This document shows positions 1-64,000 of a DNA stretch of 64,000 bases, piece after piece; the first letter of the stretch is position 1; each line of letters starts with the position of its first letter. This DNA is from Acetobacteraceae bacterium (lineage in GTDB: Bacteria > Pseudomonadota > Alphaproteobacteria > Acetobacterales > Acetobacteraceae): the NCBI GenBank assembly GCA_024280945.1, contig JAMXLO010000113.1:1-64000 (forward strand). The letters run 5' to 3'. A program made the translations under genes and the position numbers. The notes under the pieces are model-generated. The model worked only from the letters and a program-made list of their open reading frames with translations. It did no database searches and was not told the DNA's origin.

Positions 1-2
1 TG

Positions 3-2189
3 ATTCGTGGCATCGACACTGCAGTCGCCCGCACAGCGCCTGGCGTGCTGGCGGTGCTCACAGGACGCGACATGCAGGCCGACGGTCTGAAACCGATACC
101 GCACGCGGTGCGCACCGGGCATCCGGCAGATATCCAACTGGAGAACGCCGACGGATCGCCGCCATACATTCCGCCGCATTACCCGATGGCCGCCGATGAG
201 GTGCGGCATGTCGGCGATATCGTTGCGATGGTGGTCGCGACCAGCCAGGCCGCGGCGAAGGATGCCGCGGAACTGGTGGCCGTGAATTATGCTGAACTGG
301 CTGCTGTGGTGCGTTCCAGGCAGGCCGTCGCGGCGGATGCGCCGCGCGCGTGGTCGGACGCGGTTTCCAATTTCTGCCTGGATGGCTGGGTCGGCGATGC
401 TGGAGCAACCGACGCCGCGTTCGCCGCGGCGGCGCATGTAGTGCGCCTCAGCAGCTCGGTGCAGCGCATCGCCGGCGTGACGATGGAGCCGCGCGCAGCC
501 GTGGGAAATTACGACGTCATTACGAAGCGATATACGCTGCATGCCGGCGCCGGCGGTGCTGTGCGACCGCGGCACGACATGGCGGTTGTGCTCGGAGTTG
601 ATGACGACGATGTGCGGATGGTGATGCACGACGTCGGCGGCAATTTCGGCACGCGCGGTGCGTCCAATCCGGAATTCGCCTTGGTGCTGTGGGCAGCGAA
701 GCGGGTCGGGCGCGCGGTAAAATGGACCTGCGAACGCAGCGAGGCATTCATGTGCGACTACCAGGCACGCGACCTGAGCGCCGACGCCGAACTGGCGCTG
801 GATGCGGACGGAAAATTTCTGGCGATGCGCGGCACCAATGTGGTGAACAGCGGCGCCTATCCCGTCTCGTTCGGCCCGCTGCACAAGGGCGTGGAAATCA
901 TGACCAGCATCTACCATGTGCCGGCCGTGCATTTCCGCGCCTGTGCCACGCTGAGCAACACCGCGCCAACGCGCCCCTATCGCAGCTCCGGGCGACCCGA
1001 GGCGATGTTCGTGATGGAGCGGCTGATCGACCTCGCGTCACGGCAGTGCGGGTTCGATCGTATCCAGCTGCGGCGGCGCAACCTGGTGCCGGAATCGGCG
1101 ATGCCTTACCGCAATCCATTCGGGCTGGAGTACGACAGCGGCCATTACCACGAGGTGATGGAGCGCGTCCTGGCACTGGCCGACTGGCGAGGATTTCCCT
1201 CCCGACGGTTAGAAGCGAAGCGACGTGGCAGATGCCGCGGCATCGGCGTCGCCAACTATGTCGATACCGCGACGGGTGTCCCACGCGAACGGGCGGAGAT
1301 CACCATACAACCGGACGGCGTGGTCGATCTCGTCATTGGGACCGTTTCCAGCGGCCAGGGACACGAGACCAGCTTCTGCCAGTTGGTCAGCGAATGGCTC
1401 GGCGTGCCGCTGGACAGCATTCGGTTGGTGCAGGGCGACACGGCGCGTGTTTCGGTCGGTGGCGGTTCGCATTCCGGCCGCGCCCTGCGACTTGGCAGTA
1501 TCGTCATGCTCGGCGCGTCGAAACAGATCATCGAGAAAGGACTGCGCATCGTCAGCCATGTGCTGGAAGTCGCGACCGCCGACATCGAGTTCCTGGACGG
1601 GCGTTTCACAGTGAAGGGCACCGACCGTTCCATCGGCATATTCGACGTGGCCGCAGCGGCCGTGCAGCGGAATGATCTACCGGACGACCTGCGCAGACTG
1701 GATGGCATCGGCGACGAGACGGTGAACCTGGCGGCCTTCCCGTATGGCTGTCATGTCTGCGAGGTGGAGGCGGACCCCGAGACGGGTGCCGTGGCGATCA
1801 TGCGCTATGCAGCGGTCGATGATGTCGGGCGCGCGGTAAATCCAATGATCGTGCATGGCCAGGTACACGGCGGGATCACACACGGCATCGGCCAGGCATT
1901 GCTGGAGAATGTGCACTACGATCCCCAGTCTGGACAGTTGCTGTCGGGTTCGCTGATGGACTATGCGATCGCCCACGCGGACGAAGTGCCAAGCTTTGTG
2001 ACCGAACTGAGCGAGGTGCCGTCGCCGACGCACCCACTCGGCATCCGGCCAGCCGGTGAAGGCGGCACCACACCGGCGCTCGGTGCCGTGGTCAATGCGA
2101 TCGTCGACGCGCTGGCGGAGTTCGGCGTGACGCATATCGAGATGCCGGCGACGCCGGAACGCGTGTGGCGCGCTATCCACGCGAAGTAG
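3..2189 (+). CDS. Xanthine dehydrogenase/CoxL-family molybdopterin-binding subunit, 5' truncated by window edge
   Basis: Large molybdenum-cofactor subunit of an aerobic Mo hydroxylase, the family that oxidises purines, aldehydes, N-heterocycles or CO. The frame is open from base 3, so the true start lies left of the window. Visible family marks are VGGNFGTRG (Moco contact), PYRSSGRPEA in the substrate-channel loop, SSGQGHETSF, and PAGEGGTTPALGA near the C-terminus, whose Glu is the catalytic base of the family. The loop is not the AYxCSFR loop of true form I CO dehydrogenase, so CO oxidation is unlikely. The FAD and 2Fe-2S subunits, if present, would be upstream. An LLM oxidoreductase starts 10 bases downstream, suggesting one operon. 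Substrate unknown. Confidence 0.92.
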   Translation: MRGIDTAVARTAPGVLAVLTGRDMQADGLKPIPHAVRTGHPADIQLENADGSPPYIPPHYPMAADEVRHVGDIVAMVVATSQAAAKDAAELVAVNYAELAAVVRSRQAVAADAPRAWSDAVSNFCLDGWVGDAGATDAAFAAAAHVVRLSSSVQRIAGVTMEPRAAVGNYDVITKRYTLHAGAGGAVRPRHDMAVVLGVDDDDVRMVMHDVGGNFGTRGASNPEFALVLWAAKRVGRAVKWTCERSEAFMCDYQARDLSADAELALDADGKFLAMRGTNVVNSGAYPVSFGPLHKGVEIMTSIYHVPAVHFRACATLSNTAPTRPYRSSGRPEAMFVMERLIDLASRQCGFDRIQLRRRNLVPESAMPYRNPFGLEYDSGHYHEVMERVLALADWRGFPSRRLEAKRRGRCRGIGVANYVDTATGVPRERAEITIQPDGVVDLVIGTVSSGQGHETSFCQLVSEWLGVPLDSIRLVQGDTARVSVGGGSHSGRALRLGSIVMLGASKQIIEKGLRIVSHVLEVATADIEFLDGRFTVKGTDRSIGIFDVAAAAVQRNDLPDDLRRLDGIGDETVNLAAFPYGCHVCEVEADPETGAVAIMRYAAVDDVGRAVNPMIVHGQVHGGITHGIGQALLENVHYDPQSGQLLSGSLMDYAIAHADEVPSFVTELSEVPSPTHPLGIRPAGEGGTTPALGAVVNAIVDALAEFGVTHIEMPATPERVWRAIHAK

Positions 2190-2199
2190 GAGAAACAGC

Positions 2200-3375
2200 G
2201 TGCAGGCCTGGTATCATTGCGAGAACACCTATCCCTTTGTGCCGCCCGAGGTGCTGGAGGCGGCCGATTCAGTGCGCGGCAGCCTGCCGAACAGATATTG
2301 CGATCCGAGGATCGCCGCAGACCTGTTCCATCAATGCCTGGATGAGCACCTGTTGTGCGACGATCTGGGCGTGAACATCGTCTCGATCGAGCACCACTCC
2401 GGCATCAACAGCCTGTACGGCGCCAGCCCGATGATCCTGGGCACCATCGCGCGCCAGACCAGCAAGGTGCGCATCCTGAGCCAGGGCACGCTGATCACCG
2501 TGCGGCGCGATCCGGTGCGCATCGCCGAGGAATACGCCACCGCCGATGTTATCTCGCGTGGGCGGCTGGAGATCGGCTTCGTGAAGTCTGGCGACAGCGA
2601 GATGATGTCGGGCAACGCCAATCCGATCGGCATCGTCGAACGCTTCTGGGAAGCAATCGACCTGATCGTCAAGACGCTCACCAGCCACGACGGGCCGTTC
2701 AGCTGGGAGGGGAAGCACTTCACGCATCGGCATGTGAATATCTGGCCGCCCTGCTGGCAGCGCCCGCACCCGCCACTCTGGGCGGCCACCGGCGATCCGG
2801 ATACGTCGGCCGAACTCGGGCGACGCGGCATGGTCAATGCGCTGGTGCTGCGTGGGATGGAGGGCACCAAACGCGCCTGGGCTTCGTATCGGGCTGCGCG
2901 CGACGAAGCTGGATTGCCCGCACCCACGCTGGACCGCTTCGCCTACACGGCATTCGTCTACGTTGCCGACACGGACGAGGAAGGCGCGCGCGTCGGCAGC
3001 AAGCTGCTGTGGTTTCTGAACACGTCGCTGAAGCAGAGCCCGCAGATGTCGAAATTCCTGCCAGGACGAATGCCGCCTGAGATGGCGCCGCGCGCCTGGC
3101 GGTCCGGGCCGGGTGCGGCAGCACGTCCCGCCGATGCGCTGATCAATATGACCGCAGAGCAGGCGATTGCGCAGAAGCTGATGTTCGCCGGCCGGCCCGA
3201 CACCGTGTATCGGCAGATCATGGACTGCTACACGGAACTTGGCGGGTTCGGCCATCTGATCTTCATCGGCCGCTCCGGATTCCTGACGCACCAGGAGGCG
3301 GAGAAGAGCATCCGCCTGTTCGCGACCGAAGTCTTGCCGCGCCTGAACGCAGCGGCACCGGCGGTTGCGGCATGA
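2200..3375 (+). CDS. LLM class flavin-dependent oxidoreductase
   Basis: 391-residue TIM-barrel monooxygenase of the bacterial luciferase-like (LLM) superfamily, which uses reduced FMN or F420. The family pattern is present: an early IEHHSG, a central VRILSQGTLITVRRDPVR, DVISRGRLEIGFVKSG, and HPPLWAATGDP after the insertion region. The GTG start is preceded by AGGAGAAACAGC and lies 10 bases after the stop of the Mo hydroxylase. The 3' end overlaps thiD by an ATGA. A reductase partner is not visible. A role in the same oxidative pathway as the Mo enzyme is inferred from spacing only; the substrate cannot be read from the sequence. Confidence 0.9.
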   Translation: MQAWYHCENTYPFVPPEVLEAADSVRGSLPNRYCDPRIAADLFHQCLDEHLLCDDLGVNIVSIEHHSGINSLYGASPMILGTIARQTSKVRILSQGTLITVRRDPVRIAEEYATADVISRGRLEIGFVKSGDSEMMSGNANPIGIVERFWEAIDLIVKTLTSHDGPFSWEGKHFTHRHVNIWPPCWQRPHPPLWAATGDPDTSAELGRRGMVNALVLRGMEGTKRAWASYRAARDEAGLPAPTLDRFAYTAFVYVADTDEEGARVGSKLLWFLNTSLKQSPQMSKFLPGRMPPEMAPRAWRSGPGAAARPADALINMTAEQAIAQKLMFAGRPDTVYRQIMDCYTELGGFGHLIFIGRSGFLTHQEAEKSIRLFATEVLPRLNAAAPAVAA

Positions 3376-4184
3376 TTCCCAACGCGCTGTCAATCGCTGG
3401 TTCCGACCCAAGCGGCGGCGCCGGCATTCAGGCTGACCTTAAGGCATTCTCGGCACTCGGCGCTTACGGCATGGCGGTCATCACCGCACTGACCGCGCAG
3501 AACACTCAAGGAGTGCGGTCGTTCCAACCCGTCGATCCGGCGTTCGTTGCCGAACAGATCGACGCAATCTTCGCCGATGTGCAGGTGGATGCGGTAAAGA
3601 TCGGCATGGTGGCGACAGCAGAGATCGCCACTGTGATCGCGGACCGGCTGCGGCGTTACGGCGCGCGCAATATCGTGCTCGACCCGGTGATGGTGGCAAA
3701 GAGCGGACACCACTTGCTGCAGGCCGATGCAGTGGCAGCCTTGCGCGATAGGCTGGTGCCGCTGGCGCAGGTGATCACGCCGAATCTGCCGGAGGCCGGC
3801 GTCCTCCTGGGCGGCCCGGAGCCTGCGTCGCTCGACGATATGCTGCAGGCGGTGCGTGCGCTGCATCAGCTTGGGCCGAAATGGGTACTGTTGAAAGGCG
3901 GCCATCTTTCCCGTGGGGACAGCACCGACCTGCTGTTCGATGGCACCGCCGTCACCGAGTTGCCAGCCCGCCGCATCATGACACAGAACACGCATGGCAC
4001 GGGCTGTACGTTGTCGTCCGCAATCGCGGCGCTGTTGCCAAGGTCCGGCATGGTCGAGGCTGCCCGCCGCGCGAAGGCTTATCTGACCGAAGCGATTGCC
4101 GCGAGTGATGAACTCTCGGTGGGCGGCGGCCATGGGCCGGTACACCACTTTCATGCAATCTGGCAGAAGGACCAGACGCAATGA
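3372..4184 (+). CDS. thiD: Hydroxymethylpyrimidine/phosphomethylpyrimidine kinase
   Basis: ThiD phosphorylates 4-amino-5-hydroxymethyl-2-methylpyrimidine and its monophosphate to the pyrophosphate used by ThiE in thiamine synthesis or salvage. The 270-residue protein has the ribokinase-like family marks: SDPSGGAGIQADLKAFSALG at the N-terminus, DPVMVAKSGHHLL in the middle, ITPNLPEA, and the anion-hole motif HGTGCTLSSAIAA near residue 210. Length is typical. It overlaps the upstream LLM gene and the downstream tenA by ATGA junctions, so the three are translationally coupled. Pairing with tenA points to salvage of degraded thiamine. Confidence 0.96.
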   Translation: MIPNALSIAGSDPSGGAGIQADLKAFSALGAYGMAVITALTAQNTQGVRSFQPVDPAFVAEQIDAIFADVQVDAVKIGMVATAEIATVIADRLRRYGARNIVLDPVMVAKSGHHLLQADAVAALRDRLVPLAQVITPNLPEAGVLLGGPEPASLDDMLQAVRALHQLGPKWVLLKGGHLSRGDSTDLLFDGTAVTELPARRIMTQNTHGTGCTLSSAIAALLPRSGMVEAARRAKAYLTEAIAASDELSVGGGHGPVHHFHAIWQKDQTQ

Positions 4185-4849
4185 CGGCATTATCCGAAGC
4201 GGCGTGGCAGCACACCGCGCGCCTGCGCCAGGCAATCGACGCACTGCCGTTCAATACCGAACTCGCCGCGGGCACACTTAGCCGCGCGCGGTTCCAAGGC
4301 TATATCGTGCAGGACGCGCTGTATCTCGCGCAGTATTCACGCATCCTGCTGATGGCCGGCGTGCGCGGGACGGACTCGGAGACGCTCCGCACCTTCGGTG
4401 CCTGCGCGCTGGAGGCAGTGGCAGTCGAACAGGCGTTGCATGCACGCTACCTGACGGAGTTTGGCGTCGATCCAAAGCGACTGGCGGATGCCGAACCATC
4501 GCCTGACTGCCTGGGCTACACCAGTTTCCTGCTGGCGACCGCATATCATGAACCGTGGGAGGTTTTGGTTGCCGCGCTATTACCCTGCTTCTGGATCTAC
4601 TGGGACGTCGGCACGCGGGTCGCGCGCCATGCGGCGAAGGACAATCCGTACCGTGCGTGGATCGACACCTATGCCGACGAGGCATTCGGCGAGGCCGTGC
4701 GCACGGTGATCGGCATCACCGACAAGGCGGCCGATGCAACGACCGAGACGATCCGCGCCAGGATGATGACGGCGTTCATCCGCTCGACTCAGTATGAGTG
4801 GTTGTTCTGGGATGGCGCCTATCAGCAACGCGACTGGCCAGCACTGTAG
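4181..4849 (+). CDS. tenA: TenA family thiaminase II / aminopyrimidine aminohydrolase
   Basis: 222-residue TenA-family protein that hydrolyses base-degraded thiamine (aminomethyl-HMP) to HMP, feeding ThiD. The helical fold marks are present: QDALYLAQYSRIL with the conserved Asp near residue 45, PSPDCLGYTSFLLATA, and LLPCFWIYWDVG containing the catalytic Cys at about residue 136. The C-terminal half also matches the family (YADEAFGEAV). The start overlaps thiD by ATGA. It ends the plus-strand operon and is followed by a palindromic repeat and a convergent gene. Confidence 0.95.
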   Translation: MTALSEAAWQHTARLRQAIDALPFNTELAAGTLSRARFQGYIVQDALYLAQYSRILLMAGVRGTDSETLRTFGACALEAVAVEQALHARYLTEFGVDPKRLADAEPSPDCLGYTSFLLATAYHEPWEVLVAALLPCFWIYWDVGTRVARHAAKDNPYRAWIDTYADEAFGEAVRTVIGITDKAADATTETIRARMMTAFIRSTQYEWLFWDGAYQQRDWPAL

Positions 4850-4862
4850 CAGCCGATCATCC

Positions 4863-4927
4863 GTCATTCCCGCGCAAGCGGGAATCCAGCACCCTCAACA
4901 AGCACTCCCCGCTTATGCGGGGATGAC
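4863..4927. repeat. REP-like double-hairpin intergenic repeat
   Basis: Two adjacent hairpins: TCATTCCCGC-GCAA-GCGGGAAT, then ACTCCCCGC-TTAT-GCGGGGATGA. The outer arms TCATTCCCGC and GCGGGGATGA are also complementary, so the whole unit is a Y-shaped palindrome. It lies between convergent tenA and the GMC gene, the usual place for dispersed REP/BIME-like elements. It may also act as a bidirectional terminator or mRNA stabiliser. Only this copy of the type is in the window. Confidence 0.75.
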
Positions 4928-4940
4928 GCGGGAATTGGCC

Positions 4941-6533
4941 TTAGGCCGCGTCCTCGCGGATCATCGCCGCGCCCTTCTCGGCAATCATGATAGTGGGCGC
5001 ATTCGTGTTGCCCGTCGTCAGCGTCGGCATGATCGACGCGTCGATCACCCGCAGATTCCCAATGCCATGCACCCGCAGGCGCGAGTCCACAACGGCGCCA
5101 GGACCTTCGCCCATGCGACAGGTGCCTACCGGATGAAAGATCGTCGTACCGAACTGGCGCGCATAGTCAGCCAGCTCATCATCGGACGTCACCGAAGGCC
5201 CCGGCAGGGTTTCCGCCTCGCTGTGTTCCGCCATAGCGGGCGCGGCGAAGATGTTGCGCGTCACGCGCATGCCGGCGTTCAGCACCCGCTGATCGTTCGG
5301 ATCAGACAGGTAATTGGGCGTGATGACCGGCGGCGCGGACGGATCGGGTGATTTGGCCATGATGGTGCCGCGGCTGTCGGGCCGCACGGGGCACACGGCA
5401 ACCGTCATGCCGGGCGCACGTTCCAGTTCGCCGAAGCGCGCCGCATCGTAACTCGCCGGCGTGAACAGAAGCTGCAGATCGGGACTGGCAAGTTCCGGGC
5501 GCGAGCGGCAGAACACCTGCGCGCTGGTGACGCCAAATGTCAGCGCGCCGCGCCCGGTCGCGGCAAAGCGCACCGCCTCCCGCGCCAGCCGCACACCATG
5601 CGCAAGTTGGTTGATCGAGATCGCGTTCCGCACGCGGTGCGAGATGCGTGCGACATAGTGATCCTGCAGGTTTGCACCGACGCCGGGCAGATCATGGACC
5701 ACCTCGACCCCGATCGACTGAAGGTGCTCGGCTCGGCCGATGCCGGAGATCTGCAGCAGGTGCGGTGAATTCACCGCGCCACCGCAGAGAATGACTTCGC
5801 GCGCCGCGCGCGCCTCCCGATCGCCACCATGTTGGCGGAAGGCGACACCGATGCAGCGACGACCGTCGAACAGCAAACGTGTCGCCAACGCATCGGTCTC
5901 GATCCGCAGGTTTGCGCGCTTGCGTGCCTCGGCGAGAAAGGTCTGCGCGGTCGATCCGCGGAACCGGCCCTTCCGCGTCATCTGCGAGTAGCCGACGCCT
6001 TCCTGCACCTTTCCGTTCAGATCGCTGCTGAACTGGAAGCCGACCTGTTTCGCGGCTTCGACGAAGCGATGAGTCAGCGGCAGGATGGTACGGTAATCTT
6101 CGACGCGCAGCGGGCCACCTTTGCCGCGATACTCCGCATCGCCGCCCTGCACGTAGTGCTCCGATTTGCGGAAGAACGGCAGCACGCTGTCAAAACTCCA
6201 GCCACGACAGCCCATCTGCGCCCAACCGTCGTAGTCGGCCGGATTGCCGCGCACATACAGCATGCCGTTGATCGAGCTTGATCCGCCCAGCACCTTGCCG
6301 CGTGGCCAGTGGATGGCGCGACCGGCAGAGCCAGGGCCAGGATCGGCGCTGTAGTTCCAGTTGACCACCGGATGATACAGCAGCTTCAGCACCCCGGCCG
6401 GGATGTGGATCATTGGATGCCAGTCGCGTGGACCAGCTTCCAGCAGCGTAACGCTGGCACCGGTCTCGCTGAGTCGCGCCGCGATGACGCAACCGGCGGA
6501 GCCGGCGCCAACGACGACGTAGTCCGCATCCAT
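4941..6533 (-). CDS. GMC family FAD-dependent oxidoreductase (choline dehydrogenase-like)
   Basis: 530-residue glucose-methanol-choline oxidoreductase that oxidises an alcohol group with FAD. The N-terminal Rossmann motif [18 protein letters not shown] starts at residue 6. The GMC signature [18 protein letters not shown] is near residue 80, and the C-terminal block [13 protein letters not shown] carries the active-site His, followed by [20 protein letters not shown]. Length matches BetA/PEG-dehydrogenase relatives. It starts 3 bases after the stop of the upstream CoxG-like gene, so it is the last gene of a minus-strand operon with the ThDP enzyme. Substrate unknown. Confidence 0.94.
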
Positions 6534-6536
6534 AAA

Positions 6537-7115
6537 TCAGGCCCTCGCGAAGCCGAGCCAACGGGCGAACTGTGCCAGCTTGGCCTTGATCACCTGCCAC
6601 AACAGGCCGTGCGCTGCGAGCGGCACCGGCTGAGGCGGCGACGGCACTTCTTGCGGCGGCGTTTCGGTAGCGAATTCCTCAGCCACGCGTCTGGAAAAAT
6701 CCTGCATCAGTGCATTGGCGAATGGAACGCCGCCGGTGCGGGCGAAGTCCGCGAGCACACCGCCAACTTCCGCGTCCGATGTCAGCTTCACCAACGTCGA
6801 GCCCACTGCCGCAGGATCATCGCGCAATGCATAGTTGATGCGCACGCCGATCCGTGCGGCACGCATGTCCGCCGCACCCCGACCATGCAGCGAACCAGTA
6901 TGCGCGGCCATATCGGTATCGACCGAGACGCGGCCCTTGAACTTGATCTTCTTCGGCCCGAACGCGACCAACATGCCGCCAAGATAGTTGCCTTGCTCGT
7001 CACGACCGTCGATCACTGCCCCCGGCATACAGCGCGCCATGCGCTCCACGTCGGCGAAGCGCCGGATAACGTCATCCGGCTTTCCAGGAACGCTGAACTC
7101 GCCTTCGAAGTGCAT
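6537..7115 (-). CDS. CoxG/SRPBCC family protein (carbon monoxide dehydrogenase subunit G-like)
   Basis: 192-residue protein with an N-terminal SRPBCC domain (about 1-145) starting MHFEGEFSVPGKPDDVIRRF, followed by a Pro-rich linker and a short hydrophobic tail. The tail (HGLLWQVIKAKLAQFARWLG) could associate with the membrane. CoxG-like proteins help recruit or mature molybdenum hydroxylases, which fits the CoxL-like gene at the left edge of the window. It overlaps the upstream ThDP gene by one base (TGATG) and precedes the GMC gene by 3 bases, so it is the middle gene of a three-gene operon. Confidence 0.85.
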   Translation of the reverse strand: MHFEGEFSVPGKPDDVIRRFADVERMARCMPGAVIDGRDEQGNYLGGMLVAFGPKKIKFKGRVSVDTDMAAHTGSLHGRGAADMRAARIGVRINYALRDDPAAVGSTLVKLTSDAEVGGVLADFARTGGVPFANALMQDFSRRVAEEFATETPPQEVPSPPQPVPLAAHGLLWQVIKAKLAQFARWLGFARA

Positions 7116-8791
7116 CAGTGCACAGGACGCAGCAACGGCGCATGGCTCTCACGGCCGAAATGCACCTTCGCATAGGGTTCGGTTGGCGTGCTCGGCGACA
7201 CGCGCGCGTCGATCAGATAGAGGCCGCCCTTCCGCAGACCCTCGGCGATCGCACCACCGATTTCAGCCGGATCCTTCAGCAGCACGCCATCACCGCCGAA
7301 TGCCTTGGCGAGCGCGACGAAGTCCGGCGATTCCCACTGGGCCAGCTTTTCGTTGAATCCTTTCGCCACAAGCTTGTGCACCTCGGCGCCGTAACCGCAA
7401 TCGTTCCACACCACCAGCACCATTTGCATCTTGTGACGGACGATAGTTTCCAGCTCCTGGATGTTGAACATCAGACTGCCATCGCCTTCGACCGCGATAT
7501 GCGGACGCCCGGGATTGCCGGCGCCTGTACCGATTGCCACGCCAATCCCCTGCCCGACCGCGCCGAAGCCGTACGAGTACTGGATCTCCACGCCCTCAGG
7601 CAACGGCGAGTACATGCCGATCCAGGAGAAGAAATGCCCCGCGCCGCAGGTGAACAGCGCGCCCTTCGGCAACGCGGCGCCAAGATTGCGCGCCAGCGGG
7701 CGCGGATCGAGACCATCGCGCGGCGGCTCGAACTGGTGGTCTGGCGCATCGAGTACCGCGCGCGTCGCCGCGGTGCGCAGTCCTTCTTTGCGGACCTGGC
7801 GCGCCTCCAGCGCTTCGTTGATCGCCGCCACCGCCTTGCGCGCATCCCCCTGCACATAGAGGCCAGGGATCACCCCAATCGCCTCGGGCATCGCCTTGAT
7901 GTCAACGCGCGCGACCTCCGCCGAAGGAAACAGCAGTCCGCCCTCGGTGGTGTAGTAGCCAAGCTCTGCGCCGACGCCGAGTACGAAATCCGCGTCTGCC
8001 AGCAACTGCTCGGAAGGCGCCGAAGCGAACGCGCCAGCGATACCAATATCCCACGGATGGCCAGCGAAATAACCTTTGCCTTGCAGCGAGGTCGCCAGCA
8101 ACGCGCCGACGCGATCAGCCAGCCGGATCAGTTCTTCCTTCGCGTTTGCAGCTCGCGCCCCGCGGCCAGCGATGATCACCGGACGTTCCGCAGCAATCAG
8201 CTTTTCGATCACCGGTGCCAACTGCTCTGGGCTTGGCGTCTCCATGCGCTGTGGCAGGAACTGCGTCGACGGGCGGTATTCGTAGTCCCAGTCGAATTCT
8301 TCCTCCTGCAGATCCATCGGCAGGTTCAACACCACCGGGCCGCGATACAGCCGCGCGGCATAGAACGCCTCGGCGATCTCCTCGGCCATGTTGTCGATGC
8401 TGGTGATGGTGTGAAACCGTGCGCTGCTGGCTTCGGCAAAGCGACGCTGATCCATCGACTGCATGCTGTTCTTGGCACCTGCCTCGATCTCGCCTGCCAC
8501 CAGCACGACGGGTGTCTTGCCGCGATAGGCTGCGATCAGCGACGTGCCGCATTGCGTCAGACCCGGCCCGCAGGTGACCAGCGCGACGCCTACCTTGCCG
8601 GTGGTGCGGGCATAGCCATCGGCCATCGACACCGCCATCGCCTCATGCCGCGCATTGTACGGATTGATCGACGGGTTGCGGCACAGCGCGCCCCACAGCC
8701 ACATGTTGCCGTCGCCCATCAGGCCAAAGAAGTCGGTCATTCCCTCGGCAATCAGAGATTGGGCAATCGCTTCGTAGACTTTCATCGTCAT
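7115..8791 (-). CDS. Thiamine diphosphate-dependent enzyme, acetolactate synthase-like
   Basis: 558-residue ThDP enzyme of the acetolactate synthase/benzoylformate decarboxylase family. The N-terminal Pyr domain has NARHEAMAVSMADGYAR with the catalytic Glu, then CGPGLTQ. A central domain follows (about 190-330). The C-terminal PP domain carries the ThDP/Mg motif beginning VEGDGSLMFNIQELET and ending VLVVWND. Two starts are possible (residue 1 or the Met at residue 3). It lies 3 bases downstream of the dioxygenase gene and overlaps the CoxG-like gene. It probably cleaves or joins a 2-oxo acid; the substrate cannot be assigned. A divergent homologue lies at 59387-61030. Confidence 0.92.
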   Translation of the reverse strand: MTMKVYEAIAQSLIAEGMTDFFGLMGDGNMWLWGALCRNPSINPYNARHEAMAVSMADGYARTTGKVGVALVTCGPGLTQCGTSLIAAYRGKTPVVLVAGEIEAGAKNSMQSMDQRRFAEASSARFHTITSIDNMAEEIAEAFYAARLYRGPVVLNLPMDLQEEEFDWDYEYRPSTQFLPQRMETPSPEQLAPVIEKLIAAERPVIIAGRGARAANAKEELIRLADRVGALLATSLQGKGYFAGHPWDIGIAGAFASAPSEQLLADADFVLGVGAELGYYTTEGGLLFPSAEVARVDIKAMPEAIGVIPGLYVQGDARKAVAAINEALEARQVRKEGLRTAATRAVLDAPDHQFEPPRDGLDPRPLARNLGAALPKGALFTCGAGHFFSWIGMYSPLPEGVEIQYSYGFGAVGQGIGVAIGTGAGNPGRPHIAVEGDGSLMFNIQELETIVRHKMQMVLVVWNDCGYGAEVHKLVAKGFNEKLAQWESPDFVALAKAFGGDGVLLKDPAEIGGAIAEGLRKGGLYLIDARVSPSTPTEPYAKVHFGRESHAPLLRPVH

Positions 8792-8794
8792 TCC

Positions 8795-9841
8795 TTACTC
8801 GGCAGCGGCCAGCGCGGCGGCCTGGGATTTGTGGCCCTTTTGGTGGAAGTAATTGGCGCGATAGAACTCCAGCACCAGATCGCGGTACACCGCCTTCGGG
8901 TAGCGCGCCGGATTGTCAGCCGACACGCAGGTCGGCAGGCACTCGATGATGCTGTTCGGGTTCGGACTGTGGAAATAGGCAATCGAATATCGATCGTTAC
9001 CCGACTCGTTGATGACCCCGTGCGGCGTTGACAGGAACCTGTCGTTCGACCAACGCCGCATGATGTTGCCAAGGTTGATCAGGAACGTCCCAGGGATCAG
9101 CGGCGGCGGGAACCACTCCCCGCTCGGCAGCCGGATCGCCAGCCCTGGCACATCGGTGCGAGCCAGCGCCGTCATGAAGCTGTTGTCGGTATGCGGTGCT
9201 GTACCGAACGTGTTCTCGCTCGTGTCGGCCTGCGGCGGGTAGTGCAGGAAGCGCAGATTGGCGTGACACTCGTTGGCAAAGAACGGCGCAAAAAACTCTG
9301 GCGGCATATCAAGCGCGACCGCAAACGCCGGCAACATGCGGTCGCACATCGCATTGAGCGCGTGGAAATACGCCATCATGTCGGCGCGCATCTCTTCCAT
9401 GCCTTCCGGCCACTGGTTGCGGCCGCGCAGTGGCACGCCGCGCAGAACATCTGGATGTTCCGCCCCACGATCGTAGCTGATGAAGAAGCTTTCGTTCTGG
9501 TTCGGCTTGGTTGCCTTGTGCACCTGAGACGCAGCCTGCACCGAGGCGTTCATCGGCATATAGCCGATATTGTTCTGGTTCAGGCGCAGCTTCAGTTTCT
9601 CCTCGAGCGGCAGCGCGTGGAACCGACGCGACGCTGCGAAGCCGCGATCGACGCTCTCCTGCGGCACGCCATGGTTGAGTGCATAGAAGAAACCGATGTT
9701 TTCGCAGGCGAAGCGCACCTGTGTGGCCAACCGCTGCAGCGCGTTCGGCTCGCCGGCGAAAAACGGGCCGTAGTCGATCACCGGAATCTTTTCGGCGGCG
9801 GCAGAAGGATCCTTGACCGCGTGCTGCTCGAACAGATGCAT
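8795..9841 (-). CDS. Isopenicillin N synthase-like 2-oxoglutarate/Fe(II)-dependent dioxygenase
   Basis: 348-residue non-haem Fe(II) dioxygenase of the IPNS/flavanone-hydroxylase superfamily. The N-terminal DIOX_N domain starts IPVIDYGPFF. The Fe ligands are visible as APHTDN (His217, Asp219) and STPHGV (His274), with the RYS co-substrate motif (Arg284). The start chosen is the ATG at 9841, preceded by CGGAGAG. A longer open frame to 10051 exists, but it would run into the divergent hydrolase gene and has no family similarity. It heads the minus-strand run dioxygenase-ThDP-CoxG-GMC. The likely role is hydroxylation or oxidative cleavage of a small organic substrate. Confidence 0.92.
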   Translation of the reverse strand: MHLFEQHAVKDPSAAAEKIPVIDYGPFFAGEPNALQRLATQVRFACENIGFFYALNHGVPQESVDRGFAASRRFHALPLEEKLKLRLNQNNIGYMPMNASVQAASQVHKATKPNQNESFFISYDRGAEHPDVLRGVPLRGRNQWPEGMEEMRADMMAYFHALNAMCDRMLPAFAVALDMPPEFFAPFFANECHANLRFLHYPPQADTSENTFGTAPHTDNSFMTALARTDVPGLAIRLPSGEWFPPPLIPGTFLINLGNIMRRWSNDRFLSTPHGVINESGNDRYSIAYFHSPNPNSIIECLPTCVSADNPARYPKAVYRDLVLEFYRANYFHQKGHKSQAAALAAAE

Positions 9842-9952
9842 GGACGGCTCTCCGTGCTGTCGCTTGCAGTATAACCGGGCATCCCGAAGGCTGCCAATTT
9901 GACCCTCTCGCCGCGCCACCGGTATCGTCGGAGTGAGGAGGAGATAGCCGAG

Positions 9953-10765
9953 ATGGCCAGGCTGCACATTCCGCCCGATCTCGACATGCATTATCGGGTA
10001 GACGACTTCACCGACCCGTGGCGGCAGCCTCAGACCATCCTGATGCTGCACGGCAACGCGGAAAGTGGGTTAGCCTGGCACGCCTGGGTGCCGCAGCTCG
10101 CGCGGAAGTATCGCGTGGTGCGGCCGGACATGCGTGGGTTCGGTGATTCGGCGCCGATGCCCCGCGATTATCCTTGGAGCCTGGATGGGCTGACGCAGGA
10201 TTTCTGCCAGCTGATGGATCACCTTGGCATCGAGCGGTTCCATCTGATCGGCGCCAAGATCGGCGGCACAATTGCACGGGCGTTTGCCGCTCGCCGGCCA
10301 GAGCGCCTGGTGACGCTCACCGTGGTCGGCACCCCCCCGCCACTGCGCGTCGGTGCTGCCGAAAAGGTGCCGGAACTGATCCGCGACTTCGAGACGCACG
10401 GCGTCGAATTCTGGGCGCGGCAGAACATGGGCAACCGTTTGGGCAGCGCATTCCCGCCGGAAGGTGTCGAATGGTGGGCAAAGTTCATGGGCCGCACCGC
10501 GGTTTCCACCCAGCTCGGCTTCATGGGCACAATCGCCTGCGCCGACATTCGCGCCGATCTACCGAAGATCAGGTGTCCGACCTTGGTCATCACCACCGAG
10601 CAGAGTGGACTCGGCTCGGTCGAGGAGATGCGTGCCTGGCAGCAGCAGATACCAGACTCCGAACTGCTGGTGCTGCCAGGCGATTCATATCATGTCGCGG
10701 CCACGCACGCGGATCGCGCGGCCGAGGCAACATTGGATTTCATAGCGAGGCGCAGCCGTGGTTGA
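9953..10765 (+). CDS. Alpha/beta-hydrolase-fold protein with Lys in the nucleophile elbow
   Basis: 270-residue alpha/beta-hydrolase-fold protein. The oxyanion-hole segment LMLHGNAES and strand VVRPDMRGFGDS are typical. The nucleophile elbow, normally G-x-S-x-G, reads HLIGAKIGGTIARAFA, so the position of the catalytic Ser is Lys102. A late His is present in GDSYHVAATHAD. It may therefore act other than as a classic serine hydrolase. The ATG at 9953 was chosen because AGGAGGAG lies 9 bases upstream; a weaker TTG at 9899 is in frame. It is divergent from the IPNS-like gene and overlaps the TauD-type gene by 8 bases, so the two are probably coupled. Confidence 0.88.
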   Translation: MARLHIPPDLDMHYRVDDFTDPWRQPQTILMLHGNAESGLAWHAWVPQLARKYRVVRPDMRGFGDSAPMPRDYPWSLDGLTQDFCQLMDHLGIERFHLIGAKIGGTIARAFAARRPERLVTLTVVGTPPPLRVGAAEKVPELIRDFETHGVEFWARQNMGNRLGSAFPPEGVEWWAKFMGRTAVSTQLGFMGTIACADIRADLPKIRCPTLVITTEQSGLGSVEEMRAWQQQIPDSELLVLPGDSYHVAATHADRAAEATLDFIARRSRG

Positions 10766-11609
10766 GATTCGTCGCATGGGACCGCAGATTGGCGTCGAGG
10801 TGACCGGCGTTGATGTGAAGACGCTGGACAATGCAGGCTTCGCGCCGATCTACCAGGCCTGGCTCGACCACAATGTGATGGTGGTGCGCGACCAGGAACT
10901 GACGATCGAGCAGTTCCTGCATTATAGCCGTCGCTTTGGCATCGTCGTGCCGCACCCGTCCAAGAGCACGCGGCATCCCGAGGTTCCGGAGATCACCCTG
11001 CTCGGGGTGAACAAATTCGGCGCCGATGGCAAGCTGATCGACGCGATCTACCGGCGGGGTGCGGAAGGCTGGCACACCGATGGCGCGTATGACGCAGAGC
11101 CATTCAAGGCGACTCAGCTCTATGCATTGGCGATACCGAGCGCCGGCGGCGATACGCTGTTTGCCAGTGGCTATACCGCATACGACGCACTGCCGGAACG
11201 ACTGAAGCAGCGGCTGGAGGGACGCGTCGGCGCCTTTACCTATGGCGGACGCAGAAGGAAGCGCGAGCTGCTCAACGAGGAGGATCGCGACTGGAGGCCG
11301 GTTTTCCATCCGATCATCCGAACGCACCCAGAGACCGGGCGGAAGTCGCTGTATTTCGATCCGGGCAAGATCGAGTCGATCGAAGGTGTATCAGAGCAGG
11401 AAAGCGATGCGCTGATCGATGAACTGACCGGCTATATGATCCAGCCTGACGGTGAGTATCGGCACAAATGGCGTGTGGGCGACATCGTTATCTGGGACAA
11501 CCGCTGCTCGTATCACCGCGCCGCCGGCGACTATCCGCCAAACGAGGATCGCATCCATTGGCGCGTATCGATCAAAGAGCGCGGTGCGGAGCGGCTGGCT
11601 GCCGAATAG
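10758..11609 (+). CDS. TauD/TfdA family 2-oxoglutarate-dependent dioxygenase
   Basis: 283-residue Fe(II)/2-oxoglutarate dioxygenase of the TauD/TfdA family. The facial triad is visible as GWHTDGAY (His106, Asp108) and DNRCSYHRA (His253), with the 2OG-binding Arg in RIHWRVS near residue 268. Length is typical. The GTG start overlaps the end of the alpha/beta-hydrolase gene by 8 bases. Relatives oxidise taurine, phenoxyacetates or other small acids; the substrate here is unknown. It ends the plus-strand pair and faces the convergent secreted-protein gene 40 bases away. Confidence 0.92.
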   Translation: MVEIRRMGPQIGVEVTGVDVKTLDNAGFAPIYQAWLDHNVMVVRDQELTIEQFLHYSRRFGIVVPHPSKSTRHPEVPEITLLGVNKFGADGKLIDAIYRRGAEGWHTDGAYDAEPFKATQLYALAIPSAGGDTLFASGYTAYDALPERLKQRLEGRVGAFTYGGRRRKRELLNEEDRDWRPVFHPIIRTHPETGRKSLYFDPGKIESIEGVSEQESDALIDELTGYMIQPDGEYRHKWRVGDIVIWDNRCSYHRAAGDYPPNEDRIHWRVSIKERGAERLAAE

Positions 11610-11649
11610 GACAGACGCCATAGCTCTCCGCCTGCACACGCACTGACGA

Positions 11650-13341
11650 TCAACCAATCACAAAGTTGCCAGCGTGAACTGCGAGATTGGGTTGTACCAT
11701 CGCAAGCAATACCGCGCCGCCTGGGCCGTTACCGTCGCTATCGTAGGACAATGCCCCGGACGCCGAAACATAGATGATCCGATCAGTTGCATCATGCGCT
11801 GTCGGACCGGCGAAGAAGGCATCGGGCGGTAGCGGTCCCTGCGCGAGTTCGGCGAATGCCTGATGGCTAAGCAACACGGTGTCAGTCGCCGGATTGAAGT
11901 CAGTCATATACGGCGCGACACTCGCATCGTTGGGCAATGCGCTGATCACAAACGCATGGGAGCCGGCCGATCCGTTGTCCGGCGTTGCCATCGCCGCAGC
12001 CCCGATGAAGCTCATCGCCGGAGCACCACCGACTGCCTTGGTCAACTGGGCGGCCGAAACGCTCGCCGCGCTGAGCACGCCCCCAACCTGAACATTGCCA
12101 AGGCCCGAGCCCGCCGATCCAGTGTCGGACGTTATTGCGCCGTCGCTCTCGACTGCGACCACGTTGCCTAGGTCGCCGTTCAGCAGCGGCGAACTGAAAT
12201 CGAGAAACCGGTAAGCGAGGTTGGTGACGTTGGTGGCATCGCCGGTCTCGGTCGCATAGGCCAGCACGACACGCCCATCGGTGAGCGTCTTCATGCTCAT
12301 CTCGAACAGACCCTGATCGCCCGGTTCCGCGAGATGGATCAGTGAACCCGAAGGCACAATCGAGCCCTGCGTGTTGAAACCAAAGTGCTGCAGGAACATG
12401 TCCTCGTTCGGCGAGCCGTCTTGTTCGCTACCCGATCCCGCGGTCCAGGCGAGCACGAAGCTGCCGTCCTTCAAGGCCGTAACCTTTGGCAAGAAGGCAC
12501 CGGCCGAGTTGGGAGCCCGCGTGGTCCCCAGCACTATCCCGTTTGACAGCATGTGCTTGATCATCACGCCGTCCCGATCCTGCCAGACGACGACCAGCGA
12601 ACTGTCGGGTAGTCGCGTCATATCCGGGAAGTTCGCGAACGGGGTTCCAGTGCCGCTGACACCGATCGCATTGCTGTTGATACCGTTGGGCGTCAACTCC
12701 TGGAAGCGAATGTCGGAGCTGCCATCGGGATTGACATGCGCATAGACAGCGTCGACCGTGTTGACCAGAGACAGGATCTTGGCATTCATCTGCGAACCGG
12801 ACTCGCCGAGAGCGCCCAACTGATTGTCGGTCGGAAGCGACGTGCCGTCGGCGTTGTACCAGCGAAGGAAGGTATGGGTCAGATTGCCGGCGGCGCCCTG
12901 CTCGTACGCGACGGCGGTGCCACTGAAAGTGGCTGCCGCGTCAATGAGCGTTTCGCCGGCGCTGGACGCCCTCGGGATCATGAATGGAAAACTCGTGTCA
13001 TCGAAGGCCGCGTTCACGGTGTGGATGCCGATCTCATCGTGCGTCGGCGTGTTCAGCACCCCGAAATCGGTGGTGATGGAACCGTCCTGGCCCTGCACGA
13101 TCAGCGGCGTTGTCAGCGCCCAATTCTGCGCAGCTGCGAAGGACGAAACACCCAGCAGGAAGTCGCCTGTCGTGAAACTTCCGGCAGAATTCAGGTGTTT
13201 GGCAACAAGATCGCCCGTGTCACTCTGCCAGGCGAGAATGAAGCTGCCATCGGCAAGAGGTGTGACCCGCGGCACGTGGCCAATGGGATCGGGTGCGAAG
13301 ATAACTTCTGGTCCGACAGTCTGCCCAATTCGCAATGCCAT
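11650..13341 (-). CDS. Secreted repeat protein with RTX-type C-terminal region
   Basis: 563-residue protein of unknown function with several internal repeats of the type LADGSFILAWQS, LPDSSLVVVWQD, LKDGSFVLAWTA and LTDGRVVLAYAT, about 60-120 residues apart, suggesting a beta-propeller or similar fold. There is no N-terminal signal peptide. The C-terminus (ATDRIIYVSASGALSYDSDG, then a Gly-rich stretch) resembles the end of RTX/hemolysin-type calcium-binding proteins exported by type I secretion. The start at 13341 was chosen for GGGAGCG upstream; the open frame extends to 13437. It is monocistronic, lies downstream of the cyclase operon, and is convergent with the TauD gene. No type I transporter is in the window. 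Confidence 0.75.
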   Translation of the reverse strand: MALRIGQTVGPEVIFAPDPIGHVPRVTPLADGSFILAWQSDTGDLVAKHLNSAGSFTTGDFLLGVSSFAAAQNWALTTPLIVQGQDGSITTDFGVLNTPTHDEIGIHTVNAAFDDTSFPFMIPRASSAGETLIDAAATFSGTAVAYEQGAAGNLTHTFLRWYNADGTSLPTDNQLGALGESGSQMNAKILSLVNTVDAVYAHVNPDGSSDIRFQELTPNGINSNAIGVSGTGTPFANFPDMTRLPDSSLVVVWQDRDGVMIKHMLSNGIVLGTTRAPNSAGAFLPKVTALKDGSFVLAWTAGSGSEQDGSPNEDMFLQHFGFNTQGSIVPSGSLIHLAEPGDQGLFEMSMKTLTDGRVVLAYATETGDATNVTNLAYRFLDFSSPLLNGDLGNVVAVESDGAITSDTGSAGSGLGNVQVGGVLSAASVSAAQLTKAVGGAPAMSFIGAAAMATPDNGSAGSHAFVISALPNDASVAPYMTDFNPATDTVLLSHQAFAELAQGPLPPDAFFAGPTAHDATDRIIYVSASGALSYDSDGNGPGGAVLLAMVQPNLAVHAGNFVIG

Positions 13342-13580
13342 GACATTCGCTCCCTGTGGCCGCACGCCCAGCTCGTTTGCGTCTGCAACGGTCGACGAAC
13401 TGAACGATGCATAGAGTCTTCGCGTCACAGCAGCCACGCGGCAGTGATCTCAGTCACAGGCTCGAGGCGGAAATTGTCTGAGAAAAGTTCTTCTCCGCAT
13501 GGTCGGCCAGCGGTTCGGGCTTCGCACGGCACTCCAAGTGCCGAGTAACGCAGCGGGCACGCTTGGCCTGTCGGATGGCG

Positions 13581-14702
13581 TCACCGAGGAGATTTCATCT
13601 CCACCACCTGGTACACGATGCCAGGTCTGGCCAGCCCCTTCAGCGGCAGTTCGCCAATCTCTTCAAGGCTGGCGGCTTCGTCGACGGCGGCAGCGATACG
13701 TTGATTGATAAGGACCTGGCCATCGCGCGCCGCGTCGCAAAGTCTTGCTGCGAGGTTGGTGACGGTGCCCATCGCTGTGTACTCGATGTGGTCCTCAAAT
13801 CCGACGTGGCCCAGGGTTGCGTACCCCTGGGCAATGCCGACTCCAAAGCCGATCTCGTGGCCGCGCCGTCGCCACCCCGAGGCTAACGCCCCAACTGCCT
13901 CGCGCATCTCGACTGCCAGGTGTACCGCCCGAAGCGCAGGATCGGGGCACGGGAACGGATCATTGAACAGGATCATCAGTCCATCACCCATGAAGTGCAT
14001 GAGCGTACCTTCGTGCCTGTGTATCTGTGGACCCACCGCGTCGTGGTACGCCTGCAGGACTGCCATCACCTCCTCCGGTTCCGAGATCTCGGAGAACGCT
14101 GTGAACCCTCGCAAATCGCAGAACAGAACGACGATCTCGCGCCGATGGCTGGCAAGGATACTTTCGTCACCGGATGCAACGATCATTTTCGCAAGATTGG
14201 GTGCCAGAAACCGGCGCAGGCGCGCCATGCGCTGGAGTTCTGTAACCTGCTCCGCCACCCGCTGCTCAAGGCCTGCGTTGAGCGACCGAAGTTCCTGCCG
14301 TTGGGCCTCGACGGTATCGTGCAGCTCCTTGATGCGCAGCATGGAGCGTACGCGCGCCAGCAGCGCGGAATGGTCGACGGGCTTGGGCAGGTAGTCGTCG
14401 GCGCCGGCGTCGAGTCCCGACACGACGTCCTTCACATCGGTCCTCGCAGTGATGAGGATGATCGGCATGAAGGGTATTTCAGCCTCTGCCTTCAGCCGTC
14501 GTGTTACCTCGATGCCATCGAGCCTCGGCATCATGACGTCGAGCAGGATCAGGTCAGGCAGGTTCTGCTGCGCGCTGACCAACGCCTGTTCTCCATCTGC
14601 TGCCGTGATGATGGCGTAGCCTTTGGCCCTCAATCGCGCCTGCAGGATGTCGACGTTTGCAGGATTGTCGTCCGCGATCAGGATCAGCGGCGGCGATCGC
14701 AT
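13581..14702 (-). CDS. Response regulator with class III adenylate/guanylate cyclase output domain
   Basis: 373-residue two-domain protein. The N-terminal receiver (1-125) has the acidic pair ADD and phospho-acceptor Asp55 in LILLDVMMP, with Lys in DDYLPKPVD. A coiled-coil linker (about 125-165, ELHDTVEAQRQELRSLNAGL) joins a class III cyclase domain (about 185-365). The two metal-binding Asp are visible in FCDLRGFTAFS (Asp196) and HFMGDGLMILF (Asp240), with the Asn/Arg transition-state pair in TNLAARL. It is therefore predicted to make cAMP or cGMP when phosphorylated. It is the last gene of the kinase operon, 5 bases after the single-domain receiver gene. Confidence 0.94.
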   Translation of the reverse strand: MRSPPLILIADDNPANVDILQARLRAKGYAIITAADGEQALVSAQQNLPDLILLDVMMPRLDGIEVTRRLKAEAEIPFMPIILITARTDVKDVVSGLDAGADDYLPKPVDHSALLARVRSMLRIKELHDTVEAQRQELRSLNAGLEQRVAEQVTELQRMARLRRFLAPNLAKMIVASGDESILASHRREIVVLFCDLRGFTAFSEISEPEEVMAVLQAYHDAVGPQIHRHEGTLMHFMGDGLMILFNDPFPCPDPALRAVHLAVEMREAVGALASGWRRRGHEIGFGVGIAQGYATLGHVGFEDHIEYTAMGTVTNLAARLCDAARDGQVLINQRIAAAVDEAASLEEIGELPLKGLARPGIVYQVVEMKSPR

Positions 14703-14707
14703 CGCGC

Positions 14708-15085
14708 TCAGCTCGCCGGACCTGGCAGAAAGCGCCGAATGGTCGCAAGCAAGGCGCGTGGACTGAACGGCTTGGCCACGTAGGCATCAGCGCCTGCTGC
14801 CCTTGCCTTCGCCTCGTCGCCACTCAGCGCATAGGAAGTGACCACGATGATAGGAATACTGCGGAGTTCCGGCTGCGCCTTGATGCGCTGGGTGGCTTCG
14901 TGGCCGTCCAGCACCGGCATCTGTACATCCATCAGGATCAGATCAGGTCGGTTGAGCTCAGCTAATCGCACGCCTTCTTCCCCGGTGGTCGCCTCGATCA
15001 GTTCGAATCCCGCACTTGTCAGCAGATCCCGCAGGATGCGCCGATTGTCCTCCTGATCCTCGACGACGAGAATGCGCTGGCTCAT
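14708..15085 (-). CDS. Single-domain response regulator (DivK/CheY-like)
   Basis: 125-residue stand-alone receiver. The acidic pair is in ILVVEDQED, phospho-acceptor Asp53 in [13 protein letters not shown], Thr in IVVTSYAL and Lys in [12 protein letters not shown]. There is no output domain, so it probably relays phosphate or binds a partner protein. It overlaps the 3' end of the histidine kinase gene by ATGA and precedes the receiver-cyclase gene by 5 bases. The layout kinase, small receiver, receiver-cyclase suggests a branched phosphorelay. Confidence 0.93.
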
Positions 15086-16719
15086 CGTGCGATACTCCGC
15101 ATTGGGGTGTGCACAGGCAACGTGAACCGGAACGTCGATCCCTTTCCCAGCTCAGACTCGACCCAGATGCGACCGCCATGCAGCTCGACAATTCTTTTCG
15201 AGATAGCAAGGCCGAGACCGGTACCGCCTTTGGTACGCGTGCTGGAGCTGTCCAGTTGCCGGAATTCTTCGAATACCACCTGCTGATCCTCTGGTGCAAT
15301 GCCAGGCCCGGTATCGGACACCGCAATCTGAAGAACGCCGTCTGACAAGGCAGCGTCGATCGCAACACCGCCGGCTTCGGTGAACTTGATCGCGTTTCCA
15401 ACCAGGTTCAGCAGCACCTGCGTGATACGTCTCTCATCACCTTCGCTAATCGGCAGATCATCTGCGATGGTGGTGGTAAATGTCAGTCCCTTCTCGGCGA
15501 CCAGCGCCTCGGTCCCTGCTATCACCGTTTGGACCACCTGTTTCATGGAATACTCGCCGACGGACAGCTCTAATTGGCCAGCTTCAATCTTCGATAGATC
15601 GAGCACGTCGTTGATCAAGCCGAGCAAGTGACGACCGTTGCTCTGAACCCGCTCCAGCACTTCGCGGATCTTCTCCGGCACTTCTCCATAGATGTCATCC
15701 AACACGAGTTCGGTGTAACCCAGGATGGCGTTCAACGGCGTGCGCAGCTCGTGGCTGGTATTGGCTAGGAACTCAGACTTGTGTCGGCTGGCGGCCTCAA
15801 GCTGCTCGTACAAGTGCCCAAGCTCTTCACAGGTCCGGTTGACGTCGATCGCCAATGCGCCAAGTTCATCGCGATTGGCGACGCGCACGCGCTGGGAAAA
15901 ATCGCCTTCCGCAATGCGTCGCAGCCGCGCTGCAATCTCGGTGACCGGCTCGATGAGGGACCAGGAAATGACATAGCCCAGCACAAGCGCAAGGACGACA
16001 CTGCCGCAGACAAAGGCGATGACGACCGTCTGCGACGCAGCATAGGATTGCCGCCCAGTCGTAATGCTGGTGAGCATCTCCGCCTCAGCGCGGTTGACCA
16101 GTTGGTTGGTCAGACGTTCAAGACGATCGGCGAGTGGTCCCGCCTGTCGCAACTGGATCTGCCGGGCGTCCGCAATCCGACCGGCGCGGTACAGCTCAGC
16201 GACCTCGCCCACGATCGCGACAAATCGGTCGTAGGTCTGCCTCACCTGGCCGGAGAGCGCCACATCTTCGGCCGTAACGAATTGCAGCCGTTCGAGATCG
16301 TAGTCGAACTGGTTGAGCTTGCGGAGCGCGGTCGCAAGCGCCCTGTCATCGGACAACAGCATTGCTGATGACACCTCGTACAACTGCGTCGTCGTGTCCT
16401 GCTGGACCTGGCGGTAAACCGCAATCTTGCGTTGCAGTCCGATCAGGTCGTTCGTGCGCTGGTGCGCAGCGCCGAGGACGCTCAGACCGACGGCTCCCAA
16501 TGCCACGAGCAGCGCGACCATCCCCAGGAACGCGACCAGAAGCTTGGCTTCCACGCGGGCGGGAATGCGAGCTACAAACGCAACGACCGCCCCTCGCAGT
16601 CTGCTCAGAGCACGTGTGGCGCGGCGCAACGGCCCGAACCTCAAACGGGAACCGACGACCTGCCCTTGCAAGGCGACCCTACGCGCTCCCAAAAGGTTCG
16701 ACCGGAGGTTCTGCCGCAA
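15082..16719 (-). CDS. HAMP-domain sensor histidine kinase with periplasmic helical sensor
   Basis: 545-residue membrane kinase. A basic N-terminal tail (1-55) is followed by TM1 (about 58-82), a periplasmic helical region (about 83-229, four-helix-bundle-like), TM2 (about 230-253), HAMP (about 254-306), HisKA with His323 in [11 protein letters not shown], and HATPase_c with [20 protein letters not shown] and [10 protein letters not shown]. The periplasmic part has no recognisable small-molecule pocket, so it could read a protein partner such as one of the binding proteins encoded upstream. It starts 5 bases after the SCO1 gene and overlaps the receiver gene. A later start that removes part of the basic tail is possible. 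Confidence 0.93.
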
Positions 16720-16724
16720 GTGGT

Positions 16725-17306
16725 CTATGATTTCCCCGTCAGGCTCAGAAGGTCACGGCGCAACTCGTCGGGATCGAAGCGGACACCAAGGTATTGCACC
16801 CGCATCATACCATGCGGATCGATCACCGAGATCAGGTTGGTGTGGTCCACATCGCCCGACGGCGCTCGCGCGACGAACACGCCGTAGCGGCGCTCGATCG
16901 CCTGGATCGCGTTCGGTGAACCGGTGAGAAATTTCCATCCGGCCAGGTTGGCACCGAATGTCTCTGCGTAGTGCCTCAGCACGTCGGGGCTGTCGTGCTC
17001 GGGATCGACGGTGATCGAGACAAAGATGACCCTGGATCCGAAGTCATCGCCGATGCCATCCTGCACGGTCGCCATTTTCGCCGTCAGAATCGGACAGGTG
17101 GACGAACACGACGCGAAGATAAAGTTAAGCGCCACAGCCTTGCCGCGGAACTGCGCAAGCGTCACCTGGGTCCCGTCCTGAGCACGCAGCACAAAATCCG
17201 GCGCCTGACCTATCACCGGCAGTCCCGAATCGTCTAGGGCCAAGTCGGGCAGCGCGGGCGTCGAGCCCGCCAGAGCTGCTGCCAACAGGATGACGGCCGC
17301 TCGCAT
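16725..17306 (-). CDS. SCO1/SenC/PrrC family thioredoxin-fold protein
   Basis: 193-residue exported protein with an N-terminal signal-like segment (about 1-18) and a thioredoxin-fold SCO domain. The copper/thiol site is intact: Cys67 and Cys71 in [11 protein letters not shown] and His155 in [10 protein letters not shown]. Family members deliver copper to the CuA centre of cytochrome oxidase or act as thiol reductases and redox sensors. No oxidase gene is near. Instead the gene sits between the last binding-protein gene (2-base gap) and the histidine kinase (5-base gap), so it belongs to the sensory operon. A service role for the conserved cysteines of the binding proteins is inference. Confidence 0.93.
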
Positions 17307-17308
17307 GC

Positions 17309-18334
17309 TCAGGTCTTAAGCTCACGTTTGAGTTCATTGATAAAGCGCCAGTCGGTATGCTCGGCGATGATCCGGTCTGGTGTGGACTTGATGTAGCCGG
17401 CCTCATTCAGTCGCAGCGCGAAAAAGCGCGCCGTATCTTCGGGATCGAAATCCCGCCAAACGCCGTAGGGCAGCTCCTGCAGAGTCTGCAATGCGTAATC
17501 GTAACGCGGCGAGAACCCCTTATCGACTATCAGCCGCGCCATCCGCTCCGGCTCATTGGCGCACAGGTCGGCCGCCTTCAGCCATGCACGTACGATGCGT
17601 TTGGTGGCAATCGGGTATTCTCGGACAAACTCCGTCCTTCCGACCAGCATGCAGCAAAAATACTGTGACCACGGACGATCGGTGACGCTGTTAACCAGCG
17701 TATGTCCCATCCTGCGATCGTGCAGCTCCAGCGACTGCGGCATGCTGGTCAGGAACGCATCGATCTTGCGCTCGACAAATAAGTTCATTGGATCGGTGCC
17801 GGAATCCTCTATCCAATGGATATCATTGTGTGGATCAAGGCCGACGAACTTGGCCATGAGACTTACCAGGTACCGAGACGACACGTAGCCGCGGGACCAG
17901 CCGACCGTTCTTCCCTTAAGTCCGGTAATGCTGCGCACGTGGTCGTGCGCAATGAGTTCGTAGCAACCGGGATGTACTCCGGCAACCATTGTCAGGGGGG
18001 CGCCGTCATCCATGTTCGCGATTGCATCGGCCGTGACAGCCGTGGACCAGTCAATCTGTTTGTGTGTCAGCTCTGTCACCGGGTCCGTATCCCTGGGTCG
18101 ATAACGGATGTCGGTAAACCCTTCGGCTTGAAGCAGCGCCTCGGCCACGTATGCCGGTGCCGTGCAGGTGCCGGGAATTCTTTCGAGAGTCACGGTGGTG
18201 ATCTCGGGCGGCGGCTCTGCGGCGAACGATCTGCCGCCACTGCCCAACCCTACAGTGGCGAGTCCGCCCATGCCGGCAACGCCCGCGACACCGAGATGAC
18301 CCAGGAAACGGCGCCGGCTCTGTTCGATCGACAT
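17309..18334 (-). CDS. Tat-exported periplasmic binding protein, array copy 1 (NMT1/SsuA-like)
   Basis: 341-residue periplasmic type II binding protein related to the NitT/TauT (NMT1/THI5-like) group. The twin-arginine signal SRRRFLGHL is at residues 6-14, with cleavage likely after SFAA near residue 39. Array-wide motifs are [37 protein letters not shown] and DLCANEPERMARL. Five cysteines (57, 124, 227, 228, 258) recur in the paralogues. The start at 18334 follows ACGGAGGCTGCG and gives the same length as copies 2, 4 and 7; the frame is open to 18370. It is the copy nearest the SCO1 gene. No permease or ATPase is adjacent, so it may be a receptor, not a transport component. Confidence 0.88.
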   Translation of the reverse strand: MSIEQSRRRFLGHLGVAGVAGMGGLATVGLGSGGRSFAAEPPPEITTVTLERIPGTCTAPAYVAEALLQAEGFTDIRYRPRDTDPVTELTHKQIDWSTAVTADAIANMDDGAPLTMVAGVHPGCYELIAHDHVRSITGLKGRTVGWSRGYVSSRYLVSLMAKFVGLDPHNDIHWIEDSGTDPMNLFVERKIDAFLTSMPQSLELHDRRMGHTLVNSVTDRPWSQYFCCMLVGRTEFVREYPIATKRIVRAWLKAADLCANEPERMARLIVDKGFSPRYDYALQTLQELPYGVWRDFDPEDTARFFALRLNEAGYIKSTPDRIIAEHTDWRFINELKRELKT

Positions 18335-18366
18335 CGCAGCCTCCGTGGACGCGTTCGACATTATGG

Positions 18367-19392
18367 TCACGTTTTCAACTCATGCTTGAGCTCATTGAGA
18401 AAGCGCCAGTTCGTATGTTCGGCAATAATCCGATCTGGAGTAAACTTGGTGAACCCTGCCTCGTTCAGCCGCAGCGCGAAGAAACGCACCGAATCTTCAG
18501 GATCGTAATCTCGCCATACGCCGTAGGGCAGCTCTTGCAGCGTCTGCAAGTTATATTCGTAGCGGGCGGTGAACCCACGCTCGACCATCAGTCGGGCTAC
18601 CCGCTCTGGTTCGCTGGCGCACAGATCAGTCGCCTTCAGGAAGGCCCGCAGAATACGTTTGCTCGCGATCGGATACTTTTGCACGAACTCGGTCCTGCTC
18701 GCCACCATGCAGCAGTAATACTGCGACCATGGACGATCAGTGGCGCTGTTGACGAGCGAATGCCCGATCCCGCGGGCGCGGAGCTCCGACGTTTCTGGCG
18801 GGCTCGACAGGAAGGCATCGATCTGCCGATCGATAAACAAAGCCTTAGGATCGGCCTTCGAATCATCCACCCAATTGATGTCCTTGTCAGGATCAAGACC
18901 GACGAACTTTGCCATCAGGGCTACCAGGGCCTTGGACGCAACAAAGCTGGGAGACCAGCCTACAGTCTTGCCCTTCAGCCCGGCAATGCTGCGAACATGG
19001 TCATGAGCGATGAGCTCCAGGCAGCCGATATGCACACCGGCAAGCAAAGTTATGGGAGCGCCGGCGCCCAGGTTCGCAATTAGATTCGGCGCAACCACAA
19101 AGGTCCAGTCGACCTGATTGTGCGCTAGCTCCAGAGTCGTGTCCGCATCCCGCGCCCGGTACCGGATATCGGTAAACCCCTCAGCCCGAAGCAGGTCCTC
19201 GGCGACGTATTCCGGCGCAATGCAGATGGCGGGGGGGTCCTTTTCCAACGTGACGGTGGTGATCTCCGGCGGCGGCTCTGCGGCGAGTGATATGCCACCG
19301 CTGCCCAACCCGACGGCGGCAAGGCCACTCAAGCCAGCGGCACCCGTTGTGACCTGGCTGAGGAAACTGCGCCGGCTCTGTCCAAACGGCAT
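18367..19392 (-). CDS. Tat-exported periplasmic binding protein, array copy 2
   Basis: 341-residue paralogue of the neighbouring binding proteins. It keeps the twin-arginine motif (QSRRSFLSQ), the cleavage region SLAAEPPPE, and the array motifs [26 protein letters not shown] and DLCASEPERVARL. All five recurrent cysteines are present. Differences from copy 1 cluster between residues 80-115 and 170-210, the lobes that would line a ligand cleft, which suggests a different ligand. It lies 32 bases upstream of copy 1 and has a near-identical ribosome-binding region (GGAGGCTGT before ATG). Confidence 0.88.
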   Translation of the reverse strand: MPFGQSRRSFLSQVTTGAAGLSGLAAVGLGSGGISLAAEPPPEITTVTLEKDPPAICIAPEYVAEDLLRAEGFTDIRYRARDADTTLELAHNQVDWTFVVAPNLIANLGAGAPITLLAGVHIGCLELIAHDHVRSIAGLKGKTVGWSPSFVASKALVALMAKFVGLDPDKDINWVDDSKADPKALFIDRQIDAFLSSPPETSELRARGIGHSLVNSATDRPWSQYYCCMVASRTEFVQKYPIASKRILRAFLKATDLCASEPERVARLMVERGFTARYEYNLQTLQELPYGVWRDYDPEDSVRFFALRLNEAGFTKFTPDRIIAEHTNWRFLNELKHELKT

Positions 19393-19423
19393 TACAGCCT
19401 CCGTTTATTAGAAGATATGAGAA

Positions 19424-19842
19424 TTACGCCTTCAGCTCCCGCTTGACTTCGTTGAAGAAGCGCCAATCCGTATGGTTGGCGATAATCTGTTGGGGGTCGT
19501 GGCGGCAGCACCGTTGTCCACCTCAGCGATAATGTTCGACGCGAAATCAGTGGCCCAATCCATCTGATTGCTAGCCACCGCGTGGGTGGGAATTCCGAAG
19601 GTGAATTCGTAGCCGACGTCCACAAATCCCTCCGAGCGAAGCTGCGCCTCGGGTGCATAGTGCGGCGCCGTGCAAATGCTGGAAGTCTTTTGAATCCGGC
19701 GCGTCGTGATTTCCGGCGGCGGCTCCGCGGCGACCGATCTGGCGCCACCGACGACCCCGGAACCACCAAACCCGCCCGCGGCGGCAAAGCCCGCTGCACC
19801 AAGTTGGTTCAGGAAACGGCGCCGGCTCTGTTCCATCGGCAT
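19424..19842 (-). pseudogene. Binding-protein array copy 3, internally deleted
   Basis: The first ~105 codons are a normal array member with twin-arginine signal QSRRRFLNQL, SICTAPHYAPE and a segment ending IIAEVDNGAA. The sequence then jumps directly to the extreme C-terminus, where DPQQIIANHTDWRF and EVKRELKA are readable in a different frame, ending at 19424. About 200 codons are missing, including the CC motif and most of the ligand-binding fold. The in-phase open frame stops at 19432. The ribosome-binding site is intact. This is a deletion derivative of a seventh gene and cannot make a working protein. Confidence 0.9.
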
Positions 19843-19873
19843 TGCAGCCTCCTCGATAAGTTTGATGTGCCGA

Positions 19874-20899
19874 TTACGTCTTCAACTCGCGCTTGACCTC
19901 GTTGAGAAAGCGCCAGTTGGTATGCTCGGCTATGATTCGGTCTGGCGCGGACTTGATGAACCCAGCTTCGTTCAGCCTTAGCGCGAAATAGCGCACCGTA
20001 TCCTCGGGATCGAAATCCCGCCATGCCGTGTAGGGCAACTCTTGCAGCACCCGCAGGGCATAATCGTAGCGGTTGCTGAACCCCCGCTCGACCATCAGCC
20101 GGGCCATCCGTTCCGGTTCGTTGGCACATAGGTCTGCTGCCTTCAGCAGGGCGCGTAGGACGCGTTTCGTCGCGATCGGATACTTTTGGACAAACTCGGT
20201 CCGGCCGACCAGCATGCAGCAGAAATACTGCGACCACGGACGATCTGTGAGGGTGTTGACGAGCGTATGCCCGATCTTACGATCGCGAAGCTCAAAGGTC
20301 TGAGGCACGTTGCTCAGGAAGGCGTCGATCTTTCGATCGACGAACAAGGCCATCGGATCGGTCTTGGAATCCTCCAGCCAGTGGATATCGCTGTGCGGAT
20401 CAAGGCCAACGAACTTGGCCATGAGGCTTACCAGGTACTTGGACGACACATAGTCGCGAGACCAGCCAACCGTCTTACCCTTCAGTGCGGCAATACTGCG
20501 CACGTGGTCCTGTACGATGAGCTCGTAGCAACCGGGATGTATCCCAGCAACCAACGTCAAGGGAGCACCGCTGTCCATGTCACCGATTGCATCCGCCGCG
20601 ACACCATAGGACCAGTCGATCTGCTTGTGTACAATCTCCGTCACCGGATCCGTATCCCTCGTTCGGTAACGGATGTCAGTGAACCCCTCGGCCCGAAGGA
20701 GCGCCTCAGCCACATATGTTGGTGCGCCGCAGGTGCCAACAGCTTTCTCGAAGGTGACCGTGGTGATTTCCGGCGGCGGCTCTGCGGCGAGCGATCTGGC
20801 TCCACCGCCAAGCCCAGTGCTGGCAAGCCCTCCCATACCGGCAGCGCCGGCGATACCGAGTTGACCCAGGAAACGCCGCCGGCTCTGTTCAATCGGCAT
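19874..20899 (-). CDS. Tat-exported periplasmic binding protein, array copy 4
   Basis: 341-residue array member, closest to copy 1 by eye: they share RDTDPVTE, HPGCYEL, YLVSLMAKFVGLDPH and PWSQYFCCMLVGRTEF. The twin-arginine signal is SRRRFLGQL and the mature start is near SLAAEPPPE. All five recurrent cysteines are present (GTCGAP, HPGCYE, FCC, DLCANEP). The start follows AAGGAGGCTGCA. It lies 31 bases upstream of the deleted copy 3. The closeness to copy 1 suggests one arose from the other within the array. Confidence 0.89.
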   Translation of the reverse strand: MPIEQSRRRFLGQLGIAGAAGMGGLASTGLGGGARSLAAEPPPEITTVTFEKAVGTCGAPTYVAEALLRAEGFTDIRYRTRDTDPVTEIVHKQIDWSYGVAADAIGDMDSGAPLTLVAGIHPGCYELIVQDHVRSIAALKGKTVGWSRDYVSSKYLVSLMAKFVGLDPHSDIHWLEDSKTDPMALFVDRKIDAFLSNVPQTFELRDRKIGHTLVNTLTDRPWSQYFCCMLVGRTEFVQKYPIATKRVLRALLKAADLCANEPERMARLMVERGFSNRYDYALRVLQELPYTAWRDFDPEDTVRYFALRLNEAGFIKSAPDRIIAEHTNWRFLNEVKRELKT

Positions 20900-20922
20900 T
20901 GCAGCCTCCTTTGATACGACAG

Positions 20923-21926
20923 TTACGCTTTCAGCTCTCGCTTAAGTTCATTAAGGAAACGCCAGTCCGTTCCCTCAGTAATGATCTTTTGGGGGCCCGA
21001 TTTGATGAAACCGACTTTATGCATGCGCAGAGTATAGAACCGGAGGGTGTCTTCGGCGTCGTACTCACGCCATTTGTCATAAGGGAGCTCACTCAGCGTC
21101 TGTAGCGTGTAATCGTATCGCGGTGTGACGCCGCTATCGACAAGTTGTCGCGCAGCGCGCGCCGGGTCGCTGGCACAGATGTCCGTCGCCCTTAGGACCG
21201 CGCGCACCACGCTCTTCGTTGCACGCGGGTAATTCCTGACGAATTTGCGGTTTCCGGCCAGTAGACAGCAAAAATACTGCGACCATGTATGGTCCACGGC
21301 GGTGTTGACGATCACATGGCCGATGTGGCGGCCACGCAGATCCTGCGGCTCGGGTGGGAAGCCCAGAAACGCGTCGATCTTGCCTTGCATAAAGAGGTCG
21401 AGCGGTCGACGAGAAGGGTCGGTGACCCAGTCAATGTCATTGGCCGGGTCGAGCCCGACAGAAGCTGCCAGGAGAGTGGGAAGTCCTACCCTAGTCGATC
21501 CCGCCCCTTGAGTCCCAAGACTCTTGCCTTTCAAGTCTGTGATGCCTCGGACGCGTTCATTTCCGAAAAGCTCATAACAGCCCACCATTACGCCGGCCAA
21601 CAGCGTGATCGGTGCGCCAGCGTCGATCTTGGTGAGCATGGTCCACGGAGTCTCAAGCGAGAAGTCGACTTCGCCACGCTCCAGGTAGTCGCCCGAGCCA
21701 GGCCGGGAGGGGTAACATAGCGGACGTCGGTGAAGCCCTCTGCGCGCAGCAACTCCCCCGCTACGTATTGCGGGGCGATACAGATGACAGGGGCGTTCGG
21801 GAAACCGACCGTGAGGATTTCCAGCGCCCCCTCTGTGGGCAACGCTCGCGGAGCTCGTAGGTATGTCGCAGCGCCGACCGCTGAAGCCGTGGCAAGGAAA
21901 AGGCGTCTGGTCTGCGTCGTAGACAT
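20923..21926 (-). pseudogene. Binding-protein array copy 5, single frameshift
   Basis: Two adjacent frames together make one array member. The N-terminal part (21926 down to about 21690) has RRLFLATAS, VICIAPQYVAGELL and AEGFTDVRYVTPPG. The C-terminal part resumes in another frame as GDYLERGEVDF and continues through MVGCYELF, WSQYFCCLLAG and DICASDPARAARQL to ELKRELKA. The shift lies near 21690-21705, in a short G/C run. This may be a true inactivating mutation or a sequencing error. Apart from the shift the gene is well preserved, with all five cysteines. This copy is more divergent from the others and has a short, atypical signal region. Confidence 0.85.
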
Positions 21927-21947
21927 TGGAGGCCTCGCCAGCTTCTC

Positions 21948-23000
21948 TTACGCCTTCAATTCACGCTTGAGCTCGTTGAGAAAGCGCCAATCGGTATGCT
22001 CGGCAATCAGCTTCTGCGGGCTGGACTGGATCAGGCCCGCCTCGTGCAGCCGGAGCCCATAGAAGAGGAGCGTGTCCTCCGGGTCGTAATCGCGCCAAAC
22101 GTCGAAGCGGACCTCGCTCATCGCCTGCAGAGTATAGTCATAGCGCGTCGAATACCCCTGTTCCACGAGTAGTTGCGCGACACGATCGGGGTTGGAAACG
22201 CAGAGATCGGTGGCCTTGAGCATCGCGCGCAAGACTCGCTTGGTGGCGACCGGATACATACGGGCAAATTTGGTACCGGTCGCCAGCATGCAGCAATAAT
22301 ACTGCGACCACGGTCGGTCGGTGACGCTGCTGACAATCACATGTCCGATGTGCCTGGCGCGAACCTCCTGCAGATCAGGGGGAGCGGCTAGGAAGGCATC
22401 GATCTTGCCCTCGACGAACAGCTCCATTGGTTGCAGCTTCGGATCCGTCACCCAGTGGAGATCCCTGGCCGGATCGAGACCGACCATGCTGAACATGATG
22501 GTCAGCAGGGGCCGATTCCCCGCAGTATTGTAATCCGCGCCCACGGTCCTGCCCTTCAGGTCGGCGAGGGTGCGAATTTCATTTTTCCCGAAGATTTCGA
22601 AGCACCCGAGATGTAGGCCAGCCAAGATTGTAATCGGCGCGCCAGCATTCATTCCGAGGACGAGAGATGGTGCAAAGTTCCTGCCGAAATCCACCTCATC
22701 GTGCACGATCATACTGGTAAGCCAATCCAATTTGGCAACATCGGCTCTGCGTATATGCGCTTCGGTCAGGTCCACGTAGCGGATATCGGTAAAGCCCTCG
22801 GCCCGCAGCAATTCCTGAAAAACTTGCGGCGCGATGCAGGCTACGGAGTCTTTTTCGAAGCGGACAGTGGTGATTTCCGGTGGCGGCTCCGCGGCGAACG
22901 ATCTGCTTTTTCCACCAAGGCCGACGCTGGCAACGCCGCCCATACAGGCAGCGATAACAACCTGACCCAGGAAACGGCGCCGGCTCGGTTCAATCGGCAT
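21948..23000 (-). CDS. Tat-exported periplasmic binding protein, array copy 6
   Basis: 350-residue array member, slightly longer than its siblings. The twin-arginine signal is SRRRFLGQV, with mature start near SFAAEPPPE. The motifs are VACIAPQVFQELL, LHLGCFEIFGKNEIR, PWSQYYCCMLATG and DLCVSNPDRVAQL, so the five cysteines are kept. It has an insertion after residue 80 (DLTEAHIRRADVAK), giving the extra length, and GADYNTAGNRPLL where others have a WS-x-SYV segment. Together with copy 5 it forms a subgroup with GKNE/GNER in place of AHDH after the conserved GC. It lies 21 bases upstream of copy 5. Confidence 0.88.
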   Translation of the reverse strand: MPIEPSRRRFLGQVVIAACMGGVASVGLGGKSRSFAAEPPPEITTVRFEKDSVACIAPQVFQELLRAEGFTDIRYVDLTEAHIRRADVAKLDWLTSMIVHDEVDFGRNFAPSLVLGMNAGAPITILAGLHLGCFEIFGKNEIRTLADLKGRTVGADYNTAGNRPLLTIMFSMVGLDPARDLHWVTDPKLQPMELFVEGKIDAFLAAPPDLQEVRARHIGHVIVSSVTDRPWSQYYCCMLATGTKFARMYPVATKRVLRAMLKATDLCVSNPDRVAQLLVEQGYSTRYDYTLQAMSEVRFDVWRDYDPEDTLLFYGLRLHEAGLIQSSPQKLIAEHTDWRFLNELKRELKA

Positions 23001-23030
23001 TGCAGCCCCCAGCTGGTTCCAACTCGGCAG

Positions 23031-24056
23031 TTACACTTTCAGTTCACGCTTTACCTCGTTGAGAAAACGCCAATCGGTGTGGCGAGCAATGATCCGCTGC
23101 GGGTCGGACTTGATGAGTCCCGCCTCGTTCATACGCAGCGTGAAAAAGCGCAGCGTGTCCTCAGGATCGTTATCTCGCCAGACGCCGTACGGCAGTTCCT
23201 GCAGGCTCTGCAAGGCGAAGTCGTAACGATCAGTAAACCCACGCTCGACCATCAGTCGAGCCACCCGTGCCGGTTCGGAAAAGCACAAGTCGGTGGCCTT
23301 CAGGAACGCCCGAACAATACGCTTGGTCGCTGCGGGGTACTTTTGGACGAACTCGGTTCTGCTGAACAACATACAGCAGAAGTAATTCGACCATGGCCGA
23401 TCGGTGGCACTGTTGACCAGTGAATGGCCAATCCCGCGGGAGCGCAGCTCCTGGGTCTGTGGCGGAACGGCCAGGAAGGCATCGATCTTCTTGTCGATGA
23501 ACAAAGCCATCGGATCGGCCGTCCGATCGTCTACCCAGTAAATGTCCTTTTCGGCATCGAGGCCGACAAGGCTCGTCATCAGGGCCACAAGATCTTTCGA
23601 TGAGGAATAACTGGGGGACCAGCCGACCGTTCTGCCCTTCAGGCCGGCAATACTCCGCACGTGGTCATGCGCCATGAGCTGGTAACAACCGACATGCGTC
23701 GCAGCCACGGCTGTCAGGGCCGCACCTTTATCGACAGCCGTGATGATCTCCGGTGCGAAATCCATGTCCCAGTCCAATTGGCCCTGGGCCACAGCCGATG
23801 CTGGGGCGGTATCAATCGCCTGGTAGCGAATCTCGGTGAATCCCTCCGCCCGAAGCAGATCTTCGGCCACATACTGTGGCGAGAGACAGGTGCTCGGTGC
23901 CTTTTCGATAGTAATGGTCGTGACTTCCGTGGGCGGCTCGGCGGCAAATGAACTCACTGGACCATCGAAACAAACTCCGGCGAGGCCACCCGCGCCGGCA
24001 ACACCCGCTACAGCAAGTTGGCTCAGAAAATGCCGCCGACTTCGCTCTATCGGCAT
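23031..24056 (-). CDS. Tat-exported periplasmic binding protein, array copy 7 (promoter-proximal)
   Basis: 341-residue array member and the first gene of the run. The twin-arginine signal is SRRHFLSQL; mature start near SFAAEPPTE. The motifs are [47 protein letters not shown] and [13 protein letters not shown], with all five recurrent cysteines. The start at 24056 gives the same length as copies 1, 2 and 4 and follows GGGGGGAGCG; the frame is open to 24092. The 182 bases between it and purH should hold the operon promoter, but no clear -35/-10 pair could be picked. Confidence 0.88.
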
Positions 24057-24238
24057 CGCTCCCCCCACGCGTTGAATGGCCACTGCGGTCAAGCGCCGGC
24101 CTTAACGTTCAAAGCTGAGCTTATGGGAGGGGGTTCAGATTATCAAACGATATCTAGCCGCCGGTGCGGTGACCGGTGGTGCATCGCGATTCACGGTACG
24201 GATTCCGGGTTCCGCTTGTTGTCACCTCAGGAAGTCTA

Positions 24239-25813
24239 TCAGTGCCGAAAATGTCGCATTCCGGTAAACACCATCGCCACACCGGCAGCATCGGCCGCTG
24301 CGATCACTTCGTTGTCCCGTACCGATCCGCCCGGTTGGATCACAGCGGTTGCTCCGGCCGCGATCGCGGTTTCCAGCCCATCCGCGAACGGGAAGAACGC
24401 ATCCGACGCGACGACGCTCCCACGTGTCAGCGGCAGATCCAGCCCTGCCGCCTTCGCTGCGGCCTCGGCCTTCCACGCGCCGATGCGCGCACTGTCCACA
24501 CGACTGGGCTGGCCTGCGCCGATCCCCACAGTGGCTCGATCCTTGGCATAGACGATCGCGTTCGACTTTACGTGCTTGCAGACCTGGAAGGCGAACAGCA
24601 GGTCGGCGAACTCCGCTTCCGTTGGCGCACGCTGAGTGACAACACGCAGATCGCCTCGTGCAACGCGGCCACTGTCGCGGGTCTGCGCCAGGAACCCACC
24701 GGACACGCTGCGAAATGTCAGCCCCGACGCCGTCGCGTCCGGCATGCCGCCGGTCGACAGCAGACGCAGATTCCTTTTTCGTGCCAGCAGCTGTTTGGCA
24801 GCATCATCGGCATCCGGCGCGATGATAACCTCGGTAAGGATCGCGGCAATCTTCTCTGCCGCGGCAACGTCAAGCGTGCGGTTCAGCGCGACGATGCCGC
24901 CGAATGGCGACACAGGATCACACCGGAACGCCTTGTCCCAGGCTTCCGCGACCGTTGCTCCGGTGGCCACGCCGCACGGGTTGGCGTGCTTGATGATGGC
25001 AACCGTCGGTCCGTCGAATTCCGCGACGCATTCGAATGCGGCATCGGTGTCGTTCAAGTTGTTGTAGGAGAGTTCCTTGCCTTGAAGCTGCCTTGCCGTG
25101 GCGACACCCGGCCGATGGCCGGTGACATAGAACGCGGCCGACTGGTGCGGGTTCTCACCGTATCGCAGCGTCTGCCGCAACGCGCCGGCGATAGTAAGCC
25201 GCCCCGGAAATGGCTCACCGCGCCGTTCGGCAAACCAGGCGGCAACCGCTGCGTCATAGGCGGCGGTGCGCGCATAGGCTTCGCCGGCCAACCGTCTGCG
25301 CAGTGCGAAGGTGGTGCCGCCATGTTGCTGCCACTCCTCCAGCACGGCTGAATACTGTTCCGGCTGGGTCAGCACGACGACGAATTCGTGGTTCTTCGCG
25401 GCCCCGCGGATCAATGCCGGGCCGCCGATATCGATGTTCTCGATGCACACATCGTCTGAGGCGCCCTGCGCGACGGTAGCTTCAAATGGGTAGAGGTTCA
25501 CCGCAACAAGATCGATTGGCGCGATTCCGTGCGTTGCCATCTGCGTCGTGTGTTCGTCATTGTCGCGCCGGCCAAGGATACCGCCGTGAATCTGCGGCAC
25601 CAGTGTCTTGACGCGGCCATCCAGAATTTCCGGGAAGCCGGAATGCTCAGACACCTCCTTCACCGCCACGCCCGCATCGCGCAGCGCCTTGGCCGATCCG
25701 CCAGTCGATAGGATCTCGGTGCCTCGGGCAGCAAGTGCCTGCGCGAATGGCACCAGGCCGGATTTGTCGGAAACCGAGATCAGCGCACGACGAATGGGAA
25801 CGATGTCGATCAT
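24239..25813 (-). CDS. purH: Bifunctional AICAR transformylase/IMP cyclohydrolase
   Basis: 524-residue PurH, which formylates AICAR with 10-formyl-THF and closes the ring to IMP, the last two steps of purine synthesis. The N-terminal MGS-like cyclohydrolase domain (1-145) begins [12 protein letters not shown] with the STGGSAKAL phosphate loop. The C-terminal transformylase domain has [14 protein letters not shown], the catalytic-loop [22 protein letters not shown] and, near the end, [10 protein letters not shown]. The start at 25813 is the family start; the open frame runs into the glycosyltransferase gene to 26041. It lies 16 bases after the glycosyltransferase. Confidence 0.97.
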
Positions 25814-25829
25814 GCGGCGCGGGATAGCC

Positions 25830-26945
25830 CTACAGCCCCAGCAGGTCCAGCGTACGCGCAAGCACCTTGGCTTCGTCGTAGCGCTGCAGCGCGCGTTCGC
25901 GTCCGGCCATGCCCATACGCGCGCGTAGCGCTGGGTCAGCGGCAAGACGCTGCAACGCAGCCGACAGCGCAGTCGGATCGCCTGGTGGCACCAGCAGGCC
26001 GGTGACGTCCGCCAGCACCTGTTCCGCCGGCCCACGCACATTGGTTGTGACCACCGGCAGGCCGGTCAGCATCGCCTCGATCACCGACATCGGCAGGCCC
26101 TCGAAGCGGGTGGGCAGCGCGAAGATGTCGGCCGCCGCCATAAGCTCGGGCACGTCGTCCCGGTAGCCGAGTAGCTTAAGACGGCAGCCCAGGCCGGCGT
26201 TCCGCAGCAGCGCGATCATGTCCTCACCGCGGTCAGAGATCAGGCGCTCGCCGACCACCCACAATGCTGCATCGGGAAGCGCGCGCATCGCGACGGCAAG
26301 CTCCGGGTAGCCCTTGTGCCAGACCAGCCGCGACACAGCGAGCACCACGACCTGCTGGTCTGGTGTACCAAGCGCTCTGCGGACACGCTGACGGGCCGCC
26401 GGGTCGGGGCGAAATCGCGTCGGATCGCGGCCATTGCCGATCGCAACGGCGCGTCCATGGATATGCAGCCGCTTCGCGTCCTGCGCTTCGGCTTCGCTCA
26501 CGGTCAGAAACGTGTCGGTCACGCGTGCCGCCAGCCACTCCATCGAGTAACCCAGCACGCTCCGCGGCCACGAGCCCGGGAAATTGAACCAGAACCCATG
26601 CCCCGTGTAGGCGATGCGCGGCACCCCCACCCACCACGCCGCCATGCGCGCCAAAAAACCGCTGATCGGCATATGCGCGTGCACCAGATCCGGCTGCTCC
26701 GCACGAAACAGCCGCACCAGGGCGCGGAAGGCACGCCAGTGTGCCAGCAGCGAAACGGTGCGCTCCAACGCCGCTGCCTCGGTCCGAAAACCTTCGTCGC
26801 GCGGCTTGGCCAGGAGCGGCCCATCGGCTGAGACGCCAATGACCTCGTGCCCGCGTGCCCGGATGGCCCGCATCAGCGGAAGCAGGAAGTGCACCAGGGA
26901 GAAATCGACGTTGGTGACTTCGATAACCTTCAAGCGTCTGGTCAA
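25830..26945 (-). CDS. Family 4 glycosyltransferase
   Basis: 371-residue GT-B glycosyltransferase (GT4). The N-terminal domain has [15 protein letters not shown] and the C-terminal domain the nucleotide-sugar motif [18 protein letters not shown] followed by [16 protein letters not shown]. Length and domain order match capsule and LPS transferases such as WecA-pathway rhamnosyl/galactosyl transferases, but the acceptor cannot be told. It lies between purH and a heparinase-like gene in the same direction. There are no other surface-polysaccharide genes in the window. Confidence 0.92.
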
Positions 26946-27040
26946 GGCATGGCTGGCTCAGGGCGTGGATGGCTGGCTCAGGGCATGTTCCCGGGCGGCC
27001 CCACGGCCCGACCGGCCATGCGGACAGCGACCGTCGGTCG

Positions 27041-28642
27041 CTATCCCACCTTGCTGATTGCCCATTTCACCTGTTGCGGGCCATCGGCGTAACCGGTCAG
27101 CACCACCTGTTCTGTACGCCGAGGCTCCTGGCCCCCGAGATAGACGCTTTCCTCCAGGGTCATCCGCGCACCATCGGCGCGCAGCCGCCAACCGCCCCCC
27201 GACCGCAGGCGCAGCAGCACCGCCTCGCCGTCCTGCTGCAGATTGGCATTCACTTCGGGATGCAGATGGAATCGCAGCGTGAACGGCTGTGGTGTCGCAG
27301 CCTCCACCGCATCCTCGCCCCGGATGTCCTCGCCGCTTTCCGCCACATACAGCCGGCGCCGATGCACTGCGCCGAACAGCTTTTTCCAGCCGTCGTGGCT
27401 GGCTTCCAACCAATGCGCGCCATTGGCTTCCTGCCGTTGCGCCTCTACCAGCACGGGGCGACGACCAAGACCGTCTGGCTTTAGTTCCGAGGAATTGACG
27501 TCGGCGATCACCAGGGTGGAGTGAGCGGCGGTCGCCCGCGTCGCATCCCGCCATTCAGGACCACCGGCGGGGACCGCACCGCAGTTGACGATCATCCGGT
27601 CCCGGCCGACCGACAGTTCCATCGACAAGGTGCCGGCGTGAGCGTAGCGATCCACGCCAGGTGGAGGCGGTGCGCCGCAGTCGACGATAAGCACGCTGCG
27701 GCCGGCCTGCAGGCGCTGGAACCCACCGTCCGGCAGGGCCGAAGGACCTCGGCTGCTGCGCCCGGCCTGGGTCAGCGCCATGTCAATCAGGCTGCTGGTC
27801 TCTTCCCGGCCGCCGTTGAACAACGCCAGCCCGCCATCGCCATGGCGCATGACGCGAAGCGCAGGCGCCATCCGCTCGATCGCGCCCGTTAGCGCGGCCG
27901 GCGGCTGGGTCTGCGAGGCCTGCAATAGGGCGCGGATCTCGGTCAGATCCTGCAATGCCGCCAGCTGAGCCGCGGGGCTTCGTTCTGCATGGCAGCCATC
28001 AGGCAGCACCTGGCGCACGATCTCCTGCGGCAGAAATCGCAACGCCCGCGTTAGGAATCCGGCATGTTCGGGCAGTGCCACGGCGGCGGCGATCAGCCCC
28101 TTCAGCGCCGTCAGCGCCCTCGCGTCCAATTCTTCCGCAGGCAGCGCCGCGGACAGGCCGCGAGCATCCGACACCAACCGCGCCATCAGCCTCTGGCGGA
28201 ATGCATCGTCCGCGGTGGCGGCGAAGAAATCGTAGTGTCCGAGCCACGCCGCGATACGTGCGCCAACGACGTCCGGACGATGCGCGATCGGCTCGCTTGG
28301 CGGCGCATTCACCCAGTCCGCCACCAGCGCCCGGGCACGCAGCCGGGCGGCGTCGGTACCAAGCGCGCGCAGGTCGCGCAACCAGGTGAAACCATGCGCC
28401 GCGGCCTCGAGCAGGGGCGAGCCGGACGCTCCGCCCCAACCGCCCGGTCGCAGCGGCCGCACACCCCCGGCCAACTCCAGCTCACCGCGCAACAGCCTTG
28501 CACCGCGGCCCGGGTCACCCGGCCATGGGTCGCGGACCGGCAGTGCCGGCGCATCCGGCACGCGCCCCATGCGCAGGTTAGGCAGGCGCGCGATGACGCG
28601 ACGCGCATCACGAAACCAGCGGCGCGGATCGGTGCCGGTCAT
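27041..28642 (-). CDS. Heparinase II/III family protein
   Basis: 533-residue protein with an N-terminal alpha/alpha-toroid region (about 60-290, including FTWLRDLRALG) and a C-terminal beta-sandwich heparinase II/III-like domain (about 305-530, with YAHAGTLSMELSVGRDRMIV and HSTLVIADVNSSEL). Relatives beside rsmB and rpe in alphaproteobacteria are annotated as heparinase-like, but their substrate is not established and may be an envelope glycan. The start overlaps rpe by one base (TGATG). The open frame extends further upstream through rpe, but the ATG at 28642 has the rpe stop as its natural limit. Confidence 0.88.
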   Translation of the reverse strand: MTGTDPRRWFRDARRVIARLPNLRMGRVPDAPALPVRDPWPGDPGRGARLLRGELELAGGVRPLRPGGWGGASGSPLLEAAAHGFTWLRDLRALGTDAARLRARALVADWVNAPPSEPIAHRPDVVGARIAAWLGHYDFFAATADDAFRQRLMARLVSDARGLSAALPAEELDARALTALKGLIAAAVALPEHAGFLTRALRFLPQEIVRQVLPDGCHAERSPAAQLAALQDLTEIRALLQASQTQPPAALTGAIERMAPALRVMRHGDGGLALFNGGREETSSLIDMALTQAGRSSRGPSALPDGGFQRLQAGRSVLIVDCGAPPPPGVDRYAHAGTLSMELSVGRDRMIVNCGAVPAGGPEWRDATRATAAHSTLVIADVNSSELKPDGLGRRPVLVEAQRQEANGAHWLEASHDGWKKLFGAVHRRRLYVAESGEDIRGEDAVEAATPQPFTLRFHLHPEVNANLQQDGEAVLLRLRSGGGWRLRADGARMTLEESVYLGGQEPRRTEQVVLTGYADGPQQVKWAISKVG

Positions 28643-29319
28643 CACGCCGGCACCTCGCCGCGCAGTGCGGCGATTGCCGCTGAGTAGTCCCGCGCGCCGA
28701 ACACAGCCGTTCCGGCAACCAGCGTATCCGCGCCCGCCGCGATCGCGTCTGGCGCCGTCGTCGGCGAAATACCGCCATCGACGGACAGCGCGATCGCACG
28801 CCCTGATGCGTCTATCATCTGACGCAAGGTCGCGATCTTGGGCAATTGCGACGGAAGGAATGCCTGCCCGCCGAATCCAGGATTCACCGTCATCACCAGG
28901 ATGATGTCGATGAGATCGAGTACCCATGCAATGGCGTCGACGGGTGTCGCCGGATTCAAAACGACCCCGGCGTGTTTCCCATGGCTGCGAATAAGCTGAA
29001 GCGTCCGGTGCAGATGCGGGCCGGCTTCCGGATGCACCAGGATGTGGTCCGCCCCGGCATCGGCGAACGCCGAGACGAACGGTTCAACCGGCTCGATCAT
29101 CAGGTGCACGTCGAACGGCAAGCGGCAGTGTGGGCGCAGGCTTTGCAGGATCGGTGGGCCGAAACTGATGTTCGGCACGAAATGCCCGTCCATGATGTCG
29201 AGATGCAGCCAGTCCGCTCCAGCGACTTCGATCGCCGCAACTTCCTCGCGCAGACGCGTGAAATCCGCAGCCAGCAGGCTCGGCGCAACAGTGACTCGCC
29301 CAGGTCCTGATTGAGGCAT
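28642..29319 (-). CDS. rpe: Ribulose-phosphate 3-epimerase
   Basis: 225-residue TIM-barrel epimerase that interconverts ribulose 5-phosphate and xylulose 5-phosphate in the pentose phosphate pathway. All signature blocks are visible: APSLLAADF, WLHLDIMDGHFVPNISFGP (metal His and Asp), DVHLMIEPVEPFV, MTVNPGFGGQAFLP and SVDGGISPTTAPD. The start is the ATG at 29319, just before the conserved VTVAPSLL; an upstream frame to 29421 overlaps rsmB and is not conserved in style. It lies 44 bases after rsmB and is coupled to the heparinase-like gene. Confidence 0.96.
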   Translation of the reverse strand: MPQSGPGRVTVAPSLLAADFTRLREEVAAIEVAGADWLHLDIMDGHFVPNISFGPPILQSLRPHCRLPFDVHLMIEPVEPFVSAFADAGADHILVHPEAGPHLHRTLQLIRSHGKHAGVVLNPATPVDAIAWVLDLIDIILVMTVNPGFGGQAFLPSQLPKIATLRQMIDASGRAIALSVDGGISPTTAPDAIAAGADTLVAGTAVFGARDYSAAIAALRGEVPA

Positions 29320-29363
29320 GACCGCTTGTACACAGGCGCGTTCGCTGAAGACAAGCAGTGCGC

Positions 29364-30602
29364 TCAGTTCTTCACCAGTCGCGCAATGAAGAAGCCATCC
29401 ATCCCACCGCGGTCCCCCCACATACTCGGCAAGGTGCGCAGGAACCCGTCCGGCGTCAGCGCTTCCGGCAAGTCGGTAATTTCCGCCGCGTTGAACGGGT
29501 CATGGCGCAGATCGCCGGCAGAGACGGCGAATTGAACGCGAGGTGCACCTTCCTCCGGTTGCAGCGAGCACACCGAATAAATCAACCGGCCACCGCGACG
29601 AAGCATTGCCGCCGCCGCGTGCAACAGGCGGTCCTGTGCTTCGGTCAGCGCACGCACGTCACGTGGGCGCTTGAGATGCGGCACGTCGGGGTGGCGACGA
29701 ATCGTGCCGGTGGCACTGCAAGGTGCATCAAGCAGAACCGCGTCGAACAGGCGGCCGGGTGACCATGAAGCTGCATCGGTCTGAACGATCTCAGCCTGCA
29801 GCTGCCAGTGCTGCAGGTTCTGCCGCAGCCGCCCGAGTCGGAGGGGATCGCGTTCGACTGCGACGACTGAAGCGCCTTGCGCAGCCATCTGCGCGGTCTT
29901 GCCGCCAGGTGCGGCACACAGGTCAGCGACACTTTCGCCGCGACGTACAGCGAGCAGTCGCGCGGGCAACGCGGCCGCGGCATCCTGCACCCAGAACTCA
30001 CCGCTTTCGAAGCCGGAGATCTCGGTGACGCGTGTTCCCGCGGCGAACCGTATCGAACCCGTGGGCAGCAATTGGCCGCCAGAAGGAGCTGCCTCGCCTT
30101 TCAGAGTGAGGTCAAGCGGTGCCTCATGCTGATGCGAAATCGCGATATCGCGCGCCTTGTCACCCCACGACGCCCAAAGCCAGGCCGGCGTGTCGAGACG
30201 CGGTGCATCCAGGTCCGCCAGGAGCGCACTGCCTGCCTGGGCGACCCGCCGCAGCACGGCATTGACCAGACCGGCAAACGGCACGAGTCCGCGGGCGCGC
30301 GCCAACGCAACCGCAGTCGCCACCGCGGCATGATCCGGCGTTCCCAGAAACAGCAGACCGGCGGCACCGATGCGCAGCACCTGACGCACCGGGTCTGGTG
30401 GCGCCTTGCGGAGAAATGGCTCAAGGGCGGCGTCGAGCGTCCCAGTCCGGCGCAGCACAGCGGCGGCCAGCCGGTGCGCTGCTGCGCGGTCGCGCAGGTC
30501 CGATGGAGACAGTGCGTCCAAGGCCTCATCGAGTGGACGGTGCCGGTCGAACACCGCCGTCAGAAGGTCATAGGCTCCCTCGCGCGTCGGATCGGCCATC
30601 AC
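29364..30602 (-). CDS. rsmB: 16S rRNA (cytosine-C5)-methyltransferase RsmB
   Basis: 412-residue RsmB-type methyltransferase that methylates C967 of 16S rRNA. The N-terminal NusB-like RNA-binding domain (1-135) is followed by the SAM domain with LCAAPGGKTAQMA, the catalytic motif DAPCSATGTIRRHPD and the second Cys in YSVCSLQPEEG. Length matches the family. It overlaps the upstream metallophosphoesterase gene by ATGA and is followed by rpe. Either of two adjacent Met codons could be the start. Confidence 0.94.
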   Translation of the reverse strand: MMADPTREGAYDLLTAVFDRHRPLDEALDALSPSDLRDRAAAHRLAAAVLRRTGTLDAALEPFLRKAPPDPVRQVLRIGAAGLLFLGTPDHAAVATAVALARARGLVPFAGLVNAVLRRVAQAGSALLADLDAPRLDTPAWLWASWGDKARDIAISHQHEAPLDLTLKGEAAPSGGQLLPTGSIRFAAGTRVTEISGFESGEFWVQDAAAALPARLLAVRRGESVADLCAAPGGKTAQMAAQGASVVAVERDPLRLGRLRQNLQHWQLQAEIVQTDAASWSPGRLFDAVLLDAPCSATGTIRRHPDVPHLKRPRDVRALTEAQDRLLHAAAAMLRRGGRLIYSVCSLQPEEGAPRVQFAVSAGDLRHDPFNAAEITDLPEALTPDGFLRTLPSMWGDRGGMDGFFIARLVKN

Positions 30603-31843
30603 TGCCTGGCAGAACGGCAGTTCACGCCGCGCCCGTACAGCCAGCAGCGCGCCAGCGCCTGGTCCGTGATCCCGTAAACTGTCCCGGTCCAGCCTAGGTT
30701 GGCGCGCTGAAGGACGAAATAGCCATAGTCAGGGAGTGCCAGCACACGGCGGATCTTCAGCCCGTCTATGGGAACGCCTGGCCTGGCCAGCTGCGAAATA
30801 GCATCATTGGCATCACCCCCTTCGCCTACCACCAACTGAGCCGGACGCCCCGGGCCGAAATCGTAGCTGGTGAAGTCGTGCACGTGACCGGACATCACCA
30901 TGTCCAGATTCGCCGGCACAAGCCCCCGGATCGCCGCCTGCTCGGTCGCGTTCAGTGTATCCCCTGGCTTCACGCCTGGACCCTGCGCCAGCGCCCACAC
31001 CGGACGGTGCGTCAGAAGCCACGCATGCCGAGGCACGTTCGCCAGCAGCGCTTGGAACTGCCCCCGATACACCGCGACCTTGGCTGCATCGACGGACGTA
31101 TCGTGCGCGTCGGAGCTGTCAAAAATCAGCAGATGGAGCGGGGGAAGGTTCAGCGCGTAGGGCGGCGTCGTATCGACACACTGGTCCGCGTGGGGATGCG
31201 GGTCGAGCAAGCGGAACCAGCCATGCCCTCCACGGTTGCACAGCTCGTGATTCCCGCGCACCAAGACCCAGGGAGCAGCGGCCAGCAACGGCGCGGCGGG
31301 ATCGAAGAAGTCCTTCTGCCAGACAGCCCAGTTGTCGCCATGCGGGCTGCCCGCGCAGCCTGGCCGCGACTGGGGACAGGGCGTCTCCCGGTAGTGGTAG
31401 TCGCCAACATGGATGACGAGGTCCGGATGGCGAGCGGCGGCCAGTCGCGCCACCTGCGCAAATGGCCACTTGACCGGGTCGTTACAGTCCTGGACGAACT
31501 CGCCCTTGAGCCGGCAGCCGGTGTCACCGACCACGACGATGCGCTTGATGTCCGCCGGCAATGTGGGGACTGACAGGCCGTCCACCGTGATCCGGCGCGC
31601 AGCAATGGAGGTGTGGGCGATGCAAACCTGTAGCGGGTAATTCGCGTCAACGCCGCCTGGGCTGATAGCGGCCAATGTAGTCCCATCGACCTTGACTTCG
31701 GGGCACGGCATCCCCGGAGCGACGACTGCCCGCACATCGAGCCCGCCATCGCTGGCCAGTTCGACCCATGGTGCGGGCAGGTCAGCGGCATGCGCCGATA
31801 TCGACAGCAGCCCCGCAATGAGGCAGCCGAGGAAACGCACCAT
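30599..31843 (-). CDS. Exported calcineurin-like metallophosphoesterase
   Basis: 414-residue periplasmic phosphoesterase. A signal peptide (1-19, ending SAHA) is followed by a short beta domain and a metallophosphoesterase domain with the binuclear metal motifs VVGDTGCR, HVGDYHYRE, VRGNHELC and SGHVHDF. The N-terminal beta region before the catalytic domain resembles purple acid phosphatase organisation. It starts directly after the stop of an LLM oxidoreductase gene and overlaps rsmB by ATGA. The substrate could be phosphate monoesters or diesters. Confidence 0.9.
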   Translation of the reverse strand: MVRFLGCLIAGLLSISAHAADLPAPWVELASDGGLDVRAVVAPGMPCPEVKVDGTTLAAISPGGVDANYPLQVCIAHTSIAARRITVDGLSVPTLPADIKRIVVVGDTGCRLKGEFVQDCNDPVKWPFAQVARLAAARHPDLVIHVGDYHYRETPCPQSRPGCAGSPHGDNWAVWQKDFFDPAAPLLAAAPWVLVRGNHELCNRGGHGWFRLLDPHPHADQCVDTTPPYALNLPPLHLLIFDSSDAHDTSVDAAKVAVYRGQFQALLANVPRHAWLLTHRPVWALAQGPGVKPGDTLNATEQAAIRGLVPANLDMVMSGHVHDFTSYDFGPGRPAQLVVGEGGDANDAISQLARPGVPIDGLKIRRVLALPDYGYFVLQRANLGWTGTVYGITDQALARCWLYGRGVNCRSARQ

Positions 31844-33079
31844 TCAGTCGGCGCCCTGTGCCGCTCTCTCCTTCTCTGCCATGCGTTGCTTCAGTTGCTC
31901 CGGCGTGAGGCGGACGATGTCCTCGTTCTGGTGCGCATAGAGGTCGTACCGATCAGTCTCCAGTTCTTCCAGCACGATGCGGCCGGCCAGCACGTCGGCC
32001 TTCCAGGCCTCTTGCGCGGGCTGGCGCGCGTGGAATTCGGGCATCACCTCGCGAGCAAATAGCTCCAGGCTGTCGCAGATCGCCTGGTGCGTCGTGCGGC
32101 CGGCCTGATTGAGCAGGATGACCTGATCGACATGCGCCTCCTCGAACTGGCGCAGCCGCTTGCGAATGGTGTCGGGCGAGCCGATCAGGCCATTGCGCAG
32201 CGCCTGCTTCGCCTTATCGGTCTGCCGCCAGTCCTGATACTCGCGCCAGAGGTTGCCCGTCCCAGGCGCGTCGATGCCTTTTCGCCCATAGTAGCTCAGT
32301 GCGAAGATGAAGAATGTCCAGCCCGACGCCGCTGCGATCGCTTCTTCGTCGGTGGGCGCGCACATGAAGCCGTTCACGATGGCGATGTTGGGATTGGTGG
32401 CGTAGTCCGTCAGACGCTGCGGACGATGCAGCAGATTGTTGTAGTAGCGATGCACCCAGGCGCGCGCGGCCTCCGGCGAGACGAAGCTAAAGCCCAGCGC
32501 ACCCATACCCCACCGCCCAGCGTCGCCGATCGTGCGGATGTTGGAGCACGCGACCCAGAGCGGGGGATGCGGTTTCTGCAGGGGCTTGGGGATCACGTTG
32601 CGCGCAGGGAAGTCGTAGTACTGGCCATGAAATTCCCAGTTGTCCCGGGTGAACATCGGGATGATGGCACGCACCGCCTCTTCCCAGCGGTCGCGCTTAT
32701 CGCGCACGCGAACGCCGAACGGGTGCAGTTCGGCCGGGCCTGCGGCCTCGCCCATGCCGAGATCGACCCGGCCGCCTGACAGCAGGTCGAGCGTGGCGAC
32801 CTTCTCCGCCACCCGCTGCGGTTGGTTGGTGGTGAGTTGGATCACGCCGTGTCCAAGCCGGATGTTCCTGGTGCGCTGGCTTGCCGCGCCGAGGAACACC
32901 TCTGGCGCGGAGGAGTGCGAGTATTCCTCGAGGAAGTGGTGCTCGACGACCCAGGCGTAATCGTAGCCGAGTTGGTCGGCGAACTGGAACTGGTCGAGCG
33001 ACTGTTGCAACAGGTCGTATTCGCTGGTGGCCCCCCAGGGACGCGGCAACTGATGTTCGCAGAACACGCCGAATTTCAT
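31844..33079 (-). CDS. LLM class flavin-dependent oxidoreductase
   Basis: 411-residue bacterial luciferase-like monooxygenase. The N-terminus MKFGVFCEHQLPRPW, the AWVVEHHF segment, the central RLGHGVIQLTTNQPQRVAEK, LDLLSGGRVDLGMGEA and KPHPPLWVACSN are family marks. It differs in detail from the LLM protein at 2200-3375, so the two are not recent duplicates. It has a 60-residue C-terminal extension rich in Glu and Lys. It is the first gene of the run ending at rpe/heparinase and has a 368-base upstream gap. Confidence 0.92.
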   Translation of the reverse strand: MKFGVFCEHQLPRPWGATSEYDLLQQSLDQFQFADQLGYDYAWVVEHHFLEEYSHSSAPEVFLGAASQRTRNIRLGHGVIQLTTNQPQRVAEKVATLDLLSGGRVDLGMGEAAGPAELHPFGVRVRDKRDRWEEAVRAIIPMFTRDNWEFHGQYYDFPARNVIPKPLQKPHPPLWVACSNIRTIGDAGRWGMGALGFSFVSPEAARAWVHRYYNNLLHRPQRLTDYATNPNIAIVNGFMCAPTDEEAIAAASGWTFFIFALSYYGRKGIDAPGTGNLWREYQDWRQTDKAKQALRNGLIGSPDTIRKRLRQFEEAHVDQVILLNQAGRTTHQAICDSLELFAREVMPEFHARQPAQEAWKADVLAGRIVLEELETDRYDLYAHQNEDIVRLTPEQLKQRMAEKERAAQGAD

Positions 33080-33447
33080 TGTCGCTCTCCTCCAAACCCC
33101 GACGCAACTCCCGTTGGTTGGCCGCAGCCTCGATCAGTCCCTTATCATAGCGGAAGAAATCGAGGCGGACAGGCGAGCCCCCGGGAAGCCGTGTACGGAG
33201 ACCAAGGTCAAGCGGAACTCCGGATCGTCACGCGCCGATCGCCTGGCCCAGTGTGCGCCCTGCCTTCATGCTGACCCAGTCCGACAGCCACAAGAGCTAG
33301 CCACTTGCCCTGGCACCGGAAGCTGAACCGCCGGCGACCATCACCCGACTTCACTTCACGAGTGCGAGCGAGCGGCAGGCGTCACACGGTTCTCATTTGG
33401 GTCGACTCGGTGCCATCGCTAAGCTTTCCGGACAGGGAGTCCAGAAC
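33080..33447. other. 368-base gap, no gene recognised
   Basis: Upstream region of the LLM gene (minus) and of the small plus-strand protein. Short frames exist on both strands but none has a ribosome-binding site or a protein-like composition. A promoter for the minus-strand operon is expected here. No clear sigma-70 box was picked. Confidence 0.5.
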
Positions 33448-33636
33448 ATGGCTGAGTCACCGGACTACGAGGCGCGCGCCTCACAGGCTGACGGATTTGC
33501 AGAGGTCGCTCATTCCGCAGCAGCCGCTCAGGAATGGCGTCAGATCGCGGCGGAGTATCGGTTGCTCGCAGAACATGTGGCTGTCGAAGTCGCTGACCAG
33601 ACGCGCGAAGAACAGTATATCGGTTTTTCGGCCTGA
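33448..33636 (+). CDS. Small helical protein of unknown function (62 aa)
   Basis: 62-residue hydrophilic, mostly helical protein (AHSAAAAQEWRQIAAEYRLL in its centre). The ATG at 33448 follows GGGAG at a good distance; the open frame starts at 33397 but has no such site. The composition and the pattern W/R-x-x-A-x-x-Y-R-x-L-A-E resemble the many short orphan proteins of alphaproteobacteria that occur singly. Two similar-looking small proteins occur at 40561-40725 and 61820-62011. No function can be inferred. Confidence 0.6.
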   Translation: MAESPDYEARASQADGFAEVAHSAAAAQEWRQIAAEYRLLAEHVAVEVADQTREEQYIGFSA

Positions 33637-34045
33637 TGGATCGATCGGAAGAGTCGCAGTAGCCCTAGCTTCCGCCGTACACGAGCACGCTCTGTCACCG
33701 AGGAGCTGTGCACCTCTCACTGGCACAGCCATCCGGACCGATATCGTAATTCACGCGGGTCATGAACGCATCCTCATCTCCGTCGGCGGCTGCCAATCTG
33801 GTTCGGTCCGATGAGCTGCTCCGGCGCGACATAGAGCGAGTTTGCCACAACCTGAGCCCGCCTGCGGATAGCCTGTACGTCGACGCTGCCGAAACGGACA
33901 GCCGTGCCGTCGGTCGGTCCGGGATCCGAGCCGAAGCCGACGATACGCGCACCGGTCGCATCCGTTTTCGGGCATTCGGTCGGTCGCAAAATAGACGGTA
34001 TATGTGCCTGGCAAGTCTTGCTGCCTGCAGATGGGTGATAATTCG
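33637..34045. other. 409-base gap with a possible decayed minus-strand frame
   Basis: No intact gene. On the minus strand two frames read GTYTVYFATDR and then GARIVGFGSDPGPTDG, followed by AIRRRAQVVANSLY. That order vaguely recalls the end of an OmpA-type peptidoglycan-binding domain and could be a frameshifted remnant. The evidence is too weak for a pseudogene call. Confidence 0.3.
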
Positions 34046-34450
34046 CTACGGCTTGCCAAGAGACATGATGTAGGCAGTCGCCTGCCAGATCGGGTCGTCA
34101 GTCAGGACGCCACGCCAGGATGGCATGCGCAGTGCGCCTTTCGCACGTCCCTCTGCAATAGTTTCGAAGATGTAGGCCGGCTCCAAGTCGCTGCGGCTGG
34201 CCAACTTGATGGCACCACCGCCGCCCTGTCCATGGCAGTACGCGCATTGCGTCTCCTGAAACAACTGGCTGCCGGCAGAAATCATGCCGGGGTCCTTCAG
34301 GTTCGGGATATCGTCGGCGTGAGCCGGTGCAAGCATGCATGCCAACAGCACCCGCAAACTCAGGAGGCCCTTCTTCGGAAGCCGCAGAAACGCCGACGTC
34401 CGGCTCGACTGCGCGCCGACCAAACGTTCTTCAGTCAAGCGTGAATGCAA
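34046..34450 (-). CDS. Small c-type cytochrome
   Basis: 134-residue exported cytochrome c with one haem site, CAYCHGQGG (Cys-x2-Cys-His), and a distal Met in LRMPSWRG. A hydrophobic signal region (LLSLRVLLACMLAPAHA) ends near residue 45; the first 25 residues before it are long for a signal peptide, so the real start may be further in. It lies directly after, and overlaps, the remnant of a PQQ dehydrogenase gene on the same strand. It was probably that enzyme's electron acceptor and may now be an orphan. Confidence 0.82.
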   Translation of the reverse strand: MHSRLTEERLVGAQSSRTSAFLRLPKKGLLSLRVLLACMLAPAHADDIPNLKDPGMISAGSQLFQETQCAYCHGQGGGGAIKLASRSDLEPAYIFETIAEGRAKGALRMPSWRGVLTDDPIWQATAYIMSLGKP

Positions 34451-34770
34451 TCAACGTCGCGGCAGCCGGCACGTCTGACATTTCTGGAAACAGCGCCGGC
34501 AGCAATGTGGTGGCGAACGAGCCACGGCCGCTTGGGACCCAAGATATACTGCTTACCCTCGACGGCGTAACTGACGATTCCGCTGCGCAGACTCGATCCG
34601 GTATTGAAACTCCACAAGATTTCTCCGCTGTCGCCATCGAAGGCTCTGATGATGCCCAGCGGATCGCCATTGAAGAAGTCTTCCGCCCGTTCTCAGAACG
34701 CTACCCAACAGTGGCAGGTCCAATTTGTACGTCCACTTACGCGCCCCTGTGATCGGACAACCTCGTCATC
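34431..34770 (-). pseudogene. PQQ-dependent alcohol dehydrogenase, decayed C-terminal remnant
   Basis: Three reading frames on the minus strand join into the C-terminus of a quinoprotein dehydrogenase: KWTYKLDLPLLGSVL near 34720, then GDPLGIIRAFDGDSGEILW and SFNTGSSLRSGIVSYAVEGK, then GRGSFATTLLPALFPEM to a stop at 34431. At least two frameshifts separate these blocks, and the N-terminal ~500 residues of the propeller are absent. The blocks are the last propeller blades of the family. The adjacent cytochrome c gene fits the common dehydrogenase-cytochrome pair. The upstream limit is approximate. Confidence 0.85.
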
Positions 34771-34919
34771 AACATGTAGCCGTTTTGACGAGGTCGGTCC
34801 TCAATAACTGGCGCGTCCAACTCGTATCCGGATCATTCTGTGGGCACAAACATGGCGCACAGGATATTCAGTCGCACCGTGGCGGATGTAGGATGCCTGC
34901 CATCAACGGGAGGTAACCT

Positions 34920-35312
34920 ATGTCAAAAATCGAACCTTACGCTGCGCCGGGCATCTATGATCCCCCAATGTATTCGCAGGCCGTCAAGGTGACCGGCACC
35001 GAGACGATCCTCTTCATCGCCGGCCAAGTCGCCTATGGCCCAGAAGGGGCTCCGATGCACGCCGGCGATTTCAAAGCGCAGGCACGCGCTGCATTGCAAT
35101 GCCTCAAGGCACAGGTCGAGGCCGGCGGCGGCACGATGGCCAATATTGTCAAGGTGAACACCTACCTGACCGATATCAGGCATCGCGCTGACTACGGCCC
35201 GATCCGCGAGGAGTTCTTCGGCAAGAAAATGCCGGCGCACACGCTCGTGGCAGTCACTGCGCTTGCCGCACCCGAGTTCCTGATTGAGATCGAGGCCGTT
35301 GCCGTGTTGTAG
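34920..35312 (+). CDS. RidA/YjgF family protein
   Basis: 130-residue Rid-superfamily protein; canonical members hydrolyse reactive enamine/imine intermediates. Fold marks are MYSQAVKV, LFIAGQVAYGPEG, NIVKVNTYLTDIRHRADY and the C-terminal LIEIEAVAVL. The active-site Arg of RidA lies in a PAR motif; here the motif is MPAHTLVAV, so that Arg is His107. This suggests a Rid subgroup without standard imine deaminase activity. The start follows GGGAGGTAACCT. It is monocistronic. Confidence 0.9.
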   Translation: MSKIEPYAAPGIYDPPMYSQAVKVTGTETILFIAGQVAYGPEGAPMHAGDFKAQARAALQCLKAQVEAGGGTMANIVKVNTYLTDIRHRADYGPIREEFFGKKMPAHTLVAVTALAAPEFLIEIEAVAVL

Positions 35313-35687
35313 CTCAGCCGGACGCAATGGCTGCTGCACCTGTTGCGGCGGGGCTGCTGCACCTGTTGCGGCAGCCTAACGGATTTCCGCAAGCACGCGG
35401 AAACGGTCAAGACGGTAATCGCGCACGCGACTGCGGCGAAGTCGCAGCGACTGCTTATACAAAGCGGTCAGCGAGCGATCGCAGTTGGGTGCCTTGATGT
35501 TCAATGGGAACTGGCATCCACCACGTTCCCTCAGCCTTACCGTCGGCAAACCCTTCCGCTTCGACTAACGGCCTGGCGTCCATAGTCCAGGCACGACATC
35601 CCAAAGTCAGCATGAGCGACGACAGCGGCCACCATCCAGCTTGTCCGTTGTTACTCCGCGGCCAACCGTATATCCCAGACCGAAGGG
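35313..35687. other. 375-base gap with a short direct repeat
   Basis: A 21-base unit (GGCTGCTGCACCTGTTGCGG plus one C) occurs twice in tandem at 35329-35349 and 35352-35372. A minus-strand frame ending at 35455 contains GTWWMPVPIEHQGTQLRSL but has no visible start signal or recognised family. Otherwise nothing is seen. Confidence 0.5.
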
Positions 35688-36776
35688 GTGCCGGTGGAGC
35701 GCGACGCAATGCGACTCGGGGTTCTGACGACTGGCCGTGGCCTGCGCGCCATGGTTGGGATCGGCACGGCAATTCTTGTCATTGGCGCGCTTGGCATTGC
35801 ACAGGCGGTGTTTGCACCGCTGGCTTTCGCGCTGTTCATCGTGGCGATCGTCTGGCCGCTGCAGCGCGTCTTGCAAGCAAAACTGCCAAAACTGCTGGCA
35901 CTTGCAGTCTGCATGACCGCAAGCATCGTTGTGATCGCCGGCTTCGCCTGGGTCATCACCTGGGCATTTAGCCGCGTCGGCCGCTATGTCGTGCTGGATG
36001 CGGAGCGGTTCCAGCTGCTCTACAACCAGATGGCCGGCTGGCTCGAGGGACATGGGATTGTCGTCGCCAGCCTGTGGGAGGAGCACTTCAACATCGGCTG
36101 GGCGTTGCGCATCTTCCAGGGGATCGCGGCGATCGTCAACGGCATGCTTAGCTTCATCGTCGTGGTGATGATCTATGTTATGCTTGGGCTGCTGGAGGTG
36201 GATGCCGCGGCCGCACGCCTGCGCGGCATGAACGAAAGCGTATTCGGACGGGTGGCCTTGGCCGGATGCACGGCGACATCTGCGAAGTTCCGCCGCTACC
36301 TGGTGGTGCGCTCGCTGATGAGCGTCATTACGGGCGTGCTGGTCTGGGCCTTTCTCTGGCTGCTCGGCTTGCCGCTTGCCAGCGAATGGGGAGTGATCGC
36401 TTTCGTCCTGAACTACATCCCCTTCATCGGTCCGCTGATCGCGACCGTACTGCCGACGTGCTTTGCCGTGGCGCAGTTCGACGCCTGGCAGAACGCCGTC
36501 GTCATGTTCGCTTGTCTGAACGTGATCCAGTTTCTGGTCGGCAGCTATCTCGAGCCAAGGGTAGCCGGCAACACGCTGTCGATGTCGCCATTCCTGGTGC
36601 TGTTGTCGGTGTTCTTTTGGACCTGGCTGTGGGGCATCGCAGGCGCCCTGATCGGCGTGCCGATCGTCATCGCCGCGCTGACCCTCTGCGAACAGCACGA
36701 AGGGAGCCGGTGGGTGGCCGAATTGTGCGGCGCGCCTTCCAGTGCCGGACGAGGCCGACGGCAGAGCAGCCAATGA
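35688..36776 (+). CDS. AI-2E family transporter (PerM-like)
   Basis: 362-residue polytopic membrane protein of the AI-2E exporter/PerM family. Hydrophobic segments lie near residues 20-55, 65-90, 145-170, 205-270 and 290-335. The family block FVLNYIPFIGPLIATVLP and the C-terminal LWGIAGALIGVPIVIA are clear. Members export autoinducer-2 or act as Na+/H+ antiporters, so the substrate is uncertain. The start is GTG at 35688 or ATG at 35709. It overlaps the following membrane phosphoesterase gene by ATGA. Confidence 0.93.
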   Translation: MPVERDAMRLGVLTTGRGLRAMVGIGTAILVIGALGIAQAVFAPLAFALFIVAIVWPLQRVLQAKLPKLLALAVCMTASIVVIAGFAWVITWAFSRVGRYVVLDAERFQLLYNQMAGWLEGHGIVVASLWEEHFNIGWALRIFQGIAAIVNGMLSFIVVVMIYVMLGLLEVDAAAARLRGMNESVFGRVALAGCTATSAKFRRYLVVRSLMSVITGVLVWAFLWLLGLPLASEWGVIAFVLNYIPFIGPLIATVLPTCFAVAQFDAWQNAVVMFACLNVIQFLVGSYLEPRVAGNTLSMSPFLVLLSVFFWTWLWGIAGALIGVPIVIAALTLCEQHEGSRWVAELCGAPSSAGRGRRQSSQ

Positions 36777-38503
36777 TGGTGCCGATCCTCGATCCACGCG
36801 ACGGCGATGTCGAGGACGACGCCTCCAGCACGAAGCGGCGATCGCTGCTGCAACTGGCTGGCAACATGCTGGCAGAAATCAGCCTTCCGAAACTCATAGT
36901 GGTCTGGTTCCTGCTGATCGGCTTTCCTGGTCTGCTGCTCGGCGGCACGCCGCTGCTTGCCTCGATGTGGATGACGTCCGTTCTGTCGAAGGCGTTTGCA
37001 GCCTTCGCCGGGGTCTGGTCGGTCTTGCTACTCGTGCTGCTCGTCGCTGTGGGCTGGTTGGGAGGTCGGCGTCTGCTGCGGCTCGCCGAAAGCAGCTTCT
37101 GGTCATTGAGTGCCCTGGCGGTTCAGCCGGCTTATGTGCTGTTCCGCGAAGGCTTCCGTCATCTCGTCGAGACGTTGCTGGCAAGCCGGGTGGGCGCATC
37201 TGGCCACGCCAAAGCGCGCGCCAGCGCCGCGGCTGCGTCCGGCCTCACAATCTGCTGCCTCGCACTGGGCGTGATCGCGGTAGCCTGGCCCGCCACGCGC
37301 TGGTTGGGCAGCATGGCCGACCTCGCAACGCCGGTGCAGCTATTGCCCGCCGTGCTTGCCAACGCCGTCGTACTGGTCTCCGCCTACCTCGCCCCGGCCG
37401 CCCTGATATGGGGAATAGCCGACGCGACCATGGGTCAGCCCGCAGATCATCCGAGCTTCACGGATGCCGAACCAAATCTCCGCGCTTGGCGCATCGCGCA
37501 CTTATCGGACCTTCACACCGTCGGCGAGCGCTACGGGTTCCGGATCGAGAGCGGCCGATCCGGCCCGCGCGGCAACGCGCGCCTCGATCTTATCCTGGCG
37601 AGACTGAACGAAATCCATGCGGCGGAGCCGCTGGACGTTGTGCTCGTCACTGGCGACTTGACCGACGCTGGACGCTCGGCGGAATGGGCGGAATTCTTTG
37701 CGGCTTTGACGGCATATCCGCACCTCGCGGAACGCATCGTGGCCTTGCCGGGCAACCATGACGTCAACGTCGTGGATCGGGCGAGCCCAGCCCGCATGGA
37801 ATGGCCGGCGAGTCCGACGAAGCGCTTGCGACGCCTGCGAACAATGTGCGCGCTGGAGGCGCTGCAAGGCGCACGTCTGCACGTCGTGGACAGTCCGTCG
37901 GGCCGGATCGGGGACACGCTGACCGAGGTGCTCAGGCCGCACGTCGCCGCCATGGCAGCTTTCGCCGACACCGGATCGCCGCGGGTTTGGCGGTCTTTGT
38001 CGAGCTTGTGGGAGACAGTCTTTCCCTTGGTCATGCCGCCGGTCTCGGGCGATGGCTTAGGCATTATCGCGCTCGATTCCAACGCGGAGACGCATTTCTC
38101 GTTCACCAACGCGCTTGGACTGGTCACGGCTGACCAGATGCACAGGCTGCGCGCTATTGTTCGGCACTACCCGCACGCCAACTGGATCGTCGCGCTACAC
38201 CACCACGTCATCGAATATCCGCAGCCGACAACGGTATTCTTCGAGCGCATCGGCACTGCACTGATCAATGGGAGCTGGTTCATTCGTGGGTTGCGCGAAC
38301 TCACCGATCGCGCCGTGATCATGCACGGACATCGTCACATCGACTGGATCGGGCAGTGCGCGGGACTGCCGATTTTATCCGCGCCGTCACCTGTAATGAC
38401 ATCGGGAGACGACCGCAGTGCGTATTTCTACATTCACACGCTGACCTCGGCGGGCGATGGGCCGATCGGGCTGCGACCACCGAAGCGGATCGCTCTCGCG
38501 TGA
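36773..38503 (+). CDS. Membrane-anchored metallophosphoesterase
   Basis: 576-residue protein with an N-terminal membrane part (about 25-215, four hydrophobic segments including KLIVVWFLLIGFPGLLLGG) and a C-terminal calcineurin-like phosphoesterase domain with AHLSDLHTVG, VTGDLTDAG, ALPGNHDVN, ALHHHVIEYP and HGHRHIDWIG. All metal ligands look present. The ATG at 36773 overlaps the AI-2E transporter stop; the open frame runs upstream to 36266 only as a shadow. Domain order suggests hydrolysis of a phosphodiester at the membrane, perhaps a cyclic nucleotide, a nucleotide-lipid or a phospholipid. Confidence 0.9.
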   Translation: MMVPILDPRDGDVEDDASSTKRRSLLQLAGNMLAEISLPKLIVVWFLLIGFPGLLLGGTPLLASMWMTSVLSKAFAAFAGVWSVLLLVLLVAVGWLGGRRLLRLAESSFWSLSALAVQPAYVLFREGFRHLVETLLASRVGASGHAKARASAAAASGLTICCLALGVIAVAWPATRWLGSMADLATPVQLLPAVLANAVVLVSAYLAPAALIWGIADATMGQPADHPSFTDAEPNLRAWRIAHLSDLHTVGERYGFRIESGRSGPRGNARLDLILARLNEIHAAEPLDVVLVTGDLTDAGRSAEWAEFFAALTAYPHLAERIVALPGNHDVNVVDRASPARMEWPASPTKRLRRLRTMCALEALQGARLHVVDSPSGRIGDTLTEVLRPHVAAMAAFADTGSPRVWRSLSSLWETVFPLVMPPVSGDGLGIIALDSNAETHFSFTNALGLVTADQMHRLRAIVRHYPHANWIVALHHHVIEYPQPTTVFFERIGTALINGSWFIRGLRELTDRAVIMHGHRHIDWIGQCAGLPILSAPSPVMTSGDDRSAYFYIHTLTSAGDGPIGLRPPKRIALA

Positions 38504-38522
38504 CGTGAACGGACCCGAAGGG

Positions 38523-38597
38523 CTAGTGTCCCGATTCGGAAGTCCGTCACTGTGTGGATCCGCTAAATGCGGGCTTCCGAATCGATAGGGACACTAG
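38523..38597. repeat. Palindromic MITE-like element, copy A
   Basis: 75-base imperfect inverted repeat. The left arm starts CTAGTGTCCCGATTCGGAAG; the right arm reads GGGCTTCCGAATCG then ATAGGGACACTAG. It begins and ends with CTAG. It is followed 13 bases later by a second element of the same design. It has no coding content and resembles a non-autonomous insertion-sequence derivative or a regulatory hairpin pair. Confidence 0.75.
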
Positions 38598-38610
38598 CAA
38601 GCCATTGATT

Positions 38611-38687
38611 CGAGTGTGGTTTCTGGTTCGGAAGTCCGCTACGGCGGCTGATCCACAAAGCGGCGGGCTTCGGAACCACCACACTAG
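38611..38687. repeat. Palindromic MITE-like element, copy B
   Basis: 77-base imperfect inverted repeat, left arm GAGTGTGGTTTCTGGTTCGG and right arm GGCTTCGGAACCACCACACT, ending in CTAG. The core TTCGGAAGTCCG is shared with copy A, but the outer arms differ (TGTGG versus TGTCCC), so the two are relatives and not copies. Both lie between the membrane phosphoesterase and the lipoprotein genes. Confidence 0.7.
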
Positions 38688-38738
38688 ATATCAACCTCGC
38701 CGATCAGTGGAAAATGCAACGCCAAGGGAGAAACCATC

Positions 38739-39284
38739 GTGCCAGTCCGCTTATGGGTAATCCTAGGTTGCTTGCTTCTGGCTACCTGTACCGCCGCAAC
38801 GCCACCACCCGACACGGCACGGTTGCCGCAGGGCACGTTCGGCTTGGCTGACAATGATGTGGGGGCCGCCAATCTTGCATCATCTGCATTCGCCTCCGCC
38901 AGACGTACGCGCGACAATCCGGTCAATGCCGCCAGAGCTGCCGCTGCGGTCGACTACCTGGCTGGTCAGTTGAGCAGTAGCCCGCGCTGGCTCTCCGTTT
39001 CTCCGCTCATCAAACAGCAGATGCTGCAGGCACGCACTGACGTAAGAAGGGCGCTTGGTATCGCCTCCGACGCTTCGTCGCAGGCAGTGGTCAATGCTCT
39101 GCTCCAGTTCGCCGATGCCTGGCAAGCAGGCAATCAATCGAATGCCATGCAGGCGCTTGGGGCGCCCGTGTTCACCCTGCCAGCAACGCAGACGCTGCAA
39201 GTGCTCAGCAACATGCCCCCGATGCCATCCATCAACACTGCGACCATGAACGCCGCGAACGCCATGCGGGGGGGCCGTTTGTAG
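38739..39284 (+). CDS. Putative lipoprotein of unknown function
   Basis: 181-residue exported protein. The N-terminus is a lipoprotein signal with lipobox LLATC (Cys17). The mature part is Ala/Gln-rich and helical, with NAARAAAAVDYLAGQL and SQAVVNALLQFADAWQAGNQ, and no recognised domain. The GTG start follows AAGGGAGAAACC. It is monocistronic, downstream of the two palindromic elements. Confidence 0.72.
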   Translation: MPVRLWVILGCLLLATCTAATPPPDTARLPQGTFGLADNDVGAANLASSAFASARRTRDNPVNAARAAAAVDYLAGQLSSSPRWLSVSPLIKQQMLQARTDVRRALGIASDASSQAVVNALLQFADAWQAGNQSNAMQALGAPVFTLPATQTLQVLSNMPPMPSINTATMNAANAMRGGRL

Positions 39285-39621
39285 CCCAACACGCGCGACT
39301 GGATCGTCCCGCCGATCCGGCCGCAGACGACCTTCGATGACAGTTTCCGGGTCGTCGCTCCGACCGCTGATTCTGTTGAGGGCCTGAGGCCATCCGGGAT
39401 GAATCGTGGGTAACAGTGCGGGGCATCGCTGCGAACAATTGATTGCAGGTTACATCACCACGCCCGTTCCATCGAACTGAATTGCCACAGCCCCGCCATG
39501 GCCAGGAGCCGAACGGCTGCCTGGGTTGAATGGGTCGAGGCGTTCCGAGGACACTGCCTGTCAAGCTGCCGCTTTCGCGCTAACGTCGGCAGCGGGAAGG
39601 AAACCATATAGGAGAGCTGGG
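39285..39621. other. 337-base gap, no gene recognised
   Basis: Nothing convincing is seen on either strand. The region upstream of the SMP-30 gene includes a moderate purine-rich ribosome-binding stretch ending at 39621. A promoter for that gene is expected. Confidence 0.45.
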
Positions 39622-40542
39622 ATGCCGAGTGGGAAGCGTATAGAGCAGCTGGCGCCCGAACTGGAGAAGATTGTCTCTATATCCGAGCGAATCGATGATT
39701 TGGCGGACGGATTTGGCGGCCCACAGGGCCCGGCGGAAGGGCCGCTATGGTGGCATGAGAGCGGCTACCTCCTGTTCAGCGACATCCACAACAATCGCCG
39801 GATGAAATACGTTCCTGGCAGCGGAGTGAGCATCTTCCAGGAGCCGACCAACCGGGCCAACGGGTTGACCAGGGACCTGCAAGGGCGACTCATTGCGTGC
39901 GAACATGACTCGCGCCGGGTTGCCCGGCAGGAGCTTGATGGCAGCATCACGGTAGTCGCCAACAGCTTCCAAGGACGGCAACTCAACCGGCCGAACGATG
40001 TGGTGGTCAAGTCTGACGGCTGCATTTACTTCACCGATCCCTGGACGAGCCCGATGCCGCCTGAGCAATGGGATCTGACATTCTCCGGCGTGTATCGGAT
40101 CACGCCCGATCTAGGCACAATGACTCTGCTTATCGCAGACTTCATCTTGCCGAATGGGTTGGCGTTCTCGCCAGACGAGAGCGTGCTGTACATCAACGAC
40201 TCCCGGCGCGGTCATATCAGGGCCTTTGACGTGCAGCCCAATGGCACGCTGGCCAAGCAGACGGACCGCGTGTTCGCCGATCTTCGCGGCGACGAACCGG
40301 GTGTACCTGATGGCATGAAGGTGGACGTTGAGGGCAACGTCTATTGCGGCGGATCCGGTGGATTATGGATCATGGATGCAAAGGGCAAGAAGCTCGGCCG
40401 CATCGTGCACGGCGCCTCGGCCACAACGAACCTGGGCTTCGGCGGCGACGACTGGAGAACCCTCTACTTTACCAGCAGGAACCACCTGGGCGCAGTCAAG
40501 ATCAAGATCCCGGGCATTCCGGTGCCCCCGCGAAAGCAGTAG
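39622..40542 (+). CDS. SMP-30/gluconolactonase family protein
   Basis: 306-residue six-bladed beta-propeller lactonase of the SMP-30/gluconolaconase/LRE family. The metal-site residues are visible in GPAEGPLWW (Glu), LNRPNDVVV (Asn) and FSPDESVLYINDS (Asp). It hydrolyses sugar-acid or related lactones. The start at 39622 follows GGAGAGCTGG; the open frame to 39526 is not needed. It has no signal peptide, so is cytosolic. It is monocistronic. Confidence 0.92.
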   Translation: MPSGKRIEQLAPELEKIVSISERIDDLADGFGGPQGPAEGPLWWHESGYLLFSDIHNNRRMKYVPGSGVSIFQEPTNRANGLTRDLQGRLIACEHDSRRVARQELDGSITVVANSFQGRQLNRPNDVVVKSDGCIYFTDPWTSPMPPEQWDLTFSGVYRITPDLGTMTLLIADFILPNGLAFSPDESVLYINDSRRGHIRAFDVQPNGTLAKQTDRVFADLRGDEPGVPDGMKVDVEGNVYCGGSGGLWIMDAKGKKLGRIVHGASATTNLGFGGDDWRTLYFTSRNHLGAVKIKIPGIPVPPRKQ

Positions 40543-40560
40543 CTAGCGTAGCGTTGGACG

Positions 40561-40725
40561 TCAGTGAAGAGAGTCAGTCTCACGATCCTCACTGCGTAAT
40601 GCGGCATAGCGATCGGCGAGCCGAGTCAGTGCCCCGCGCACTTCTTCCATCGGCTCCACTGCCGCCATGGCGCGCAGGTCCGCGACGATTTCGCGAGGCT
40701 CGGCATTGGTCACGACATGGGTCAT
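40561..40725 (-). CDS. Small helical protein of unknown function (54 aa)
   Basis: 54-residue reading frame on the minus strand beginning MTHVVTNAEPREIVADLRAM and ending RSEDRETDSLH. It is strongly helical with an alternating charged/hydrophobic pattern and a TRLADRYAALR block that resembles the KRLADRFDELA block of the small protein at 61820-62011. There is no strong ribosome-binding site. The coding likelihood rests on composition and this resemblance. Confidence 0.45.
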   Translation of the reverse strand: MTHVVTNAEPREIVADLRAMAAVEPMEEVRGALTRLADRYAALRSEDRETDSLH

Positions 40726-41110
40726 GCCAGAAAGAAGGCAGTGGTGTGGGTTGAACGCAGTGATTCACGTCACAGACTTTGCGCCAGTCAGCACGGGTCC
40801 ATCAGCGCCCTTGCTTACCGTAGGAACCTATGGAAACGGCCAGTAGCCACGGCAGCCGCGCTGAACAATCCACATCATAGCGGAAGGCGTTGTGCGCGAC
40901 AGGCGCTTGGGGCGATCGGGGCAGCGGTAAGTCTGCATCTCGTCGGCTGGTCAGCTCGAAGCGAATAGTGTACTAATCCAACCACAGGTTGGATTTCGTC
41001 GACCGGCCGGTATTTGGATCGGCTCAGTCGACGCTTAGCGAAAGGAGGGTCGCACTGCGCCGAGGGCGGCGCGGAAATACTTACATAAATCGGCGAGGGA
41101 GTTGAGACGT
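40726..41110. other. 385-base gap upstream of a decayed binding-protein gene
   Basis: Non-coding on both strands as far as can be read. AAAGGAGG at about 41040 is too far from the ATG at 41111 to be its ribosome-binding site. No repeat or RNA structure was recognised. Confidence 0.45.
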
Positions 41111-42277
41111 ATGCGCCAACTGTTCATAGCGACGGTTGCGACCGTTGGGCTCGCGATTCCGGCCATGGCGGGACAGAATATCCGTGGTGTCACGGACGAC
41201 GAAATCATCGTCGGTACTTACACGGATCTGTCCGGTGTCACTGCGGTTTGGGGCGTCAACGACGTCAATGCCTATCGTATGGCGTTCGAGCAGGCGAATG
41301 CCGCAAGCGGCATCAATCGCCGCAAGATCCGTTATATCGTCGAGGATATGCAGTATCAGGTGCCGCGCGAGTACAGGCGGCCGACAAGCTGATCAATCGC
41401 GACAACGTTTTCATCATGGTATCCAACGGCGGCACCCGATGAACAACGCCACCTTGCCCGCACAGCTCGAAAAAGGTGTGCCGAATATCTTTCCCTACGC
41501 CGCCGCGCGTTCAATGTATCAACCACTTCACCACATGAAGTTTGGCTACTCGGCGTCCTACTACGATATGGAGCGGGCCGGCGTGAACCTGTTCGCGACA
41601 AGCTATGGCAAGAAGCGCATCTGCGCCATGTCGCAGGACACCGATTACGGCCGCGACGTAATGGATGGTGCGCGCGATGAACTGAAGGCGTTGGGCATGC
41701 AGCTCGTGGCGGAAACGCTGCATAAGCCGACCGACACCGTGTTCAGCGCCTCCGTCGCCAAGTTGCGCGACGCCGACTGCGACTTGATCTTGCTTGGCAC
41801 GATCGTCCGAGACACCGTGCAGATCGTCTCCGGACTGCGCAAGATAGCCTGGAATGTCGACATATTGGGCAACGAGCCGATTTACGACCAGTCGGTGGCG
41901 GACGCACCGGGTGGTACGACCCAGGGCATCTACACCATGACCGCGACGCTCTACGTGGATCCCGCCGAACCGCGCCCCGCCGTGCGTGAGTTTGCTACAA
42001 GATACGAGAAGCTATACGGGCATCCGCCCAACTTTGCCGCCGAGATCGGCTATTCGGCGGCACAAGTCGTGGTTCTGGCATTGCAGAAGGCTGGGCGCGA
42101 TTTGACAGCTGACAGCTTCATCGCTGCGCTGGACAGTATCAAGGACTACAAGGACATCTTCGGCTCGCCGAGAATGAGCTTCAGCGCCCCAAGCATCAGG
42201 GCTCGAGCCAAGCGTTCCTCTGCCAGGTGAAGGACGGCAGGTGGGTGCAGGTTGGCACCGAATCATACAGCTATTGA
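41111..42277 (+). pseudogene. Branched-chain amino acid-type ABC binding protein, multiply frameshifted
   Basis: A Leu/Ile/Val-type periplasmic binding protein broken by at least three frameshifts. Frame one gives a signal peptide (ending AMAGQ) and EIIVGTYTDLSGVTAVWGVN, failing near 41385. A second frame covers VQAADKLINRDNVFIMVSNG, a third resumes at NNATLPAQLEKGVPNIFPY and runs to about 42170, and a fourth supplies the end QAFLCQVKDGRWVQVGTESY to the stop at 42277. Length (about 388 codons) matches the family, so decay is recent. It lies 44 bases upstream of a PQQ dehydrogenase gene. Confidence 0.88.
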
Positions 42278-42321
42278 CAGCAAAGGACTGCGAATTGGCT
42301 GGTTAAGAACAGGAGGAAACA

Positions 42322-44394
42322 ATGAGAAACGGACAGCGAGTCATGATTGCGGCAATCTTTGGCGCGTTGCTTGCGGGGGCAGGCGCCGCGCGCGCGGCTG
42401 ATCCCGAAATCGACAAATTGCTGCAAAGTCCGGTTGGCAAGGATTGGGTGACAAACGGCGGCAACCTGACCAACCAGCGCTATTCGACGCTAAAGCAGAT
42501 CGACACCAGCAATATCAAGCAGCTTCAGGGAGCCTGGGTGACTCACCTGAAAGGCTCGGGCGTTGGCGGCAAGTACTCATTCGAAGCGACGCCGATCGTC
42601 AAAGACGGCATCATGTATGCTGTCACCGGTAATGACGACGTGTTTGCGCTGAACGCCAAGACTGGCGAGATCATGTGGGAGCGCTGGTCGAACATCGACC
42701 AGAAGCTCACCAGCGTCTGCTGCGGCTGGGACAATCGCGGCCTGGCGATGGGCGAGGGCATGCTGTTCCTCGGCCAGCTCGATGCCAATGTCGTGGCGCT
42801 CGACATCAAGACCGGCAAGGAGCTGTGGAAGACGCCGATCGAGGTCTGGCAGGACGGCTACGGCATCACCTCCGCGCCGCTCTATTATGACGGCATCGTC
42901 TATAGTGGGATCACAGGAGGCGAATACGGCATACGCGGCCGCCTGACCGCGCTCGATGCCAAGACCGGCAAGATCCTGTGGCGGTTCTATACCCTTCCTG
43001 GGCCAAACGATGTCGGCGGCAATACCTGGCCCGCTGGCAGCGATGCGTATATGCATGGTGGCGCGTCTATCTGGAACACACCGGCGCTCGATCCCGAGCT
43101 TGGGCTTATCTACTTTTCGGTCGGCAATTGTGGGCCGGACTACGATGGCGCGATGCGCGAAGGCGACAATCTGTTCTGCGCCTCTGTCGTCGCAGTGAAC
43201 GCGAAGACCGGCCAATATGCCTGGCATTTCCAGGAGGTGCACCACGACATCTGGGACTATGACGCGGCCAGCCCGTCGGTGCTGTTCGATACAGTGATCA
43301 ATGGCCAGCCACGCAAGGGAATCGCCCAGGCAGGACGCACCGGCTGGGTGTATCTACTCGACCGCACCAACGGTAAGCCGCTGGTCGGCGTCGAGGAGAA
43401 GGCGGTGCCGCAGGAGCCTCGGCAAAAGACCGCGAAGACGCAGCCCTATCCGATCGGCGACGCAACAGTGCCCCAGTGCGCCCAACCGATGGAGGGGTTC
43501 GAAAGGGTGGGCTGCATCTTCGAGGTCTTCTGGGAAGAGCCGACTTTGGTCCAGCCGTCCGGTATCGGCGGCACGAACTGGTCGCCAATGTCGTACAATC
43601 CCGACACCGGGTACTTCTATGTTCCCGGCACCATCCGTACCAGCGCCTTTGCCCGCTACGGCGACAAATACAAGAAGGGACTGCAGTATAACGGTGGCAC
43701 TCAGGCCGCGCCGATCGGTTCTGAGATGAGCGGCAACTGGACCGCCATCGTTGGCAACACCAACAAGATCGCCTGGCAGAAGAACGTGCCCTACCGCGTC
43801 GGTAGCGGCGGCGGATCGACGACGACCGCAGGCGGGCTCGTGCTGCATGGCGACCCCGGCGGCGCGATCCATGCGCGGGATGCCAGGACGGGCGAAGTGC
43901 TCTGGCAGTTCCAGACCGGGTACGGCGCCGAGGCGCCCCCCATGGTCTATGAGGTCGACGGCCAGCAGTACATTGCCATCGTTGCCGGTGGAAACCAGGG
44001 CGTCGGCAGTGCCAATGGCGATGCGGTCTGGGCCTTCGCGCTCAATGGCAAGCTGAATCCTGCAGCAGCGCCAGAGCCGCCGCCGACCATTGCGGGACCG
44101 CAGACGGGACCCATTGCTGACAACGCGGAGACGGTCAAGATCGGTGCCAACAATGTCGAGTTCGGTTACTTTCCGAAGCGGGACCGCATTAAGGCCGGGT
44201 CGACGGTGACCTTTACCAATGCGGGAGACACGCCGCACACCGCGACATCATTCGAGAAGGGCAAGATCGGCGATTGGGATACCGGGCCTTTGGCGTCGGG
44301 CGAATCGAAGGCGGTCAAGTTCGATAAGCCCGGCAACTACTACTACATCTGCACGCCGCATCCCTGGATGTACGGCCAGATCATCGTGGAGTAA
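42322..44394 (+). CDS. PQQ-dependent dehydrogenase fused to a C-terminal cupredoxin domain
   Basis: 690-residue exported quinoprotein. Signal peptide 1-26 (ending ARAA). The eight-bladed propeller (about 35-590) has the vicinal disulfide Cys133-Cys134 (TSVCCGW), a Glu in GGEYGIRG and an Asn in VGNCGPD that match metal ligands of the family, and the catalytic Asp in HHDIWDYD. After a Pro-rich linker (about 592-610) a plastocyanin-like domain follows, with type 1 copper ligands His in TPHTATS, Cys677, His680 and Met683 (ICTPHPWM). The copper domain could take electrons directly from PQQ. Substrate is probably an alcohol or aldehyde. Confidence 0.93.
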   Translation: MRNGQRVMIAAIFGALLAGAGAARAADPEIDKLLQSPVGKDWVTNGGNLTNQRYSTLKQIDTSNIKQLQGAWVTHLKGSGVGGKYSFEATPIVKDGIMYAVTGNDDVFALNAKTGEIMWERWSNIDQKLTSVCCGWDNRGLAMGEGMLFLGQLDANVVALDIKTGKELWKTPIEVWQDGYGITSAPLYYDGIVYSGITGGEYGIRGRLTALDAKTGKILWRFYTLPGPNDVGGNTWPAGSDAYMHGGASIWNTPALDPELGLIYFSVGNCGPDYDGAMREGDNLFCASVVAVNAKTGQYAWHFQEVHHDIWDYDAASPSVLFDTVINGQPRKGIAQAGRTGWVYLLDRTNGKPLVGVEEKAVPQEPRQKTAKTQPYPIGDATVPQCAQPMEGFERVGCIFEVFWEEPTLVQPSGIGGTNWSPMSYNPDTGYFYVPGTIRTSAFARYGDKYKKGLQYNGGTQAAPIGSEMSGNWTAIVGNTNKIAWQKNVPYRVGSGGGSTTTAGGLVLHGDPGGAIHARDARTGEVLWQFQTGYGAEAPPMVYEVDGQQYIAIVAGGNQGVGSANGDAVWAFALNGKLNPAAAPEPPPTIAGPQTGPIADNAETVKIGANNVEFGYFPKRDRIKAGSTVTFTNAGDTPHTATSFEKGKIGDWDTGPLASGESKAVKFDKPGNYYYICTPHPWMYGQIIVE

Positions 44395-44465
44395 CACCCA
44401 AGACCGGTGGGTGGTGATCCGTGATCGCCGCCCGCTGGGTGTTTTGGATCAGTCAGGCGGGACGG

Positions 44466-44541
44466 TGGTGGAGCTGAGGGGACTCGAACCCCTGACCCCC
44501 TCATTGCGAACGAGGTGCTCTCCCAGCTGAGCTACAGCCCC
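44466..44541 (-). tRNA. tRNA-Ala (anticodon CGC)
   Basis: 76-base tRNA, including an encoded CCA, folding fully: acceptor arm GGGGCTG/CAGCTCC, D arm GCTCAGCTGGGAGAGC, anticodon arm CCTCG-TTCGCAA-TGAGG with anticodon CGC, and T arm AGGGGTTCGAGTCCCCT. It reads GCG Ala codons. It stands alone between the PQQ dehydrogenase and yggT on the opposite strand. Confidence 0.96.
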
Positions 44542-44666
44542 ATCCCGCAGGGCGCGGACAATGCTCAGAGCCCCCAGCCAGAGTCAAGCGAGCCAGCCCC
44601 GCAACAGGTTGCGGAGCGATTCCGCGCCAGCTAGCTTCCGGCGGCTTTCCGGGAGACCCGCCACCG

Positions 44667-44966
44667 ATGATGGCCTTGTTCTGGCTCGTGGACCGTCTGC
44701 TCAGCCTCTATATCTGGGCAGTGATCCTGGCCGCCTTGTTCAGCATCCTGACCAGCTTCGGCGTGCTGGACACGAGGAACCGGTTGGTCTGGACCATAGG
44801 AGACTTTCTGTATCGCATCACCGAACCGGGCCTGCGTCCGATCCGCAACCTGCTGCCCAACCTCGGCGGCATCGATATCAGTCCCATCATACTGATCCTG
44901 CTGCTGCAGGCACTACGGATGCTGCTGGGCGAGCTCGAAGTCAGCCTGGTGCGGACCGTCTATTGA
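44667..44966 (+). CDS. YggT family membrane protein
   Basis: 99-residue integral membrane protein of the YggT family, with two hydrophobic hairpins (about 5-30 and 66-92) and the family block YRITEPGLRPIRNLLPNLGG between them. Function is not established; relatives are linked to membrane insertion or osmotic response. It is followed by a DUF167 gene and folD in tight succession, an arrangement common in alphaproteobacteria. Either of two adjacent Met codons may start. Confidence 0.93.
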   Translation: MMALFWLVDRLLSLYIWAVILAALFSILTSFGVLDTRNRLVWTIGDFLYRITEPGLRPIRNLLPNLGGIDISPIILILLLQALRMLLGELEVSLVRTVY

Positions 44967-45265
44967 GCTGCTTCTGGCGTCCTCTCCCTGACGGCGTCGC
45001 CGTTTCGGTGAAAGTGCACCCGAAATCGCACCGGCCTGGACTGCACGGTACCGCCCCGTCCGCGAGTGGCGAGCGACTGCGGGTCGCAGTCACCGATCCG
45101 CCGGAAGACGGCCGTGCCAACCGTGCCGTCTGTGCCGTGCTGGCGGAGGCACTCGGTCTACCGACCTCCGCGGTCCGCGTGGCCGCCGGGGCGACGGCCC
45201 GTGAGAAGACACTCCACATAATTGGCGACGCCCAGAGCCTCGCCGATCGGCTCGCCCGGCTATGA
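44963..45265 (+). CDS. DUF167/YggU family protein
   Basis: 100-residue small protein of the DUF167 family, with [33 protein letters not shown] and [16 protein letters not shown]. Function unknown. The TTG at 44963, overlapping the yggT stop, is the likely start; a later GTG is possible. It ends with an ATGA overlap with folD. Confidence 0.88.
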
Positions 45266-46101
45266 CGGCGCGCATCATCGATGGGAAACTCGTCGCCCAG
45301 GCCTTGCGTGCACGCGTGGCGGAACATGTAGCGACCCTGCCGTTCCGTCCCGGCCTTGTGGTGGTGCTGGTCGGAGACGATCCGGCCAGTACTGTCTATG
45401 TGAAAAGCAAGGACCGAGCGGCTGCCGCCGCCGGGATCGCGGCCCGCACGATCCGCCTTCCGGCCGAGACCACCGAAGAAGCGCTCATCACCCAGATCGC
45501 TCGGCTGAACGCCGACCCCGCGGTGGATGGGATACTGGTCCAGCTTCCCCTCCCGTCGCACATCGCGTCGCAGACGATTGTCGAAACCATCGATCCGCAG
45601 AAGGATGTCGACGGCTTCCATCCGCTGAACGTTGGCAGGCTGGCGATGGGCCAGCCGGCGCTCGTTCCATGCACGCCGGCGGGCGTGATGAAGCTGCTGG
45701 CGGACGCACATATCGAACTTGAGGGCACGCGAGCCCTGGTGCTGGGACGTTCCACCATTGTCGGTCGTCCCATGGCATCGCTTCTGCTCGGGGCGAACGT
45801 TACGGTGACGATGGCACATTCGCGTACCCGCGACCTGGCCGCCGAGTGCCGGCGGGCCGATGTCATCGTCGCTGCCGCAGGGAGGCCCCGGTTGGTCCGT
45901 GGCGACTGGATCGCGCCAGGGGCGACGGTGATCGATGTCGGCATCAACCGCCTGAACGATGGGAGCTTGGCGGGAGACGTTGCGTTCGATGAAGCGATTG
46001 GCCACGCTGGCGCCATCACCCCAGTACCGGGCGGCGTCGGGCCAATGACGATTGCCTGCCTGCTCGAAAATACGGTGACCGCCGCGCTCCACCGTCGCTG
46101 A
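45262..46101 (+). CDS. folD: Methylenetetrahydrofolate dehydrogenase/cyclohydrolase
   Basis: 279-residue bifunctional FolD, which oxidises 5,10-methylene-THF to methenyl-THF and hydrolyses it to 10-formyl-THF, the cofactor used by PurH. The catalytic Lys lies in [10 protein letters not shown]. Family blocks are [56 protein letters not shown] and [16 protein letters not shown]. The start overlaps the DUF167 gene by ATGA. It is followed by a perfect hairpin. Confidence 0.97.
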
Positions 46102-46104
46102 GCA

Positions 46105-46126
46105 GTCGGCTGCTAAGTCAGCCGAC
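46105..46126. terminator. Hairpin between convergent folD and the anti-sigma kinase gene
   Basis: Perfect 8-base-pair stem GTCGGCTG/CAGCCGAC around a six-base loop. It starts 3 bases after the folD stop and includes the stop codon of the opposing gene. There is no long T run, so it is a possible bidirectional terminator only. Confidence 0.45.
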
Positions 46127-46525
46127 AGGAAATGACATCAGTAGACGATTCGTCTGACCGGACCGCTGATAGGCAATGCTCTCCGCGAAGCCTCGCATCA
46201 GTTTGATGCCGAGTCCGCCGATCGCCGCCGAATCGAGATCCTTGGCCAGCGGCGGGACTTCATAGGCAAGCGGATCGAACTGCCTGCCATCGTCGGAGAT
46301 CTCGGCGAACAGCGCCTCTCCATCGCACCACAGTCTGATGTGGATCTCGTGCACAGATCCAGGGTCGAACGCATACGAGATGACGTTGGTGACGGCCTCT
46401 TCCATGCAGAGTTGCAGGGCATATGCCGTTTGCGATGAGAGGCCGAGGGTCGCTGCTCGCTCCGCGACCCAACTCGTCATCCTGACGATCTCGGCACGTT
46501 CGTTGCGCAAAGTCAGAGAATGCAA
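46118..46525 (-). CDS. ATP-binding anti-sigma factor kinase-like protein (RsbW/HATPase_c_2)
   Basis: 135-residue GHKL ATPase of the anti-sigma regulatory type. The N-box is QLCMEEAVTNVISYAF, the G1 box ISDDGRQFDP and the G2 region GGLGIKLMRGF. Such kinases phosphorylate a STAS antagonist and may bind a sigma factor or partner. It starts directly after the stop of a STAS gene, so the two form a partner-switch pair. The target and any phosphatase are not in the window. Confidence 0.92.
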   Translation of the reverse strand: MHSLTLRNERAEIVRMTSWVAERAATLGLSSQTAYALQLCMEEAVTNVISYAFDPGSVHEIHIRLWCDGEALFAEISDDGRQFDPLAYEVPPLAKDLDSAAIGGLGIKLMRGFAESIAYQRSGQTNRLLMSFPVG

Positions 46526-46882
46526 TCAAGGAACCGCTCGGCTGTGGGCAAGCGCCGACGCCAACGCCGCTCCCGAGTCGCGATAGATCGGCATCAACTC
46601 GGACGCACCCATGACATCCAGCACCCGTTCCACTTCTGCCACCGGATCCAGCAGGATCAGAGTTCCCCCGCGACGTTGCAAGGTCTTCGCTCCGAGCAAC
46701 AGTGTCCGGATGCCGATCGAGGCTAAGAAACTGACGGCTGCAAGGTCAACGACAACTGCCTTGCAGGACCCCGTGATGGCGTTGAACTGCAGGTCGATGG
46801 CGTTCGCCCCGGCGATGTCCAGGCGCCCATCCAAGACGATCTTGACCACGCCAGGCGCCAAAGGCTCAACCGCCATGTCCAT
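46526..46882 (-). CDS. STAS-domain anti-sigma factor antagonist
   Basis: 118-residue STAS-domain protein with the family pattern VKIVLDGRLDIAGANAID and the phosphorylatable Ser in VSFLASIGIRTLLLG. It would be phosphorylated by the following kinase-like protein. It heads this two-gene operon and is divergent from the VOC gene, with 114 bases between. Confidence 0.92.
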   Translation of the reverse strand: MDMAVEPLAPGVVKIVLDGRLDIAGANAIDLQFNAITGSCKAVVVDLAAVSFLASIGIRTLLLGAKTLQRRGGTLILLDPVAEVERVLDVMGASELMPIYRDSGAALASALAHSRAVP

Positions 46883-46996
46883 AGGGCATCCCTTCGCTTA
46901 TGCCATTTCGCATCCGGCCTAGATGCAGGCTTCCCCAATGGTTTGCAATGTCGGGGCCTGGTGTCATGCAATTGTCAACCAGCACCGGAGGACAGC

Positions 46997-47431
46997 ATGG
47001 TTCGCGTGGTAGGCATCGACCATCTGGTGGTCAGGGTCAGCGACTACGAGAAGTCGAAATCATTCTATGGCCGGTTGTTCGCATTCCTGGGATTTGAGAT
47101 CTCTGACGAATACGAGGACGCGATCGGCTGGACCAATGGCAAGACCCGCTTCTGGATCGGTCCTGCCGATGCCGCAGGTCGCAAGCGCCAATACCGCATC
47201 GGCGACGTCGGCTTCCACCACTATGCCTTCGAACTGCGCAGCCGCAAGGACGTCGATGCGTTGCAGGACTTCCTGCACGAGCTCGGCGCCACCATCGTCG
47301 ATCCTGCCGGCGAATACTATGACGACTACTATGCCGTGTTCTTTCTCGATCCGGATGGTCTCAAGCTGGAAGGCATGAAATACGGCGAGCGTCATGCGCG
47401 CGAGGCGCGGAAGAAGGCTGCGGCGAAATGA
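46997..47431 (+). CDS. VOC family (glyoxalase-fold) protein
   Basis: 144-residue vicinal-oxygen-chelate protein. Metal-ligand candidates are His in VGIDHLVVRV, His in FHHYAFEL and Glu in LKLEGMKY. Members include glyoxalase I, extradiol dioxygenases and resistance proteins; the exact role cannot be told. The start at 46997 follows GGAGGACAGC; the open frame extends to 46943. It overlaps the MFS gene by ATGA. Confidence 0.9.
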   Translation: MVRVVGIDHLVVRVSDYEKSKSFYGRLFAFLGFEISDEYEDAIGWTNGKTRFWIGPADAAGRKRQYRIGDVGFHHYAFELRSRKDVDALQDFLHELGATIVDPAGEYYDDYYAVFFLDPDGLKLEGMKYGERHAREARKKAAAK

Positions 47432-48744
47432 CCGCAGCCTCGCCACGCTCGCTCTATGCGCGCCTGCCGGTGTTTTACGGTTGGATCGTCGTCGCCGTCG
47501 TCTTCATCACCATGGGCATTGCGGTCAATGCAAGGACGGCGTTCTCGCTGCTTTTCCCGCCGATCCTCGATGAATTCGGCTGGGAACGAGGCATGACGGC
47601 TGGCGCTTTTTCGTTTGGCTTCATCATCTCGGCCATCCTGAGCCCGACACTTGGCAGGTTGATGGATCGGCGCGGGCCAGTCGTGGTGAACGAACTGGGG
47701 GTGGTCCTGATTGGCGTCGGCCTGCTGCTTGCCACCTTGGTAACGACGCCATGGCAACTCTACGCGACACTTGGCGCGCTGGTGGGGGCTGGCAGCGTCT
47801 GCCTGGGCTACACTGGCCAGGGCCTGTTCCTGCCAAACTGGTTTGCCCGCCGCCGCGGCCTGGCAATGAGCCTGGCGTTCTCCGGTGTCGGTGTCGGGTC
47901 GGTGATCCTGTTGCCCTGGCTGGAGACCTTGATCAACCGTTCCGGCTGGCGCAGCGCCTGCACGGCACTGGGTGTCCTCGTCCTGGCTCTATTGCTGCCG
48001 CTCAACCTGCTGGTTCGACGGCGACCCGAGGATATCGGTCTGCATCCGGATGGCGACGGCACGGCACACGCCACTGACGGCGCGAGAGCGAGCCTCAGCG
48101 TCGTCGATCCGGCCTGGGTCGCAATCGACTGGACTCTTGTTCGTGCGCTGCGCACGACAAAGTTCTGGTGGATCGCTCTCGGCTACTTCTGTGCGCTGTT
48201 CACCTGGTACGCTGTGCAGGTACATCAGACGAAATACCTGCAGGAGATCGGCTTCACCCCCGCAGTCGCCGCCTGGGCTTTGGGCGGCGTCAGCCTGGCT
48301 GGCATTCCCGGCCAGATTGCGCTCGGCCACCTGTCCGATCGCATCGGCCGGGAGTTCGTCTGGGTGGTAGCAAGCCTCGGCTTCGCCGCGACATGTCTGC
48401 TCCTCCTCGCACTGCGCGATACACCGACTATGCCGTTGCTCTACCTGATGATCGCCGCACAAGGCGTCCTCGGTTACGGCGTTACCTCCGTGATCGGTGC
48501 AATCCCGGCAGAGATCTTTCAGGGGCGCCACTACGGCAGCATTTTCGGCACGTTGATGCTGGCATCCATAGCTGGCGGTGCTGTCGGGCCATGGCTCACC
48601 GGCGCACTGCACGACGCTACGGGCAGCTACAGGATGGCCTTCTGGATTGCTCTCGCCAGCAGCCTGCTTTCGGCAATCGCCGTCTGGTTCGCTGCGCCAA
48701 GAAAGGTGCGTCTTGTCGCTGGTCGCGTAGCCAACACCAGTTAG
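47428..48744 (+). CDS. MFS transporter
   Basis: 438-residue major facilitator with 12 hydrophobic segments and a central cytoplasmic loop (about 195-235, RRRPEDIGLHPDGDG). The TM2-TM3 loop GRLMDRRGPVVV and the TM8-TM9 GHLSDRIGREFVW are family motifs. It resembles the monocarboxylate/oxalate-formate antiporter group. It is translationally coupled to the VOC gene, so it may import or export the substrate of that enzyme. Confidence 0.93.
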   Translation: MTAASPRSLYARLPVFYGWIVVAVVFITMGIAVNARTAFSLLFPPILDEFGWERGMTAGAFSFGFIISAILSPTLGRLMDRRGPVVVNELGVVLIGVGLLLATLVTTPWQLYATLGALVGAGSVCLGYTGQGLFLPNWFARRRGLAMSLAFSGVGVGSVILLPWLETLINRSGWRSACTALGVLVLALLLPLNLLVRRRPEDIGLHPDGDGTAHATDGARASLSVVDPAWVAIDWTLVRALRTTKFWWIALGYFCALFTWYAVQVHQTKYLQEIGFTPAVAAWALGGVSLAGIPGQIALGHLSDRIGREFVWVVASLGFAATCLLLLALRDTPTMPLLYLMIAAQGVLGYGVTSVIGAIPAEIFQGRHYGSIFGTLMLASIAGGAVGPWLTGALHDATGSYRMAFWIALASSLLSAIAVWFAAPRKVRLVAGRVANTS

Positions 48745-48770
48745 CGAGCGCCCTCAGGAATGAGCGGCAG

Positions 48771-51700
48771 CTACGCCGCCTTGCTGTTGCCGGTTGGCCA
48801 GCGACTGGCGATGTGGTCGAGGCACGCCATCAGCGCAGGCTGCAGTCGTGCCGTTACCGCTTCGAGCCGTTCAACGAGCACCTCGGCACGCGAGTGGTCG
48901 TTGCGGGTGACCGCGTCGGCGATTTCCTCCAGTACCTCTCCGAGGCCAATGGCACCGCATGTCTCCGCCAGACCGCTGATCTCTTCGCAGTTGCGCACGA
49001 TCGCTCCCGCTTCCCAGCCTGGCAGCAGCTCGCCGAGCCGCATGCAGCGTGCGATCGCGTCAGCGGCGAAATCGGCGATGCAGGCGCGCGCGCGCTCCAT
49101 CCCGACCACCGCCACCATTTCTTCAAGGAAGACCAGCGAAACATCGGCGTCGTAGCTGTCGATCGCACCGCCCGAAGCTGCCTGCGCCAAGCCGCCACCA
49201 AAGATTCGCGCAGAAGGACCACCGGACAGCCAGCGACGCAGTGTGGCCCCAAGTCGGTCGAGATTGATCGGCTTTTCCAGCACCGCGGTGAAACCTGCCT
49301 CGATGCAACGCTTGTGAATCACCGCGCCATTAAGTCCGGTCAAAGCAATGATCGGAATTGAGGCGCCGCGCCCACTCATGCCACGGATCTTCTGGGTCGC
49401 CTCGAAGCCATCGCAATGCGGCATCTGAATGTCCATCAAGATGGCGTCGAAGCTGTCGTGGCTCGCAAGCCGCACCGCCTCGTCGCCATCATTGGCAACG
49501 AACGTGGAGAAGCCACGCCGCGACAAACCAGCGACCAATAGCGATTGGTTCACCTTGTCGTCTTCCACCACGAGAATCCGGCCGCCACGCGCCACCGCTG
49601 CGAGCGGTTCCAGCACCTCCAGTGGCGATCGCTGCGCCAGCAACTGCTGGGCCGCCGATGCGACTTCATAGGGATCAGCAGTGGCGGCGATCACTGCATC
49701 GACGTTGGCGTCTGTCTCCTCATTGCCCTGCCAGATGACCAGCGCGCGCCTGCCGAACGCCGTGTCCCGCAGTCTGTGCACGAACACCTCGGTCGACATG
49801 CCGAGCAGTCTGCCCTGCACAATGACCAGGTCGAGTGCGCCGCGTTGCGCCTCGATACGCTCCGCGAGCGCCAGCCCAAGATAACCGTCTGTCGCCACCT
49901 CGACGACGATGCCGTTGTCGCCCAGCAGGCCTGCGACTGATCGCGCCCCGGCATCGTCATTGCCGACCAGCAGAGCGGTCCGGCCAGGGAACAATTGACC
50001 GGCAGAGGAGTGCGCAATGCGCTCGGTCGGGAACTCGAAGGTGAACTCGCTGCCGACGCCCAGCGCGCTTTCCACCGTCAGCGTGCCACCCATCAGCATC
50101 GCGTTCTCGCGGCACAGCGCCAGGCCGAGGCCGAGACCTGGATGCGCGCCATTCTCCTGGTCGTGGCCGCGGCGGAACCGCTCGAAGATCAGGTCACGAT
50201 CCTCAGGCGCGATGCCTGGCCCGGTATCCGAGACTGAGAGCTTGATGGTGGGCGTGTCTGATGAACCGGCAACGGCAGAGGCGCGAATCTCGACGTGACC
50301 ATGGTGGGTAAACTTGATGGCGTTGCCGACCAGGTTGAACAGCACCTGGCGCAGGCGGGCCGGGTCAACCAGCCAATGCCCGCGCAGCAGGTCGTCGTAA
50401 CGGGTCTTCAGTTCGAGGCCCTTGTCGCGCGCCTGCGGTTGCAGCGTATCGGTGACCTCGCGCACCAGGCCGATCACATCCACTTCGTCGGTCTGCAATC
50501 CGGCGCCGCCCACCTCGCCGCTGGCGATCTCCAGCAGTCCATTCAGCATCGCCAGCAAGGCATCGCAGCTCGCCCGGATGCGTTCCAGCCAAAGCCGTTG
50601 CTCCTGTTCCAGTTCGCTGTCGAGCAGCAGCGAACAGATCCCCATGATCGAGTTCATCGGCGTGCGCACGTCGTGACCCAGCGCTGCGAGGACCCTGTCC
50701 CGGTCGTGCGCGACTGTTGCCGCCTGTTCCTGCGCCGCGTCGCGCGCACTCGTCGCCGACTGCAGTTTTGCAGCCTGTTCGACCTCGAGCGTCACGTCAC
50801 GGCCGGCGCAGACATAGCCGCCGTTCGGCAGCGGTTCGATCCGCAACCGGTGAACGCGGTCTGCGCCCTCTTCAGTGGATAATGTGACCCGGATGTTATC
50901 CTGGCACGAGTGCGCATCCAGCGCCTCGGCGACGCGTTGGCCAGCATCCTGCGATGGCACCAGTCCAAGCACCGTTAGCAGCGGCTGGCCGAGCGCATCC
51001 CGCAACTGGTCGGGCGCGAAGCCTTGAACCACCGTGATACAGCCGCGGCGATCAAGCTCAACCTGCCAGTCAGTTCCGAAACCGATCGGTGCGGGAACCG
51101 AGCGATCCCCCTTCGAGCGCACCGAAACAGCGAGCGCTATGCAGGAGAGCCACACTGCCAGCAGGTAGCCACCGAGGATGGCCACCGCACGTGTCCCCAG
51201 CCAATGGGTCTTGAGCGCTACGTCGGTTCCTATGCTGGCACTGACGGTTGCATCCACGCTGTGAAGCGGCGCCGATACCGACAGCTGAACCGGAAAGCCC
51301 AGCACTCGGTTCGCCACCTCCAGCAATTGGCTGCTCCAATCAGAGTTCACGCCGCTCGCTATCGCCGGCGGCTGTCGTGTCGCGGTCTGATTGGACAGCA
51401 CCAGCGGGCCGTCGACGCCACGAAGCTCGATCGCAACACCAGGCCCGAGCCACGTATGACCGATCGTCCGCGCCAGATCATCGAGCCGGAACAGGGCGCC
51501 GACCAAGCCTGCCGGCTTGCCCGCCGCATCCCGAACGATTCTGGTCAGCAGCAGCGACATTCCGCTCCGCAGCCAGGAGTCGCTTCGCTGCAGGGACAGC
51601 ACCATACCGTTGTCGGCGGTCGCACGGCGGAACCAATCAGCGTCTCCCACCGACGCGTCGGCGGCCGCGAACGGCGACGAGGCGGCCAATAACTGCCCGG

Positions 51701-52031
51701 AGGCGTTCACGGCAAACGTGGCGGCAGATGGCGGGACCGCGGTCTGCAGGCGCAGAAGCCGGCTGGTCAGCGCAATCTTGTCGCCCTGGAGATCGCTCGC
51801 ACGGATGCTGTCGCTCATGTCGGCAAAGTGCTCGAGCGGTATGTCGATTGATGCCGCCACCGCGCCAGCCGCAACCGTCAGGCTGTTGAGCGTGTCGCGC
51901 GCCACCTGTGCGGTCTGAATGAATGCCGTGAGACCCCAGGCACCGACCAGCAGCAACGCCACGGCCGACAGGGCGACCGGACGGGAAATCAGTCCTAGCG
52001 GCGCCACGAGGACGTTGACGACGCGCTTCAC
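48771..52031 (-). CDS. Hybrid sensor histidine kinase with pseudo-receiver, receiver and degenerate HPt
   Basis: 1086-residue membrane kinase. TM1 (about 17-40), periplasmic Cache-like region (about 41-281), TM2 (about 282-304), PAS (about 325-415), HisKA with His453 (ALGHDVRTPMNS), HATPase_c ([22 protein letters not shown]). The first receiver (about 700-815) reads DLVIVQGRLLG where the phospho-acceptor Asp should be. The second receiver is intact (VVEDDKVNQ, DAILMDIQMP, EKPIN). The C-terminal helical module resembles HPt, but where the active His is expected it reads CEEISGLAETCGA. It is monocistronic; nothing shows its ligand. Confidence 0.92.
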   Translation of the reverse strand: MKRVVNVLVAPLGLISRPVALSAVALLLVGAWGLTAFIQTAQVARDTLNSLTVAAGAVAASIDIPLEHFADMSDSIRASDLQGDKIALTSRLLRLQTAVPPSAATFAVNASGQLLAASSPFAAADASVGDADWFRRATADNGMVLSLQRSDSWLRSGMSLLLTRIVRDAAGKPAGLVGALFRLDDLARTIGHTWLGPGVAIELRGVDGPLVLSNQTATRQPPAIASGVNSDWSSQLLEVANRVLGFPVQLSVSAPLHSVDATVSASIGTDVALKTHWLGTRAVAILGGYLLAVWLSCIALAVSVRSKGDRSVPAPIGFGTDWQVELDRRGCITVVQGFAPDQLRDALGQPLLTVLGLVPSQDAGQRVAEALDAHSCQDNIRVTLSTEEGADRVHRLRIEPLPNGGYVCAGRDVTLEVEQAAKLQSATSARDAAQEQAATVAHDRDRVLAALGHDVRTPMNSIMGICSLLLDSELEQEQRLWLERIRASCDALLAMLNGLLEIASGEVGGAGLQTDEVDVIGLVREVTDTLQPQARDKGLELKTRYDDLLRGHWLVDPARLRQVLFNLVGNAIKFTHHGHVEIRASAVAGSSDTPTIKLSVSDTGPGIAPEDRDLIFERFRRGHDQENGAHPGLGLGLALCRENAMLMGGTLTVESALGVGSEFTFEFPTERIAHSSAGQLFPGRTALLVGNDDAGARSVAGLLGDNGIVVEVATDGYLGLALAERIEAQRGALDLVIVQGRLLGMSTEVFVHRLRDTAFGRRALVIWQGNEETDANVDAVIAATADPYEVASAAQQLLAQRSPLEVLEPLAAVARGGRILVVEDDKVNQSLLVAGLSRRGFSTFVANDGDEAVRLASHDSFDAILMDIQMPHCDGFEATQKIRGMSGRGASIPIIALTGLNGAVIHKRCIEAGFTAVLEKPINLDRLGATLRRWLSGGPSARIFGGGLAQAASGGAIDSYDADVSLVFLEEMVAVVGMERARACIADFAADAIARCMRLGELLPGWEAGAIVRNCEEISGLAETCGAIGLGEVLEEIADAVTRNDHSRAEVLVERLEAVTARLQPALMACLDHIASRWPTGNSKAA

Positions 52032-52125
52032 CGCGACCTCCCTCGATTATGGGCTGAAATCTATCCGCCGAAGCCTACGACTTGGTTTCAGCCGGCGCGT
52101 TTGAGACGCAACTTGAGCTAACGGC

Positions 52126-52677
52126 TCATAATACCTTGCTGCGAGCACAGTCGAACCAAACTTGCCCGTTCCTATCCGAAGGGCTTATGTCCAGGACAGC
52201 GAGCGTCGTCCCCGCCTCACCCACCTCGAGTAGTCCCCCGCTGAGCAGCACCAGGATGTGGCTGAGCGCGGCCGCGTCTGAGCCAAGAGACGCAGCCAGG
52301 GCATGCGGTCCGGTAGCGCGCCCAACGACACGCCACGAGCCTGCCGCTCCGTTGAAACGAAGCGGAATGGCGGCCTGGGACCGCAGGGAAACAGGCTGGA
52401 GAGCCAGGGCCAAACTCAACGGCGCATTGCGCTGTACTGCGATCTGGAGCGAGACACCGGGTGCTGACGCCTCGGCGGCACAGTCGTCCCCGCCTGTGCG
52501 GAACGTCCAGGTCGTGTGGATGGTCGGACTTGCAGGCCGACGAGGCGGCGGAGGGGGCGGAACTGGAGGTATCGGTAGCGGCGGTGCCGCCTCTTCGACC
52601 GGTTGCGGCGCGCAGCCATTCATGAATAGCAAGCCGCTCAATGCGACGACGCAAGCGACCTGAACCCGCGTCGTCAC
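52126..52677 (-). CDS. Putative lipoprotein
   Basis: 183-residue exported protein. The lipobox is FMNGC (Cys22). A Pro-rich linker (PPLPIPPVPPPPPP) leads to a beta-rich domain of unknown function with SWRVVGRATGPHALAASLG. A Pro linker after the lipid anchor suggests it spans the periplasm toward the peptidoglycan. It is just after an OmpA-family gene on the same strand (12-base gap), so the two may be co-transcribed. Confidence 0.72.
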   Translation of the reverse strand: MTTRVQVACVVALSGLLFMNGCAPQPVEEAAPPLPIPPVPPPPPPRRPASPTIHTTWTFRTGGDDCAAEASAPGVSLQIAVQRNAPLSLALALQPVSLRSQAAIPLRFNGAAGSWRVVGRATGPHALAASLGSDAAALSHILVLLSGGLLEVGEAGTTLAVLDISPSDRNGQVWFDCARSKVL

Positions 52678-52689
52678 GGCTCGGCACCT

Positions 52690-53754
52690 TCAGCGGATGA
52701 TGATCTCGACCCGACGGTTCTGCGGCTCGCGCACATTGGGGCCCGTCGGCACCAACAGGTGCGTGTCGCCAAAGCCTTGTACAGTGATGGCATTCTGCGG
52801 CACACCGTCCTTGATCAGTTCTGCCTTGACGGCATTCGCCCGCCGGATCGACAGACCCATATTGTAGCGTGGTGTGCCGGACGTGTCCGTGTAGCCATTC
52901 ACCTCGATCCGCGTGTACTGGACATGGGTCGAGTTGTCTGCCGCTTCCTTGATGATCTGTCGCGCGCGATCAGACAGCGTCGCCTTGTCCCAGTCGAAGA
53001 ACACGAGATACGACCTCGCCGGCGCCGGAGCCGGCGCAGCCTCAGCGGGAGGGGCGACCGGAACCGGCGCCGCTACATTGAAGGCATACCGGACGCCGAG
53101 CATGAAGCTGTGATTGTACTGGCTCTGCGCCTTAACTCCGATCGGCACCGGTGCAGCCAGTCCTGACACGGACTGCGATCCATCGAATGTCTCGCTATAA
53201 GGCTTGCCGAAGAAGCGATATTCCGTGGTCAGCGACAGGCCGGGCACCCCAGGCATCGGAAAAGACAGGCCGCCGATGGCCTGGAAAGCGAACCCACCTT
53301 TCGTCTGGTCAACATGGCTGCCGAGCGCCGGGAAGGCAGCCGGCGTGAATACCGTTGTGCGATTGAAATTGGTCCAGGCGTAGCCCGCACCACCGCCGAT
53401 ATAGGGAAAGATCCAGGGTGCCCCGACATCGATATCGAACAGGACATTGGCCATGGCGCCATAGGTCTGAACCGACCCGCTTGAGCTCGCGGCCAATGCC
53501 TCACGATTGAGCCCCGCCCAGCGATAGTTGCCCTCGACCTCGAACCGGAACCCATTGCCCAGGGCATAACCGACGCTGGCGAGACCCGCCGCCCCGCCTT
53601 TTGGCTCCGCCACCGTTACCCGGGAATTAGACCAGTTCTCCGGCAGGTTATAGCCGGCACCGGCGCCGATATAGAGGCCCTGAAACGGCTGCGCCTGTGC
53701 CGCGCATGCTGCGCCGACAAGGGCTGCCGCCAACCAGAGAGTGCGCAACCGCAT
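52690..53754 (-). CDS. OmpA-family outer membrane protein, copy 1
   Basis: 354-residue outer membrane protein. Signal peptide 1-21 (AAQAQ), eight-strand beta-barrel (about 22-230, starting GLYIGAGAGYNLPEN), Pro/Ala linker, and C-terminal OmpA peptidoglycan-binding domain (about 245-354) with FDWDKATLSD, VNGYTDTSGTPRYNMGLSIR and NRRVEIIIR. The domain is nearly identical to that of the next gene, while the barrels differ. It lies 81 bases after copy 2, separated by a terminator. Confidence 0.93.
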   Translation of the reverse strand: MRLRTLWLAAALVGAACAAQAQPFQGLYIGAGAGYNLPENWSNSRVTVAEPKGGAAGLASVGYALGNGFRFEVEGNYRWAGLNREALAASSSGSVQTYGAMANVLFDIDVGAPWIFPYIGGGAGYAWTNFNRTTVFTPAAFPALGSHVDQTKGGFAFQAIGGLSFPMPGVPGLSLTTEYRFFGKPYSETFDGSQSVSGLAAPVPIGVKAQSQYNHSFMLGVRYAFNVAAPVPVAPPAEAAPAPAPARSYLVFFDWDKATLSDRARQIIKEAADNSTHVQYTRIEVNGYTDTSGTPRYNMGLSIRRANAVKAELIKDGVPQNAITVQGFGDTHLLVPTGPNVREPQNRRVEIIIR

Positions 53755-53780
53755 GGCTCAGGTCCTCCTCGGCGCGGACG

Positions 53781-53804
53781 AAAAGGGGCGCCTTCCGGCG
53801 CCCC
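53781..53804 (-). terminator. Intrinsic terminator after OmpA copy 2
   Basis: On the minus strand, perfect 8-base-pair stem GGGGCGCC/GGCGCCCC with loop GGAA followed by TTTT. It lies 31 bases after the stop of OmpA copy 2 and 26 bases before the start of copy 1. This is the clearest intrinsic terminator in the window. Confidence 0.88.
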
Positions 53805-53835
53805 GATCCGCTGTCTTGACTTGTTCGGCCAGCGA

Positions 53836-55032
53836 TCAGCGAATGATGATCTCGACGCGCCGGTTCTGCGGCTCGCGCACACCAGGGCCGGTGGGGACCA
53901 GCAGGTGTGTGTCGCCGAAGCCTTGCGCCGTGATTGCATTGGCCGGCACACCGTCCTTGATCAGTTCCGCTTTCACCGCGTTGGCACGGCGGATCGACAG
54001 ACCCATGTTGTACTTCGGCGTGCCCGACGTATCGGTGTAGCCGTTCACTTCGATGCGCGTGTACTGCACCCTGGTTGAGTTGTCGGCCGCCTCGCGAATG
54101 ATCTGGCGTGCACGGTCGGTGAGCGTCGCCTTGTCCCAATCGAAGAATACCAGATACGAGCGCGCTGGAGCCTGGGCCGGAACCGGTGCGGGAGCCGGCG
54201 GCGGCGGTGGCGGGGCGACACCGAAGTTGTAGCGCAGGCCGACCAGGACTGAGTGGTTATAGCTCGGGCCGAGCGTCACGCTGGCGGGCGTGGTTGCGAA
54301 CCTGCCGGCGGTCGACGTCGCGAATGCCTGGCCGGTGTAAGTGCGATTGCTCGTGGTTCCAAGGAAGCGGTACTCAGCCGTCGCGGCCAATCCAGGCACG
54401 ACCATCGGAAGCGGGAACGCCGCACCGACAATGGCCTGATAGGCGAACGAACCCTCTGTTGTGTTTCCGCCTGCGTTGAAGTTGCCCACACCGAAAGTCG
54501 ACCCACCGAAGCCCGCGAAGGTAGGCGTGGTGAACGGCAGGTTGTTGCGCAGGTTCCACTTCTCGGCGATCCACTGATAGCCCACACCAGCGCCGAGGTA
54601 TGGAACGAACCACGGCGTCAGGCCGTTGAAGTCGTACAGCACATTGACCATCGCGCCGTACTTCTGCTCGGTGAATCCCCCGCCGATCGCATTGATCGAG
54701 TTGCCGGCGTTCGTTGTGAAACCATTGTTCTTGTTGTTGCGGTAGTCACCTTCGACTTCTGCGCGCAACCCGTTGCCGAAGCCCCAACCAACAGACGCAA
54801 GGCCCACGAACCCGGTGCTGCCCTTTATCTGGCCATTCAGGTTGCCGAAGATGGGCACGCCGCTCGTCGACCCGAAGAACGTTGTCGGGACGCCGCCCCG
54901 CTTAATGTTCTCTTGCTGCGTGATGTTCACGCCGACACCCGCGCCGACGTAGAGTCCGGTGACCGGCTGCGCACTCGCCACTATCGGCGTCGCCAACATT
55001 GTGGCCGCCAGGAGTGCACTCCGAAGCTGCAT
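53836..55032 (-). CDS. OmpA-family outer membrane protein, copy 2
   Basis: 398-residue paralogue of copy 1. Signal peptide 1-22 (ASAQ), longer beta-barrel (about 23-270, including GLYVGAGVGVNITQQ), linker of Pro/Ala, and a C-terminal OmpA domain nearly identical to copy 1 (VNGYTDTSGTPKYNMGLSIR, NRRVEIIIR). The extra barrel length comes from longer surface loops rich in Asn and Gly. Monocistronic, ended by an intrinsic terminator. Confidence 0.93.
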   Translation of the reverse strand: MQLRSALLAATMLATPIVASAQPVTGLYVGAGVGVNITQQENIKRGGVPTTFFGSTSGVPIFGNLNGQIKGSTGFVGLASVGWGFGNGLRAEVEGDYRNNKNNGFTTNAGNSINAIGGGFTEQKYGAMVNVLYDFNGLTPWFVPYLGAGVGYQWIAEKWNLRNNLPFTTPTFAGFGGSTFGVGNFNAGGNTTEGSFAYQAIVGAAFPLPMVVPGLAATAEYRFLGTTSNRTYTGQAFATSTAGRFATTPASVTLGPSYNHSVLVGLRYNFGVAPPPPPPAPAPVPAQAPARSYLVFFDWDKATLTDRARQIIREAADNSTRVQYTRIEVNGYTDTSGTPKYNMGLSIRRANAVKAELIKDGVPANAITAQGFGDTHLLVPTGPGVREPQNRRVEIIIR

Positions 55033-55207
55033 TTGCTTTCTCCTCGTTCTGCCGGCGCCAGCCCTGGCGCGGTTGTCCCCTCAGGGCACTGAATGCCCTT
55101 TCGCTCAACCAACCATAGCCAAGAACGACCGCTAACGCGAGAGGGCGTCACGCTTTTCGGGCACAGTGTTGCCGGACGGCAACATCCCAGTTGACGCCGA
55201 TCCACGG

Positions 55208-55300
55208 CGGAAGAGAGCAGGAGTCGAACCTACCCGGAGCCGCCGAGCAGCCCCAACCGGCTTTGAAGGCCGGCCGGCCCACCGGAGCCGCTTCTCTTCC
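55208..55300 (-). tRNA. selC: tRNA-Sec (anticodon UCA)
   Basis: 93-base selenocysteine tRNA that reads UGA. The 8-bp acceptor GGAAGAGA/TCTCTTCC, discriminator G, long extra arm, T arm GGGTAGGTTCGACTCCTG and anticodon arm GCCGGC-CTTCAAA-GCCGGT with anticodon TCA match bacterial selC, which also has TTGGGGC after the anticodon arm. CC but not CCA is encoded (the next base is G). It lies 4 bases after selA on the same strand, so selA and selC are likely one transcript. Confidence 0.95.
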
Positions 55301-55304
55301 GCGA

Positions 55305-56672
55305 TCACTTATCCGCCGACCCACCGAGCTGGGCAATCAACAGGTCCTCGTCAGCGGCCTCCAGGCAGCGACAGTCCAACCATAGCCGGCCTTCGCCGAT
55401 CCGCCCGATCACCGGACGCTCCAAAGCTCTTAGCCACCCGGCAAGGCGCTCGAGGCCACCTCCCCCAACGGTCACCGCGAACGAAGGCAGGAGATCCACC
55501 GGCAGGGAGCCGGAGCCGATCTGGCTTCGGCACGGCTCGACAGCGATCGGCCGAGCCGGCCACCTGGCGCGACACACGGCTGCCAGCCGAACGGCGGTCT
55601 GCCGGATCTCCTCGGCAGAACGGCTCAACAGCCGCAAGGTCGGCAGCTGCTCGGCCAGGCGCTCCGGCGAGAGATAGAGCAGCAGCACGCGTTCCAGCGC
55701 CGCCAGCCTGCCCTTGTCCAGGCGAAGGGCCCGCTTCAGCGGATTGCGGTTCAGTTGGGTGATCAAGTCTGCCCGGCCGACGACCAACCCTGCCTGAGGG
55801 CCACCAAGCAGCTTATCGCCCGAGAAGCTGACCAGATCGGCGCCGGCTTGGAGCGAGTCCTGGGGGGTTCGTTCATGCGGCAGTCCCCAGGCGCCGAGAT
55901 CGACCAGACTGCCACTCCCCAGATCCTCGACCAGGGGCAGTCCGGCCGCATGTGCCATCTCTGCCAGTTCGGTTGCAGGCACGGCGGCTACGAACCCTTG
56001 GATTGCGAAGTTTGCCTGGTGGACGCGCATCAGCAATGCCGTTTGTGGGCCGATCGCATCCCCGAAGTCCCGCGCGTGCGTACGGTTCGTCGTACCGACC
56101 TCACGCAGCACAGCCCCGGCGCGCGCCATGATGTCGGGAATGCGGAATGCGCCGCCGATTTCGATCAGCTCGCCGCGAGAAACGGGAACCTCGCGCCCCA
56201 ATGCGATCGTATTCAGGATCAGCAGCACAGCCGCGGCGTTGTTGTTGACCACGGTTGCGGCCTCGGCGCCGGTGATGTCGCGCAGCAGCCGTGCGACATG
56301 TTCGTCGCGCTCGCCGCGCTGCCCCGTGGCGAGATCGAACTCCAGTGTCGTTGCGCTGGACATCGCTTCGGCAGCCGCCTCGGCGGCCGCGCCCGGCAAG
56401 GGTGCACGGCCCAGGTTGGTGTGCAGCACCGTCCCAGTCAGGTTGAAGACCGGGCGCTGCGTGCGAGCGAAGCGCCGCGCCAATGCATCCGCGGCAGCAT
56501 CGAGGATCTCCGACGCCGCCGCGGGAAAAGCCCGCACAGACCGCCGCGCCCCAAGTTCCGCCCGTAGGGCGGCAGCCGTCGCCGTCCGCCCGAACCGCAC
56601 GATCAGTGTCTCGGCTGTGGGCATCCGCAGCAACGCGTCGAGCGAGGGAAGTGGGCTGGTGGTAACCGGCAT
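55305..56672 (-). CDS. selA: L-seryl-tRNA(Sec) selenium transferase
   Basis: 455-residue PLP enzyme that converts Ser-tRNA(Sec) to Sec-tRNA(Sec) with selenophosphate. The family blocks are NLTGTVLHTNLGRAPLP, VVNNNAAAVLLILN, REVGTTNRTH, LVEDLGSGSLVDL and the PLP Lys287 in SFSGDKLLGGPQAG. Length is typical. It is divergent from a GNAT gene with 21 bases between, so the promoters must overlap or lie inside genes. It leads the selA-selC pair. selB and selD are not in the window. Confidence 0.96.
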   Translation of the reverse strand: MPVTTSPLPSLDALLRMPTAETLIVRFGRTATAAALRAELGARRSVRAFPAAASEILDAAADALARRFARTQRPVFNLTGTVLHTNLGRAPLPGAAAEAAAEAMSSATTLEFDLATGQRGERDEHVARLLRDITGAEAATVVNNNAAAVLLILNTIALGREVPVSRGELIEIGGAFRIPDIMARAGAVLREVGTTNRTHARDFGDAIGPQTALLMRVHQANFAIQGFVAAVPATELAEMAHAAGLPLVEDLGSGSLVDLGAWGLPHERTPQDSLQAGADLVSFSGDKLLGGPQAGLVVGRADLITQLNRNPLKRALRLDKGRLAALERVLLLYLSPERLAEQLPTLRLLSRSAEEIRQTAVRLAAVCRARWPARPIAVEPCRSQIGSGSLPVDLLPSFAVTVGGGGLERLAGWLRALERPVIGRIGEGRLWLDCRCLEAADEDLLIAQLGGSADK

Positions 56673-56693
56673 GGCGAGGCCATGCTAGGCGCC

Positions 56694-57209
56694 ATGAGTA
56701 CGACATTCGAGATACCGACCCTGCGGACCGAGCGGCTGATACTGCGCGCATTCTGCCCCGCCGATCTCGTCGCCTGGGCGGCGATGGAAGCTGACCCCGA
56801 AGTTCGCCGCTATCGCGGCAACGACCCGCGCACCCGAGAGCAGGTCTGGGCAATGATGGAATCCTCGCTAGGCCAATGGGCACTGCGAGGATACGGGGTT
56901 TTCGCGCTCGAGCGTGTCGCTGACGGCTGCTTCATTGGCTTCACCGGAGTGCTGCACCCGGCTGACTGGCCCGAGCCGGAGCTGAGCTACTCACTCGCCC
57001 GCGCAGCATGGGGTTCCGGGTTCGCCGCGGAAGCCGCCACCGCAGCGCGCGACTGGGCATTCGCCCAGCCGGGCGTCGAACGTCTGGCGAGCTTCATTTT
57101 GCCGGAGAACACCCGCTCGCTTCGCGTCGCGCAGAAGCTTGGCGCGACACGCGATGGCACGGTTACACTGCGAGGTTTCGAGGCGGAATGGTGGGTACAC
57201 CGGAAATGA
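56694..57209 (+). CDS. GNAT family N-acetyltransferase
   Basis: 171-residue acetyltransferase of the RimJ/RimL type. The family blocks are RTERLILRAFCPAD, LSYSLARAAWGSGFAAEAA (acetyl-CoA pyrophosphate loop) and SLRVAQKLGATRDGTVTLRG. The start is the ATG at 56694, fourth codon after an alternative ATG at 56682. It overlaps the next gene by ATGA. The acceptor is unknown. Confidence 0.92.
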   Translation: MSTTFEIPTLRTERLILRAFCPADLVAWAAMEADPEVRRYRGNDPRTREQVWAMMESSLGQWALRGYGVFALERVADGCFIGFTGVLHPADWPEPELSYSLARAAWGSGFAAEAATAARDWAFAQPGVERLASFILPENTRSLRVAQKLGATRDGTVTLRGFEAEWWVHRK

Positions 57210-57973
57210 CAGCGTTGCTTGCGCCTGACGAACCGTCGCCGGTCCACGTGTTGCGCGAGGATGGCCGTTCAGATCTGTTCCTCACGGCTGATCACGCCGG
57301 CCGCATCATTCCACGCAACCTGGGTCGCCTTGGCCTGCCCGAAAGCGAACTGGACCGGCATATCGCATGGGACATCGGAATTGCTGCAGTGACCGAGCGA
57401 CTCTCTGCCGCTCTTGATGCGACGGCCGTGCTGCAGACCTATTCACGGCTGGTCATCGACTGCAACCGCGATCCCTCCGTAGCAAGCTCGATTCCGGAGA
57501 TCAGCGAGTCGACTCCAATCCCCGGCAACCTCGACCTCACGCCGGCACAGCGAGAGGCGCGTCGAACCGCAGTCTTCGACCCCTACCACGCATGCATTCG
57601 GAGCTTGCTCGATGCGCGCCAGGCTGCCCAGCGGCGCTCCGTCTATGTCGCGATGCACAGCTTCACGCCGGTATTCAAAGGCGAGTCACGGGCTATGCAG
57701 GTCGGCGTGCTGTACAATCGCGATGCACAGCTTGCCAACATCATGCTCGATCTGCTGCGCGCGGAAGGTGACCTGGTGGTGGGCGACAACGCCCCTTACG
57801 CGGTCAGCGATGTGACTGACTATGGCGTCCCAGTACATGCCGAACGCCGTGGCTTGCAACACGTCGAAATCGAGATCCGCCAGGATCTGATCGCCGATGC
57901 GACGGGGCAGGCGGCCTGGGCCACGCGCGTCGAACGCCTGCTGCGCACAGCGCTGGAGAAGTTGCCATGCTGA
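57206..57973 (+). CDS. N-formylglutamate amidohydrolase-like protein
   Basis: 255-residue zinc-dependent amidohydrolase of the N-formylglutamate amidohydrolase family. Conserved blocks are FLTADHAGRIIPRNLG, HIAWDIGIAAV, RLVIDCNRDPSV, AMHSFTPVFKGE and HVEIEIRQDLI. It removes an N-formyl or similar acyl group. The start overlaps the GNAT gene by ATGA, and the end overlaps the hydrolase gene by 7 bases, so the four genes to 59038 are one unit. Confidence 0.92.
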   Translation: MTALLAPDEPSPVHVLREDGRSDLFLTADHAGRIIPRNLGRLGLPESELDRHIAWDIGIAAVTERLSAALDATAVLQTYSRLVIDCNRDPSVASSIPEISESTPIPGNLDLTPAQREARRTAVFDPYHACIRSLLDARQAAQRRSVYVAMHSFTPVFKGESRAMQVGVLYNRDAQLANIMLDLLRAEGDLVVGDNAPYAVSDVTDYGVPVHAERRGLQHVEIEIRQDLIADATGQAAWATRVERLLRTALEKLPC

Positions 57974-58677
57974 GCCGCGACGTGCCGATCGATCCAGCGC
58001 ACGCCGCACTGCTGTTCGTCGATGTACAGAACTACAACGCGCGACCTGACGGTGGCGAATACGCCAAGATGAGTGCGACCGAGCGCGACAGCCAGTACGG
58101 ATACTTCTTCCGCACCATGCAGGACATCGCCCTACCCAACATGCAGCGGCTTCAAGCGGCATGCCGACGCGCGCGCATTGAAGTCATGTACACGGTCATC
58201 GAAGCGCTGACGCGCGATGGACACGATCTCAGCCTCGACTACAAGATCAGCGGCCTGTTCGTGGCGCGCGGCTCGTGGGACGCCAAGGTGCTCGACGCCA
58301 TCGCACCAGCGGACGATGAGATCGTGCTGCCGAAGACGTCCTCGTCCGTGTTCATTTCCACCAATATCGACTACGTGCTGCGCAATCTCGGCGTGCGATC
58401 GCTGATCATCGCCGGCGTGTTGACCGATCAGTGCATCGACTCCGCCGTGCGCGATGCGTGTGACCTTGGGTATCTGGTGACGGTGCCCACGGACGCCTGC
58501 GCCACGCTCAGTGCGGAACGGCACGAATGGGCGCTGCGCAACAACCGTGGCTATTGCCGCCAAGTTACCACCGGCGCGCTGGTGCGGGAGATCGAGCAAC
58601 TATGCAGTCAGGTGCGAGGCCGGTTGACGGGTTGGGAGGTGACCAGTGACGCGAGACGAAATGAAGAACCTGATTGA
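57967..58677 (+). CDS. Isochorismatase-family cysteine hydrolase
   Basis: 236-residue cysteine hydrolase. The catalytic triad is visible: Asp19 in LLFVDVQNYN, Lys123 in IVLPKTSSSVF and Cys156 in GVLTDQCIDSAVRDA. Length is somewhat over the family average because of a C-terminal tail. Members cleave ureas, biurets, carbamoyl compounds or isochorismate. With the formylglutamate-type amidohydrolase upstream, an amide-degrading pathway is plausible, but unproven. Confidence 0.93.
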   Translation: MLSRDVPIDPAHAALLFVDVQNYNARPDGGEYAKMSATERDSQYGYFFRTMQDIALPNMQRLQAACRRARIEVMYTVIEALTRDGHDLSLDYKISGLFVARGSWDAKVLDAIAPADDEIVLPKTSSSVFISTNIDYVLRNLGVRSLIIAGVLTDQCIDSAVRDACDLGYLVTVPTDACATLSAERHEWALRNNRGYCRQVTTGALVREIEQLCSQVRGRLTGWEVTSDARRNEEPD

Positions 58678-59038
58678 ACGACTGCATGCACTTTGGAGCA
58701 CAGGCGATTTCTCGGTCATACCGAATATCTACGCCGCCGAGTTCATCGGCCACATGGCAGCCGGATCTCGGCTAGGTGAACTGAAGGGCCATAGCGGGGT
58801 GAAAGGCGCCATAGAACTCGTCCGCAACGCATTTGACCGGTTCACCGAGACTATCGAGGACATCATCATCGAAGGCGACAAAGTGGTGACCCGATACGTC
58901 GCCAGCGGGGTCCACTCAGGGCAGTATTTCGACCTGCCGCCGACCGGCACGGTAGTCAGCGTCGACGAGATTTCTATCTTTCGCATCCGGAATCGACTTG
59001 TCGTGGAGCAATGGTGCTTGGGTCAGATGCGAGAGTAA
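58646..59038 (+). CDS. SnoaL-like ester cyclase/NTF2-fold protein
   Basis: 130-residue NTF2-like protein of the SnoaL/ester cyclase type, with IPNIYAAEFIGHMA, GVKGAIELVRNAFDRF and SIFRIRNRLVVEQWCLGQ. Such proteins are small isomerases, cyclases or hydrolases. The GTG at 58646 overlaps the cysteine hydrolase gene by 32 bases; an ATG at 58661 is also possible. Last gene of the plus-strand run. Confidence 0.85.
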   Translation: MTRDEMKNLIERLHALWSTGDFSVIPNIYAAEFIGHMAAGSRLGELKGHSGVKGAIELVRNAFDRFTETIEDIIIEGDKVVTRYVASGVHSGQYFDLPPTGTVVSVDEISIFRIRNRLVVEQWCLGQMRE

Positions 59039-59066
59039 GCGCACCTCGACCAGACGAGACTGGGCC

Positions 59067-59390
59067 CTACGCTCCGAACGTCCGCCTCGCCAACTCGATC
59101 AGCGCTCGCAAATACGCCTCACCATCTGCCGGGGTGTGATCGACCCCAATTCGCGCACGGTAGTCGTTCGACATGTCGGCGAAATCGACGATGTCGTCCG
59201 ACTCGCTCAGCCAGTTGCAAATGGCGGTGTACTCGCGAAACGCCGGCGAGCCCGGCAACCGCCGCATATCTGCTGCCAGTTTTTCCAGCAGCACAGCAGC
59301 ATCGCGGCTCACTTTATCCGACGGATCAGCGTCCACCTTTCGCATCCGCCATTCCGCAGTCCGTTCCAGCTCGTCTGCCTCCTCCATCAT
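59067..59390 (-). CDS. Conserved-looking protein of unknown function
   Basis: 107-residue acidic helical protein: MMEEADELERTAEWRMRKVD at the start, LRALIELARRTFGA at the end. No domain was recognised. The start at 59390 overlaps the stop of the ThDP gene by ATGA, so it is translated with it. The frame is open to 59444, but the ATG at 59390 is better placed. Because of the coupling, it is likely a partner or small subunit of the ThDP enzyme; that is inference. Confidence 0.7.
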   Translation of the reverse strand: MMEEADELERTAEWRMRKVDADPSDKVSRDAAVLLEKLAADMRRLPGSPAFREYTAICNWLSESDDIVDFADMSNDYRARIGVDHTPADGEAYLRALIELARRTFGA

Positions 59391-61030
59391 GCATCTCGTC
59401 GTGAGAACGCCGTCTCCTGACTGGTGATGAACTCCAGCAGACACGCCCTGCCCTCCTGCGTCTGCCGCCGTGCGCGCAGGATCGCTTCTCCGACCTGTGA
59501 GGGGTCCTCGACCCGCTCGCTCCAGCCGCCCAGATCGCGCGCCAGATTGGCATAGCTGCCGCCGAGATCGCGTGCATTGTGCTTCTCATGCGACAACTTC
59601 ATGTGCGGGATTTCGATCGCCATCGACGAGTTGTTCAAAACGATCGTGCAGATCGGTACCCCACAGCGCACCGCGGTCTCGAAATCGAGGCCGGTCATGC
59701 CAAACGCCGCGTCGCCCATGAAGTTGACGCAGAATTTCTCTGGCGCGGCGACCTTGGCGCCGATCGTCAGGCCAAGCCCGGTGCCGAGCTGATGCGACTT
59801 TCCCCAGCCAAGATACGAACGCGGCCGCGTCGCGCGATAGAATGGCAGCAACTGCTCGCGCGGGCTGCCGGAATCATGCGTGACAATTGCCTCGCCAGGA
59901 TCGATCACGCGCATGAATTCGTTGATCACGCGGTAAGGGGTGATCGGTGTCTCCACCGACGTCAGCTTGGCTTGCCATCTCGTCAGCCACGCGTCGCGCT
60001 TCGCCGCAATCTCCTCGGCGGGCGAGCGATTGAGCAGCCGCCCCCCAAGGCGTTCCTTCACCGCCTCGGCCAGCGCCGCTAAGGTCAGCTTCGCGTCCCC
60101 CAGCAGCGCCACATCGGTCGCATAGCTCTTGTGCAGATCCCGCGTGTCGTTCGTGGCGTGGATGATCCGCACGCCATTCGGCAGCGGCGGTGTCGTCAGC
60201 GGATGCCGGTTTAGACCGCTGCCGATCGCCAGGATCAGATCGGCGCGCGAATACAGGAAATGCGCCCCATGCCCGGTGAAGCCGTTGCCGCCGGAACCCA
60301 ACGCCAGCGCGTGATCCTCGGGGAACGCGCTCTTACCATCCACCGTCGTCATCACTGGGCTTTGTAGCAGCTCTGCGAGCCGGACCAGATCGTCGCTCGC
60401 TTCGGCGTACAGCACGCCCTGGCCGGCGAGAATCAGCGGGCAGGACGCCTCCACCAGCAGGCGCGCAGCATCCTCGACGTCTTCCGTGTCGGGTGCGGTG
60501 CGCGTCCTGCGCACGGCCTGGTGCTCCAGCGCATCATTGCCGATTTCCAGCGCTAGCAGGTCGCGTGGCAGCTCCACCATAACCGGCCCCGGCCGACCAT
60601 TCTTCAGCTGACTGAACGCACGGCGCATCGCTGCCGGCACCTGCTCCGGCACGATAACGTGCTCGACCTGCTTGGTCACCGAAGCATAGGTACGGCTGGC
60701 GTGGAACATCGGGAACACCTGCGCCTGCTCGCGGGCATGGCCGAGCGGCAGGAACAGCACGGGCACGGAATCGGAGAACGTGGTCGCGATGCCGGGAAAC
60801 GCATTCTCCGCGCCCGGTCCATACTGCATGGCGAACACGCCTGGCGGCCGCCCGTTGGTGACCCGCGAATAGCCGTCCGCCATATCGACCCCGACGCGTT
60901 CCTGGCGGCAGATGATCGGGCGCAATCCGCCGGCCACCGCCGTCTCGATCACCGACGTCGTCGGGAAACAGAACAACGTGGTGACACCCTCACGCTTCAG
61001 AACCTCGATGACTGCCTGATCCGCGCGCAT
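59387..61030 (-). CDS. Thiamine diphosphate-dependent enzyme, acetolactate synthase-like (second)
   Basis: 547-residue ThDP enzyme. The Pyr domain has a Glu-containing block (CRQERVGVDMADGYSR) and GPGAENAFPGIATTF. The central domain follows. The PP domain has the ThDP motif FMGDAAFGMTGLDFETAV ending IVLNN. It is divergent from the enzyme at 7115-8791 and nearer the benzoylformate decarboxylase/acetolactate synthase border by its C-terminus (MAIEIPHMKLS). It is coupled to the small gene downstream. The substrate is unknown. Confidence 0.92.
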   Translation of the reverse strand: MRADQAVIEVLKREGVTTLFCFPTTSVIETAVAGGLRPIICRQERVGVDMADGYSRVTNGRPPGVFAMQYGPGAENAFPGIATTFSDSVPVLFLPLGHAREQAQVFPMFHASRTYASVTKQVEHVIVPEQVPAAMRRAFSQLKNGRPGPVMVELPRDLLALEIGNDALEHQAVRRTRTAPDTEDVEDAARLLVEASCPLILAGQGVLYAEASDDLVRLAELLQSPVMTTVDGKSAFPEDHALALGSGGNGFTGHGAHFLYSRADLILAIGSGLNRHPLTTPPLPNGVRIIHATNDTRDLHKSYATDVALLGDAKLTLAALAEAVKERLGGRLLNRSPAEEIAAKRDAWLTRWQAKLTSVETPITPYRVINEFMRVIDPGEAIVTHDSGSPREQLLPFYRATRPRSYLGWGKSHQLGTGLGLTIGAKVAAPEKFCVNFMGDAAFGMTGLDFETAVRCGVPICTIVLNNSSMAIEIPHMKLSHEKHNARDLGGSYANLARDLGGWSERVEDPSQVGEAILRARRQTQEGRACLLEFITSQETAFSRRDA

Positions 61031-61132
61031 CAGTCCCCTCCCTTGGCGATTGACCGAAGCTACAGCAAGTGTGCCTATTATGACCCAGGCGCATCAATAC
61101 GCCATGGCCGGCCGCCGCGCTGGTCGCCCACT

Positions 61133-61186
61133 TGCTATCAGTAAAGCGCCTGCTATCAGTAAAGCGCCTGCTACCAGTAAAGCGTA
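61133..61186. repeat. 18-base direct repeat, three copies
   Basis: TGCTATCAGTAAAGCGCC occurs at 61133-61150 and 61151-61168. The third copy (61169-61186) differs at three positions (TGCTACCAGTAAAGCGTA). The unit is a multiple of three but no open frame uses it. It may be a protein-binding iteration or slippage product. Confidence 0.85.
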
Positions 61187-61198
61187 GGTCAACCTGAC

Positions 61199-61309
61199 GT
61201 GTCATTGCGACCCCCGCGAAAACCGGGGGAAGCAACCTCGCGTCAGGTGCGCACCTCGCCCGGGATTGCTTCGTCCCCCCACGCTTCGCCTGCGGTCTTC
61301 GCAATGCCG
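61199..61309. repeat. Dispersed palindromic repeat (TCATTGCGA...TTCGCAATG)
   Basis: About 110 bases whose ends TGTCATTGCGA and TCTTCGCAATGCC are imperfectly complementary. Internal arms are CCCCCGCGAAAACCGGGGG and GGGATTGCTTCGTCCC. The pattern matches the TCATTGCGA-type interspersed repeats seen between genes in many alphaproteobacteria. Confidence 0.65.
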
Positions 61310-61357
61310 GAGTGGCGTTCCGCGCTTCAGTGGTTCCGGCTCCTAGGGCCGCCAGAA

Positions 61358-61474
61358 CTACATCAGGCGCACGACTGCGGACCACAGTGCATCAGGTGCC
61401 AATGCCATGACGGATGAAATCATGGCCCCCAAAGCAAAGATCGTGATGAGCGATCGCCTTACATAGTCAGACAT
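61358..61474 (-). CDS. Possible small membrane protein (38 aa)
   Basis: 38-residue reading frame starting MSDYVRRSLITIFALGAMIS and ending in a Val-Arg-Leu-Met tail. It has one hydrophobic segment after a basic N-terminus, the pattern of a signal-anchor peptide. There is no strong ribosome-binding site. Supported only by composition. Confidence 0.35.
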   Translation of the reverse strand: MSDYVRRSLITIFALGAMISSVMALAPDALWSAVVRLM

Positions 61475-61528
61475 CGTTTGATCAACGCCTTGTCTTGATG
61501 TTGCCTGCGTAGGCTGCAACGATACCAC

Positions 61529-61675
61529 TCAGCGCATGCTGATCGCGCAGGAGACGATCAACACGCAGGTAAGCGACAGCATCACCGCCAGAAACACGCC
61601 ATCACCGCTGTAATGGCGACGAATCAGGTTGATGGCTGCGATGTGCACATGCGTCTGCACCTGAACTCGGCGCAT
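61529..61675 (-). CDS. Possible small membrane protein (48 aa)
   Basis: 48-residue frame beginning MRRVQVQTHVHIAAINLIRR, with a hydrophobic segment FLAVMLSLTCVLIVSCAISM at the C-terminus. A GAGAG is close to the ATG. It has the same strand as the 38-residue frame 54 bases away, so the two could be a pair. Supported only by composition. Confidence 0.35.
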   Translation of the reverse strand: MRRVQVQTHVHIAAINLIRRHYSGDGVFLAVMLSLTCVLIVSCAISMR

Positions 61676-61819
61676 TACTCTCGTACGCAGTGCTCTTGAG
61701 GGTTCCATGCCAGGGCAGGTCCAGTAATCATGCAGGAAGATACGTCACCGCGGTTGACGATCTCCTACTGGAATCCCGGCAGCACGCCCTCGTGAAAGCG
61801 CGGATGGGGCGCAGCCAAT

Positions 61820-62011
61820 TCACATCTGATTGGGATCGGCATAGTCCCGCCTCTCCGCCAATTCGTCAAAACGATCGGCCAACCGCTTGAGCGCATCTCT
61901 GATCTGAGCGGTCGTAGCACCTTCCGCCATCGATCGATATTCGCGCGCCCGCTGGCGCAGTTGCTCGGCGGTCAAGTCTGATAACGGCGGGCGAGATCCA
62001 GGTGCAACCAC
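61820..62011 (-). CDS. Small helical protein of unknown function (63 aa)
   Basis: 63-residue charged helical protein with LTAEQLRQRAREYRSMAEGA and DALKRLADRFDELAERRDY. This arrangement (L-R-x-R-A-x-E-Y-R-x-M-A, then R-L-A-D-x-F-x-x-L-A) is the common pattern of short orphan proteins in Rhizobiales and Acetobacteraceae. The start is GTG at 62011; the ribosome-binding site is weak. Function unknown. Confidence 0.65.
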   Translation of the reverse strand: MVAPGSRPPLSDLTAEQLRQRAREYRSMAEGATTAQIRDALKRLADRFDELAERRDYADPNQM

Positions 62012-62341
62012 GACACGACCAAATCACCTGGCCATTTTTGGCGGCCCAACACGCAGAGGCGTGCGCACCCTTTCGGTGTCAGATGCACCCTAACACTTCA
62101 GAACTAACAAGCCGTTCATGGTTGTCGCCGGTATCCTTCAAGTACTGTCATGTGGAGAGCCAACGGCAGGCGCCCTTGCCGGAGCCTCGAACATCCCGCC
62201 ATGCCGTTCCCGCTGTTCAGGCGGCCAGGCGAAGCGTTTTCCTACCGGTCTCCGTTGCGAGCCGTTGGCCAGTGGATCGTGCACTGGCTAGGCGCCGACC
62301 GCTACAGTCGTTTAAACTGCGTTAACAACAGGGAGGACGTG
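62012..62341. other. 330-base gap upstream of tandem binding-protein genes
   Basis: Non-coding on both strands as far as can be read. It ends with GGGAGGACGTG before the ATG at 62342. A promoter for the binding-protein gene is expected. Confidence 0.45.
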
Positions 62342-63574
62342 ATGCAGGTATCGATCAGACGACGCGCGCTGCTTGGCGCCGGACTTGCTGCCGGGGCGCT
62401 GCCGCGCGGCCTGCGCGCCGCGGACAAGCCGATCCGGATCGGCGTGCTGACCGATATGACCGGCGCCTACGCAGCAAACACTGGTCCCGGCTCGGTGCTC
62501 GGCGCGCAGATGGCAGTCGAGGACTTCATGCGCGCGCATCCTGGTGTAAAAGCAGAAGTTGTGCAGGCCGATCTGCAGCTCAAGCCCGACGTCGCTCTGG
62601 CCATTGCAGCCGATTGGTATGACAACAAGGGCGTCGATGTTGTCACCGACGTTCCACTGTCATCCGCGGCCTTTGCCGTCAGCGACCTCGCCAAGCAGAA
62701 GGACAAAGTCGCCATCTTCACCGGTGGTGCGTCCGCCGATATCACCGGCGCGCGTTGCGGGCCCAACCATCTGCACTGGGTCTATGATACCTGGTCGATG
62801 CCGCATGGAGTGGTCGATGCCTCGGTGAAGGAAGGCGCTGACAGCTGGTTCTTCATCACCGCGGACTACGCCTTCGGCCATTCGTTGCAAAAGGATGCGG
62901 CGAGCTTCGTCACTGCCGCCGGCGGCAAGGTGCTCGGCCAGGCGCTGGCGCCATTCCCCGGCACCACGGATTTCTCCTCGTTCCTGGTGCAGGCAAAGGC
63001 CAGCGGGGCAAAGGCGGTCGGCCTGGCTAACGGCGGCAATGACACCGTGAATTGCATCAAGCAGGCCGCCGAGTTCGGCATCATGAAAGGTGGCCAGAAG
63101 GTGGCTGGACTGATCTTCCTGATTCACGATGTCCACGGGGTGGGACTTGCTTCCGCGCAAGGCGTGTTGCTCACCGAACCGTTCTACTGGAACCTGAATG
63201 ACGGCACGCGCGAATTCAGCAAACGCTTCGCTGCACGCTTCAACGGTGTCGTGCCCGGATCTGTGCATGCCGGCCAATACTCCGGCGTAATGCATTATCT
63301 TAAATGCGCCACAGCGATGGGCGTCGACAAGGCGATCGCGAGCGGTCGCGCAGCGATACAGCAGATGAAAGCGACCCCGACCGGCGACCCATTGTTTGGC
63401 AAGGGCAAAGTGCGGCTCGATGGGCGGGTCATTCACGACATGTACCTGTTCGAGGTGAAGTCACCGGCGCAGTCGAACGAGGCATGGGACTATTACACGC
63501 TCCGCCGAACGATCCCGGCGGATCAGGCGTTTCGACCGCTCGATCAAGGTAACTGCGCCCTGGTGCGCAGCTGA
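62342..63574 (+). CDS. Leu/Ile/Val-type ABC transporter binding protein, copy 1
   Basis: 410-residue periplasmic binding protein (Peripla_BP_6 type). A Tat-like signal (SIRRRALLGAGLAAG) is followed by IRIGVLTDMTGAYAANTGPG, the usual first strand and ligand loop, then VVTDVPLSSAAFAVSDLAK, GGASADITG and WVYDTWSMPHGV. The start at 62342 follows GGGAGG; the open frame extends to 62150. Members carry branched-chain amino acids, amides or aromatic acids. No permease gene is adjacent in the window. Followed 20 bases later by a paralogue. Confidence 0.93.
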   Translation: MQVSIRRRALLGAGLAAGALPRGLRAADKPIRIGVLTDMTGAYAANTGPGSVLGAQMAVEDFMRAHPGVKAEVVQADLQLKPDVALAIAADWYDNKGVDVVTDVPLSSAAFAVSDLAKQKDKVAIFTGGASADITGARCGPNHLHWVYDTWSMPHGVVDASVKEGADSWFFITADYAFGHSLQKDAASFVTAAGGKVLGQALAPFPGTTDFSSFLVQAKASGAKAVGLANGGNDTVNCIKQAAEFGIMKGGQKVAGLIFLIHDVHGVGLASAQGVLLTEPFYWNLNDGTREFSKRFAARFNGVVPGSVHAGQYSGVMHYLKCATAMGVDKAIASGRAAIQQMKATPTGDPLFGKGKVRLDGRVIHDMYLFEVKSPAQSNEAWDYYTLRRTIPADQAFRPLDQGNCALVRS

Positions 63575-63594
63575 AAGCAACCAGGAAAGAACGG

Positions 63595-64000
63595 ATGCAG
63601 CAGATACCTATCGCTCGCCGCATATTGCTCGGCGCGGGAGCCGCCGCCGCTGCCTTGCCGCGCAGGTTGCGAGCCGCCGAAAAGCCGATCCGCATCGGTG
63701 TGCTCAGCGACATGACCGGCCCGTATGCCGCGAATACCGGCCCCGGTTCGGTGCTCGGCGCTCAGATGGCGATCGAGGACTTTACGCGGGCGCATCCGGG
63801 CATCAAGGCCGAATTGGTGCAGGCCGACTTCCAGCTGAAGCCCGATGTTGCGCTCGCCATCGCCACTGACTGGTTCGACAACAAAGGCGTGGACCTGATC
63901 ACGGATGTGCCGCTCTCGTCGGCCGCCTTCGCGCTGAGCGACCTGGCAAAGGCGAAGGACAAGGTGGCGATCTTCACTGGCGCCGCTTCGGCGGACATCA
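63595..64000 (+). CDS. Leu/Ile/Val-type ABC transporter binding protein, copy 2, cut by window edge
   Basis: Begins MQQIPIARRILLGAG and continues IRIGVLSDMTGPYAANTGPG, FQLKPDVALAIATDWFDNKG and ITDVPLSSAAFALSDLAKAK up to base 64000. Nearly every residue has a match in copy 1, so this is a recent tandem duplicate. The ATG follows AGGAAAGAACGG. The remaining two thirds lie beyond the window. Confidence 0.93.
   Translation, partial: MQQIPIARRILLGAGAAAAALPRRLRAAEKPIRIGVLSDMTGPYAANTGPGSVLGAQMAIEDFTRAHPGIKAELVQADFQLKPDVALAIATDWFDNKGVDLITDVPLSSAAFALSDLAKAKDKVAIFTGAASADI

Follow-up and report, generated by a model that had tools for sequence, protein, structure and literature searches.

The binding protein array

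The minus strand of an Acetobacteraceae contig raises the question of what a row of exported binding proteins does when its intact members carry the same five cysteines. Their genes adjoin those of a SCO1-type protein, of a copper-handling kind, and of a sensor kinase rather than those of a transporter, and on this ground the array resembles a so far undescribed sensor that would respond, on the outer side of the inner membrane, to a metal, to a sulfur compound or to altered redox conditions. The DNA analysed is a stretch of 64,000 nucleotides (the window) from Acetobacteraceae bacterium, assembly GCA_024280945.1, contig JAMXLO010000113.1, positions 1 to 64,000. Its minus strand carries, between positions 17309 and 24056, five intact binding protein genes, one frameshifted gene and one decayed gene. 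The first gene of the array is intact (23031 to 24056, 341 amino acids from the ATG at 24056), as is the second (21948 to 23000, 350 amino acids); these are followed by the frameshifted copy (20923 to 21926), an intact copy (19874 to 20899, 341 amino acids), the decayed copy (about 19424 to 19842) and two further intact copies of 341 amino acids (18367 to 19392, and 17309 to 18334 from the ATG at 18334). The last of these is the copy that was modelled, and its residue numbering is used throughout.

All five intact proteins are NMT1/THI5-like, scoring above both Pfam cut-offs (PF09084 NMT1 and PF13379 NMT1_2), and all five contain C57-x-(A/S)-P, G123-C124, (F/Y)-C227-C228 and D-L-C258. The preliminary description of this DNA had reported five recurrent cysteines in the intact copies and in the frameshifted one, and this is borne out; in the latter the cysteines are spread over two frames which, read separately, give CIAP in one and VGC, YFCC and DIC in the other, and the otherwise invariant His121 is Met. 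The decayed copy consists of an N-terminal part that retains C57 and a short C-terminal remnant in a different frame; the middle, and with it most of the protein, is gone. The five intact copies form a single clade in the tree (support 100/97), and there are further local clades in Microvirga, in Mesorhizobium and at locus L022, which indicates that binding protein copies arise repeatedly while their cysteines stay.

Conservation of the cysteine set

A profile search of genome contigs found 22 loci, in named genomes and metagenome-assembled genomes (MAGs) of several phyla. In an earlier count, from which L004 to L007 were excluded, the first four cysteines were present in all 45 full-length proteins and the fifth in 43. 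The final set, with 23 partial ORFs set aside, had 70 near-full-length members and was reduced to 65 at less than 95% mutual identity, with a median identity of 49%. C57, H121, G123, C124, W222, C227 and C228 are present in all 65, and C258 in 63, both exceptions being at L022. This exceeds what chance would give: of the 296 mature columns, invariance is confined to 13, among them the four of C57, C124, C227 and C228, and all remaining mature columns together contain six cysteines. A check made after this alignment, on 17 homologues borne by Sinorhizobium and Microvirga plasmids, found C57, H121, C124, W222, C227, C228 and C258 in every one. The cysteine set is thus not peculiar to the source genome, which disposes of one way in which the preliminary description could have failed, and its conservation indicates that it is functional. 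The family is sparsely distributed: it occurs in one of 120 genomes of the window's own family (the source genome itself) and in three of 151 genomes of the family to which a Mesorhizobium genome belongs, this genome being one of the three, and a class-wide search at E up to 1e-30 matched two of 385 genomes, the source genome and one with a cousin-type match (L037).

Export, fold and position of the cysteines

Export by the Tat pathway, proposed in the preliminary description, is upheld by an arginine at position 8 in 44 of 44 aligned rows and at position 7 in nearly all (L024:1239-2771, with a bad start, was omitted from this alignment and retained in the counts of 45, 70 and 65 members). The Tat model TIGR01409 scores above its cut-off in three of the five window copies, scores below it in one and does not match the fifth. 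An AlphaFold2 model built on the 44 rows (mean pLDDT 89.3, pTM 0.84) and Foldseek both confirm the NMT1 fold, and the solved structures matched include NrtA, CmpA, a formyl-aminopyrimidine binder, SsuA, TauA and THI5. The model places C57 among the first residues of helix 56-63, which follows the first strand, C124 in the gap separating strand 114-122 from strand 125-129, C227 and C228 at the start of strand 226-233, and C258 near the end of helix 241-260. The places of C57, C124 and C227/C228 in an NMT1-type fold are ones that we take to face the cleft and hinge, so that a common site formed by the core four cysteines is plausible on this model, and the set is likely to line a ligand pocket.

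Operon organisation and recurrence

The genes 3' of the array are separated by gaps of a few bases and lie on the same minus strand. The first encodes a SCO1/SenC protein (16725 to 17306; PF02630, E=8e-30) with CxxxC and a distal His, as the preliminary description had noted for the Cys-x3-Cys motif. It is followed by a histidine kinase (15082 to 16719) with a conserved, Cys-free periplasmic domain, HAMP, HisKA and HATPase, by a single-domain receiver (14708 to 15085; PF00072), and by a receiver fused to a class III nucleotide cyclase (13581 to 14702; PF00072 and PF00211). With an operon that continues into a kinase gene, in most cases followed by receiver and receiver-cyclase genes, the binding proteins look like signalling rather than transport proteins. 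This continuation had been missed in the preliminary description.

The same arrangement of one to six intact binding protein genes, SCO1, histidine kinase and, in most cases, receiver and receiver-cyclase is also present in rhizobia, in Betaproteobacteria, in a Myxococcota MAG and elsewhere. Both the start of the kinase gene and the DNA upstream of it can be seen in 23 systems (the window, L009, L011, L012, L016 to L026, L123, L124, L130, L131, L140, L141, L142 and L144). The next recognised gene upstream of the kinase or SCO1 gene is a binding protein gene in all 23, up to 1.1 kb from SCO1 (in L017), and a SCO1 gene lies between binding protein and kinase in 22; these counts are biased by the choice of bait, since the binding protein led to 20 of the systems and the kinase to no more than two (L130 and L131), with the window as the starting point. 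Receivers were detected in 18 of the 23 systems and receiver-cyclases in 15. Three of the eight systems in which no cyclase was seen (L019, L021 and L023) end too soon to show one, and the flanking DNA examined for L016, L020, L022, L024 and L026 contained no receiver-cyclase, L026 having a receiver-type match only. At the positions that we take to be catalytic in the 15 receiver-cyclases, the two Asp are present in 15 and 14, and the Asn and the Arg in all 15.

No SCO1 or kinase gene was detected within 2.7, 4.6, 8.2 and 10 kb downstream of the binding proteins of L010, L014, L137 and L143, respectively, the last being those on pNGR234b. Downstream of the binding proteins, L013, L015, L027, L028, L029 and L030 offer only short or partial sequence, and L015 and L138 terminate within a SCO1 gene that adjoins the binding proteins. 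NitT/TauT-type ABC importers have permease and ATPase genes alongside the binding protein gene; neither is found in the window operon, and neither is annotated in the three annotated plasmid cassettes, though a permease may be encoded elsewhere. Sinorhizobium and Microvirga plasmids carry the cassette, Sinorhizobium americanum CFNEI 73 being one strain that has it, with its genes annotated only as ABC transporter substrate-binding protein, SCO family protein, ATP-binding/GAF domain-containing protein and response regulators, and in two more plasmid records the cassette region has no annotation. A literature search in which few subscription papers were covered found no paper describing this operon.

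The histidine kinase and the SCO1 protein

The linkage was also approached from the kinase side. A profile of the kinase periplasmic domain (12 rows), searched against genomes of the phylum with an E limit of 1e-12, matched only three of 397 genomes, the source genome and two new ones, and in all three the kinase has a binding protein gene adjacent to it. Among 20 genomes with the binding protein, the same profile was positive in 17 (14 strongly, at E<1e-60, and three weakly or partially) and had no match in three, several of the 20 being fragmentary MAGs. Signalling by the binding protein and kinase together is well supported, by the operon and by the kinase bait.

In an alignment of 14 kinases, restricted to ORFs that match before residue 80, the periplasmic domain equals HisKA in conservation (0.74 for each; HATPase 0.66), and none of its columns contains two or more cysteines. 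A domain that binds a small ligand usually varies more than the rest of its kinase, and from the high conservation seen here we infer that the partner of this domain is a protein. A four-helix-bundle model matches the periplasmic part weakly in the window kinase (17.8 bits against a cut-off of 27) and above the cut-off in L020 (33.7 bits). Assignment of the kinase to TorS is rejected (254.8 bits, cut-off 676.5). Weaker kinase relatives (L132 to L135, E 1e-20 to 1e-24) have neither a Cys-set binding protein nor a SCO1 gene detected within 14-15 kb, and the gene preceding the L134 kinase is a weak cupredoxin match (19.1 bits, cut-off 21.2).

The CxxxC motif and distal His are intact in 15 of 15 aligned SCO1 proteins, so copper binding is possible; the source genome has a second SCO1 gene elsewhere. 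The preliminary description also suggested a copper or other soft-metal site, or a redox switch that the SCO1 protein would service. The SCO1 gene lies between binding protein and kinase in 22 of the 23 systems, but in L131 a single binding protein with all five cysteines abuts the kinase with no SCO1 gene between them, which indicates that service by a linked SCO1 protein is not obligatory. Upstream of L131, 3.4 to 5.9 kb away, are a PQQ-type dehydrogenase gene and a gene for a PCuAC copper chaperone (5.4-5.9 kb).

The vicinal pair and C57/C124 might instead be a thiol redox switch that cycles between thiol and disulfide as the redox state of the periplasm changes, with the SCO1 protein as its partner, the kinase reading the resulting shape and no metal taking part. 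A SCO1 protein with CxxxC accompanies 22 of the 23 systems, and the SenC/PrrC proteins that occur with RegB/RegA are described as both copper-binding and thiol-disulfide oxidoreductase-like (PMC9147068). Such a switch nevertheless appears unlikely, given that His121 and Trp222 match the cysteines in their invariance, which exceeds the needs of a plain disulfide, and that L131 keeps its five cysteines beside a kinase without an adjacent SCO1 gene.

Cousins with the core cysteines

The controls were 16 other NMT1-type relatives, from the source genome and its class, that could be aligned to the family profile (L002, L003 and L008 of the source genome were entered as controls, gave no profile match and are outside the 16). 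Eight have none of the cysteine set (one of these, L079, is without its N-terminal part), three have part of it (L076, L078 and L083), and five have C57, H121, C124, C227 and C228 without C258. The expectation that NitT/TauT-type binding proteins lack such a set therefore holds for half of them only. The five fall in one cousin clade in the tree, and a wider draw of these cousins has the core four cysteines and the His in 13 of 13 and lacks C258 in all 13. The core set is thus older than the sensor family, to which the fifth cysteine is particular; C258 is separable from the other four, both in the L022 copies and in the cousins.

Permease genes lie beside all five cousin loci tested (L069, L070, L071, L120 and L121), with NtrB and SaoP nearly tied as best matches and all below cut-off, and an ATPase gene lies beside the one locus tested for it (L070), its best score being SaoA, also below cut-off. 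The core four cysteines are therefore not specific to signalling. ABC import by the window array is not favoured, as the cassette has neither permease nor ATPase, yet the cousin clade has the same cysteines with an importer.

The cousins also bring forward a second alternative, that the pocket cysteines hold or bond an organosulfur compound, sulfite, thiosulfate or sulfane sulfur and the system is a sulfur-compound sensor. Their neighbourhoods (133 ORFs in 11 loci, 53 screened together with the best 25 of 63 families given, the others singly) include an O-acetylhomoserine sulfhydrylase (L121) and a rhodanese (L119), and among the matches listed at least two more rhodaneses and at least two luciferase-type monooxygenases. 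SsuA is the nearest NCBIfam family by score, though below its cut-off, and the fold relatives include the desulfinase DszB and MqnD, whose entry titles each name a cysteine (DszB C27S and a modified MqnD Cys11). The same neighbourhoods, however, include an RND pump, a glycosyltransferase and others, with no common pathway emerging across the 11 loci, and the cassette itself has a SCO1 gene and no sulfur enzyme, so we consider this alternative improbable as well. Although exported proteins often carry disulfides, it is very improbable that the cysteines are merely structural disulfides of an otherwise ordinary periplasmic binding protein, since five cysteines leave one odd thiol, a disulfide between vicinal cysteines is uncommon, C258 alone is missing from two L022 copies and from 13 of 13 cousins, and the core is placed at the cleft and hinge by the secondary structure.

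Proposed mechanism

The reading that we prefer, at a probability of about one half, is by analogy with AioX and AioS: the array would encode signalling binding proteins whose Cys/His pocket takes a thiophilic ligand, most likely a soft metal and copper before others. Copper is favoured because of the SCO1 protein and, weakly, because of the PCuAC gene near the SCO1-less L131. The Tat-exported NMT1/THI5-fold proteins would act in the periplasm as input subunits that pass the signal to the kinase of their own operon, and not as proteins of ABC import. C57, C124, C227, C228 and H121, at the predicted cleft and hinge, would bind or react with the ligand, and the loaded protein would then dock on the conserved Cys-free periplasmic domain of the kinase. 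Phosphate would pass to the receiver and, where present, to the receiver-cyclase, presumably changing cAMP. The SCO1 protein may load, strip or reduce the pocket in most systems without being essential to the design, and a tandem set of copies would broaden the range or the specificity. A more ambitious version, which we offer tentatively as possible, is that the cassette represents a novel type of periplasmic sensor: several Tat-exported Cys4-His paralogues, each tuned to its own soft-metal, sulfur or redox species or concentration, would feed one kinase with a cAMP output, the SCO1 protein acting as loader or eraser.

Few binding proteins are known to signal through a kinase (AioX, LuxP and TorT are named in PMC5908839). 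The cassette joins an invariant Cys/His set, tandem paralogues and a SCO1 partner, and it also occurs on rhizobial plasmids. The proposed mechanism would make testable what pairings of SCO1 and kinase sense, whether copper, redox or sulfur, and would assign a role to genes labelled only "ABC transporter substrate-binding protein" in three plasmid records.

Comparison with known systems

THI5, a cytosolic HMP-P synthase, shares the fold of the window proteins and is their best solved sequence match (E=9.5e-10), its CCCFC aligning at the vicinal Cys pair. In THI5 this is described as an essential iron-binding motif, each Cys-to-Ala change of which gives thiamine auxotrophy (PMC10512395, citing Coquille 2012), and Lys62 and His66 have catalytic roles (PMC10848271). 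The family consensus has neither Lys nor His at those two positions, and a THI5-like enzyme is rejected on this ground. SaoX is an NMT1-like binding protein with Sec in a UxP motif, from a group in which most Sec-containing transporter proteins are tied to heavy-metal resistance (PMC13188914). Membership of the SaoX family (NF040735) is rejected, the scores of 34.7 to 54.2 bits falling below the 300-bit cut-off, and the Sao system has an ABC permease and ATPase, whereas the window cassette has neither. NasS resembles the window proteins as an NrtA-like binding protein that signals, and is cytoplasmic, responds to nitrate/nitrite and has NasT as its partner (PMC3795266). L078 and L083, which we read as NasS-like, have C-x-x-P and HPCC but are missing HxGC.

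We know of no binding proteins in RegB-SenC-RegA systems. The window cassette resembles these, and PrrB-PrrC-PrrA, in having a SCO1-family gene, a kinase and a response regulator in one operon (PMC9147068), and a SCO1/SenC protein with its copper ligands is found beside the kinase in 22 of the 23 systems. Unlike a RegA-type regulator, the window receivers have no match to a DNA-binding domain, the 14708 protein being a receiver only and the 13581 protein a receiver and cyclase.

The closest functional parallel is AioX-AioS-AioR (with ArxX and ArrX), in which a binding protein is the signal input to a sensor kinase of the same operon, and in which AioX holds its thiophilic ligand by a pocket cysteine, Cys106 binding arsenite (PMC5908839). 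As in that subfamily, binding protein, kinase and regulator genes lie together in the window operon. AioX is PhnD-like, a family that the five intact copies do not match (PF12974, E up to 0.1); the window proteins are NMT1-type with four or five invariant cysteines, and their cassette has in addition tandem copies, a SCO1 protein and a receiver-cyclase.

Decaying copies and downstream reading frame

Two decaying binding-protein copies lie on the minus strand inside the array, at 19424-19842 and 20923-21926 of the window; the latter is frameshifted and has lost His121, which is invariant among the intact homologues. An open reading frame of 595 residues on the same strand (11650-13437), downstream of the receiver-cyclase gene, gave no matches in a Pfam search at E values up to 0.01.

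Related loci in other genomes

Sinorhizobium fredii NGR234 carries one intact five-cysteine binding protein on pNGR234b (L143), and the SCO1-kinase cassette was not found within 10 kb to either side of it. Another locus (L131, 7903-16355) holds a version of the system with a single binding-protein copy; SCO1 is absent from the interval between binding protein and kinase. A PQQ-type dehydrogenase is encoded upstream, as is a PCuAC copper chaperone. At L134 (6000-8342) a kinase relative of weaker similarity is directly 3' of a gene whose product contains a carboxypeptidase-regulatory-like domain and matches cupredoxin below the threshold.

The C57/HxGC/CC set is common to the putative sensor binding proteins and a second NMT1 binder family (L069, L070, L071 and L115-L122), Tat-type for most members, whose genes are adjoined by ABC permease genes and, in some cases, have sulfur genes close by. 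The relatives at L078 and L083 are without HxGC; their C-x-x-P together with HPCC makes up two thirds of the motif. We read these proteins as NasS-like nitrate sensors.
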